A stretch of DNA of 35,813 nucleotides, from positions 1 to 35,813 of the forward strand of contig SVRZ01000027.1 in NCBI GenBank assembly GCA_015064555.1, given 5' to 3'. Position 1 is the first letter of the stretch. Each line of letters opens with the position of its first letter. Both the position numbers and the translations under genes were made by a program. Positions 1 to 35,813 of the stretch are shown one piece after another. The DNA comes from Oscillospiraceae bacterium. Its GTDB lineage: Bacteria > Bacillota > Clostridia > Oscillospirales > CAG-272. Under the pieces are notes generated by a model. The model was not told where the DNA came from. It worked only from the letters and a program-made list of their open reading frames with translations, and searched no databases.

Positions 1-606
1 GCCCAGTTGCCTGCAAGATCCTCAAGTGCGAGGGACTTTGCCTGCTTTTCAAGAGCAAGAGTACCCATCATTATGCCTGCTCCGCTGAGCTTTCCGTCCT
101 CGTAAGTAAGAACGAGAGTATAGGGTGCACCCCAGGACATATAAGAGATAGTAACCTCATTGCCCTCGATAACGGTGCCGGTTATCTCCATATCACCGCT
201 GGGATATGCGCCTGCCTCGTCTACATAGCTTATAGTTCCCTTGCCGTCTGCCGCAAGAGTCATTGCATAATTGTAGTTGCCGTATTCGCCGCTTTCGGTT
301 CCTGCCCAGTTGCCTGCAAGATCCTCAAGTGCGAGGGACTTTGCCTGCTTTTCAAGAGCAAGAGTACCCATCATTATGCCTGCTCCGCTGAGCTTTCCGT
401 CCTCGTAAGTAAGAACGAGAGTATAGGGTGTGCCCCAGGACATATAAGAGATAGTAACCTCATTGCCCTCGATAACGGTGCCGGTTATCTCCATATCACC
501 GCTGGGATATGCGCCTGCCTCGTCTACGTAGCTTATAGTTCCCTTGCCGTCTGCCGCAAGAGTCATTGCATAATTGTAGTTGCCGTATTCGCCGCTTTCG
601 GTTCCT
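1..606. repeat. 303-bp near-identical tandem coding repeat (at least 2 full copies plus a partial third)
   Basis: Positions 1-303 and 304-606 are almost identical copies of a 303-base unit (101 codons). Only a few substitutions separate them, for example near 128-130 and 226. A third copy begins at 607, matches for about 50 bases and then diverges. The unit keeps the reading frame of the lipoprotein gene, so copy-number change would change protein length by 101 residues without a frameshift. The window edge lies inside the array, so the true copy number is unknown. Confidence 0.95.
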
Positions 607-2243
607 GCCCAGTTGCCCGCAAGATCCTCAAGTGCGAGGGACTTTGCCTGCTTTTCAAGAGTGAGAGTCGTTCCCATAGGTCCGACGCCCGAAAGCTTAC
701 CGTCACTGAGAGTAAAGGTAATAGGATCGTAATCCATACCGCCGATCTGATAATTAAGAATGAGCTTATTGTTTTCGATAACGTACTTATCAAAATCAAA
801 TACGGTAGTTTCCACGGGAGCGCCATCTACAACAGAGCTGTACTCTGCGCTTCCGGTTCCATCCTCATTGATAACAAAAACGTAATTGAAGATATATCCG
901 TAGAATTCCTCGGTAGCATGCCACTCGCCTGCTATCTTATCGAATGTCATAACGTCCGCTTCATCAACGTGAGGCGTAAGAGTAAGCGCACCGCCCATGA
1001 TACCTGTACCAACAAGACTTTCGCCCTTGGGAAGAAGGGTTACGGTCATAGCACCCATATAGCTGAGAACTAACTTGTTGTCGAGCGAAACAAGGGTAAG
1101 CTGATATTCGGTACCGAACATATCGCATACCGCACTTACAGTACCGTCTGCATTTACGGTAACCGTGTAAGGTATGGTCATGCCGGAATAATCCTCGCCG
1201 CCTTCCCATACACCTTCTACGTCTGCAAGTATATTCTTGGGCTCAAGTGCAATAGTGGATCCGTCCGCTGCATAAGCGGTAAGCTTACCGTTGTCATAAT
1301 AGAAGACGATTTCATCAACAGCTCCGTCCTCTTCGGTCTTGAGATGAAGCTCGTTGTAAACAATACCGGTAGAAACAATCTTTACCTCCTCACCGTACGT
1401 CATACCTGCAACAGTGCTGCTTACATAGCCGTAAGCGGTGTAACCGGGATAGAAAATGAAGGTATAAGTAGATGTCATTTCAAGGTTGGATACTACTCCG
1501 GTAACAGAGCATTCCCATGCACCGATGATCTCCGCATACTGAAGATCGTATGACCAGCTTGCTACAAGGGTGACGTCTGAAGTTACGGCACTCTCAAAAT
1601 CATAAAGGGTATCGCCCGAATACCATCCACGGAAGGTATAACCATCCTTTGCGGGATCCTGAGGCTTCTCTGCCTTACTGCCCTCGGTAACCTTAACCTC
1701 GGTGACGGTTCCGTCAACGTCGAAGCTTACGGTATACTCGGTGGGTGCAGGGGGAGCATTCTCCTCCCACTTCGCGGTAAGGGTGATATCTGCGGTTACT
1801 GCCGCATTAAAATCATATTCTGCTTCGCCGAGATACCAGCCAAGGAAGGTGTAGCCGTCCTTTGCGGGATCCTGAGGCTTCTCTGCCTTACTGCCCTCTG
1901 TAACCTTAACCTCGGTGACGGTTCCGTCAACGTCGAAGCTTACGGTATACTCGGTGAGTGCAGGGGAAGCATTCTTCTCCCACTTTGCGGTAAGAGTGAT
2001 ATCTGCGGTTACAGGCGTATTGAAATCATATTCAGCATCGCCGAGATACCAGCCAAGGAATGTGTATCCATCCTTTACGGGGTCCTGAGGCTTCTCTGCC
2101 TTTTCTCCTCTTTTTACTGCGATCTTGGTAATCTCTGTGCCATTATCTGCATCAAAATTTACGTCGTAAAGGATCATAAAATAACATGATGCAAGCGAAA
2201 GGATCACCATCGCAAGTATGACAAATATAGCTGTTTTTTTCAT
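1..2243 (-). CDS. Repeat-rich surface lipoprotein, InlB-type repeats plus about 100-residue beta repeats (3' end beyond window)
   Basis: This reading frame starts at the ATG at 2243 and stays open to the left edge, so the C-terminus is missing. The start is fixed by an AAAGGAG ribosome binding site 7 bases upstream. The N-terminus MKKTAIFVILAMVILSLASC is a lipoprotein signal peptide with lipobox LASC and Cys20 as the lipidated residue. Three Listeria-Bacteroides (InlB B-type) repeats follow, each about 65 residues, with the signature GYTF(L/R)GWY...YDF...VT.(D)(I/V)TL.A.W. After them come at least five to six repeats of about 100 residues, each beginning with a G-x-W motif (GAWEC, GVWEGG, GEWHATEE, GNWAGTES). 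The last repeats are nearly identical at DNA level. The protein should sit on the outer face of the membrane. Binding or adhesion is an inference from the repeat types; no catalytic motif is visible. It has its own promoter. Confidence 0.85.
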   Translation of the reverse strand, partial: MKKTAIFVILAMVILSLASCYFMILYDVNFDADNGTEITKIAVKRGEKAEKPQDPVKDGYTFLGWYLGDAEYDFNTPVTADITLTAKWEKNASPALTEYTVSFDVDGTVTEVKVTEGSKAEKPQDPAKDGYTFLGWYLGEAEYDFNAAVTADITLTAKWEENAPPAPTEYTVSFDVDGTVTEVKVTEGSKAEKPQDPAKDGYTFRGWYSGDTLYDFESAVTSDVTLVASWSYDLQYAEIIGAWECSVTGVVSNLEMTSTYTFIFYPGYTAYGYVSSTVAGMTYGEEVKIVSTGIVYNELHLKTEEDGAVDEIVFYYDNGKLTAYAADGSTIALEPKNILADVEGVWEGGEDYSGMTIPYTVTVNADGTVSAVCDMFGTEYQLTLVSLDNKLVLSYMGAMTVTLLPKGESLVGTGIMGGALTLTPHVDEADVMTFDKIAGEWHATEEFYGYIFNYVFVINEDGTGSAEYSSVVDGAPVETTVFDFDKYVIENNKLILNYQIGGMDYDPITFTLSDGKLSGVGPMGTTLTLEKQAKSLALEDLAGNWAGTESGEYGNYNYAMTLAADGKGTISYVDEAGAYPSGDMEITGTVIEGNEVTISYMSWGTPYTLVLTYEDGKLSGAGIMMGTLALEKQAKSLALEDLAGNWAGTESGEYGNYNYAMTLAADGKGTISYVDEAGAYPSGDMEITGTVIEGNEVTISYMSWGAPYTLVLTYEDGKLSGAGIMMGTLALEKQAKSLALEDLAGNW

Positions 2244-2289
2244 AGACTTTTCTCCTTTATTTTTTACAAGAAATACTTGTATGACTACT

Positions 2290-2318
2290 GTAATATCATA
2301 TTGAACGGAGATTGTCAA
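2290..2318 (-). promoter_or_regulatory. Sigma-A type promoter for the repeat lipoprotein
   Basis: On the minus strand, TTGACA (2313-2318) is followed after 17 bases by TATTAC (2290-2295). The leader also holds a short hairpin, ACAAG-AAATA-CTTGT (2266-2280), ahead of the AAAGGAG site. Confidence 0.7.
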
Positions 2319-2432
2319 CCGCTCTGCATATACAAAAAGAATTTTTATGCACAAAGATATGCATAATTACTAATACGAGGCGCAAATAGTATACATTTTT
2401 GCCAAATTTATATATTGGCGCTGCAAAAATAC

Positions 2433-2468
2433 CCACCCGGCACAGATTTTGCATCCGTATCCGGGTGG
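2433..2468 (-). terminator. Intrinsic terminator after the isochorismatase-family gene
   Basis: On the minus strand, an 8-base perfect stem CCACCCGG / CCGGGTGG with a 20-base loop is followed by GTATTTTTG. It lies 24 bases past the hydrolase stop codon and separates that unit from the downstream lipoprotein promoter. Confidence 0.7.
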
Positions 2469-2492
2469 AACAAATTCACATATGAAGCTCTT

Positions 2493-2999
2493 TCAGTTCA
2501 CTTCTATCTGGACCATACGCATAGCATCGAGTGCTTTGCCATGGCTCTCGGCGCTCACGCCTGCACAGGCGGAGGAATCAACCGAGATATCGACCTCGGG
2601 AAATGCCGCCTTCAGGAGCATGGCATTTGAGATAACGCAGATATCGGTGCAAAGACCGCACAGCTCTATATGAGAGATATCGTCGGTCATGCTTTTTATA
2701 AGTCCTGCAAGATCGGTAGAGCCGAAGGTGGGCTTATCAAGCACGACATCGGCATAGGGCGCGAGGCTGTCGCATATCTGCCAGCCGTAAGTATCCTTGA
2801 CGCAATGGACAACGGGAAGGTGTCTTCCCTCTCTCGTTTCAAGGTAGTCTGTGCCGTGGGTATCTCTTGTGAAGATGACCTTGCCGTCAAACGACTTTAC
2901 CTTGCTTACAACCTTTCCGACGATCGCCTCTGCGGCGGCACTTCCAAGCGCTCCGCTTATGAAATCGTTCTGCATATCTACAACTATAAGAAATTTCAT
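2493..2999 (-). CDS. Isochorismatase-family cysteine hydrolase (nicotinamidase-like)
   Basis: The product is 168 residues, a normal length for this alpha/beta hydrolase family. The expected catalytic triad is present: Asp8 in VVDMQNDF, Lys89 in DKPTFGS and Cys121 in GLCTDICV. The FTRDTH segment at residues 43-48 fits the metal-binding region of nicotinamidases. The natural reaction is hydrolysis of an amide such as nicotinamide to nicotinate, feeding NAD salvage. Family members also act on other amides, so the substrate is not certain. The gene starts 24 bases after the serpin stop with an AAAGG site and probably shares its transcript. A nicotinamide-processing enzyme in a genome with TIR proteins is suggestive, but the two are 13 kb apart. 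Confidence 0.85.
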   Translation of the reverse strand: MKFLIVVDMQNDFISGALGSAAAEAIVGKVVSKVKSFDGKVIFTRDTHGTDYLETREGRHLPVVHCVKDTYGWQICDSLAPYADVVLDKPTFGSTDLAGLIKSMTDDISHIELCGLCTDICVISNAMLLKAAFPEVDISVDSSACAGVSAESHGKALDAMRMVQIEVN

Positions 3000-3023
3000 T
3001 TTGATGCCTTTCTTAATTAAAAA

Positions 3024-4292
3024 TTATTTTTCCGGATAGTTCAGACAGCCGAAGAAGATCGGAAGCCCCGTCTGATTATCAACTATCATATAAACGAATG
3101 GACGGTCAAGCGTTATATAGATGATTTCATTTGGTGCGGCAGAGCCGTTGAGCCCAATGGAGGTGACCGCACCTGCCTTCGTTCCCTTCTCGTGGACAGA
3201 GATATGAGTCTTATGAAGAACCTCGCCTATATAGAGATTTCCGAAGGAGCACTCGCCCATCGCAGAAAAATCTGCCTTCTCGGGATCGAATGCATCGGTC
3301 ATTCCCATGGCGGCAAGCGCATCGTTCAGCGTGACGTCATAGCTATACTCAAACTTCGGCATTTTTGCAACTATCGTGCGATAATCCTCTGCTCTCACCG
3401 CATCCGAAAGCTCGCGCATATCCATACCTGCTATGAAGGATGCGAGCGAGGTGCCCTCGTCGGGAAGAAGGGTTACGAAGCTGTACTTGGAGTCCTTATA
3501 CTGCTTTGCAAAGCCGTGAGCACCGTTTACCTTTACGTATACGTGCTCGCTTGAGCTCATCATATCCACCGATATTTCCTCGCCCGATTCGGTGGTGAAG
3601 ATTCCGTCATTGACCTGATATCTTTCGTATATGCGCTGCCACTCGGCTTCAAAGACGAGCGCATTTATAATGTACATAAGATTTTCTTCGTTTATGCTGT
3701 CTATGATCTTTTTGATCATACCCTCGGTCTTGAGATTTACCCAATTGTTTATATCGCGGACGGTGCTTTTATTGAAGGGCGCGCCGTATGCGGCGGCACC
3801 GTAGTATCCGGCATTAATGCCGAGGAAGTCCTGCGAGGGCAGGAATGCAGACTTATTGTCCCTGTACCAGATGGAATTGGCTATATCAACGCGGTATTTC
3901 TCGCTTCTCGGAAGATTTGAGGCATAGGCATAGAGATATTCATTAAGCTCCTCTATCGTAAGACTGCCGCCGAGCATCGACTCCATCTCGGCACGGGTAT
4001 CGCCATCTGCGCCGTTAGTCGCCATCGCAAGTGCAAGCATTACAGAAAGCGGAGAAACGAGCACGTTTTTACCCGAATCGGATGAATAAACGCTTTTGAA
4101 AAGCTCGCCCGCAAATGCCGCGCTCGCATATATGAATCTGTCATCCGCTGTCCTGCCGTGGACTGTTGGGGCTTCTACCCCCTCCATATAATCTGTTGCG
4201 CTAACACTCATGAAGCAGGCGGAAAGATTGACAAGATAGGCAAGGATAAGAATAATGCCTACCGAAAGCTTGAGTATTTTTCCCTTTTTCAT
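3024..4292 (-). CDS. Serpin family protease inhibitor, lipoprotein form
   Basis: The protein has 422 residues, including a lipoprotein signal (lipobox LSAC, Cys26) and a full-length serpin fold. Serpin signatures are visible: NVLVSPLSVMLALAMATNGA near residues 76-95, the hinge EKGTKAGAVTS from residue 368, and the C-terminal RPFVYMIVDNQTGLPIFFG. Serpins trap serine or cysteine proteases by covalent suicide inhibition through the reactive-centre loop. By the usual 17-residue spacing from the hinge glutamate, P1 falls near Ser384 in a Ser-Ala-Ala-Pro stretch, which hints at an elastase-like target; this is tentative because the loop is about three residues longer than in alpha-1-antitrypsin. 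A cell-surface serpin in a gut bacterium would fit defence against host or competitor proteases. The start has a strong AGGAGG site at 4301-4306. Confidence 0.92.
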   Translation of the reverse strand: MKKGKILKLSVGIILILAYLVNLSACFMSVSATDYMEGVEAPTVHGRTADDRFIYASAAFAGELFKSVYSSDSGKNVLVSPLSVMLALAMATNGADGDTRAEMESMLGGSLTIEELNEYLYAYASNLPRSEKYRVDIANSIWYRDNKSAFLPSQDFLGINAGYYGAAAYGAPFNKSTVRDINNWVNLKTEGMIKKIIDSINEENLMYIINALVFEAEWQRIYERYQVNDGIFTTESGEEISVDMMSSSEHVYVKVNGAHGFAKQYKDSKYSFVTLLPDEGTSLASFIAGMDMRELSDAVRAEDYRTIVAKMPKFEYSYDVTLNDALAAMGMTDAFDPEKADFSAMGECSFGNLYIGEVLHKTHISVHEKGTKAGAVTSIGLNGSAAPNEIIYITLDRPFVYMIVDNQTGLPIFFGCLNYPEK

Positions 4293-4312
4293 AACTAAAA
4301 CCTCCTGAAACC

Positions 4313-4328
4313 GGCAGAGCTCTCTGCC
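4313..4328 (-). promoter_or_regulatory. Perfect short hairpin just upstream of the serpin ribosome binding site
   Basis: GGCAGAG and CTCTGCC form a 7-base-pair stem with a 2-base loop, 6 bases upstream of the AGGAGG motif. No U-tract follows on the minus strand. It may protect the mRNA 5' end or modulate initiation; its role is not known. No convincing sigma-A promoter was found in 4293-4386, so the serpin may be read from the M50 gene's promoter. Confidence 0.4.
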
Positions 4329-4386
4329 CTGCTCTCTACTCTTAATAACGGTATTTTTCGGTTAGGGTTTCATTTTTTTGAATTTT

Positions 4387-5541
4387 TTACAAATTTACCC
4401 GTTCAGAGGCGATCTTTTCTGCCAGGAGAAGAAGCTCACGCTCGGATTCTATATCCGACGGATAGGGATATTTTACTGCCATTTTATCGAATTCTGCCTT
4501 TTTCTTCTCGGCTTCCTCTGCCGATCTCTTTACAAGGAGAGCATATACATACTCGGTGCGGATTATGGATGGGAAGCTTTTCATTGTCTTGGCAAAGGCG
4601 AGATACTGCTTATCTCTCATAGCCTCCACCTTTTCCGCATCGCCGCGGAGGACAATCTCACAGAATATTCTGTCGCATATCATAAGCTGTCTGTGGACAC
4701 CGATAATGCCGCTCTCCATAGCGAGAAGCCTTTCCATAAGCTCGTCCGCTTCGGAAAATCTGCCCTCGTCCATAAGCCTGTTGCAGGCGAAAACGGCTAC
4801 CGTGGCATGCATACTGTTCTTCATCTGCTCATCGGTCGGCAGAGTAAACCACTCATCGGGCATATCCTTCAATCTGACACCGCGGGATATCATATCATTA
4901 GTCTTGAGCTGGATGGCAAAAGAGCCGAGCGCATCGGGATCGCGGTGGAGCGAAAGCGCATTGTGACCGTCATTGTTTATGGTGTCTGACGAGATCGGTA
5001 TACCGTTTATAAGTGCTGTTATAAGTCCGCAGAAGATGAATGAGAACAAAAAGAGTGAAAGAAACGGAACGGAGGGAAACAGAATCGCAAAAGGAAGAGC
5101 GATCAGCGTCAATATGAGATTCATAAGAGAGCCGCCGAGGTTATAGAGAACTACGGGGATTCTGCCGTTCACCGGCTCGGGAGGTGACATCAGGCACTGA
5201 CCGCCCGTGCCTACTATGCTGAGGCGCTTCGTGACAAGTCTGCCCTCCTCTTTAAGTATCATAAAATTGAAGATGCGGAAGGAATTGAACTTATATCCGG
5301 ATATCAGTCCGAATACAAGATGCCCTGCCTCGTGAATTATGATATGCAGCACGAAGGTGACGTACAACGATAAAATGAACGAAATGACCGAAACAGCGGC
5401 ATTTATAGACGGATTTCCGGTAAAAGCAAGGGCAACGATCGCCGGCTCAAACAAGCGAACGAGGAAAACGCCTGATACGATACCTATCAAAAAAGCGATT
5501 ATCAAGGTAAGCTTCAACTTCTTTTTATTTTTCTTTTTCAT
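4387..5541 (-). CDS. Membrane-embedded M50-type zinc metalloprotease with C-terminal helical domain
   Basis: The start chosen is the ATG at 5541, which has AGGAG about 9 bases upstream; this gives 384 residues. A longer frame to 5589 would begin upstream of this site and is less likely. After a basic N-terminus comes a transmembrane segment (about residues 12-30). A second hydrophobic region holds HEAGH, the HExxH zinc-binding and catalytic motif of site-2-protease (M50) enzymes. Several more hydrophobic segments follow, then about 170 residues of charged, helix-rich sequence that look cytoplasmic and tetratricopeptide-like. M50 enzymes cut transmembrane segments of regulators or process small membrane peptides. 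No PDZ domain is evident. The neighbours (YccF-like membrane proteins upstream, serpin downstream) suggest envelope work, but the substrate is unknown. Confidence 0.8.
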   Translation of the reverse strand: MKKKNKKKLKLTLIIAFLIGIVSGVFLVRLFEPAIVALAFTGNPSINAAVSVISFILSLYVTFVLHIIIHEAGHLVFGLISGYKFNSFRIFNFMILKEEGRLVTKRLSIVGTGGQCLMSPPEPVNGRIPVVLYNLGGSLMNLILTLIALPFAILFPSVPFLSLFLFSFIFCGLITALINGIPISSDTINNDGHNALSLHRDPDALGSFAIQLKTNDMISRGVRLKDMPDEWFTLPTDEQMKNSMHATVAVFACNRLMDEGRFSEADELMERLLAMESGIIGVHRQLMICDRIFCEIVLRGDAEKVEAMRDKQYLAFAKTMKSFPSIIRTEYVYALLVKRSAEEAEKKKAEFDKMAVKYPYPSDIESERELLLLAEKIASERVNL

Positions 5542-5577
5542 TTCTGATATCTCCTGTTCAGATAGATCTCTGAAAGA

Positions 5578-5606
5578 ATTGTAGCACAAATATCGACATA
5601 TTGCAA
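5578..5606 (-). promoter_or_regulatory. Sigma-A type promoter for the M50 protease gene
   Basis: On the minus strand, TTGCAA (5601-5606) and TACAAT (5578-5583) are separated by 17 bases. The predicted start of transcription is about 30 bases upstream of the ATG at 5541, which supports that start over the longer frame. Confidence 0.75.
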
Positions 5607-5614
5607 TATCTTTC

Positions 5615-5671
5615 GCAATAAATAAAGGAGAAAAAACGAATCAGATTCGTTTTTTCTCCTTTATTTATTGA
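5615..5671. terminator. Very long perfect hairpin, likely bidirectional terminator after the second yccF-like gene
   Basis: Two 25-base arms (5616-5640 and 5646-5670) are exact reverse complements; one more T-A pair closes a 3-base loop. The inner part is A-tract, GAATC/GATTC core, T-tract, the classic layout of a terminator that works on both strands. The stop codon of the yccF-like gene (5665-5667) lies inside one arm. Both arms also contain AAAGGAG or its complement, so the RNA hides a Shine-Dalgarno-like sequence in the stem. Confidence 0.8.
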
Positions 5672-6021
5672 ACGGTAGCTCCGTATGGCATCAGCGCTAT
5701 CTTTCCTACCTTGAAGCACTGCTTTCCGAATGGAATACCTATCAGAGTTACACACAAAACTGCGCCGATAACAAACGAAACGAGCGACAGCGAAAGCCCT
5801 ATTGGTACCATCCATAAGGCATTCGGCAAGGAATGCGCCGAAAAGCAGACGTCCACAAACTTTCCGAATGGTGAGAAGGTTATCTTGGCGAGCCTGAGAA
5901 AGGGCTTACCGAGCGGTATCAGCACCACCGTAGCCGACAGGACTGCACCTATAATAAAATATGCAAGAGCGAGTATCATCCCGCCCAGAAGATTCCATAT
6001 AATATTGCAAAGCTTTTGCAT
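5665..6021 (-). CDS. YccF-domain inner membrane protein (paralog 1)
   Basis: The start is the ATG at 6021, 5 bases after GGAGG, giving 118 residues. The sequence shows two copies of a motif pair: a hydrophobic segment followed by (I/V)LIPLGKPFLRLAK and (I)GIPFGKQCFKVGKIAL-PYG. This IGIP.G....K....PYG pattern is the hallmark of the YccF/DUF307 inner membrane component domain. Function of the family is not established. The neighbouring gene upstream encodes a second copy of exactly the same length, so the two arose by duplication. It has its own consensus promoter, so despite the tandem order it can be expressed independently. Confidence 0.85.
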   Translation of the reverse strand: MQKLCNIIWNLLGGMILALAYFIIGAVLSATVVLIPLGKPFLRLAKITFSPFGKFVDVCFSAHSLPNALWMVPIGLSLSLVSFVIGAVLCVTLIGIPFGKQCFKVGKIALMPYGATVQ

Positions 6022-6059
6022 AGCGACCTCCAAAAAGCTCGGTACTTTAATACTGCTAC

Positions 6060-6088
6060 ATTATAGCACGGATCTTTAGTTTTGTCAA
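6060..6088 (-). promoter_or_regulatory. Consensus sigma-A promoter for yccF-like gene 1
   Basis: TTGACA (6083-6088) and TATAAT (6060-6065) on the minus strand are 17 bases apart, a perfect consensus pair, so strong expression is expected. Confidence 0.85.
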
Positions 6089-6159
6089 TAGATGTACAGG
6101 AAAAGAAAAAGGAAAGCCCAAGCGATCCATGCTCTGACCTTCCTATTTTTTTAAAAAAT

Positions 6160-6516
6160 TTATTCCACAGATGCTCCGTAGGGTGCTATCGAGAACTTTC
6201 CGAGCTTGAAGAACTGACGTCCGAAGGGAATACCGATAATGGTTACGCAAAGAATTGCGCCGACAAGATAGTATGTCGCCACCATCTCCAGACCTCCTAA
6301 TATAAGCCATATCACATTCAGTACAGGATGCTCATCGAAGGAAATATCAACTTGTTTTTCAAAGGGACATATCACAAGCTTAGCAAGCCTGAAGCAAGGT
6401 ATTCCGATCGGAATGAATACAATCGTAGCACAGAATATAATACCGCAAAGAAACATAGAAAGTGCTAATAAAAATCCACCTAAAATATTCCATAAGACCG
6501 TGCCAAATATTTTCAT
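6160..6516 (-). CDS. YccF-domain inner membrane protein (paralog 2)
   Basis: The ATG at 6516 follows GGAGG by 4 bases, so the 118-residue form starting MKIFGTVLWN is preferred over the longer open frame. The same two-part YccF pattern is present: FIPIGIPCFRLAKLVICPF in the middle and IIGIPFGRQFFKLGKFSIAPYG at the end, each preceded by a hydrophobic segment. It is the same length as its downstream neighbour and clearly paralogous, but diverged enough that the duplication is not recent. The biological role of YccF proteins is unknown. The 138 bases between the two genes hold a promoter for paralog 1 and a weak GGAA...TTCC stem (6111-6143) that could terminate this transcript. Confidence 0.85.
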   Translation of the reverse strand: MKIFGTVLWNILGGFLLALSMFLCGIIFCATIVFIPIGIPCFRLAKLVICPFEKQVDISFDEHPVLNVIWLILGGLEMVATYYLVGAILCVTIIGIPFGRQFFKLGKFSIAPYGASVE

Positions 6517-6559
6517 ATTTCCTCCTGTTATTCGGTAATGTACACCGTTATTTGGTTTA

Positions 6560-6588
6560 ATAGTACCACAATATAGCAAATTTGTCAA
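6560..6588 (-). promoter_or_regulatory. Sigma-A type promoter for yccF-like gene 2
   Basis: TTGACA (6583-6588) and TACTAT (6560-6565) on the minus strand have a 17-base spacer. The short region to 6665 is shared with a divergent promoter for the lipase-like gene. Confidence 0.75.
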
Positions 6589-6636
6589 CTATCTATTGAC
6601 AAAATATAAAAAAATGTTAACTTTATTTGAAGAATG

Positions 6637-6665
6637 TTGATTTTTTCAACAAGCTGTTTTATACT
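6637..6665 (+). promoter_or_regulatory. Sigma-A type promoter for the lipase-like gene
   Basis: TTGATT (6637-6642) and TATACT (6660-6665) are 17 bases apart, 29 bases upstream of the chosen ATG. It is divergent from the yccF-like promoter. Confidence 0.7.
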
Positions 6666-6694
6666 TATTGTATCAGGAGCAAGGAGGTGGAATG

Positions 6695-7474
6695 ATGGTT
6701 CTAAAATATCCTGTGATACTTGTTCACGGTATAGCCGTGAAGCAGATGCGTGCGCTGCGCGCATTCGGCAAGATCGAGAAGGTTCTCGATGCTGAGGGGC
6801 ATATGGTTTACGTTGCCGATATAGACGGATTCGGGACAATAGAAAGCAATGCCGAGCAGCTAAAGAATTACGTTCTGAACGTGCTTTCAAAGACCGGTGC
6901 CGAGAAGGTCAACATAATCGCTCATTCCAAGGGCGGACTTGATACAAAGTATATGATAACCGAGCTTGGAATGGAGGACAAGATCGCTTCGCTTACCACT
7001 CTTTGCACTCCGCACCGCGGATCTATCATCGCCTCCTGGATATGGCGGCTTCCCATGTGGATGAAAAGAATTATAGCATTCTTTATAAACAGCTTTTACA
7101 AGCTATGTCTGAAGGACGAGCACCCGGATGCGATGCGCGCCTGCGAGCAGCTTATGCACGTTGACGAGAGCGAGGAGACACTCGCATTCTCATATAACGT
7201 TTACTGCCAGAGCTATTCGACATCTCTGAAAAGAGGCAGGGATTGCTTCCTGATGGCGATACCAATGAAGCTTTATAAGCACTTTGAAAAGCTCGAAAAT
7301 GACGGTATGGTTTCTACCGAATCGGCAAAATTCGGTAATTACAGAGGTCACTGCCTTGATATTTCTGTTTCTCACGTTCAGATAACAGATCTGTTTTCGC
7401 GAAGAAGCCAGAAGGAAAAGATATATGATTTCTACAAGCGGCTGTGCAACGAGCTTGCAGAGATGGGATATTGA
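6695..7474 (+). CDS. Lipase-like alpha/beta hydrolase
   Basis: AAGGAGG at 6681-6687 favours the second of two adjacent ATGs (6695), giving 259 residues; the first (6692) is only 4 bases away. Residues 7-12 (VILVHG) form the oxyanion-loop strand. IAHSKGG holds the nucleophile Ser78 in a G/A-x-S-x-G elbow. Asp203 in ENDGMVS and His227 in SHVQITD complete a plausible triad in the same order as bacterial triacylglycerol lipases. There is no signal peptide, so the enzyme is probably intracellular. The exact ester substrate cannot be told from sequence. The gene stands alone with its own promoter; the accessory patch begins just downstream. Confidence 0.8.
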   Translation: MVLKYPVILVHGIAVKQMRALRAFGKIEKVLDAEGHMVYVADIDGFGTIESNAEQLKNYVLNVLSKTGAEKVNIIAHSKGGLDTKYMITELGMEDKIASLTTLCTPHRGSIIASWIWRLPMWMKRIIAFFINSFYKLCLKDEHPDAMRACEQLMHVDESEETLAFSYNVYCQSYSTSLKRGRDCFLMAIPMKLYKHFEKLENDGMVSTESAKFGNYRGHCLDISVSHVQITDLFSRRSQKEKIYDFYKRLCNELAEMGY

Positions 7475-7572
7475 GCGCGCAAGCATACCACTCGTTTGTG
7501 CACTCTTCTCTCCTGTAGCAATCTGCACAAAAACTTTCTTGAAATTTTGACACCGCCGGCGGCAAAAAACTA

Positions 7573-7601
7573 TTGCGAAAAAATTCCATTTAATGTATAA
7601 T
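7573..7601 (+). promoter_or_regulatory. Sigma-A type promoter in front of a structured element
   Basis: TTGCGA (7573-7578) and TATAAT (7596-7601) have a 17-base spacer. The predicted transcription start (7607-7609) coincides with the first base of the structured RNA described next. Confidence 0.7.
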
Positions 7602-7608
7602 AAATTTA

Positions 7609-7673
7609 GAGCATAGGAGATCTATCCGCGCGGCTTAGAAACACCGTCGGACACGGTGGTTCTGTGCTCTTTT
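7609..7673 (+). ncRNA. Candidate small structured RNA, three-way junction closed by a 7-bp stem and U-tract
   Basis: GAGCATA (7609-7615) pairs with TGTGCTC (7663-7669), giving a 7-base-pair closing stem with one G-U, followed at once by TTTT. Inside are a 3-bp hairpin (GGA 7616-7618 / TCC 7625-7627) and a 6-bp stem CACCGT / ACGGTG with loop CGGAC, extended by three more pairs past an A-G mismatch. A promoter ends 7 bases upstream, so the unit looks like a complete 65-nt transcription unit, or an attenuator leader for the RHS remnant. I do not recognise it as a known riboswitch or ribozyme class. Confidence 0.5.
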
Positions 7674-7921
7674 GCTTGACCTTACCCGGTGGGTATGCGT
7701 CCCGGTATGAAAAGAACCTCCAGGGAGATATTGTAGCAGTCTATAACGATGCCGACACAAAGCTTGTAACCTATTACTACGATGCCTTTGGTTATTGTAT
7801 AAATAATGGTTCAATTATAAATGATTTGTTTGTTTTTGATGGAAAAATGAAATTATATTATTATTCAAGATCGGCTAAGGGTTTAGACTGGGACTTCTAT
7901 GTCAGAATTAGATTTGATTAA
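7664..7921 (+). pseudogene. Remnant of an RHS/YD-repeat protein C-terminus
   Basis: The frame reads SRYEKNLQGDIVAVYNDADT followed by KLVTYYYDAFGY, which matches the conserved end of RHS-repeat core domains (NLQGDI..(I/V)(Y)...G.....Y.YDA(W/F)G). No RHS repeats exist upstream; the frame opens only at 7610 after a stop at 7607-7609, and the preceding gene is an unrelated lipase. The 40 residues after the core end in a degraded version of the expected YYDS.TGLYYL..RYY(D/N)P motif. I read it as a displaced RHS tip left by recombination. Start choice is not meaningful; GTG 7664 is the first possible start. The A/T-rich genes that follow fit immunity genes beside an RHS locus. Confidence 0.65.
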
Positions 7922-7946
7922 TTGTTATAATAGAGAGGGCTAAGTT

Positions 7947-8699
7947 ATGAATAAGTGCTGGTACTGTTATGGCGATGGCTTTAAAGTTAAATTTAGGAAC
8001 CACTATTGCTATAAGTGTGGCGAAAAATTAATTATTGTTAAACATCAAAAAATTGTAGATCGAAAATCAGAAGAAGCAAAATATTATGAATTTGATACAG
8101 TAGGCGATGGAGTAACGTTTGGGCCATGCAAATTTATTCATAAAGTATTTTTCTGTCCTCAGTGTTCTCAAAATATTGAATTTATAACTCAAATCAATCA
8201 AGAAGATATTGAAATAATAATTCAAAAAGTTAGAAACCATTTTAAAAAAAGAAATAGGGAAATATTCATATCAAAGAGTTATAAAACAAAATCAGGAGAA
8301 TTGATAGAAAATGACTTTAGTCTTAGTGATAATGTTATCTTGTGTTTACATATATCTGAAAAAAATAAAGAACTTAAAACAAATGAAATACCAATAAGTA
8401 GAGAAAAATATTGGGAACGACCGTATTATTTTGATATTTCAAAAAAATCGTTAATACGGTTCATTGAATCGCCGGATACGTACTGCGAATGGAAGGTGAA
8501 AACAAAAAATAAAAGGAAAAAGATATACAAATGTCTTGGAATTATCAATTTATGTCTTCCATTCATATTAATCGCCTGTGTGATGGCTTCTACGTTTATT
8601 TTCGGAAAACAATGTAGCATTGAAGGTAATTGGTTTTTCTTGGTTGCTACACTGCCATGGCTTATAGCATTTATGTTTTTTGATATGGGAAGAGATTGA
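7947..8699 (+). CDS. Unknown protein with Cys-pair zinc ribbons and two C-terminal membrane segments
   Basis: I do not recognise this 250-residue protein. The N-terminus has CWYC (residues 4-7) and CYKC (21-24), and CPQC lies near residue 70, so one or two zinc ribbons are likely. The middle is lysine-rich. Two hydrophobic segments near the end (about residues 200-218 and 228-245) should anchor it in the membrane. The gene is markedly A/T-rich compared with its housekeeping neighbours, a sign of horizontal transfer. A GAGAGGG stretch precedes the ATG. Its place directly after an RHS C-terminal remnant suggests an immunity-type or orphan RHS-associated gene, but that is inference from location only. 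Confidence 0.6.
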   Translation: MNKCWYCYGDGFKVKFRNHYCYKCGEKLIIVKHQKIVDRKSEEAKYYEFDTVGDGVTFGPCKFIHKVFFCPQCSQNIEFITQINQEDIEIIIQKVRNHFKKRNREIFISKSYKTKSGELIENDFSLSDNVILCLHISEKNKELKTNEIPISREKYWERPYYFDISKKSLIRFIESPDTYCEWKVKTKNKRKKIYKCLGIINLCLPFILIACVMASTFIFGKQCSIEGNWFFLVATLPWLIAFMFFDMGRD

Positions 8700-8750
8700 A
8701 CATATCTAAAAACAGAGTTATAGTTTTGTATTGGTTCCACAGAGGTGAAT

Positions 8751-9215
8751 ATGGACAAAAAAACATTTAAAAAAGTAACCACTAAAATATACGAGGAATA
8801 TGGTTTTATAAAGCAGGGCAAATATTATTATTTGAATTTAGATGATGTAGTTATATGTTCGGGATTTTCGTCAATGTATGGTGTAACTTATTTAGCTTAT
8901 AACATTAGCATAAAGGCTATTCATTCCGAAGATGAACTGAAATTCAATAATATGTTCGACGGTTATGATTCAACTGAAAATGAAATTTATTTCAATAAAG
9001 ATTCCGAAGGATATCACAAACGGGAAATACGTTTCGATGTGTGGTCAGAAGAATATTATGCTACTCGATTAATGGAATTGTTACATTACTATTTTGATCC
9101 TTATAAACAGGACGCGCTGAATCATATTCGAAAATGCTACAAAGAAATAGGTTTTGTGCACCAAAATGAAAGGATGCTGATTAAGGGAGAGGCGAAGAAA
9201 TATTTAGAAGATTAA
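8751..9215 (+). CDS. Small immunity-like protein, possibly DUF4304-related
   Basis: The ATG at 8751 follows AGAGGTG closely and gives 154 residues; GTG 8745 lies inside the binding site. The N-terminus (KKTFKKVTTKIYEEYGFIKQ then GKYYYL) resembles the start of DUF4304-type proteins, where a helix leads to GF.(K)(K)(G)..(W/Y)Y and a strand. That family occurs among immunity proteins of polymorphic toxin systems. The resemblance is from memory and short. The protein is acidic and aromatic-rich with no signal peptide or membrane segment. The gene is A/T-rich like its upstream neighbour. Together with the RHS remnant it fits a set of orphan immunity genes whose cognate toxins are absent here. Confidence 0.55.
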   Translation: MDKKTFKKVTTKIYEEYGFIKQGKYYYLNLDDVVICSGFSSMYGVTYLAYNISIKAIHSEDELKFNNMFDGYDSTENEIYFNKDSEGYHKREIRFDVWSEEYYATRLMELLHYYFDPYKQDALNHIRKCYKEIGFVHQNERMLIKGEAKKYLED

Positions 9216-9243
9216 TTTATACTTTTTGAGTGAAGACGTCGCA

Positions 9244-9396
9244 ATGCTTTATTTTGACACTTCCGGCAATAAACTTTTAGGGAAAATTTATCATGCCCAT
9301 ATGTTAAAATGTGATTTTGACGGATTATTAGAAGGTCAATCAATAGAATTTGTAAGAAAACAAAAAAACGCATCGATCGGTATGATCCATTTATAA
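9244..9396 (+). pseudogene. Short orphan ORF or gene fragment at the end of the accessory patch
   Basis: From the ATG at 9244 the frame encodes 50 residues beginning MLYFDTSGNKLLGKIYHAHM. It stays open back to about 9205, with a TTG at 9226 as an alternative start. No ribosome binding site is evident. The composition (D-T-S-G-N-K-L-L-G-K) looks like real coding sequence, but the product is too short to classify. The stop codon falls in the loop of the terminator hairpin. It may be the truncated end of a third immunity-type gene. Confidence 0.35.
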
Positions 9397-9427
9397 GAGG
9401 GATCCCGATTGATGCGATTTTTATTTT
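9369..9427. terminator. Strong bidirectional intrinsic terminator
   Basis: CGCATCGATCGG (9369-9380) and CCGATTGATGCG (9405-9416) form a 12-bp stem with one G-U pair. ATTTTTATTTTT follows on the plus strand, and on the minus strand the stem is followed by GTTTTTTTGTTTT. It ends the A/T-rich patch on one side and the peptidase gene on the other. Confidence 0.85.
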
Positions 9428-9473
9428 TATACGGTTTATAAAAGAGATGGACACTTCGTGACTTACGGCAAGG

Positions 9474-9941
9474 TCAGTGCTTGCTACCGGCAAAAAGCGC
9501 GTGCTTTACACGTGATAGGCACACACGCGGAAGGCGGATAAGCCAGCGCAATGGGTAGATAAAATTCCATACCCTCGCATAGATTCTGTAGCCGCGGTCG
9601 GTCACAGAATGATGCTTTCCCTTCCTGTTGAACGAGGTGAGCACCGCAAGTATCTTATCCATCGGTACGTATTCAAGCGTGAAGGTATTATCGCCTCTTA
9701 TTATATAGCGCGAGTTTTCCTCGTCCACCTTTATGATGCGGTGAAGGACGTATTTATCACGGACTCGGTAAAGCACAACGTCAAACCGCTTCGGCGGCTC
9801 GGTGGGACGGGAGAGGATGACCGCATCACGGTGCGTTTTGAAGAGGGGGCGCATACTCACCCCGTTCGTCACCGAGGCGAAGCTTCCCTGCTCCAGGAGC
9901 ACACGCTCTATGCTGCCGACTTCTATTTCCGGAGATATCAT
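9474..9941 (-). CDS. S24/S26-family serine peptidase-like protein
   Basis: The protein has 155 residues. GVSMRPLF places the candidate nucleophile Ser29 in the G.SM.P motif of signal peptidases and LexA-like proteases. FDVVLYR then YVLHRII puts His67 where the general base would lie, as in the Ser-His (SipW/ER-type) signal peptidases instead of the Ser-Lys type. RGDN at residues 82-85 matches the box that follows. There is no obvious N-terminal membrane anchor; a weak aromatic stretch lies near residues 125-140. It starts 5 bases after the PqqD-like gene's stop, so the two are one operon. Such PqqD/S26 pairs are usually linked with peptide modification or export loci. Confidence 0.75.
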   Translation of the reverse strand: MISPEIEVGSIERVLLEQGSFASVTNGVSMRPLFKTHRDAVILSRPTEPPKRFDVVLYRVRDKYVLHRIIKVDEENSRYIIRGDNTFTLEYVPMDKILAVLTSFNRKGKHHSVTDRGYRIYARVWNFIYPLRWLIRLPRVCLSRVKHALFAGSKH

Positions 9942-9946
9942 AAAGG

Positions 9947-10216
9947 TCAGTCCTCTAATATCTTATTAGCCCTGAGGTTTGCGACGAATGCCGAAACGTC
10001 GGCTCTCGCTATGCTCTCGGATATATCATATTCACCGAGCATAGCGGCTACAAGCTCATCCTCGGTCTTATCACCCGAAGAAAGAGCGCGCCAGAGAAAT
10101 GCACCCGTTTCGTTCATTTTAATAAAGCCCGAGAATTCACGCGCAAGCTTGCCCGTGGCACAGGCGAGAAAGCTATCGCCTACCTCCTCAAGCACAAAGC
10201 CTTTCCTTATCTTCAT
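9947..10216 (-). CDS. PqqD-like protein (RiPP recognition element type)
   Basis: The ATG at 10216 follows GGAGG by 5 bases and gives 89 residues; a longer frame exists but has no binding site. The fold pattern of PqqD proteins is visible: a strand-rich start (GFVLEEVGDSFLACA), then the characteristic FIKMNETGAFLWRAL at about residues 31-45, then helices (TEDELVAAMLGEYD, ADVSAFVANLRANKILE). PqqD domains bind leader peptides of ribosomally made, modified peptides and present them to radical SAM or other enzymes. No precursor peptide, SPASM radical SAM enzyme or transporter is seen within several kilobases, so the client is unknown. A consensus promoter lies just upstream. Confidence 0.82.
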   Translation of the reverse strand: MKIRKGFVLEEVGDSFLACATGKLAREFSGFIKMNETGAFLWRALSSGDKTEDELVAAMLGEYDISESIARADVSAFVANLRANKILED

Positions 10217-10267
10217 ATCTGCCTCCATTATCGGTCGGTGCCGCATAATACATAATTTTACCTATCT

Positions 10268-10296
10268 ATTATAACAAACAGAATCGAGGATGTCAA
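10268..10296 (-). promoter_or_regulatory. Consensus sigma-A promoter for the PqqD-like/S26 operon
   Basis: TTGACA (10291-10296) and TATAAT (10268-10273) on the minus strand have a 17-base spacer, a perfect consensus pair. Confidence 0.85.
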
Positions 10297-10358
10297 GCGG
10301 TTTGTGCCCTAATATTGCCCGATGGCGCCGATACGGCAGTTTTTTTGTAGCTATGACC

Positions 10359-11639
10359 TTAGAATATATCCGCTCCCGAAAAGGTCGGGGCAAAAAGCTC
10401 AGACTCTATAGCAGTAAGACGGTTATACTTCTCGGTCCTTTCGCTTCGGCAGGGCGCGCCTGCCTTTATAAGTTGACAGCCCATGGCAACCGCAAAATCA
10501 GATATAAAGCTGTCTGCAGTTTCACCGCTGCGGTGTGACATCACGGTTTTATATCCGCATCCTGTGGCATAGAGAACAGCATCCATCGCTTCGCTCACCG
10601 TGCCTATCTGATTCGGCTTTATCAGAACGGTATTAGCGATTCCCGCCGACACGCCGTATGCAACGCGCTCCCTGTTGGTTACAAAGAGATCGTCACCAAC
10701 AAGGAGAAGCTTTTTTCGCTCGGTTATACGGTTTAAAAGCTTCCAGCCCTCGATATCGTCCTCTGCCATACCGTCCTCTACAGAGATTATCGGATATGCA
10801 TCGACAAGGCGACCGATATACGCCGCCTGCTCTTCGGCGGTCATTACTATACCGCGCTTTGGCATACGGTATATACCCTCCTTCTCCGAATACCATTCGG
10901 AGGCGGCAACGTCAAGAGCCAAGGATATATCCTCTCCGCATCTGTAGCCTGCCGACTCTATCGCCTCGCAGATGAGCGAAAGCGCTTCATCCTCATCCTT
11001 AAGCATCGGAGCAAAGCCGCCCTCATCGCCAACCGCTGTGGAAAGTCCGCGCGTTTTTAACGATGCCTTCAGTGCTCTGTAGACCTCCGCACCCATCCTA
11101 ACAGCCTCCTGTGCGCTTTCGGCACCGTGAGGCACTATCATAAATTCCTGTATGTCTATATTGTTGTCCGCGTGCGCGCCACCGTTCAGTATATTCATCA
11201 TAGGGACAGGGATATTATTCGCCCTCTCGCCGCCGAGGTATCTGTATAAGGGGAGCTTCATATGTGCCGCGGCGGCACGGCAGACGGCAAGCGAAACAGA
11301 AAGAATTGAATTTGCTCCGAGATTCGACTTATTCCGTGTACCGTCAAGTGCTATCATAATAGAGTCGACTCTCTGACGGTCGAGCGCGCTGACGCCTATA
11401 AGAGCAGGCGCGATTCTCGTATTTACCGACGTGAGAGCAGAAAGCACTCCCATACCGCCGAATCGCTTGCCGCCATCTCTCAGCTCTCTCGCCTCGTGCG
11501 AGCCTGTGGATGCGCCCGACGGCACGGCACAAACACCCACAGCACCCGAATTGAGTATGACGGTTGCCTCTACTGTCGGCATTCCTCGGGAATCGAGGAT
11601 CTCCCTTGCCGTTATGCTTTTTATTTCGGAATTTTTCAT
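10359..11639 (-). CDS. eno: Enolase (phosphopyruvate hydratase)
   Basis: Enolase interconverts 2-phosphoglycerate and phosphoenolpyruvate in glycolysis. The 426-residue length is normal. All active-site segments are present: SGAST loop, [16 protein letters not shown], metal ligands in ALDVA, SVEDGM and VGDDLF, the catalytic lysine in LIKPNQIGT, and SHRSGET plus [12 protein letters not shown] at the end. One small oddity is SGETAD where most enolases have SGETED. The gene stands alone instead of beside gap/pgk/tpi/gpm. A GGA-containing site precedes the ATG; no strong promoter or clear terminator was identified by eye. Confidence 0.97.
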
Positions 11640-11706
11640 TTTTTATCATCCTTTCACAATTTATGTTAAGGTTAATATTACCTGTTGGTGAGCAAAAAAT
11701 TCGGTG

Positions 11707-11735
11707 TTGCGTAAAATAACAGTATCTGATATAAA
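11707..11735 (+). promoter_or_regulatory. Sigma-A type promoter for the LysM protein gene
   Basis: TTGCGT (11707-11712) and TATAAA (11730-11735) are 17 bases apart; the AAAAAAGGAG binding site overlaps the -10 end and leads to the ATG at 11748. The very short leader (a few bases) is unusual and lowers confidence. Confidence 0.5.
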
Positions 11736-11747
11736 AAAGGAGATATT

Positions 11748-12914
11748 ATGCTAATACATACCGTTTCAGAAGGAGAAGGAATCTTCAGTATCGCGGCGAA
11801 GTACGCCGTCCCCGTAACAAAGCTGATAGAGGATAACGACATTACCGACGGACACACCGTTACAGGCGAGGAGCTTCTTGTTCTCCGCCCTACAAAAACG
11901 AAAACAATTCAGGGAGGCGACACGGTTGATGGGATATGCCGCAGATACGGCATCCGCAAAAGTGCGCTTCTTGCAAGTAATCCCGCCCTGCGCGGAAATG
12001 AAAGACTGCGCACGGGGCGCGTGCTTACCATCAAACAGGATAGTCCGGTGCTCGGTGCCGCTACCGCTATGGGCACGGCTGAGTGGCACACACCCGTGTC
12101 ATTTCTTACACGCATCCTGCCATACGTTACCTATCTGCGTATAAATGCGGCTCAAATTTCAGAGGACAAAGCAATAAAACTTGAGTATAATCCCGAGAGG
12201 ACGGTTTCCCTCTGCCACAGCGAGGGAAAGCTTCCGCTATTAGGAATTTCGGATAAAAGCGGCGGTGCATTTCTTGACACGGGTGAAGGCTTTGACCAAA
12301 TTATCAATGCTATGACCGATGCCGCGCGCTCGCTTGGGTGTAAGGGTATCTGTCTATCGGCAAAAGAAGCGGCAGAGATATATCCCGACCGATTCTGCGA
12401 ATTTATTATGCAGATGCGGAAAAAGTTTATAGGCTGCGACCTCATACTCTTTACCGACATATTCGAAGGCACGCCGAATGAAGCATCCGAGCTCTCGGAC
12501 GGGGGCGTGCTTATCCTTCCATTCGTCGGCAAGAGCGAGCTATACCGCAGACTATCCGATTTCTCGGCAAATGCCGAGAGCTCCAAGGTGCTTGTAAGCC
12601 TCATCACTGAGGCGAATATGGGCGAGGCGCGCATTTCTCTTACCGAGGCGAAGGAGCTCTGCCGAAAAAGCGGAGGAAGGATATCGCGCGATGAGGATAG
12701 CCTCATATCATATTTTGATTACACGAAATACCGCGGCGGTGTCGGTGAGAGGATGCGCATCACCCTTCCCTCTCCCACATATACAAAAGCCAAGCTGGAA
12801 ATGATATCCGAGCTTGGATTTATGGGAATAAGCATCGGCAAGGACATCGTCCCCGCATATGCTCTTTCTATGTTCAACGCGCTGTTTTCCCGCGCTGATT
12901 ATACTCTGCCCTGA
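11748..12914 (+). CDS. Double-LysM protein with GH18-like barrel, catalytic motif not recognisable
   Basis: The 388-residue protein starts with two LysM domains (about residues 1-48 and 52-97; HTVSEGEGIFSIAAKY and KTIQGGDTVDGICRRYGI). The remainder (about 98-388) resembles the glycoside hydrolase 18 barrel of spore-cortex and germination enzymes such as YaaH/SleL. In those enzymes a strand carries DxxDxE; the matching place here appears to be CKGICLSAKEAAE, with no such motif. The barrel may therefore be a non-catalytic peptidoglycan-binding domain. No signal peptide is present, as in YaaH-type spore-coat proteins that are assembled from the mother cell. It converges on the radical SAM gene with only 4 bases between stops. 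Confidence 0.7.
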   Translation: MLIHTVSEGEGIFSIAAKYAVPVTKLIEDNDITDGHTVTGEELLVLRPTKTKTIQGGDTVDGICRRYGIRKSALLASNPALRGNERLRTGRVLTIKQDSPVLGAATAMGTAEWHTPVSFLTRILPYVTYLRINAAQISEDKAIKLEYNPERTVSLCHSEGKLPLLGISDKSGGAFLDTGEGFDQIINAMTDAARSLGCKGICLSAKEAAEIYPDRFCEFIMQMRKKFIGCDLILFTDIFEGTPNEASELSDGGVLILPFVGKSELYRRLSDFSANAESSKVLVSLITEANMGEARISLTEAKELCRKSGGRISRDEDSLISYFDYTKYRGGVGERMRITLPSPTYTKAKLEMISELGFMGISIGKDIVPAYALSMFNALFSRADYTLP

Positions 12915-12918
12915 GCGG

Positions 12919-13554
12919 TCAGGATATATATTCACGTACACGGAGACGGACTCCGCATTCATCTGCAAGTCTTTTGCAGTCTTCTATATCCTCATCCGAT
13001 ATAAATCCGCTTACCACAGAAAATGCAACGCACCCCACCTGATCCTTAACGTTTTTTGCAAAACTCTTTATCGCATCCAGCGCCGACTTGCCGTATACCG
13101 AATGGCATATAGCATCGTATCCCTCGGCGGTGGGTGCGTTAAGGCTGATGGAAACGGTATCGAATGCATCCTTATAAAGGTGGGCGGTATCGCATCCGAA
13201 TATGAGATCGGACTGACCGTTTGTATTGATGCGGATGGGGATATCGGGATATGCCGCTTTCAAAGAAAGCGCTACCTCACGTATCTCGGGAAGCCTTATC
13301 GAGGGCTCGCCGTAGCCGCAGAAGACTATCTCGGTATACCCCTCGGGAATGGCGGCAAGGACTGCCGCCTTTATCTCATCGACCGATGGCTCTCTTTCAA
13401 GCCAGAGGCTGTCCGAGCCGTATGCACCCTCGCCGTTATTGCGTATGCAGAAATCGCAACGGTTTGTGCATCTGTTTGTTACGTTCACGTAAAGGCCTGT
13501 GCCTACGCGGTAAACCACCGTCATGGCGCGGCTTTTTTTATTTCCACTATTCAT
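12919..13554 (-). CDS. TatD-linked radical SAM protein
   Basis: The 211-residue protein carries the radical SAM cluster motif C29-x3-C33-x2-C36 (CTNRCDFC) preceded by GLYVNVTNRC. The FCGYGEPSIRL segment is the usual SAM-contacting GGE-like motif and RINTNGQ follows. This combination and the position directly after tatD match the TatD-associated radical SAM family (TIGR04038). The reaction is unknown for the family. The start codon overlaps the tatD stop (ATGA), so translation is coupled. There is no SPASM or extra Cys-rich C-terminal domain, so it is a minimal radical SAM enzyme. Confidence 0.88.
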   Translation of the reverse strand: MNSGNKKSRAMTVVYRVGTGLYVNVTNRCTNRCDFCIRNNGEGAYGSDSLWLEREPSVDEIKAAVLAAIPEGYTEIVFCGYGEPSIRLPEIREVALSLKAAYPDIPIRINTNGQSDLIFGCDTAHLYKDAFDTVSISLNAPTAEGYDAICHSVYGKSALDAIKSFAKNVKDQVGCVAFSVVSGFISDEDIEDCKRLADECGVRLRVREYIS

Positions 13555-14336
13555 ATACCGAAGAATCTCCTTGCGTTTTTATCGGTAAGATCGGCGCATT
13601 CCTCCTCGCTGATGCCTCTTATTGCGGCGATCTCGCGGCAGGTGTATTCAAGGTTGCCGGAATGATTGAGAGTGCCTCTCAGAGGATGCGGTGCAAGATA
13701 TGGGCAATCGGTTTCTATCAGGAGTCTGTCTGTGGGGACTGCCGCCGCTACCTCCTTAGGCTTCCTTGCATTCTTGAAGGTAACTGTACCCGAAAGCGAT
13801 ATCATATATCCGAGCTTTACAAGCTCTGCCGCCATCTCGCAGGAGCCTGAGAAGCTATGGAATACTCCCCTCACCCCGGGATATTCTCTCACCACGGTCA
13901 TAACGTCCTCATGGGCATCTCTGTCATGTATCACGACGGGGAGTCCAAGACGCTCTGCCATAGCCATCTGGCGGCGGAATATCTCCATCTGGCGCGCCCT
14001 GTCGGTATCCGGATAGTGGTAATCAAGACCTATTTCACCGAGAGCAACACATTTATTGCTCTTGTCGGCTATCATTTCCTCTATCTCGGAAAGCGCCGCA
14101 TCTATATCGTCAACAAGTCTTGAATCCGAGGGGTGTAAGCCGAGTGCGGTATACATATTTTCGTATCGGCGCGCCTGCTCTGCCGCCGCGCGGCAGGTCT
14201 CGGGAGCTGTGCCGACGTTTATTATACAGGAAACGCTTTTCCCGAGGCACAGAGAGAGGAGCGCATCCGCGCCCCCCTCATATTCCTCGGCAAATCTATC
14301 GTCATAATAGTGCGCGTGGGAATCAAAATACATCAT
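13551..14336 (-). CDS. tatD: TatD-family metal-dependent hydrolase (deoxyribonuclease)
   Basis: The ATG at 14336 lies one base past the metG stop and gives 261 residues, typical for TatD; an adjacent ATG at 14333 is equally possible. Metal-binding signatures of the amidohydrolase-type barrel are complete: DSHAHYYD at the start, ALGEIGLDYH in the middle, VIHDRDAH, VFHSFSG and ETDCPYLAPHPLRG near the end. TatD proteins act as 3'-5' exonucleases or endonucleases on DNA and RNA. It is the second gene of metG - tatD - radical SAM, an arrangement common in Firmicutes, and is read by coupled translation. Confidence 0.93.
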   Translation of the reverse strand: MMYFDSHAHYYDDRFAEEYEGGADALLSLCLGKSVSCIINVGTAPETCRAAAEQARRYENMYTALGLHPSDSRLVDDIDAALSEIEEMIADKSNKCVALGEIGLDYHYPDTDRARQMEIFRRQMAMAERLGLPVVIHDRDAHEDVMTVVREYPGVRGVFHSFSGSCEMAAELVKLGYMISLSGTVTFKNARKPKEVAAAVPTDRLLIETDCPYLAPHPLRGTLNHSGNLEYTCREIAAIRGISEEECADLTDKNARRFFGI

Positions 14337-14337
14337 A

Positions 14338-16275
14338 TCAGTGTATCCTGTCTCCGTTCTTCGCGGTGGGATCAAGGAATACTACCTTGATCTCCTCCTC
14401 GCCGGATGCAAGGAGCATACCGTAGGACTCAACGCCGCAAAGCTTCGCGGGCTTGAGGTTCGATACAAGAACTACCTTCTTGCCTATGAGCTCATCGGGT
14501 GTATAGAACTTTGCTATACCCGAAACGACCTGTCGCTTCTCAAATCCGAGGTCTACCTGAAGCTTCAGAAGCTTCTTTGCCTTCGGAACGGGCTCGCAGG
14601 CTATAATCTCGGCAACGCGAAGCTCGACCTTGCCGAAGTCCTCGATGCCTATCTCGGGCTCACGCTCGGGAGCCTCCATTGCCTTCTCTGCCGCCTCTTC
14701 AGCCGCGCGCTTTGCCTCGATTTCCTCAAAGAGCTTCTTCTCATCCACGCGGGCGAACAGGGTTGACGCCTCACCGAGAGGCTTGCCTGCTTCAAGCGCA
14801 CCAAAGGAAGAAACTGTTGAATACTCCTTCTTATCGGTGCCAAGCTGAGCAAAGATGCGCTCTGCGGTAGAGGGGATATAGGGAGTAAGAACTACTGCGG
14901 CAATTCTGACCGTTTCAAGAAGATTGTAGATAACGGTTGCAAGCCTCGGCTTGTCCTCCTCGTTCTTCGCGAGGATCCAGGGAGTTGTTTCGTCTATATA
15001 CTTGTTAGCGCGGCGGAGAGCCGAGAAGAGCTCGGAGAGCGAATCGGCAACGTGATAGGATGCCATAAGCTCACGCGCGGCATTCACGCCCTCGAGCACG
15101 GTGCTCTTAAGCTCGCGGTCAAGCTCGGTCTCCTCTGCCGGAGTGGGAACTATGCCGCCGAAATACTTCTTGGTCATAGCGTGAGTACGGCTGACGAGGT
15201 TTCCGAGATTGTTTGCAAGATCGTTGTTATATCTGGTTATAACGTTTTCGTAGGTTATCGTTCCGTCTGCATTATAGGGCATCTCGGAGAGCGCATAGTA
15301 GCGGACACCGTCCACCGAGAAATGCTCGGCAAGCTCGTCTGCATATATTACGTTGCCCTTGGACTTCGACATCTTATCATTGCCCGAATTGAACCAGGGG
15401 TGGCCGAATACCTTCTTTGGAAGAGGAAGATCGAGTGCCATAAGGAAGATGGGCCAATAGATGGTATGGAATCTGAGGATATCCTTACCTATTATATGAA
15501 CGTCTGCAGGCCAGTATTTCTTAAAATGCTCGCTCTGCTCCTCGAAGCTCTTATCGGGATCGTAGCCGAGCGCGGTTATATAGTTGGTAAGCGCATCGAG
15601 CCATACGTAAACAACGTGCTTGGGATCGAAATCAACAGGGATACCCCACTTGAAGGAGGTTCTCGAAACGCAGAGATCCTGAAGGCCTGCTTTAAGGAAG
15701 TTATTGACCATTTCCTTCTTGCGGCTCTCGGGCTCAATGAAGCCGGGGTTATCCTCGATATGCTTCATCAGCCTGTCTGCATACTTGGACATCTTGAAGA
15801 AGTATGCCTCCTCCTGCGCCTTTGCGACAGGTCTGCCGCAATCGGGGCACTTGCCGCCCTCTGCCTGAGTATTGGTGAAGAAGGACTCGCAGGGAGTGCA
15901 GTACCAGCCCTCGTAGCGGTCAAGATATATATCGCCCTTGTCAAAGAATTTCTTGAATATCTTCGCAACTGCACGCTCGTGATTTTCATCGGTTGTCCTT
16001 ATGAAATAATCATAGCTGGTATCCATAAGATCCCATATGCCCTTGATAGTGGAGGCAACTCCGTCTACGTACGCCTTAGGAGTCACACCTGCGCTCTTTG
16101 CATATTCCTCGATCTTCTGACCGTGCTCATCGGTACCTGTGCAGAGGTAAACGTCCTTGCCCATCTGGCGCTGGAAGCGCGCAAAGGCATCTGCCATTAT
16201 GATCTCGTAGGTGTTTCCGAAATGGGGCTTACGCGATGCGTAGGCAATCGCTGTTGTCAAATAAAATTTTTCCAT
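14338..16275 (-). CDS. metG: Methionine-tRNA ligase
   Basis: The ATG at 16275 is preceded by GGAGAAA and yields 645 residues. A longer frame to 16338 lacks a binding site. The class I signature is a HIGH variant (PHFGNTYE, residues 17-24) and the second is KMSKSKGN. A zinc knuckle CTPC...CPDC lies in the connective domain. The last 105 or so residues (from about IEDFGKVELRVAEI) form the Trbp111-like OB-fold that binds tRNA and mediates dimerisation. The region between this domain and the catalytic core is rich in Ala/Glu (EEIEAKRAAEEAAEKAM). The leader is about 70 bases, too short for a T-box riboswitch. Confidence 0.97.
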   Translation of the reverse strand: MEKFYLTTAIAYASRKPHFGNTYEIIMADAFARFQRQMGKDVYLCTGTDEHGQKIEEYAKSAGVTPKAYVDGVASTIKGIWDLMDTSYDYFIRTTDENHERAVAKIFKKFFDKGDIYLDRYEGWYCTPCESFFTNTQAEGGKCPDCGRPVAKAQEEAYFFKMSKYADRLMKHIEDNPGFIEPESRKKEMVNNFLKAGLQDLCVSRTSFKWGIPVDFDPKHVVYVWLDALTNYITALGYDPDKSFEEQSEHFKKYWPADVHIIGKDILRFHTIYWPIFLMALDLPLPKKVFGHPWFNSGNDKMSKSKGNVIYADELAEHFSVDGVRYYALSEMPYNADGTITYENVITRYNNDLANNLGNLVSRTHAMTKKYFGGIVPTPAEETELDRELKSTVLEGVNAARELMASYHVADSLSELFSALRRANKYIDETTPWILAKNEEDKPRLATVIYNLLETVRIAAVVLTPYIPSTAERIFAQLGTDKKEYSTVSSFGALEAGKPLGEASTLFARVDEKKLFEEIEAKRAAEEAAEKAMEAPEREPEIGIEDFGKVELRVAEIIACEPVPKAKKLLKLQVDLGFEKRQVVSGIAKFYTPDELIGKKVVLVSNLKPAKLCGVESYGMLLASGEEEIKVVFLDPTAKNGDRIH

Positions 16276-16352
16276 ATTTTCTCCATTCTGCCACGGCGCT
16301 TTTGGCGGCAAATGAGCCTCCACGCCCTCTCGCGGCAAGTTATACTTTCAGT

Positions 16353-16381
16353 ATTCTAACACATTTTTCAAAATATTTCAA
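16353..16381 (-). promoter_or_regulatory. Sigma-A type promoter for metG - tatD - radical SAM
   Basis: TTGAAA (16376-16381) and TAGAAT (16353-16358) on the minus strand have a 17-base spacer. Confidence 0.75.
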
Positions 16382-16404
16382 TCTGTAAGAGGATTTTTTA
16401 ATAA

Positions 16405-16451
16405 TTATTTGCCATAAAACAGACGGATAGATCATGATTTATGGCAAATAA
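16405..16451. repeat. Perfect 14-bp inverted repeat after the TIR-LRR operon
   Basis: TTATTTGCCATAAA (16405-16418) and its exact complement (16438-16451) flank 19 bases. It begins 13 bases past the stop of the downstream TIR-LRR gene. The minus-strand RNA would form a 14-bp stem but without a proper U-tract (TTATTAAAAAAT follows), so it may be a weak terminator, an mRNA-stabilising stem or a protein-binding site for metG. Confidence 0.6.
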
Positions 16452-16464
16452 GTTTAAATGGGGG

Positions 16465-18720
16465 TTATTTTTTGTAATCCCAGACGATTTCTCCATTGAA
16501 TTCTTCGTTCCATTTTTTATGCCAACCCTTTGGCGCTTTTAAAAGGAAACCGGGCTTGGGCTTGCATATATTCAAAGTGCAAGTGCAATCGTAAAATGCA
16601 CTTTCACCAACATTAGTAACGCTATCCGGGATGGTTATGCTTGTGAGGTTTGAGCAATGAGAAAATGCCCAATCTCCGATGCTTGTTACACTATCCGGAA
16701 TTTTGATACTCGTAAGGCTTGTGCAAAGCGAGAACGCATAACGGCCGATGCTTGTTACGCTATCCGGAATCGTGATGCTCGTAAGACTTGTGCAACCGTA
16801 GAACGCAGACTCACCGATGCTTGTTACGCCTTCGGGGATGATAAGCTCGGTTACAAGCTGACCGTTAAGATAGAGGTTATGTGCATGATAAAGCGGATTG
16901 GCAGATAAGGTACTAAACGATATATTACACCATTTTGCTATATCTGTTATATACACACTTGTAAGGTTAGTGCAACCATTGAACGCGGAATGACTGATGC
17001 TTGTTACGCTATCCGGGATGGTTATGCTCTTAAGGCTTGTGCAACCCAAGAACGCATACTCACCAATGCTTGTCACGCTATCCGGAATCGTGATGCTCGT
17101 AAGACTTGTGCAACCGTAGAACGCAGAATCACCAATTTTGGTCACACTATCATGCACAATAAGATCCTTGATAATGCCTCCGTAATCTTTATATCCTTTC
17201 AAAACACCATTTTGAATCTCACAAAACCTAAGAGCTTCCTTTGCTCTGCGTATCTCGTTTGCCTTTCGAGTTTCTTCCGCTCTGCGAGCTGCCTCCGCTG
17301 CTCTGCGCGCCTCTTCAGCCTTGCGAGCTTCCTCTGCCTTGCGAGCTTCCTCTGCTCTGCGTATCTCGTTTGCCTTTCGAGTTTCTTCCGCTCTGCGAGC
17401 TACCTCCGCTGCTCTGCGCGCCTCTTCCGCCTTCCTTGCCTCTTCTGCTTTACGGGCTTCTTCAGCCTTGCGTGCTTCTTCTGCCTTTCGTGCTTCTTCT
17501 GCCCTACGCTCTTCCTCTGCCTTATGAGCATCCATTGCCGCGAGTATCGTTTCTATGCTAGGGGCTGCAGATTTTGCTTTTGCCAATTCAAGCTCGAGCT
17601 CCTTCGCTCTGAGCTCTGAATCGGCTATTCTTTTCTCGGATTCATCATCCTCTACCGGATTATTCAAGATGTCTATACACTCTCCGAGCCTTTCGATCAG
17701 CTGATCAAAATTCTCGGCATAGGTTAGTCCGGAGAAGAAATTCTTCAAGGTTCTGTCCGCGAGCTGAGTAGGCATATTATCAATGCGGTATTCTACCTTA
17801 AGAGTTCTGTATTTTTCGGGGATCTGCGAATAGGTTCTCGCCTCCGGAGCCTTCTGCATATCTCTTCTCATTATGTACGGAATCTCTCTTTTCATTGCAT
17901 CACAGGAAGTATGTCTTGAATTGACGGAGGAAACAAAGACGAATATAGAGCAATTATCCATAGCCGTATGCAATGCCTTTTCATAATTTGCAACCGCATC
18001 TCGTCCGTGCTGAAGGTTTCTGAATGCCGCAAAGCAGGTAAGACCGTTTGACTCTATGAAGTTCAGCACTTCATTTACCTTCTTCATATCCTTACTTGAA
18101 TAGGCAAGGAAAACGTCTCTCGGTATGCTGAGATCATACAATCCCGCCTCCAGCTTTTCTGCCTCCTGCTCAAAGGCGGTAAGATACTTTTGCTTGTCCT
18201 CGGGAGAGAGAACCGAGCCTGCCCTATCAAGGAGCAAGGCGATAGGAGTTATATATTCTTCTCTGATAGATTTAATGAGGAAATCCAGAACAAGATCTAT
18301 GAAAATCGCATTCTCTTTGACATCTATTTCGCATATATATTCGGATATTTCAGTTCTCGTGCCACTATTTGCAAGCTCGAAAAATTCCGCGAGGAAATCA
18401 TGAGGATCAATATCCTTTATCTTGCGGCATATATCCACAATAGCTCTGCTATCTATATAGCTGGAGGTTATCTTTTCCCAGAGCTGTGAGCGGAGATTGT
18501 AATATCTATTCATCTTCTCTCGCAACAGGGCTTCATCTATCACCGAGCCAAGACTTGACCTTACGGTTGATTCGAGCTTTTTATATTCACGCTCCACCGC
18601 GGTCTCTGCAAATTCGCTTCCGCAATGTGCACAGGTGTAAATAACACCTAAGCTTCCCTCTGTTTTAGAAAGCTTGCCGTTTGCGCCGCAAATCGGACAA
18701 TCAAAATTAACAAGTGCCAT
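16465..18720 (-). CDS. Zinc ribbon - TIR - coiled coil - LRR protein A
   Basis: The 751-residue protein has four parts. A zinc ribbon uses Cys8, Cys11, Cys30 and Cys33. An all-helical region (about 45-195) contains LRSQLWEKI and PHDFLAEFFELANSG. A TIR domain (about 199-350) starts RDVFLAYSSKD; the candidate catalytic Glu279 sits in CDAMKREIPYI after FVFVSSVNS. A charged coil (about 400-495) is built of (K/R)AEEAR repeats. The C-terminal LRR domain (about 515-715) is BspA-type (SITIPDSVTSIG.YAF.GC.SL) with one WCNISF insertion, and ends in a W...W...F.G(E)IVW.Y cap. There is no signal peptide. TIR domains with this glutamate commonly cleave NAD+. AAGGAG lies 10 bases before the ATG. It is 38 bases downstream of its paralog, in one operon. 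Confidence 0.85.
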   Translation of the reverse strand: MALVNFDCPICGANGKLSKTEGSLGVIYTCAHCGSEFAETAVEREYKKLESTVRSSLGSVIDEALLREKMNRYYNLRSQLWEKITSSYIDSRAIVDICRKIKDIDPHDFLAEFFELANSGTRTEISEYICEIDVKENAIFIDLVLDFLIKSIREEYITPIALLLDRAGSVLSPEDKQKYLTAFEQEAEKLEAGLYDLSIPRDVFLAYSSKDMKKVNEVLNFIESNGLTCFAAFRNLQHGRDAVANYEKALHTAMDNCSIFVFVSSVNSRHTSCDAMKREIPYIMRRDMQKAPEARTYSQIPEKYRTLKVEYRIDNMPTQLADRTLKNFFSGLTYAENFDQLIERLGECIDILNNPVEDDESEKRIADSELRAKELELELAKAKSAAPSIETILAAMDAHKAEEERRAEEARKAEEARKAEEARKAEEARKAEEARRAAEVARRAEETRKANEIRRAEEARKAEEARKAEEARRAAEAARRAEETRKANEIRRAKEALRFCEIQNGVLKGYKDYGGIIKDLIVHDSVTKIGDSAFYGCTSLTSITIPDSVTSIGEYAFLGCTSLKSITIPDSVTSISHSAFNGCTNLTSVYITDIAKWCNISFSTLSANPLYHAHNLYLNGQLVTELIIPEGVTSIGESAFYGCTSLTSITIPDSVTSIGRYAFSLCTSLTSIKIPDSVTSIGDWAFSHCSNLTSITIPDSVTNVGESAFYDCTCTLNICKPKPGFLLKAPKGWHKKWNEEFNGEIVWDYKK
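17235..17523. repeat. Degenerate 15-bp coding repeat array (coiled coil of protein A)
   Basis: The minus strand encodes repeated AEEAR(K/R) units, seen on the plus strand as variants of CTTCCTCTGCCTTGCGAG. Two longer blocks (about 17237-17300 and 17345-17425) are near copies of each other, both encoding AEVARR/AEAARR and AEETRKANEIRR, a sign of recent internal duplication. Confidence 0.85.
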
Positions 18721-18758
18721 AATATTATGCTCCTTTTTATCTTTAAATAAAGAATCTT

Positions 18759-21700
18759 TTACTTTTTGTAGTTCCAGACGATTTTGCCCTTGAAGTCTTT
18801 GCTCCAGTCCTTATGCCATCCTTCGGGAGTTTTTGAAAACAAGCCGGGCTTGGGATGGCATATATTCAAGGTGCAAGTGCAACCGGAGAACGCAGAAGAG
18901 TCTATGCTTGTTACGCTATCCGGAATCGTGATGCTTGTAAGCTTTCCGCAACCGGAGAACGCACAAGAGCAGATGCTTGTTATACCCTGTGGGATAATGA
19001 AGGCTTCTGCACTATTTCCAACCGCATAGTGAACAAGTGTTTTTCCATCCTTAGTATAGATATGGTTGCCGTCTATGTTCTTATATTCAGGATTATTTTC
19101 GTCCACGGCTATCTGCGTAAGACTTGTGCAACCGGAGAACGCACCATATCCGATGCTTTTTACGCTTTCGGGAATTGTTATGCTTGTGAGGTTTTTGCAA
19201 TCGGAGAACGCATGATCACTAATGCTTGTAACACCATCCGGAATAACAACTTCTGTGATTTTATTGTTCGGATCTTTGAATTCCTTCAGAACTCCGTCTT
19301 CGATTTGACAGCATTTAAGAATTTCAGCCTTGCGCTCCGCCTCTAGCCTGCGCGTCTTCATCTCTTCGGTCTCATAGTTCCAAATTATCTCACCTAAGAA
19401 ATAGTTTTTCCAATTTTGATCCCAATTCTCTCCCGGAGCATTATGCATGAAACACAATTTACATCCGCAATACTTAAATGCCTCAGCTCCAATCTTTGTG
19501 ACACTGTCGGGAATAATAATGCTTGCAAGCTGTTTGCATCCTTCAAATGTCGACTCTCCAATTTCTGTAACGCTATTCGGAATAGTTATGCTTGTAAGGC
19601 TTGTGCAGTTCTGGAACGCATAACCGTCAATGCTTGTTACACCGTCCGGAATCGTGATGCTCGTAAGACTTGTGCAATCGTGGAAGGCAGTACCAATTTT
19701 AGTAACACTATTCGGAAGAATAATATTTTTAAGACTGGTGCATTGATTGAACGCATGATCGCCAATTTCAGTAACACCATCAGAAATAATAATACTCGTA
19801 AGTCCTGTGCAACCTAAGAATGTGCCGTAGCCGATGCTTGTTACACTACCGGGGACGGTGATACTTGTAAGCCCTTCGCACCATAGGAATGCCTGGTTGC
19901 CTATTTCTGTAACACTATCGGGAATTGTGATACTTGTAAGTTTTTTGCACCACGCGAATGCTGAGTCCGCAATCTTAGTAACACTATCCGGAATAACAAA
20001 TTCTTCATCGTTTTTTGCCTGAGTGTATATGACCAGCATTTTCATATCTTTGGTGTAAAGATTACCATCAATAGATGTATATGATTTATTTCCCGGGTTC
20101 ACGTTTATGCTAGTAAGATTTGTGCATCCCGAGAATGCATTTGATGCAACATTCGTAACACTATCGGGAATTTCAATACTTGTAAGGCTTGTGCAACCCG
20201 AGAACGCATAAGAACAAATGCCAGTCACGCTATTGGGAATACTAACACTCATAAGTCCCGTGCACTCCTTAAACGCCCAGATGCCGATAGTGATAACTCT
20301 ATTAGGAATAGTAATACTTTTAATTCCTTTGCAACCCAAGAACGCCCCCCTTCCTATCATGGTGACACTATCAGGGATTGTGATGCTTGTAAGTTCCGCA
20401 CAGTCTTTGAACGCATAATCGCCGATTTCTATAACATCACTGGGAATAATAACTTCGGTGATTTTATTGTTCGGATCCTTGAATTTTTTCAAAATTCCGT
20501 CTTCTATCTGGAAGCATTTGCGAATTTCGGCCTTGCGAGCTTCTTCCTCTCTGCGAGCCTCTTCGGCTTTTCTTGCCTCCTCAGCTTTGCGAGCTTCTTC
20601 CGCCCTGCGAGCCTCCTCAGCCTTGCGGGCTTCCTCTGCCTTGCGAGCTTCTTCGGCTCTTCGAGCCTCCTCCTTTGCTCTGCGAGCCGCTTCAGCCTTC
20701 CTTACCTCCTCAGCCTTTCGAGCTTCCTCGGCTTTGCGAGCTTCTTCGGCTTTGCGGGCTTCCTCGGCTTTGCGAGCCTCTTCTGCCTTCCTTGCCTCTT
20801 CTGATTTACGGGCTTCTTCAGTCTTGCGGGCTTCTTCCTCTGCCCTGCGAGCCTCCATGGCTTTGATGATCTCATCTATATCGGGAGCTGCACTTGAGCC
20901 TGCGGTTCTTGATTTTGAAAGCTCGAGCTCAAGCTCCTTGCTTCTGAGCTCTGCCTCCCTTGCCTTTTGCTCGGCTTCTATTGCCTTGAGCTCTGCCTCC
21001 TTTGCTCTGCGAGCTTCTTCTGCCAATCTGAGCTCCGTATCATCTTCATCATCTGCGGGATTATTCAAGATGTCGATACACTCTCCGAGCCTTTCGATCA
21101 GCTGATCAAAATTCTCGGCATAGGTGAGCCCGGAGAAGAAGTCCTTCAAGCTTCTGTCTGCAAGGGGTGTGGGCTTATTATCAAGGCGGTACTCCACCTT
21201 AAGCGTTCTGTATTTTTCGGGGATCTGCGAATAGGTTCTCGCCTCGGGAGCCTTCTGCATATCCTTCTTTCTTATATAGGGTATCTCCCTCGTCATTGCA
21301 TCACAGGAATTATTTCTTGAATTGACTGAGGAAACGAATACGAATATGGAGGAATTATCTATTGCGGTATGAAGCGCCTTCTCATAGTTTGCAACCGCAT
21401 CACGTCCGTGCTGAAGGTTTCTGAATGCCGCAAAGCAGGTAAGACCGCTTGCCTCAATAAAATTAAGCACCTCAACGACCTTATTCATATCCTTGCTTGA
21501 ATAAGCCAGGAATACGTCTCTCGGGACGTTTACATCATATATTCCCTCGGCTGCTTTTTCGGCTTCCTTCTCAAATTTAGTGAGGTATCTCTGCTTATCC
21601 TCGGGCGAAAGCAGCGCACCCGCCTTATCAAGAAGGGCGGCGATCGGAGTTATGTATTCCACCTGAATGGATTTTAAAAGAAAATCAAGAACAAGGTCTA

Positions 21701-22121
21701 AAAAGAGCTCATTCTCCTTGACGTTTATTTCGCATATGTATTCTGCGATCTCCGGCTCGGTTCCGCTATTGGCAAGCTCGAAAAACTCGGCAAGGAAATC
21801 ATGAGGATCAATAGCCTTTATCTTGCGGCATATATCAACGATCGCCTTGCTGTCTATATAATTTGCATGGATCTTTTCCCAGAGCTGTGAGCGCAGATTG
21901 TAATATATCGCTGTTTTTTCGCGCAGGATGGCTGCCTCGATGGCTGAGCCGACATTTTTCTTAATGCTCACCTGCAGCTTTTCATACATTTCACCTGCCC
22001 TATCCTCGGCAAACTTGCTTCCGCAATGCGAGCAGGACCAGATGATATCACCGCTATCCTCGCTTTTGCTGAGCTTTCCGTTAGCTCCGCAGATAGGGCA
22101 ATCCATAAGCTTTAACTCCAT
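18759..22121 (-). CDS. Zinc ribbon - TIR - coiled coil - double LRR protein B
   Basis: The 1120-residue protein is a longer paralog of protein A, nearly collinear for the first 360 residues: ribbon Cys8/11/30/33, helical region, TIR from about 199 with candidate catalytic Glu279 (AMTREIPYI). A coil of KAEEAR units spans about 365-540. A first LRR block (about 560-890) ends in a W...W...F.GEI.W.Y cap (about 900-916). A short charged linker repeats the QIED(G)(V/I)LK.FKDPNNKITEV(V/I)IP entry, and a second LRR block (about 955-1090) ends with the same cap as protein A. This indicates internal duplication of cap, linker and LRR. No secretion signal is present. GGAGG is 12 bases before the ATG, a slightly long spacing. 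Two promoters precede it and it is the first gene of the pair. Confidence 0.85.
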   Translation of the reverse strand: MELKLMDCPICGANGKLSKSEDSGDIIWSCSHCGSKFAEDRAGEMYEKLQVSIKKNVGSAIEAAILREKTAIYYNLRSQLWEKIHANYIDSKAIVDICRKIKAIDPHDFLAEFFELANSGTEPEIAEYICEINVKENELFLDLVLDFLLKSIQVEYITPIAALLDKAGALLSPEDKQRYLTKFEKEAEKAAEGIYDVNVPRDVFLAYSSKDMNKVVEVLNFIEASGLTCFAAFRNLQHGRDAVANYEKALHTAIDNSSIFVFVSSVNSRNNSCDAMTREIPYIRKKDMQKAPEARTYSQIPEKYRTLKVEYRLDNKPTPLADRSLKDFFSGLTYAENFDQLIERLGECIDILNNPADDEDDTELRLAEEARRAKEAELKAIEAEQKAREAELRSKELELELSKSRTAGSSAAPDIDEIIKAMEARRAEEEARKTEEARKSEEARKAEEARKAEEARKAEEARKAEEARKAEEVRKAEAARRAKEEARRAEEARKAEEARKAEEARRAEEARKAEEARKAEEARREEEARKAEIRKCFQIEDGILKKFKDPNNKITEVIIPSDVIEIGDYAFKDCAELTSITIPDSVTMIGRGAFLGCKGIKSITIPNRVITIGIWAFKECTGLMSVSIPNSVTGICSYAFSGCTSLTSIEIPDSVTNVASNAFSGCTNLTSINVNPGNKSYTSIDGNLYTKDMKMLVIYTQAKNDEEFVIPDSVTKIADSAFAWCKKLTSITIPDSVTEIGNQAFLWCEGLTSITVPGSVTSIGYGTFLGCTGLTSIIISDGVTEIGDHAFNQCTSLKNIILPNSVTKIGTAFHDCTSLTSITIPDGVTSIDGYAFQNCTSLTSITIPNSVTEIGESTFEGCKQLASIIIPDSVTKIGAEAFKYCGCKLCFMHNAPGENWDQNWKNYFLGEIIWNYETEEMKTRRLEAERKAEILKCCQIEDGVLKEFKDPNNKITEVVIPDGVTSISDHAFSDCKNLTSITIPESVKSIGYGAFSGCTSLTQIAVDENNPEYKNIDGNHIYTKDGKTLVHYAVGNSAEAFIIPQGITSICSCAFSGCGKLTSITIPDSVTSIDSSAFSGCTCTLNICHPKPGLFSKTPEGWHKDWSKDFKGKIVWNYKK
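20502..20846. repeat. Degenerate 15-bp coding repeat array (coiled coil of protein B)
   Basis: About 20 (K/R)(A/S/T)EEAR units are encoded on the minus strand, longer than the matching array in protein A. Such an array can change length by slippage in 15-base steps without loss of frame. Confidence 0.85.
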
Positions 22122-22162
22122 AATAGCGCTATTCCTCCAATAAAAATACTATCGCATTTTAT

Positions 22163-22191
22163 ATACTAACATAATTTGCCGGAAAATGCAA
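22163..22191 (-). promoter_or_regulatory. Proximal promoter of the TIR-LRR operon
   Basis: TTGCAT (22186-22191) and TAGTAT (22163-22168) on the minus strand have a 17-base spacer; predicted start about 35 bases before the ATG. Confidence 0.6.
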
Positions 22192-22207
22192 GAAAATATT
22201 TATTTAA

Positions 22208-22236
22208 ATATTAAATATATGGCAATAAATTGTCAA
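22208..22236 (-). promoter_or_regulatory. Distal promoter of the TIR-LRR operon
   Basis: TTGACA (22231-22236) and TAATAT (22208-22213) on the minus strand have a 17-base spacer in a very A/T-rich stretch. Two promoters in tandem suggest more than one level or condition of expression. The rest of 22237-22319 leads to the divergent yitT-like gene, whose own -10 is probably TAAAAT near 22284 with a poor -35. Confidence 0.65.
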
Positions 22237-22319
22237 TTTTTTATATTTTTTCGTTTTCCTCTTTTAAATCGGATTATTTTGTGATAAAATGAGATGTGAA
22301 TTCAACTCAGGGAGAACTT

Positions 22320-23234
22320 ATGAAAACAATTTTGAATAATAAAAATATACTTACGTCGGTGAAAAATTCGGCACTCGTCGTGCTGGGAACGCTCGTTCTT
22401 GCATTCGGTGCAGCTGTGTTCATTATCCCCTTCGACCTTGTCACCGGAGGAATAACAGGTCTTGCCATAATTCTGGATGAGATAATAAAGGCGGAGTTTA
22501 TAACGATAGATCTTATTATAACCGTAATTACCTGGCTCACCTTCCTGCTCGGGGCGGTAATATTGGGAAAGGACTTTGCCCTCAAAACGCTCATATCCAC
22601 GATAACATATCCTTTTGCTATATCGCTGTTTTTACAACTCGCATCACCCGATGCGCTCGGCGGCTACCTTGATCTTGCCGGTAGCAGCTACGGCGAGCTG
22701 GCACTCATTCTCGGCTCGGTGGTCGGCGGAGGACTCGTCGGTATCGGCTGTGCGCTTGCATTTCTCGGCGGCGGCTCGACGGGCGGCGTTGATATCATCG
22801 CATTCGTCATATGCAAATTCTTCCCTCGCCTGAAAAGCTCAAAGGTGATATTCGTCATTGATGCGCTGATAGTGACGCTCGGTATATTCATCATAAACGA
22901 TCTCATTATTTCGCTCTTGGGTGTGCTCTCGGCGACGGTCGCAGCGATTATGATAGACAAGGTATTTCTTGGCGGTAAGCGCGCTTTGGTCGCAAAGATA
23001 GTATCCGAAAAATACGACGAAATAAACCGTCTTGTTATCGAAAAAATGGACAGAACGACAACTATTATTGACGTTACGGGCGGTTATAGCCTTCAAAATA
23101 AAAAAATGCTTATGGTTTCATTCACTATGCGCGAGTATACAACTATTATGAATATAGTGAATGAAACGGATAAATACGCATTCGTCACCATCCACCGCGC
23201 TCACGAGATAAACGGAGAGGGATGGACTAGGTGA
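22320..23234 (+). CDS. YitT-family membrane protein
   Basis: The ATG at 22320 follows GGGAGAA by 4 bases; a GTG frame 24 bases upstream overlaps that site. The 304-residue protein has five to six hydrophobic segments, beginning with GTLVLAFGAAVFIIPFDLVTGGITGLA, the typical first helix and G-rich loop of YitT proteins, and later FLGGGSTGGVDI. The C-terminal soluble part (about 215-300) has DRTTTIIDVTGGYS and MVSFTMREYTTIMNIV, the DUF2179 domain. The transported or sensed substrate is not known for the family. It is divergent from the TIR-LRR operon and ends at a strong bidirectional terminator. Confidence 0.92.
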   Translation: MKTILNNKNILTSVKNSALVVLGTLVLAFGAAVFIIPFDLVTGGITGLAIILDEIIKAEFITIDLIITVITWLTFLLGAVILGKDFALKTLISTITYPFAISLFLQLASPDALGGYLDLAGSSYGELALILGSVVGGGLVGIGCALAFLGGGSTGGVDIIAFVICKFFPRLKSSKVIFVIDALIVTLGIFIINDLIISLLGVLSATVAAIMIDKVFLGGKRALVAKIVSEKYDEINRLVIEKMDRTTTIIDVTGGYSLQNKKMLMVSFTMREYTTIMNIVNETDKYAFVTIHRAHEINGEGWTR

Positions 23235-23278
23235 GTTGATTTTAAGCTTAACGCATCACACAATATTAACTTTATATT

Positions 23279-23318
23279 AACGATAAAAGCCGCCCTACAC
23301 AAGGCGGCTTTTATCGTT
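23279..23318. terminator. Perfect 16-bp stem, bidirectional terminator
   Basis: AACGATAAAAGCCGCC (23279-23294) and its exact complement (23303-23318) flank an 8-base loop. A and T tracts on each side serve both the yitT-like gene (+) and the XRE gene (-). The XRE stop codon (23311-23313) lies within the stem. Confidence 0.88.
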
Positions 23319-23556
23319 CTGTTTCTAAATCTTCCGAACTAAATATCTCGTCATCCAAAAACTCGGTCAGAGGCATATTAAAGCCTCTTGCGAGCATAAT
23401 TACAGTGCTTAAGGTTACTGTTTTATTTTGTCCGTTCATAATACATTGCATACTTCCGTGTTGTATTCCCGATTCCTGCTCCAAGCGGTATTGGGACATA
23501 TCTTTTTCACGCAATAGATTGGAAATACGCTTTGCAACCGCATCATTTACTGTCAA
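23311..23556 (-). CDS. XRE-family helix-turn-helix regulator
   Basis: The 81-residue protein is almost only a Cro/C1-type helix-turn-helix: AVAKRISNLLREKDMSQYRL, ESGIQHGSMQCIMNGQNK, then TLSTVIMLARGFNMPLTEFL. The start is a TTG at 23556, preceded by GGGAGG at 7 bases; the nearest ATG is out of frame. Small XRE proteins of this kind repress their own divergent promoter in toxin-antitoxin and phage-like modules. It is divergent from a SLOG-like gene across a 164-base region with several GTAGG/CCTAC palindromes, so it is the best candidate to bind them. The stop codon lies inside a shared terminator. Confidence 0.88.
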   Translation of the reverse strand: MTVNDAVAKRISNLLREKDMSQYRLEQESGIQHGSMQCIMNGQNKTVTLSTVIMLARGFNMPLTEFLDDEIFSSEDLETER

Positions 23557-23587
23557 ACTGATACCTCCCGATAAGAAGATTTAACTC

Positions 23588-23705
23588 CGTAGATTTACCT
23601 ACGTATATATTTTATCAGGAAAAGCGAAAAAATATAAGAAGGTATGCCTACATACTCTTGACTTTCTTGTAAATACGTAGTACAATATGTAGGTGTACCT
23701 ACATA
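23588..23705. promoter_or_regulatory. Cluster of palindromic operator-like sites between the XRE and SLOG-like genes
   Basis: Three palindromes share GTAGG/CCTAC-type half sites: CGTAG-6-CTACG (23588-23603), GTATG-4-CATAC (23642-23655) and TATGTAGG-4-CCTACATA (23686-23705). A further TACGTA-like sequence lies at 23674-23679. The third starts at the last base of the -10 box and covers the likely transcription start; the second lies just upstream of the -35; the first overlaps the leader of the XRE gene. The layout fits autoregulated repression of both genes. Confidence 0.7.
23658..23686 (+). promoter_or_regulatory. Sigma-A type promoter for the SLOG-like gene
   Basis: TTGACT (23658-23663) and TACAAT (23681-23686) have a 17-base spacer and sit between two operator-like palindromes. 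A candidate minus-strand -10 (TAAAAT, 23612-23617) for the XRE gene is less convincing. Confidence 0.78.
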
Positions 23706-23720
23706 AAGGAGAATTGAGCT

Positions 23721-24176
23721 ATGATTGTGACTTTTTGCGGACACGCTCGTTTCTCAAAATCGGAGGACTACGAGCAAAAAATACTTGCATTTTTGGAAGA
23801 AAAGGTGGGAGTTCTTCCCGCAGATATGTATTTAGGCGGTTACGGTGAGTTTGATAGTTTTGCGTACGATTGTTGCAAGAAATACAAGGAAACACACCCT
23901 AACATTTCTCTTGTATTTGTAACACCGTATCTGACGACTGATTATCAATGCAATCACTTGCAGTACCAAGAAACAAGGTACGATTCAATTCTCTATCCTG
24001 AAATCGAGGATAAGCCTAAGCGGTACGCAATTACATACCGTAACAAATATATGGTGGAAAAAGCGGATTATGTAGTTGCCTACGTTTCACACAATTGGGG
24101 TGGCGCGTACACAACATACAGGCACGCAAAAAGAAAACACAAGGAGATCTTTAATCTTGGGAATTTCAAAGAATAA
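23721..24176 (+). CDS. SLOG/DUF1273-like Rossmann-fold protein
   Basis: The 151-residue protein starts MIVTFCGHARF and ends with a segment, KADYVVAYVSHNWGGAYTTY, that strongly resembles the DUF1273/YpsA-type SLOG domain (a strand, then GG(A/T)..T...A). SLOG domains bind nucleotide-derived ligands and occur as sensors or effectors in defence and stress systems; a ligand cannot be assigned here. There is no membrane segment. AAAGGAG is 9 bases before the ATG. It is divergent from the XRE regulator and appears to be controlled by it. No terminator was recognised in 24177-24260. Confidence 0.75.
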   Translation: MIVTFCGHARFSKSEDYEQKILAFLEEKVGVLPADMYLGGYGEFDSFAYDCCKKYKETHPNISLVFVTPYLTTDYQCNHLQYQETRYDSILYPEIEDKPKRYAITYRNKYMVEKADYVVAYVSHNWGGAYTTYRHAKRKHKEIFNLGNFKE

Positions 24177-24263
24177 AGTATTTACCGGATTCTATATGAC
24201 ATAGTTGTACGGGATCGGCGGTTTTGTAATTTTTGCCTTTTTGCGTTTTTTCGGCTTCGGTGA

Positions 24264-24292
24264 TTGACAACAAAGCTTTTTACTGTTATAAT
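24264..24292 (+). promoter_or_regulatory. Consensus sigma-A promoter for holB - ricT
   Basis: TTGACA (24264-24269) and TATAAT (24287-24292) are 17 bases apart, a perfect consensus pair. The leader to the ATG at 24368 is about 70 bases. Confidence 0.88.
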
Positions 24293-24367
24293 ATAAGGTG
24301 TATTTTAATTAAATAAAATGCATATATTTGACCGAGGTGTTTTTTCTGCGGCATTCGGAGAGGTTTT

Positions 24368-25405
24368 ATGAGAAAAAGATTTACCGAAATATTTGGAAAT
24401 GAAAATACAAAGCTCAGGCTTTCCGATGCGGTTTTGCACCGTACTGTGCCGCATGCCATGCTTATCATCGGCCCTACGGGCTCCGGCAAGCATACGCTTG
24501 CACGCGAAACAGCATCGGCAATACTGTGCGAAAACAGAGATGATGAGGGTTACAGTCTGCCCTGCGGCGTCTGCCGCACCTGCAAGCGCATACGTAGCGG
24601 CAATTTCCCCGACGTTTCAACGCTCGGGCGCGAGTCGGGCAAGGCTACCATAGGTGTTGAGGATATCCGTGAATACCGCTCGGAGATGTTTTTATCGGCT
24701 ACCGAGGCTGACTCCAAGATATTCATCATCGAGGATGCCGAGCTTATGACGCCTGCGGCGCAGAATGCTCTGCTGAAGGTGCTCGAGGAGCCTCCGAGGG
24801 ACGTTCATATCATTCTTCTGGCGGCTGAGACCGACAAGATACTTACCACGGTAAGAAGCCGTACTCAGATCATCCAGATGGAAAGATTCGGAAGAGATGA
24901 GCTTAAGGAGTACTCAACAAGGCTTTCGGAGACCGCGCGAAGCATGGCACTCTCGCAGCCCGAAAGGCTCGACACCGTTCTTATAAATGCGGACGGAGTT
25001 CTCGGAAGAGTGCTCGCGGCTCTTGACGAAAAAAGTGCCGATTCCATAGGCAGCTCTCGCGCGCTCGTTCTCGACGTAATAGCCGCACTTCCGAAGAAAA
25101 CGCCCTTTGCAAGGCTATACACCGCAGTTGCCGCTCTGCCGCAGAAGCGCGAGGAGCTGAGGCATTCGCTGGAGATGCTCATTGCGGCGCTTCGGGATAT
25201 GATGGCAAGCAAGCTCTCGGATGATTTTACACCGATATTCTTCACCGATGCCGCTTCCTCGGAGGAGGCTATGGGAGGAATGAGCACATCAAGACTTATG
25301 AAAATATATGACGTTATATCGGAGGCGCTCGCTGATCTTGACAAAAACGTGCTCGTAGCACCTCTGCTCACCGATATGACGCTTAAAATAAAGGATATCA
25401 AATGA
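24368..25405 (+). CDS. holB: DNA polymerase III subunit delta'
   Basis: This clamp-loader subunit has 345 residues. A Walker A motif GPTGSGKHT (35-43) and a four-cysteine zinc module (Cys54, Cys66, Cys69, Cys72) are present, followed by IEDAELMTPAAQNALLKVLEEPP, the Walker B and sensor region shared with DnaX/HolB. The Ser-Arg-Cys finger found in many HolB proteins reads SRT here. The holB - ricT order with a 4-base overlap is conserved near the replication-related cluster of Bacillus and Clostridia, which supports delta' over DnaX. Confidence 0.93.
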   Translation: MRKRFTEIFGNENTKLRLSDAVLHRTVPHAMLIIGPTGSGKHTLARETASAILCENRDDEGYSLPCGVCRTCKRIRSGNFPDVSTLGRESGKATIGVEDIREYRSEMFLSATEADSKIFIIEDAELMTPAAQNALLKVLEEPPRDVHIILLAAETDKILTTVRSRTQIIQMERFGRDELKEYSTRLSETARSMALSQPERLDTVLINADGVLGRVLAALDEKSADSIGSSRALVLDVIAALPKKTPFARLYTAVAALPQKREELRHSLEMLIAALRDMMASKLSDDFTPIFFTDAASSEEAMGGMSTSRLMKIYDVISEALADLDKNVLVAPLLTDMTLKIKDIK

Positions 25406-26343
25406 TGGAAAACAAAAAGATAAACAAAGCAAATACAGAGCCCAGCACCGACAACAGCCACGCCGAGGTATCGGCAGGCTCTGTTGAAATAGTGGGCGTA
25501 AGCTTCCGCGAGGCGGGTAAGATATACTACTTTGCTCCCGGTGAGCTGAAGCTCGCGGAGGGCGACCGCGTTATAGTAGAAACGGCGCGCGGAACCGAAA
25601 TGGGTACGGTAAAGATACCCAATAAAAAGGTTTCCTCCGCGGATATAGTTTCTCCGCTTAAGCCTATAATCAGAGTTGCCACCAAGCAGGATCTCGAAAG
25701 AGATGCAAAAAATCGCGAGCTCGAAATGGAGGCGGCAATAATCTGCAAGAAAAAGATAGCCGCTCACGGACTCGGTATGAGGCTCGTTTCGGTCGAATAC
25801 ACCTTCGATAACTCAAAGCTGATATTCTACTTCACCTGCGAATCGCGCGTTGACTTCAGAGAGCTTGTAAAGGATCTTGCATCCACCTTCAGAACCAGAA
25901 TAGAGCTCAGGCAGATAGGTATAAGAGATGCCGCAAAGCTTATGGGCGGTCTTGGAATATGCGGAAGAAAATATTGCTGCGCGGGCTTCCTTTCCGACTT
26001 TGTTCAGGTTACTATAAAGATGGCAAAGGAGCAGAATTTCTCCCTGAATTCGGCAAAGGTTTCGGGTGCTTGCGGCAGACTTATGTGCTGTCTGCGCTAT
26101 GAGCACGAGGCTTATGAGGATGCTATCAGGGTTACTCCTCCTGTCGGCTCTGTGGTTCTCACCAAGGACGGTGAGGGTACGGTCGTAGAAACAAAGCCGC
26201 TCGCAGGCGAGATAAAGGTTAAGCTTGAGGGAAATGATAAGGATGCGCCTAAGCTCTATTTGATCGCAGACGTTAAGATACTCAGAGCTCCGAAGAGAAG
26301 CAAGGTTAAGGCTGACGAGGATGAGGAGATCGTAGAGGATTGA
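25402..26343 (+). CDS. ricT: RicT/YaaT PSP1-domain protein (Ric complex subunit)
   Basis: The 313-residue protein has the PSP1 core: YYFAPGELKLAEGDRVIVET near the start, then DLASTFRTRIELRQIGIRD. The cysteine-rich block GICGRKYCCAGFL...ACGRLMCC is the iron-sulfur-binding region of RicT, which works with RicA and RicF in mRNA maturation through RNase Y and in sporulation and competence. The ATG overlaps the holB stop (ATGA), as in Bacillus. The tail is acidic (about 15 residues, DEDEEIVED). A second ATG at 25405 is an equal start. Confidence 0.94.
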   Translation: MMENKKINKANTEPSTDNSHAEVSAGSVEIVGVSFREAGKIYYFAPGELKLAEGDRVIVETARGTEMGTVKIPNKKVSSADIVSPLKPIIRVATKQDLERDAKNRELEMEAAIICKKKIAAHGLGMRLVSVEYTFDNSKLIFYFTCESRVDFRELVKDLASTFRTRIELRQIGIRDAAKLMGGLGICGRKYCCAGFLSDFVQVTIKMAKEQNFSLNSAKVSGACGRLMCCLRYEHEAYEDAIRVTPPVGSVVLTKDGEGTVVETKPLAGEIKVKLEGNDKDAPKLYLIADVKILRAPKRSKVKADEDEEIVED

Positions 26344-26490
26344 TATGTATCCGTCTATAGGTGCCGCCTATTTTGACTTAACGAAATATTCCCAAGAACC
26401 TTTTTCGGGAGCATTTGACATAAAATCCACACCCTGCGACAACAGGATATAATTTTTTTCTCTCTTCGACAAAGTTTTTTGAAAAAGCAC

Positions 26491-26518
26491 TTGATTTTTT
26501 CTGCAAATGTGTTAGAAT
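26491..26518 (+). promoter_or_regulatory. Sigma-A type promoter for the ferredoxin gene
   Basis: TTGATT (26491-26496) and TAGAAT (26513-26518) have a 16-base spacer, about 26 bases before the ribosome binding site. The rest of 26344-26490 has no clear feature. Confidence 0.65.
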
Positions 26519-26550
26519 ATATATAACCAATAAATATGGAGGTTTTCGCT

Positions 26551-26718
26551 ATGGCATACAAGATTACCGATGAGTGCATCGCTTGCGGCGCATGCGCTGA
26601 TGCTTGCCCCACCGGATGCATTTCCGAGGGTGATAAGTACGTTATTAACGCTGACGAGTGCGTAAGCTGCGGTTCTTGCGCAGAGGCTTGCCCCGTAGGC
26701 GCTCCCGTTGAGGAATAA
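26551..26718 (+). CDS. Clostridial-type 2[4Fe-4S] ferredoxin
   Basis: The ATG at 26551 follows GGAGG by 8 bases and gives 55 residues. Two CxxCxxCxxxCP motifs (CIACGACADACP and CVSCGSCAEACP) bind two [4Fe-4S] clusters, as in the low-potential electron carriers of anaerobes that serve hydrogenases, pyruvate:ferredoxin oxidoreductase and radical SAM enzymes. It is placed between ricT and trmN6, an insertion relative to the order in Bacillus, and has its own promoter and terminator. Confidence 0.97.
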   Translation: MAYKITDECIACGACADACPTGCISEGDKYVINADECVSCGSCAEACPVGAPVEE

Positions 26719-26746
26719 TACATATACCTGGGCTTTCGTATTCAGG

Positions 26747-27113
26747 CATAACCACAAACGGAAAAAGGAGGAGGTATTCTGTTGATTTGCCTCCTCCTTT
26801 AATTTTTACCGATTTCAGTTTGTTATTTCCGTTTGTTATTTCCGTTTTCCGCTCTCGGCGTACGCACTATGTACGCCTTTCGATCGGAATAACGAAAATT
26901 TCTGCTCTGAATCCGTTCGCCCCAAGGGGCTTTCGTTCCCTTTACGGCATAACCGCAAACGAAAAGCGGAGGTATTCTGTTGATTTGCCTCCTCCTTTAA
27001 TTTTTACTTGTTTCCGTTTGTTTTTTTCCGCTTGTTATTTCCGTTTTCCGCTCTCGGCGTACGCACTATGTACGCCTTTCAATCGGAATAACGAAAATTT
27101 CTGCTCTGAATCC
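26747..27113. repeat. Imperfect tandem duplication (period 201 bp) in a gene-free stretch
   Basis: Units 26747-26914 and 26948-27113 are about 90% alike by eye and start 201 bases apart. Each holds the terminator-type stem, TTATTTCCG-type short repeats, a 7-bp hairpin GGCGTAC-7-GTACGCC, and the shared end ATTTCTGCTCTGAATCC. The first unit supplies the ferredoxin terminator; in the second the stem is damaged. No ORF of interest is present in 26719-27161. Confidence 0.85.
26764..26807 (+). terminator. Intrinsic terminator after the ferredoxin gene
   Basis: AAAGGAGGAGG (26764-26774) and CCTCCTCCTTT (26790-26800) form an 11-bp stem with a 15-base loop, followed by AATTTTT. Confidence 0.85.
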
Positions 27114-27161
27114 CTCACCCGGAAGGGAGCAGTTTATTTACACCTTTAAAGGATTTCTTCT

Positions 27162-27914
27162 ATGATAGAATTATTTGATAACGAAAGAATAGACGAGGTG
27201 AACGATAAGCTGAAGCTTATCCAGAAGCCGGATGGACTTACCTTTGGCACAGATGCCCTTCTCCTCGCCGCATATATGAATACGCGCGACGCGCTTGGAC
27301 TGGAGCTGGGAGCCGGGAGCGGAATAATATCTATGCTTCTGCTCACAAGAGGAAAGCTCCGGGCGGCTGATGCCTGCGAGGTTCAGGAGGAGTATGCCCT
27401 GCTGACCAAGAGAAATGCCGAGCTTAACTCTCTTTCGGACAGACTACGGTCGATCTGCAAGGATATAAGAGAGCTTGCCGTCACCGAGGAATACGACACC
27501 GTTTATACAAATCCTCCCTATATGACGGTTGATAGCGGACGCGCCTGCACTCTATCAAAGAAGAATCTTGCGAGGCATGAGGTTATGGGCGATATCGGAG
27601 ATTTCTGCCTTGCGGCAAAGCGGTCGCTGAAATACGGCGGCAGCTTCTATGCAGTCTACCGCCCCGACAGGCTCGTCGACCTTATCGCGGCTATGCGAGA
27701 ATGCGGTCTTGAGCCGAAGCGGATGACCTTTGTGCATGCAGATACCGAATCGGAATCATCTATGGTGCTCGTTGAGTCCAAGCGCGGCGGAAAAAGCGGA
27801 ATGATGCTTACCTCTCCGCTTATCATATACCGCGACAGGACACACAAGGAATACACCGACGATATGAATTATATTATGGAAAACGGCTCCTTCCCGAATG
27901 GGTATCGCAGATGA
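27162..27914 (+). CDS. tRNA1(Val) adenine-N6 methyltransferase-like (TrmN6/YabB)
   Basis: The 250-residue protein is a SAM-dependent methyltransferase: LELGAGSGIISMLLL is the SAM-binding motif and NPPY the adenine-N6 catalytic motif. The N-terminal DGLTFGTDALLLAAY matches TrmN6/YabB proteins. Its place between ricT and rsmI fits yabB of Bacillus. Target A37 of tRNA-Val is the family's known reaction in E. coli and is assumed here. The ATG follows AAAGGA by 8 bases. Confidence 0.9.
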   Translation: MIELFDNERIDEVNDKLKLIQKPDGLTFGTDALLLAAYMNTRDALGLELGAGSGIISMLLLTRGKLRAADACEVQEEYALLTKRNAELNSLSDRLRSICKDIRELAVTEEYDTVYTNPPYMTVDSGRACTLSKKNLARHEVMGDIGDFCLAAKRSLKYGGSFYAVYRPDRLVDLIAAMRECGLEPKRMTFVHADTESESSMVLVESKRGGKSGMMLTSPLIIYRDRTHKEYTDDMNYIMENGSFPNGYRR

Positions 27915-27929
27915 GCCGAGGAATTATAT

Positions 27930-28799
27930 ATGAGTGAATTTGAAAAGAATAAAACAGAAGGATCGACGATCTATCTCGTTGCAACTCCGATAGGCAATCT
28001 TGCCGATATCTCCGAGCGAGCAAAAAAGGTGCTCTCCGAGGTTGATTTTATCGCCGCGGAGGACACGCGAAACAGTCTTAAGCTCCTCACCTGCTTAGGG
28101 ATAAAAAAAGAGCTCGTGAGCTATCACGAGCACAATAAAAGATCAAGCGGTGAGCGCATAATCGCGCGAGTGCTCTCGGGAGAAAGCTGCGCTGTGATCA
28201 CCGATGCGGGAATGCCTGCCATAAGCGATCCCGGGGAGGATATCGTACGCCTTGCTGCCGATTCGGGAGTAAGAGTTTCGGTTATTCCGGGGGCTTGCGC
28301 GGCGGTTTCCGCGCTTTCGCTCTCTGCTCTTGCGACGGGACGCTTCTGCTTCGAAGGCTTTTTATCCACCGTCAAAAGCGAGCGCGAGGCAAGGCTCTCC
28401 GCCCTTAAGGGCGAGGAGCGCACTATGATAATTTACGAAGCCCCTCACAAGCTCTGCACAACACTCAAGGATCTTGAGCGTACCTTCGGCAAAGAACGCA
28501 GAATATCGCTCTGCCGCGAGCTCACAAAGCTCAACGAGGAGGTAGTCAGAACAACGCTCGGCAAGGCTAACGAGTATTACAGCGAGAACGCGCCTCGCGG
28601 CGAGTACGTCCTTATAATCGAAGGAGCGGCAGAGGCAGGCGTTGCCTCAGGCTGCGAAAATCCCCTGCTCTCGCTCTCTCCCGAGGAGCACGTTCGGCAT
28701 TATGAGGAAAAAGGTCTTTCCCGAATGGATGCCATAAAGGCAGCCGCAAAGGATCGCGGAATGAGCAAATCCGAGCTATACAAGATAGTCAATACTTAA
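27930..28799 (+). CDS. rsmI: 16S rRNA (cytidine-1402-2'-O)-methyltransferase
   Basis: The 289-residue protein belongs to the tetrapyrrole-methylase fold group. Signatures of RsmI are clear: YLVATPIGNLADIS, AAEDTRNS, SYHEHN, ITDAGMPAISDPG, PGACAAVSALSLSALAT and YEAPHKL. It methylates the ribose of C1402 in the 16S rRNA decoding centre. It starts 15 bases after the trmN6-like gene with GAGG as binding site, so they are one operon. The stop is 14 bases from the convergent radical SAM gene; no strong terminator is seen. Confidence 0.95.
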   Translation: MSEFEKNKTEGSTIYLVATPIGNLADISERAKKVLSEVDFIAAEDTRNSLKLLTCLGIKKELVSYHEHNKRSSGERIIARVLSGESCAVITDAGMPAISDPGEDIVRLAADSGVRVSVIPGACAAVSALSLSALATGRFCFEGFLSTVKSEREARLSALKGEERTMIIYEAPHKLCTTLKDLERTFGKERRISLCRELTKLNEEVVRTTLGKANEYYSENAPRGEYVLIIEGAAEAGVASGCENPLLSLSPEEHVRHYEEKGLSRMDAIKAAAKDRGMSKSELYKIVNT

Positions 28800-28813
28800 G
28801 AGCAATAGTGCTT

Positions 28814-29695
28814 TTACGTATCGGTGCGGAAGGGCGGTATATAATCCTCTCTTGCCGAATCTCGCTCCTGAACGAATGCATTTACAACACCGAGCCGCTC
28901 GGCATAGCCGACAAGCTCGGAATATTCGGCGCTCGTTACCCTTCTGTGAAGCGGTGCGGGCAGTCCCGATAACGGCGTATACTGGCTCATAAGGCTTAAA
29001 TATATGCCGTTTTTATATTTATCATAGAGATATTTCAGGTTTAGCTTCGCCTCGGCAAGGTGTCCGGGCAGAAGCAATATCCTCACTATGACTCCGGAGG
29101 TCATTATTCCATCCGCGTCAAAAATCGGAGTCGGTGCGAGGGCTACCATCTCATCTATCGCCCTCCTTGCCACACTTGGGTAATCCTCGGCGAAGGAATA
29201 CGCGGCGGCGGTCCCGGGGCGCGAGTATTTCAGGTCGGGAAGCCATACGTTCACCGTGTCGGACAGTGCTTTTACGGTTTCGGGTGTATCGTATGAGCCT
29301 GTATTATAGACTATCGGAACAGAGAGTCCCTTTTCTCTTGCCGCTCTTACCGCCTTTATTACAGATGGTGCGTAATGCGTGGCGGTGACGAGGTTGATAT
29401 TATGAGCACCCTTATCGCGAAGGGCAAGAAAGGTCTCGGAGAGCTCGCGCTCGCTTACGCTATAACCGACGGCACCGCGCGAAATATCGCGGTTCTGGCA
29501 ATATATACATCCGAGCGAGCAGCCCGAAAAGAATACCGTGCCCGAGCCGCGAGTCCCCGATATCGGAGGCTCCTCCCACATATGCAGGTCTGCGCGAGCC
29601 AGGAATATTTTATCTGTCATTTTGCAGTAGCCTACACTGCCCGACGTGCGGTCAATTCCGCATCCTCTTGCACAAAGGCGGCAACTCGTATACAT
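28814..29695 (-). CDS. PflA/PflX-like radical SAM protein
   Basis: The ATG at 29695 is preceded by AAAGGAG at 4 bases and gives 293 residues; a longer frame reaches into the deaminase gene's start and is rejected. The radical SAM motif is Cys59-x3-Cys63-x2-Cys66 (CSLGCIYC). The N-terminus has a further Cys set (CRLCARGCG...C) seen in COG1313 (PflX-type) proteins. Members resemble the pyruvate formate-lyase activating enzyme, but their substrates are not settled. It is divergent from the dCMP deaminase gene, sharing 82 bases. Confidence 0.85.
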   Translation of the reverse strand: MYTSCRLCARGCGIDRTSGSVGYCKMTDKIFLARADLHMWEEPPISGTRGSGTVFFSGCSLGCIYCQNRDISRGAVGYSVSERELSETFLALRDKGAHNINLVTATHYAPSVIKAVRAAREKGLSVPIVYNTGSYDTPETVKALSDTVNVWLPDLKYSRPGTAAAYSFAEDYPSVARRAIDEMVALAPTPIFDADGIMTSGVIVRILLLPGHLAEAKLNLKYLYDKYKNGIYLSLMSQYTPLSGLPAPLHRRVTSAEYSELVGYAERLGVVNAFVQERDSAREDYIPPFRTDT

Positions 29696-29711
29696 AAAGC
29701 TCCTTTCCGGG

Positions 29712-29740
29712 TTGACAATCAGATAAGTTTGTGATATACT
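29712..29740 (+). promoter_or_regulatory. Sigma-A type promoter for the dCMP deaminase gene
   Basis: TTGACA (29712-29717) and TATACT (29735-29740) have a 17-base spacer. No equally good promoter could be found for the divergent radical SAM gene. Confidence 0.8.
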
Positions 29741-29777
29741 TTCTAAAAGGAAAAAATTTATTAAAACGGAGATAGAT

Positions 29778-30272
29778 ATGTCTGACAAAAGAGAAGATTA
29801 TATAAGCTGGGATGATTATTTCATGGGAGTTGCACTTCTTGCGGCCCAGCGCTCCAAGGACCCAAGCACTCAGGTTGGCGCTTGTATCGTAGACGAAACA
29901 AACAGAATTCTCTCCACAGGGTACAACGGTTTTCCCAAGGGCTGCTCGGATGACGATTTCCCTTGGAACAGAAATGCCGAAGAGGGTGAAACAAAATATC
30001 CATTCGTTGTTCACGCAGAGCTTAATGCAATACTGAACAACCGCGGAAAATCTCTTGCGGATTCTAAAATTTACGTTGCGCTCTTCCCTTGCCACGAATG
30101 CGCCAAGGCGATAATCCAAGCAGGCATTAAAGAGGTTATTTATCTTTCGGATAAATACAAGGATACCGTTTCAGATGCGAATTCAAGACGTATGCTTGAA
30201 AGCGCAGGAGTTAAGCTCACAAAGCTTAAGCCTACAAAGAAGAGCCTTTTACTTAATTTTGATATCAGATAA
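29778..30272 (+). CDS. dCMP deaminase (ComEB-like)
   Basis: The 164-residue protein has the zinc deaminase motif HAELNA (His79, Glu81) and PCHEC (Cys105, Cys108). SKDPSTQVGACIVD and GYNGFPKGCSDDD are typical of dCMP deaminases, which convert dCMP to dUMP for dTTP synthesis and are often allosterically controlled by dCTP/dTTP. GGAG is 6 bases before the ATG. It is a single-gene unit with its own promoter and terminator. Confidence 0.92.
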   Translation: MSDKREDYISWDDYFMGVALLAAQRSKDPSTQVGACIVDETNRILSTGYNGFPKGCSDDDFPWNRNAEEGETKYPFVVHAELNAILNNRGKSLADSKIYVALFPCHECAKAIIQAGIKEVIYLSDKYKDTVSDANSRRMLESAGVKLTKLKPTKKSLLLNFDIR

Positions 30273-30280
30273 ACACAATG

Positions 30281-30315
30281 GAGCGAAGATGCCGCAAGGT
30301 GTCCTCGCTCTTTCT
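30281..30315 (+). terminator. Intrinsic terminator after the dCMP deaminase gene
   Basis: GAGCGA (30281-30286) pairs with TCGCTC (30305-30310), with an inner GA/TC and CC-GCAA-GG tetraloop stem; TTTCTATATT follows. Confidence 0.75.
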
Positions 30316-30318
30316 ATA

Positions 30319-31467
30319 TTAAAGTTCGAAATACTTTTTAATTTCGAGCAGTGATGCTTTATAGCTCCCCTGCGCCATAGGCGCTCTTCCTCCGCCCTTA
30401 CCGCTGAGGGCGGCGTTTGCCGCCTTTACTATTCCGTTGAAATCGGGAGATTCGGTATAAAGAACGTATCTGTAGGCTCCGTCCTCTCCAAAGAGCGCGA
30501 GTGTTACTCCTCCGACCTTTGGCGCGGCGGCATTGACAAGGGCACGGAGCGCATCGTTATCCGCTATCGGCGACAGGAGAACGGCATTCCCCTCGGTGGG
30601 CGAAAGCGCCTCCGCCTTTGAAACTGCAAGCTCACGTCCAAGCTCGCTATACATTCTGTCAAGCTCGCATTTGCTCGAATGAAGCCTTTCGACCTCATCG
30701 GCAACCTCGGTCATAGGAGCGCAAAGCAGAACCGAAATTCTATGCGCCTCGGAGGTTACCTCGGAAAGGTAGTCGTAGGCATCCATACCTGCGAGCATCC
30801 TTATTCTGCTGCCCGACTTATGCTTTACCGCATCGAGAAATTTTATCATTCCTATCTCACCCGTGTACGCAACGTGCGGTGCGCAGCAGGCGCAGTCGTC
30901 ATAGCCCTCGATGTGCACTATGCGTACGTCCTCCTTAAGATCGAGCTTTGAGCGATATTCAAGCGACTCAAGCTCACTGTCGGCGGGCATATAGGCAGTG
31001 ACGGGTACGTTCTTACAAACCGCCTCGTTTGCCAATCGCTCAACACGCATAAGCATCTCTGCCGTTACGACCTCCGAGGTATCAAAGGTTACGTCAGAAG
31101 AGCCGAGATGGAAGCCCGTGTTCTCTATTCCGTAAAGAGAATGAAAAAGTCCCGATACTATGTGCTCGGCTGTATGGGAACGCATTTTATTGTGCCTTTC
31201 TTCAAAATCGAGCACGCAATGCACACAATCATTTACATTTATGGCGTTTTCAACATAATGATGTATCACACCGTCTATCTCTCTTGCATCAATGACGCGC
31301 GAGTTACCTATGTAGCCCTTATCCGATGTCTGCCCTCCTGCCTCCGGGAAGAAGGCGGTCTTATCAAGGACTACGTCATAGCAGCTTTCTCTCTGCTCAC
31401 AGCTCAAAACGGTAGCATCAAATTCTTTTATATAGGCGTCCTTGTAGTATAGCTTTTCGGTTTTCAT
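30319..31467 (-). CDS. Alanyl-tRNA editing protein (AlaX-type, long form)
   Basis: The 382-residue protein begins with an AlaRS-like beta barrel (FFPEAGGQTSDKG) and has the editing-site zinc ligands HTAEH (His98, His102) and Cys194-x3-His198 (CCAPH). The C-terminal part (from about residue 285) is DHHA1-like and ends in a G-rich motif (SGKGGGRAPMAQGS). AlaX proteins hydrolyse mischarged Ser-tRNA(Ala) in trans. The start ATG overlaps the stop of the pseudouridine synthase gene (ATGA), so they are co-translated. Confidence 0.93.
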   Translation of the reverse strand: MKTEKLYYKDAYIKEFDATVLSCEQRESCYDVVLDKTAFFPEAGGQTSDKGYIGNSRVIDAREIDGVIHHYVENAINVNDCVHCVLDFEERHNKMRSHTAEHIVSGLFHSLYGIENTGFHLGSSDVTFDTSEVVTAEMLMRVERLANEAVCKNVPVTAYMPADSELESLEYRSKLDLKEDVRIVHIEGYDDCACCAPHVAYTGEIGMIKFLDAVKHKSGSRIRMLAGMDAYDYLSEVTSEAHRISVLLCAPMTEVADEVERLHSSKCELDRMYSELGRELAVSKAEALSPTEGNAVLLSPIADNDALRALVNAAAPKVGGVTLALFGEDGAYRYVLYTESPDFNGIVKAANAALSGKGGGRAPMAQGSYKASLLEIKKYFEL

Positions 31468-32162
31468 ATCTGATTTTCTTCTCCTGCGGCTTTCTTGTAT
31501 ATTTCTGCATCAAAAAGATTCCATGGGTATTCATCCGTACACGGGGTGGCACTAACCCTGATTTTTTTACCAAAAACGGTGAAGGATAACATATAGGCAA
31601 ACAGCGCGGGGACTCTCCTATGCTCATCGCGGCTGCCATACTTTTTATCACCTATCAGTGGGTGTGATCGAGCTGACATCTGCGCTCTTATCTGGTGGAA
31701 GCGACCTGTGCCGAGCTCTACCGAAAGAAGAGATGCATTTTCTCCTGACTCTGCAAGCCGCAAAGCGGTGAGCCTTGCCTCCTTTGCCCCGCGGCGCGCG
31801 GTCTTCACGACGTATGCCTTACTCGTTGCCGAATCCTTGAATAAAAGATCTCGGTATTCGCCTTCATCGGCTATTCCGTGGCAAGCCGCGAAATAACGCT
31901 TGACCATTCCGCCTTCCGATACCAGCCTCGAAAGCTCGGCGGCACTGCGCTTGTTTCTCGCAAAGGCTATAAGACCTCCTACCGTTCTGTCAAGCCTGTG
32001 AACGAGCCACAGCTCGTCCCTCTCCCCTGCCTCACGCAGAAGCCGTGAGGCATCGGTCATAGCATCAACGTCTCCGGAGGGATCCGACTGCGACGGCATT
32101 CCGACCGGCTTTTCGATTATTATTAAATTTTCGTCTTTGTATAGGAGCCTCACTGCCAGCAT
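31464..32162 (-). CDS. RluA-family pseudouridine synthase
   Basis: The chosen start, ATG 32162, has AAAGGA about 10 bases upstream and gives 232 residues. Longer frames are ruled out because they would include the promoter's -10 box at 32203-32208. The catalytic aspartate is Asp58 in HRLDRTVGG; the family motifs LL(Y)KDENLIIIEKPVG and TGRFHQIRAQM are present. No N-terminal S4 domain is visible, so it is a short RluA-type enzyme for rRNA or tRNA; the exact uridine is not determinable. Confidence 0.92.
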   Translation of the reverse strand: MLAVRLLYKDENLIIIEKPVGMPSQSDPSGDVDAMTDASRLLREAGERDELWLVHRLDRTVGGLIAFARNKRSAAELSRLVSEGGMVKRYFAACHGIADEGEYRDLLFKDSATSKAYVVKTARRGAKEARLTALRLAESGENASLLSVELGTGRFHQIRAQMSARSHPLIGDKKYGSRDEHRRVPALFAYMLSFTVFGKKIRVSATPCTDEYPWNLFDAEIYKKAAGEENQI

Positions 32163-32202
32163 ATTATATGATTCCTTTTGTCTGCAAAAATCGAACACGT
32201 AC

Positions 32203-32231
32203 ATTTTAGCATATTTAAAAAGATATTTCAA
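32203..32231 (-). promoter_or_regulatory. Sigma-A type promoter for the RluA-like/AlaX operon
   Basis: TTGAAA (32226-32231) and TAAAAT (32203-32208) on the minus strand have a 17-base spacer. It is divergent from the LRR lipoprotein promoter. Confidence 0.8.
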
Positions 32232-32304
32232 TAGAAAACGGTAATATTCATCCGAATTCGAAGGCTTGTTTTATGCTCATATTTTCCGTTTTGCCGTAAA
32301 AGTA

Positions 32305-32333
32305 TTGACTTCTTTATATTATTATGTTAAAAT
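32305..32333 (+). promoter_or_regulatory. Sigma-A type promoter for the LRR lipoprotein
   Basis: TTGACT (32305-32310) and TAAAAT (32328-32333) have a 17-base spacer. Confidence 0.8.
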
Positions 32334-32339
32334 TAACCG

Positions 32340-32506
32340 GCGACAAATATTTTCGCACGAAGGACGTATTGTGTCATTTCAGCACCCCGTGCTTATATCC
32401 CCTTTGTGTAAAAAGCTGCGTCGCGGCGGCGAGAAGTGCTTCATATGATGCACTCTCTTCGCGAGCGAATTTTATTTATCTTTTACAGAGAAAGGAAAAA
32501 CAGACC
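32340..32506 (+). other. Long 5' leader of the LRR lipoprotein gene
   Basis: The predicted transcript has a leader of about 165 bases. It contains GCAC-CCC-GTGC and, at about 32457-32468, TTCGC-GA-GCGAA followed by TTTTATTT, which resembles a small attenuator. I see no known riboswitch. An open frame through the leader in the lipoprotein's frame exists but the true start at 32507 has the signal peptide. Confidence 0.4.
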
Positions 32507-35392
32507 ATGAAAAGATTTATCACAGTTTTAGCTTTGGCAATGGCTCTTGCGATTTCTGTCTGCTCGCTTTCTGCGTGTGATATCTCAGGAATTCTGGGCG
32601 GCATAAACAATAACTGCCCACATGCAGATGCTGACAATGATCTTATCTGCGATATGTGCGGACAGCCCTACAACAGCGAGAACAATGACGCAAACGGCGG
32701 CGGCACAGGCGGAAGCAATGACGGAAACAGCGGAAACAACGGAGAACACAGCGGAAGCAACGGAGACCACGGCGGAAGCAACGACGAAGTTCCCGGCGGC
32801 GAGCAGCCCGACATCCCCGTCTGCGAGCATATCGATGCAGACGATAACCTTTTATGCGATAAGTGCGGTGAGGCTTACGATGACGGAGGGATCAACAAGG
32901 ATCCCGACCTGAACGATTGCAAGCATATTGATGCCGACGATGATCTTCTCTGCGATAATTGCGGTGAGGCTTATGACGATGGCGTCAACTGCGAGCATAT
33001 CGATGCGGACGATGACCTTCTCTGCGATAATTGCGGCAAGGCTTATGACGATGGCGTCAACTGCGAGCATATCGATGCGGACGATAATCTCTTCTGCGAT
33101 AATTGCGGTGAGACTTATGATGATGGCGTAAACTGCAACCATATCGACGTTGACGATGACCTTCTCTGCGATAATTGCGGCGAGGCTTATGACGATGGCG
33201 TCAACTGCAGACATATCGACGTTGACGATGACCTTCTCTGCGATAATTGCGGTGAGGCTCACGATGATCGCATAGGCCCCGGAGGCTTGACCTACTACTT
33301 AAGCGAGGATAAAACCTATTACGCTCTGATAGGATATAACCCCGAATATGACTATGACGGAACCGATACTGTAGTTATTCCCGCGGTCTACAAGGACCTT
33401 CCCGTAAAGACCATCGGAGCTTGCGTATTTTCATCCTGCACCGAGCTGACCAACGTAACTATCCCGAATAGCATAACAAGCATCGGATATGCTGCATTCA
33501 TGAATTGCTCTGCTCTTACAAGTGTAACTATTCCGAATAGTGTAGAAAAAATCGACGATTCTGCGTTTTCAGGCTGCACAGCACTCATAAGCATTACTGT
33601 CACGAATAGCATAACAACCTTCGGAAGCGCTGTATTCCAGGATTGCCCTATCGAGGAAGCTACAGTTCCCGCATCGGCAATCAGCAGTATCTCAAACGGT
33701 ATGCTGAAAACTGTTGTTATAAACGGTGGAACAAGCATCGACAATCATGCATTCGCAGGTCGCTATGAGCTTACGAGTATAACCATCCCGAATAGTGTAA
33801 CAAGCATAGGCGATTATGCGTTTTACAGCTGCTCCAAGCTCACAAATATTACCATCCCCGACAGTGTAACAAGTATAGGCTCTTCTGCTTTCGAGAAGTG
33901 CACAAGTCTTACGGCTGTGACTATCGGCAGCAAAGTTACAAATATTGGAGAAATTGCGTTCTTAGATTGCCCTATCAATACGGCAACAATTCCCACGTCG
34001 GTAATTTCCTCTATTCCCAAGGACAACCTTACAAGTGTTACTATCAACGGAGGAACAACCATCACCGAACGTGCATTTGAAAAGTGCTATACCCTTACGA
34101 GCCTGACTATCGGCGAAAGCATTACAACCATCGAAAGCTATGCCTTCGATAATTGCTTCAATCTCACAAGCATAACTATCGGCAATAACGTATCCGATAT
34201 AGGAAGTCGTGCATTCAGCTGCTGCTATAAGCTTACCGGCATAGCCATTCCGGATAGCGTAAGAAGCATCGGAGATTATGCGTTTGCATATTCCGAGAAG
34301 CTCGCAAGCGTTACTGTCGGTAACGGTGTTATGACCGTTGGTGATTATGCATTTAAAAATTGCTTCGATCTTGCAAGTATAGCTATTCCCTCTACCGTAA
34401 CAAGCATCGGCAGCTATGCATTTGATAGCTGTTCAAGCCTTACAAGTGTAACTATCGGTGATATTACCGCAAGCACGGATACCCAAAGCAGCGCTGCAAG
34501 CATTGGCTCCTATGCGTTCAACGGTTGCGAAAAGCTCGCAAGCGTAACTTTAGGCAACAGCGTTGCAAGCATTGGTGAGTCCGCGTTTGAATCTTGCTCA
34601 AATCTTGCGAGCGTGATTCTTGGTAACGGTCTTACAAGCATTGGCAAGCGTGCGTTCGCCAACTGCGATAGGATTGCAAGCATAGTTATTCCCGCCTCCT
34701 TAACAAGCATCGGCGAAAATGCGTTCCTGGGTTGCTTCAAGCTCGTGGAGGTAATAAACCACTCCGATCTTACTCTCACTGCAGGAGAGGGTGGCTACGG
34801 TCTTCTTTCGTTCTATGCGATCGAGGTACATACCGAAGAAAGCAAGATAACAAATAAGAACGGATATCTCTTCTATTCCTGCGATGCGGGCAATTATCTG
34901 TTCGGTTATACCGGTGAGGATACGGCTTTGACTCTTCCCGAAAGCTATAACGGCGGAAATTATCAGATTTATCAGTTTGCATTCTATAAGAGAAATGACA
35001 TTACAAGCGTTACCGTTCCCGATAGCGTAACTGTCATCGGCAGCTTGGCATTTGAGTATTGCGAAAATCTTGCAAGCGTTACCTTAGGCAATGGCTTAAC
35101 AAGTATCCATAACCATGCCTTCGCCGGTTGCATACAGCTCACAAGCATAGCTATCCCGAATAGCGTTACAACCATCGGCAATGATGCGTTTGCCGGCTGC
35201 GAAAAGCTCGCAAGTGTAACCATCGGAAATGGCGTTACAAGCATCGCTGCTTATGCATTCAGCCGTTGCGCAAAGCTTTCAAGCATCAACTACCGCGGAA
35301 CCGAGGAGCAGTGGAATGCTATATCGAAGGTTTCCAATTGGGTTTCCAATTCGGGTACATATACCATAAGCTACAACTACACAGGCGAATAA
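32507..35392 (+). CDS. Lipoprotein with Cys/His/Asp repeats and BspA-type leucine-rich repeats
   Basis: The ATG at 32507 follows AAAGGA and gives 961 residues with a lipoprotein signal (MKRFITVLALAMALAISVCS then LSAC, Cys24). Residues about 37-257 hold seven repeats of the pattern C.HxDxDxxLxCDxCG(E/K)(A)YDDG, with a Gly/Asn/Ser-rich linker (about 58-100) after the first. The Asp-rich loops and paired Cys/His suggest calcium or zinc binding. From about residue 265 there is a large BspA-type LRR domain (SITIPNSVTSIG..AF..C..L repeats) to the end, closing with YRGTEEQWNAIS. The LRR units are very close in wording to those of the TIR proteins, but this one is exported. BspA-like lipoproteins bind host or other ligands; here that is inferred. 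Confidence 0.9.
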   Translation: MKRFITVLALAMALAISVCSLSACDISGILGGINNNCPHADADNDLICDMCGQPYNSENNDANGGGTGGSNDGNSGNNGEHSGSNGDHGGSNDEVPGGEQPDIPVCEHIDADDNLLCDKCGEAYDDGGINKDPDLNDCKHIDADDDLLCDNCGEAYDDGVNCEHIDADDDLLCDNCGKAYDDGVNCEHIDADDNLFCDNCGETYDDGVNCNHIDVDDDLLCDNCGEAYDDGVNCRHIDVDDDLLCDNCGEAHDDRIGPGGLTYYLSEDKTYYALIGYNPEYDYDGTDTVVIPAVYKDLPVKTIGACVFSSCTELTNVTIPNSITSIGYAAFMNCSALTSVTIPNSVEKIDDSAFSGCTALISITVTNSITTFGSAVFQDCPIEEATVPASAISSISNGMLKTVVINGGTSIDNHAFAGRYELTSITIPNSVTSIGDYAFYSCSKLTNITIPDSVTSIGSSAFEKCTSLTAVTIGSKVTNIGEIAFLDCPINTATIPTSVISSIPKDNLTSVTINGGTTITERAFEKCYTLTSLTIGESITTIESYAFDNCFNLTSITIGNNVSDIGSRAFSCCYKLTGIAIPDSVRSIGDYAFAYSEKLASVTVGNGVMTVGDYAFKNCFDLASIAIPSTVTSIGSYAFDSCSSLTSVTIGDITASTDTQSSAASIGSYAFNGCEKLASVTLGNSVASIGESAFESCSNLASVILGNGLTSIGKRAFANCDRIASIVIPASLTSIGENAFLGCFKLVEVINHSDLTLTAGEGGYGLLSFYAIEVHTEESKITNKNGYLFYSCDAGNYLFGYTGEDTALTLPESYNGGNYQIYQFAFYKRNDITSVTVPDSVTVIGSLAFEYCENLASVTLGNGLTSIHNHAFAGCIQLTSIAIPNSVTTIGNDAFAGCEKLASVTIGNGVTSIAAYAFSRCAKLSSINYRGTEEQWNAISKVSNWVSNSGTYTISYNYTGE
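32918..33277 (+). repeat. Five in-register 72-bp coding repeats (Cys/His/Asp motif)
   Basis: Copies start at 32918, 32990, 33062, 33134 and 33206, each 24 codons, with high identity in TGCGATAATTGCGG and GCTTATGACGATGGCGT. Two more divergent copies of the motif lie upstream, at about 32615 and 32821. Confidence 0.92.
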
Positions 35393-35419
35393 AGACGATT
35401 TTTATATATTTCTCCTACG

Positions 35420-35468
35420 GGGCAGTCTCACGTTTAAAAAAACGAGAGCCTGCCCTCTTTAGTTTTTC
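35420..35468 (+). terminator. Intrinsic terminator after the LRR lipoprotein
   Basis: GGGCAG (35420-35425) pairs with CTGCCC (35450-35455), continued by CTC/GAG and CGTTT/AAACG past single mismatches, with a loop of A residues; TCTTTAGTTTTT follows. Apart from this and the next promoter, 35469-35553 shows nothing. Confidence 0.85.
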
Positions 35469-35553
35469 GAGCGGGGTGCTTTTTTAAAAAGACCGATATT
35501 TGACAAACGGTGCATACTTTTGCGGCAATATTCTCTATTTTGAAGTTAAAGCA

Positions 35554-35582
35554 TTGACTTTACAAATGTCATGTGATAAAAT
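35554..35582 (+). promoter_or_regulatory. Sigma-A type promoter for the last lipoprotein
   Basis: TTGACT (35554-35559) and TAAAAT (35577-35582) have a 17-base spacer, about 30 bases before the ribosome binding site. The same two boxes are used by the LRR lipoprotein promoter. Confidence 0.8.
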
Positions 35583-35623
35583 ATTTTATGAATATCTTAC
35601 AAAAGATGTGTTGGAGGACCTTT

Positions 35624-35813
35624 ATGAGATACGGCTTTAGAAAAGTATCCATTTTACTCGCGTTTATCTGCCTTATTTGCGCTATGATGGTGCTTTCATC
35701 CTGCAAAGATAATAACAAAAATACCGATAACGAAGAAGTTATCCATATTGAAATCAACTCATTTACCGTTGGTTATCTTACAGAAAGTGCCTATAACTTT
35801 GGCACGTATGAGG
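35624..35813 (+). CDS. N-terminal part of a lipoprotein (cut by window end)
   Basis: TTGGAGG (35611-35617) is 6 bases before the ATG. The first 63 codons encode a lipoprotein signal with lipobox LSSC (Cys27), a hydrophilic linker (KDNNKNTDNEE) and the start of a mature domain (HIEINSFTVGYL). The sequence seen is too short to assign a family. The frame is open to the end of the window. Confidence 0.75.
   Translation, partial: MRYGFRKVSILLAFICLICAMMVLSSCKDNNKNTDNEEVIHIEINSFTVGYLTESAYNFGTYE

Follow-up and report, generated by a model that had tools for sequence, protein, structure and literature searches.

A pair of adjacent genes in an Oscillospiraceae genome fuses a TIR domain to leucine-rich repeats (LRRs). 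The question raised by this pair is whether a bacterium can build something like a Toll-like receptor, and what the TIR domain would do once the sensor is engaged. The pair lies in a window (the whole stretch of DNA that was analysed, 35,813 nucleotides) from a genome of 2.07 Mb in 44 contigs that is 82% complete.

Domain plan and TIR fold of the window proteins

Both genes lie on the minus strand and are supported as open reading frames and by Pfam, one encoding 751 residues (16465..18720) and the other 1120 residues (18759..22121). The initial annotation had read a ribbon, a helical domain, a TIR domain, a charged stretch and an LRR from each, and all of these parts were confirmed. In the shorter protein, the zinc ribbon spans residues 1 to 45 (18586..18720) and carries C8, C11, C30 and C33, cysteines that are kept in 47/47 members of the family described below. 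It is followed by a helical domain at residues 46 to 196 (18133..18585), placed with an AF2 model, and by the TIR domain at residues 197 to 353 (17662..18132), placed with Pfam, the AF2 model and PDB matches. A charged helix with a 6-residue repeat comes next (residues 395 to 500; 17221..17538), and the protein ends in a BspA-type LRR with a C-terminal cap (residues 522 to 751, stop codon included; 16465..17157). The longer protein has the same order on the same strand: the ribbon at residues 1 to 45 (21987..22121), the helical domain at residues 46 to 196 by alignment with its modelled paralog (21534..21986), the TIR domain at residues 197 to 353 by Pfam and alignment (21063..21533), the charged helix at residues 418 to 535 (20517..20870) and the BspA-type LRR with its cap at residues 537 to 1120, stop codon included (18759..20513). 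LRR_5 is matched in Pfam at E 1.9e-57 in the 751-residue protein and 9e-125 in the 1120-residue protein, and TIR_2 at E 2.2e-5 and 1e-5, slightly short of the Pfam curated cut-off. The only NCBIfam model above cut-off for the pair is TIGR02167, a surface-protein repeat model.

The signal for the TIR fold is weak in the sequence, but both the AF2 model of the 751-residue protein and the PDB matches of that model clearly point to it. Built with 19 relatives, the model reached a pLDDT of 88.9; a model from just the two window sequences had a low pLDDT (55.5) and was left aside. Its best Foldseek match in the PDB is SARM1 (7djt, E 1.7e-4). The glutamate at position 279, singled out at first sight as a possible catalytic residue, is present in both proteins by alignment (codons at 17884..17886 and 21285..21287, minus strand), and the model places it in helix C (residues 274 to 289). 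Its assignment to the active-site position is based on secondary structure, spacing and profile alignments, which pair E279 with a Glu in helix C of TLR6, TLR15 and TIR-STING chains. This Glu is also carried by TLRs for which no NADase activity is known. E279 is kept in 7/7 paralogs of the genome, 21/21 sequences of alignment A4 and 46/47 of all members, the sole exception (L203_9867) having a gap there; S208 is likewise kept in 46/47. An alignment of 31 TIRs (8 family members and 23 generic bacterial TIRs) leaves three invariant positions, F204, S208 and E279. L109, one of five generic TIRs extracted but outside this alignment, has by eye an Asp in the place of E279. The accessible text of PMC12847820 describes S121 and E192 of SpbK as modelled NAD-contacting residues, and their spacing equals that of S208 and E279 (71). 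A further modelled contact in that text, Tyr188, falls where the family has Ala, four residues before E279 (45/47 members).

The K/R-AEEAR stretch had been taken for a coiled coil that drives oligomerisation, an interpretation that is not supported. Lag-6 identity is 0.62 and 0.65 in the two proteins, lag-7 identity 0.27 and 0.21, and no heptad seam is present. Because the stretch repeats every six residues, it is likelier to be a single charged helix than a coiled coil. Its length also varies widely between paralogs, from ~20-30 to ~180 residues by eye, and with the 6-residue repeat this leaves oligomerisation through a coil unsupported. Repeats of 18 bp in the DNA underlie this stretch, and repeats of 69 bp occur in the LRR.

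A duplicated N-terminal module and its exchangeable ends

The genome holds seven copies of an N-module, sharing ~355 N-terminal residues, and no other sequence in it matches PF13676 (E 0.01). The two in the window end in LRRs, three others in MORN (C14, C20 and C4), one in DUF6273 (C22) and one in a membrane helix (C42). At C42, a separate LRR gene of 203 aa lies 135 bp upstream of the TIR gene on the same strand. Its product has a C-terminal cap in common with the window LRRs, and these are the only three places in the genome where the cap is found.

Relatives were sought with a broad TIR alignment search of genome contigs. Of 234 confirmed stretches, the best 80 were retained. They represent 78 loci, of which 19 were assigned to the family (110-168 query residues aligned at 34-59% identity) and 59 are generic TIRs; of the latter, 28 were extracted and 23 aligned. 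The 19 relatives come from 15 further MAGs, in which a search with alignment A1 recovered 40 members, between one and seven per genome. The family thus numbers at least 47 members in 16 genomes, counted from the best 80 of 234 matches, and 9 of the 16 carry two or more. To judge by record titles, the MAGs belong to Clostridia, Clostridiales, Oscillospiraceae, Erysipelotrichaceae or Bacilli; some titles give a source, for example sheep and goat colon or goat rumen, and others give none. The idea of a sensor pair is too narrow, because the window genes are two of seven paralogs and because 13/47 members are grouped in six clusters, each of two or three. Scans of genome contigs with alignment A1, and scans of viral contigs, phages and plasmids, gave no relative; these negatives are weak because the broader TIR alignment found genome-contig relatives that the A1 patterns missed.

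The ends of 45/47 members were scanned with Pfam, L072 and L080 being cut by contig ends. LRR_5 was found in 24, Sel1 in 7 (one also with LRR), MORN in 3, DUF6273 in 3 (one also with LRR), SBP_bac_3 in 1 and a second TIR in 1; 8 have none of these types. On the N-module tree, the end type changes at least 16 times over 45 rows, and 11 times for LRR presence, with end types coded by hand, no shuffle control, weak deep branches and two long rows (L203_9867 and L206_695). The seven copies of the window's genome form one clade (100/100), as do the five of G828 and the five of G831; copies from G838 mix with those from G839. In the window pair, dN/dS for the N-module is 0.12, indicating purifying selection; synonymous sites have reached saturation in many of the other pairs. 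Sequence comparison and the model together show a constant N-module that has been duplicated within genomes and joined to swapped C-terminal domains.

The location of the sensor appears to differ between members. By hydropathy, neither window protein has a membrane helix or a hydrophobic N-terminal segment. The hydropathy cut was passed by 8/47 members, seven of them clear; L200, at the cut-off (1.72), was set aside. The predicted helix sits at the junction of N-module and LRR in L186 and L205, and of N-module and SBP_bac_3 in L187. Counting K/R versus D/E in the 15 residues on each side gives 3/2 on the N side and 2/5 on the C side in L186, 4/0 and 1/4 in L205, and 2/0 and 0/4 in L187; in L186 a Thr/Pro-rich spacer follows the helix. 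From these charges, all three are predicted to hold the TIR inside and the sensor outside, a Toll-like topology.

Genomic setting and neighbouring genes

The pair lies within an insertion of ~8 kb between metG and holB (16339..24367), with a G+C of 0.434 versus 0.50 on both flanks and no counterpart in six congeners. The pair has three neighbours in this stretch, a YitT gene, a small HTH ORF and a SLOG-like ORF. In the genus sample, metG is present in 32/36 genomes (own included), and the locus was inspected in 14 of the 31 others. In 6/14, metG and holB diverge from each other at a distance of ~130-230 bp; in 2/14, unrelated genes separate them by 2.2-2.4 kb; and in 6/14 holB was not found within the stretch taken around metG. 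The full N-module is absent from 35/35 congeners. Among 59 genomes, two congeners gave ribbon-only matches that look by eye like ribonucleotide reductase, and one genome from a different family gave generic TIRs. Of 391 genomes sampled from the class, 398 from the phylum and 394 from the order (overlapping sets), the window's genome alone has the full N-module, with one further TIR-only match in the phylum sample. A family that is rare, patchy and often multi-copy is what would be expected of conflict genes.

The SLOG-like ORF (23721-24176) was considered as a linked ADP-ribose sensor and rejected: it occurs in 11/14 congeners that do not have the TIR family and in 5/15 other family-bearing genomes, and it is matched weakly in Pfam (E 0.0038) and has no match in the PDB. 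Neighbours of members were scanned with PADLOC, using 113/125 longest-ORF calls within 2 kb after 12 spurious- or antisense-looking ones had been dropped by eye. Among the 25 of 99 models listed, with no background set, the broad models mad8 and GlgB were matched beside 8 and 5 members, respectively. Strong single matches among those listed were to DndA/SspA, which we take to be a housekeeping cysteine desulfurase, and to the candidate models PDC-S34 (9.7e-115) and PDC-S01 (2.9e-104), one member each. By eye, the neighbours look mostly like housekeeping genes, and this is counted against a role in defence; no clear link to a defence island emerged among the matches listed. For a small coiled-coil protein encoded beside TIR genes in other genomes, an ESCRT-III identity was considered and is not supported, there being no informative Pfam or PDB match. 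Weak PADLOC matches to ThsB were obtained for 16, 14 and 13 of 21 members with the three commonest models (best 9.8e-7). The STALD domain (the SLOG of ThsA) is absent in 15/16 genomes, the window's (82% complete) included, and the single match, G834:C4, is on a different contig from the TIR gene of that genome.

A receptor reading, its rivals and known systems

The best-supported reading is a receptor with a sensor at its C-terminal end, a TIR effector at its N-terminal end and clustering as the trigger. This would be in line with SpbK, which is reported to be triggered by clustering (accessible part of PMC12847820), and with Thoeris proteins, which sense a phage capsid protein (accessible part of PMC12578639). 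Stated in full, with a probability of roughly one half, the window genes may be cytosolic members of a modular receptor family in which sensor-triggered TIR clustering leads to NAD cleavage and a growth stop. The C-terminal domain would sense a ligand, phage-derived or otherwise foreign, and ligand-bound proteins would cluster. Clustered TIR domains would build active sites and cleave NAD+, and either NAD+ depletion or an ADP-ribose signal would then stop cell growth. The charged helix could serve as a spacer or lever. Where the sensor of a relative is predicted outside the membrane, the module could report on the exterior as well.

The strongest rival, though rather improbable, would make these proteins non-immune receptors that monitor nutrients or stress on the envelope and steer physiology through a signal produced by the TIR. 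The solute-binding SBP_bac_3 domain of one member fits such a role, as do the TerD genes close to some members and the surroundings of housekeeping genes rather than defence islands. However, patchy presence, expansion within genomes and sensor swapping are more like conflict genes, and the TIRs of SpbK and Thoeris work in defence.

Unlikely, but not negligible, is a TIR that acts as a scaffold, with sensor-driven clustering recruiting partners through TIR-TIR or zinc-ribbon contacts and no NAD cleavage. The top structural match row is IL-1RAcP, with a score of 14.5, and MyD88 scores 13.2; the TIRs of both are scaffolds, and they score as high as enzymes. Helix C Glu alone is also no predictor of activity, being present in >90% of TLR1/2/6/10 TIRs and not necessarily following reported activity, according to the accessible part of PMC7075850. 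Both points are counted against the enzyme reading, together with the Ala in the place of SpbK Tyr188, the gap at E279 in L203_9867 and the Asp of L109. Four genomes have TIR genes together with conserved coiled-coil, FtsK or AAA genes, which could be partners. Yet no partner gene lies beside most members, the coiled-coil gene was not found in the window's genome (82% complete), and E279 and S208 are conserved seemingly beyond the needs of the fold alone.

Two further rivals fare much worse. An action of the proteins on an animal host, whether as effectors that are secreted or as adhesins at the cell surface, is highly improbable: several source records are from animal gut and adhesins may contain BspA-type LRRs, but the window pair has neither a hydrophobic N-terminal segment nor a membrane helix, and where an internal helix is present its charges place the TIR inside. 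Least probable of all is an assembly artefact or a decaying repeat-driven chimera, for which the MAG source and repeat-rich DNA (18-bp and 69-bp repeats) could speak, since TIR and LRR_5 share one open frame in 24/45 members from independent MAGs and the N-module is under purifying selection.

Several known systems come close to this family. Like SpbK and Thoeris ThsB, the family has a TIR fold and a helix C Glu, and it gives weak ThsB matches; unlike them, it adds a zinc ribbon and helical domain in front and a large exchangeable sensor behind. Thoeris encodes ThsA alongside, whereas here the STALD type is missing from all but one genome. Animal Toll-like receptors also join TIR and LRR in one protein, as the window pair does, and L186 and L205 add one predicted membrane helix between the two with the TIR inside. 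In contrast, the family has the reverse chain order, a BspA-type LRR and a zinc ribbon, and the window pair lacks the one-helix topology by hydropathy; the resemblance is a likeness of plan, with no claim of descent. Plant TIR-NB-LRR and bacterial TIR-NBD-repeat proteins share the TIR effector, C-terminal repeats and expanded paralog set, but no nucleotide-binding domain was found by Pfam (E 0.01) in the window pair and its five paralogs. SARM1, whose TIR is at the C-terminal end, is a TIR NADase controlled by other domains, but superposes poorly with the model over the whole chain (TM 0.25, rmsd 18.1). BspA-type LRR proteins, typically surface proteins, share the LRR_5 repeats, while the window LRRs are fused to a TIR and have no secretion signal.

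The accessible part of PMC9153377 treats TIR-LRR fusions, for which animal TLRs are the archetype, along with the TIR-NBD-repeat proteins of plants and of bacteria, and its domain survey may already include a bacterial TIR-LRR. The zinc ribbon-TIR-LRR family does not appear in the accessible parts of PMC7075850, PMC7159879 and PMC13142454. As the initial annotation had supposed, no earlier description of the architecture was found in the open-access PMC literature, a body of text with subscription papers mostly outside its coverage.

More tentatively, the family could be a prokaryotic Toll-like receptor repertoire, in bacteria of which many come from animal gut, assembled in the manner of animals and plants: a TIR module duplicated within a genome would be coupled to swapped ligand sensors, with some members cytosolic and others spanning the membrane with an LRR or solute-binding sensor outside, and would act through NAD-based cell arrest. 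A constant TIR module with freely exchanged sensors, some members being predicted to have the LRR outside and the TIR inside, would mean that the assembly of receptor repertoires from swapped sensors extends to bacteria. The natural swaps would offer a route to what LRR, Sel1 and MORN domains recognise and, if the TIRs are NADases, the family would reveal how sensing of the exterior is linked to arrest of a bacterial cell.

Gene order around TIR-LRR pairs

Around the TIR-LRR pairs of two other genomes, G828 (locus L185, 1-11340) and G841 (L203, 2601-14227), gene order is conserved: a small coiled-coil gene, a coiled-coil-FtsK fusion, TIR, TIR, an AAA ATPase, HTH and a zinc-ribbon protein. The ATPase is Cdc48-like with a helical N-terminal part, and the zinc-ribbon protein, the last gene of the order, has a trypsin-like domain in L203. 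Partial matches to this order were found at L183 (G829) and L192 (G833); at L183, an AAA-like part can be seen by eye after the coiled-coil part, and two TerD genes lie close by. The coiled-coil family was found in 11 of the 16 TIR-family genomes but not in the window's own genome, G000, which was among those checked. A SLOG-like ORF in the same insertion as the window pair (23721-24176, + strand) was rejected as a partner of the TIR family, since it is frequent in congeners that lack the family.

Divergence of the window pair and other LRR proteins

Between the two window paralogs, the synonymous difference (pS) is 0.45 in the TIR parts (17662-18132 and 21063-21533), rising to 0.72 in the helical domain and 0.80 in the ribbon. 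Gene conversion could be a source of the low TIR value. Searching G000 with the 1120-aa protein gave 189 matches; nearly all among the matches listed were LRR stretches, some in open frames as long as ~4000 aa. A 1022-aa protein in the window (32324-35392, + strand) combines parts of the pair differently, with DZR zinc ribbons and many LRR_5 repeats; a domain scan of this ORF found no TIR match.

Domains joined to TIR in relatives

In four members TIR is followed by a Ribosomal L7/L12 C-terminal-like domain (L188, 2071-5217; L185, 2071-5496; L189, 8491-11307; L201, 2847-5717), and another member ends in a second TIR domain (L207, 4375-5907; G836). Three relatives (L186, 3531-6551; L187, 3896-5863; L205, 3295-6204) are predicted to cross the membrane once, placing TIR inside and the LRR or solute-binding domain outside.
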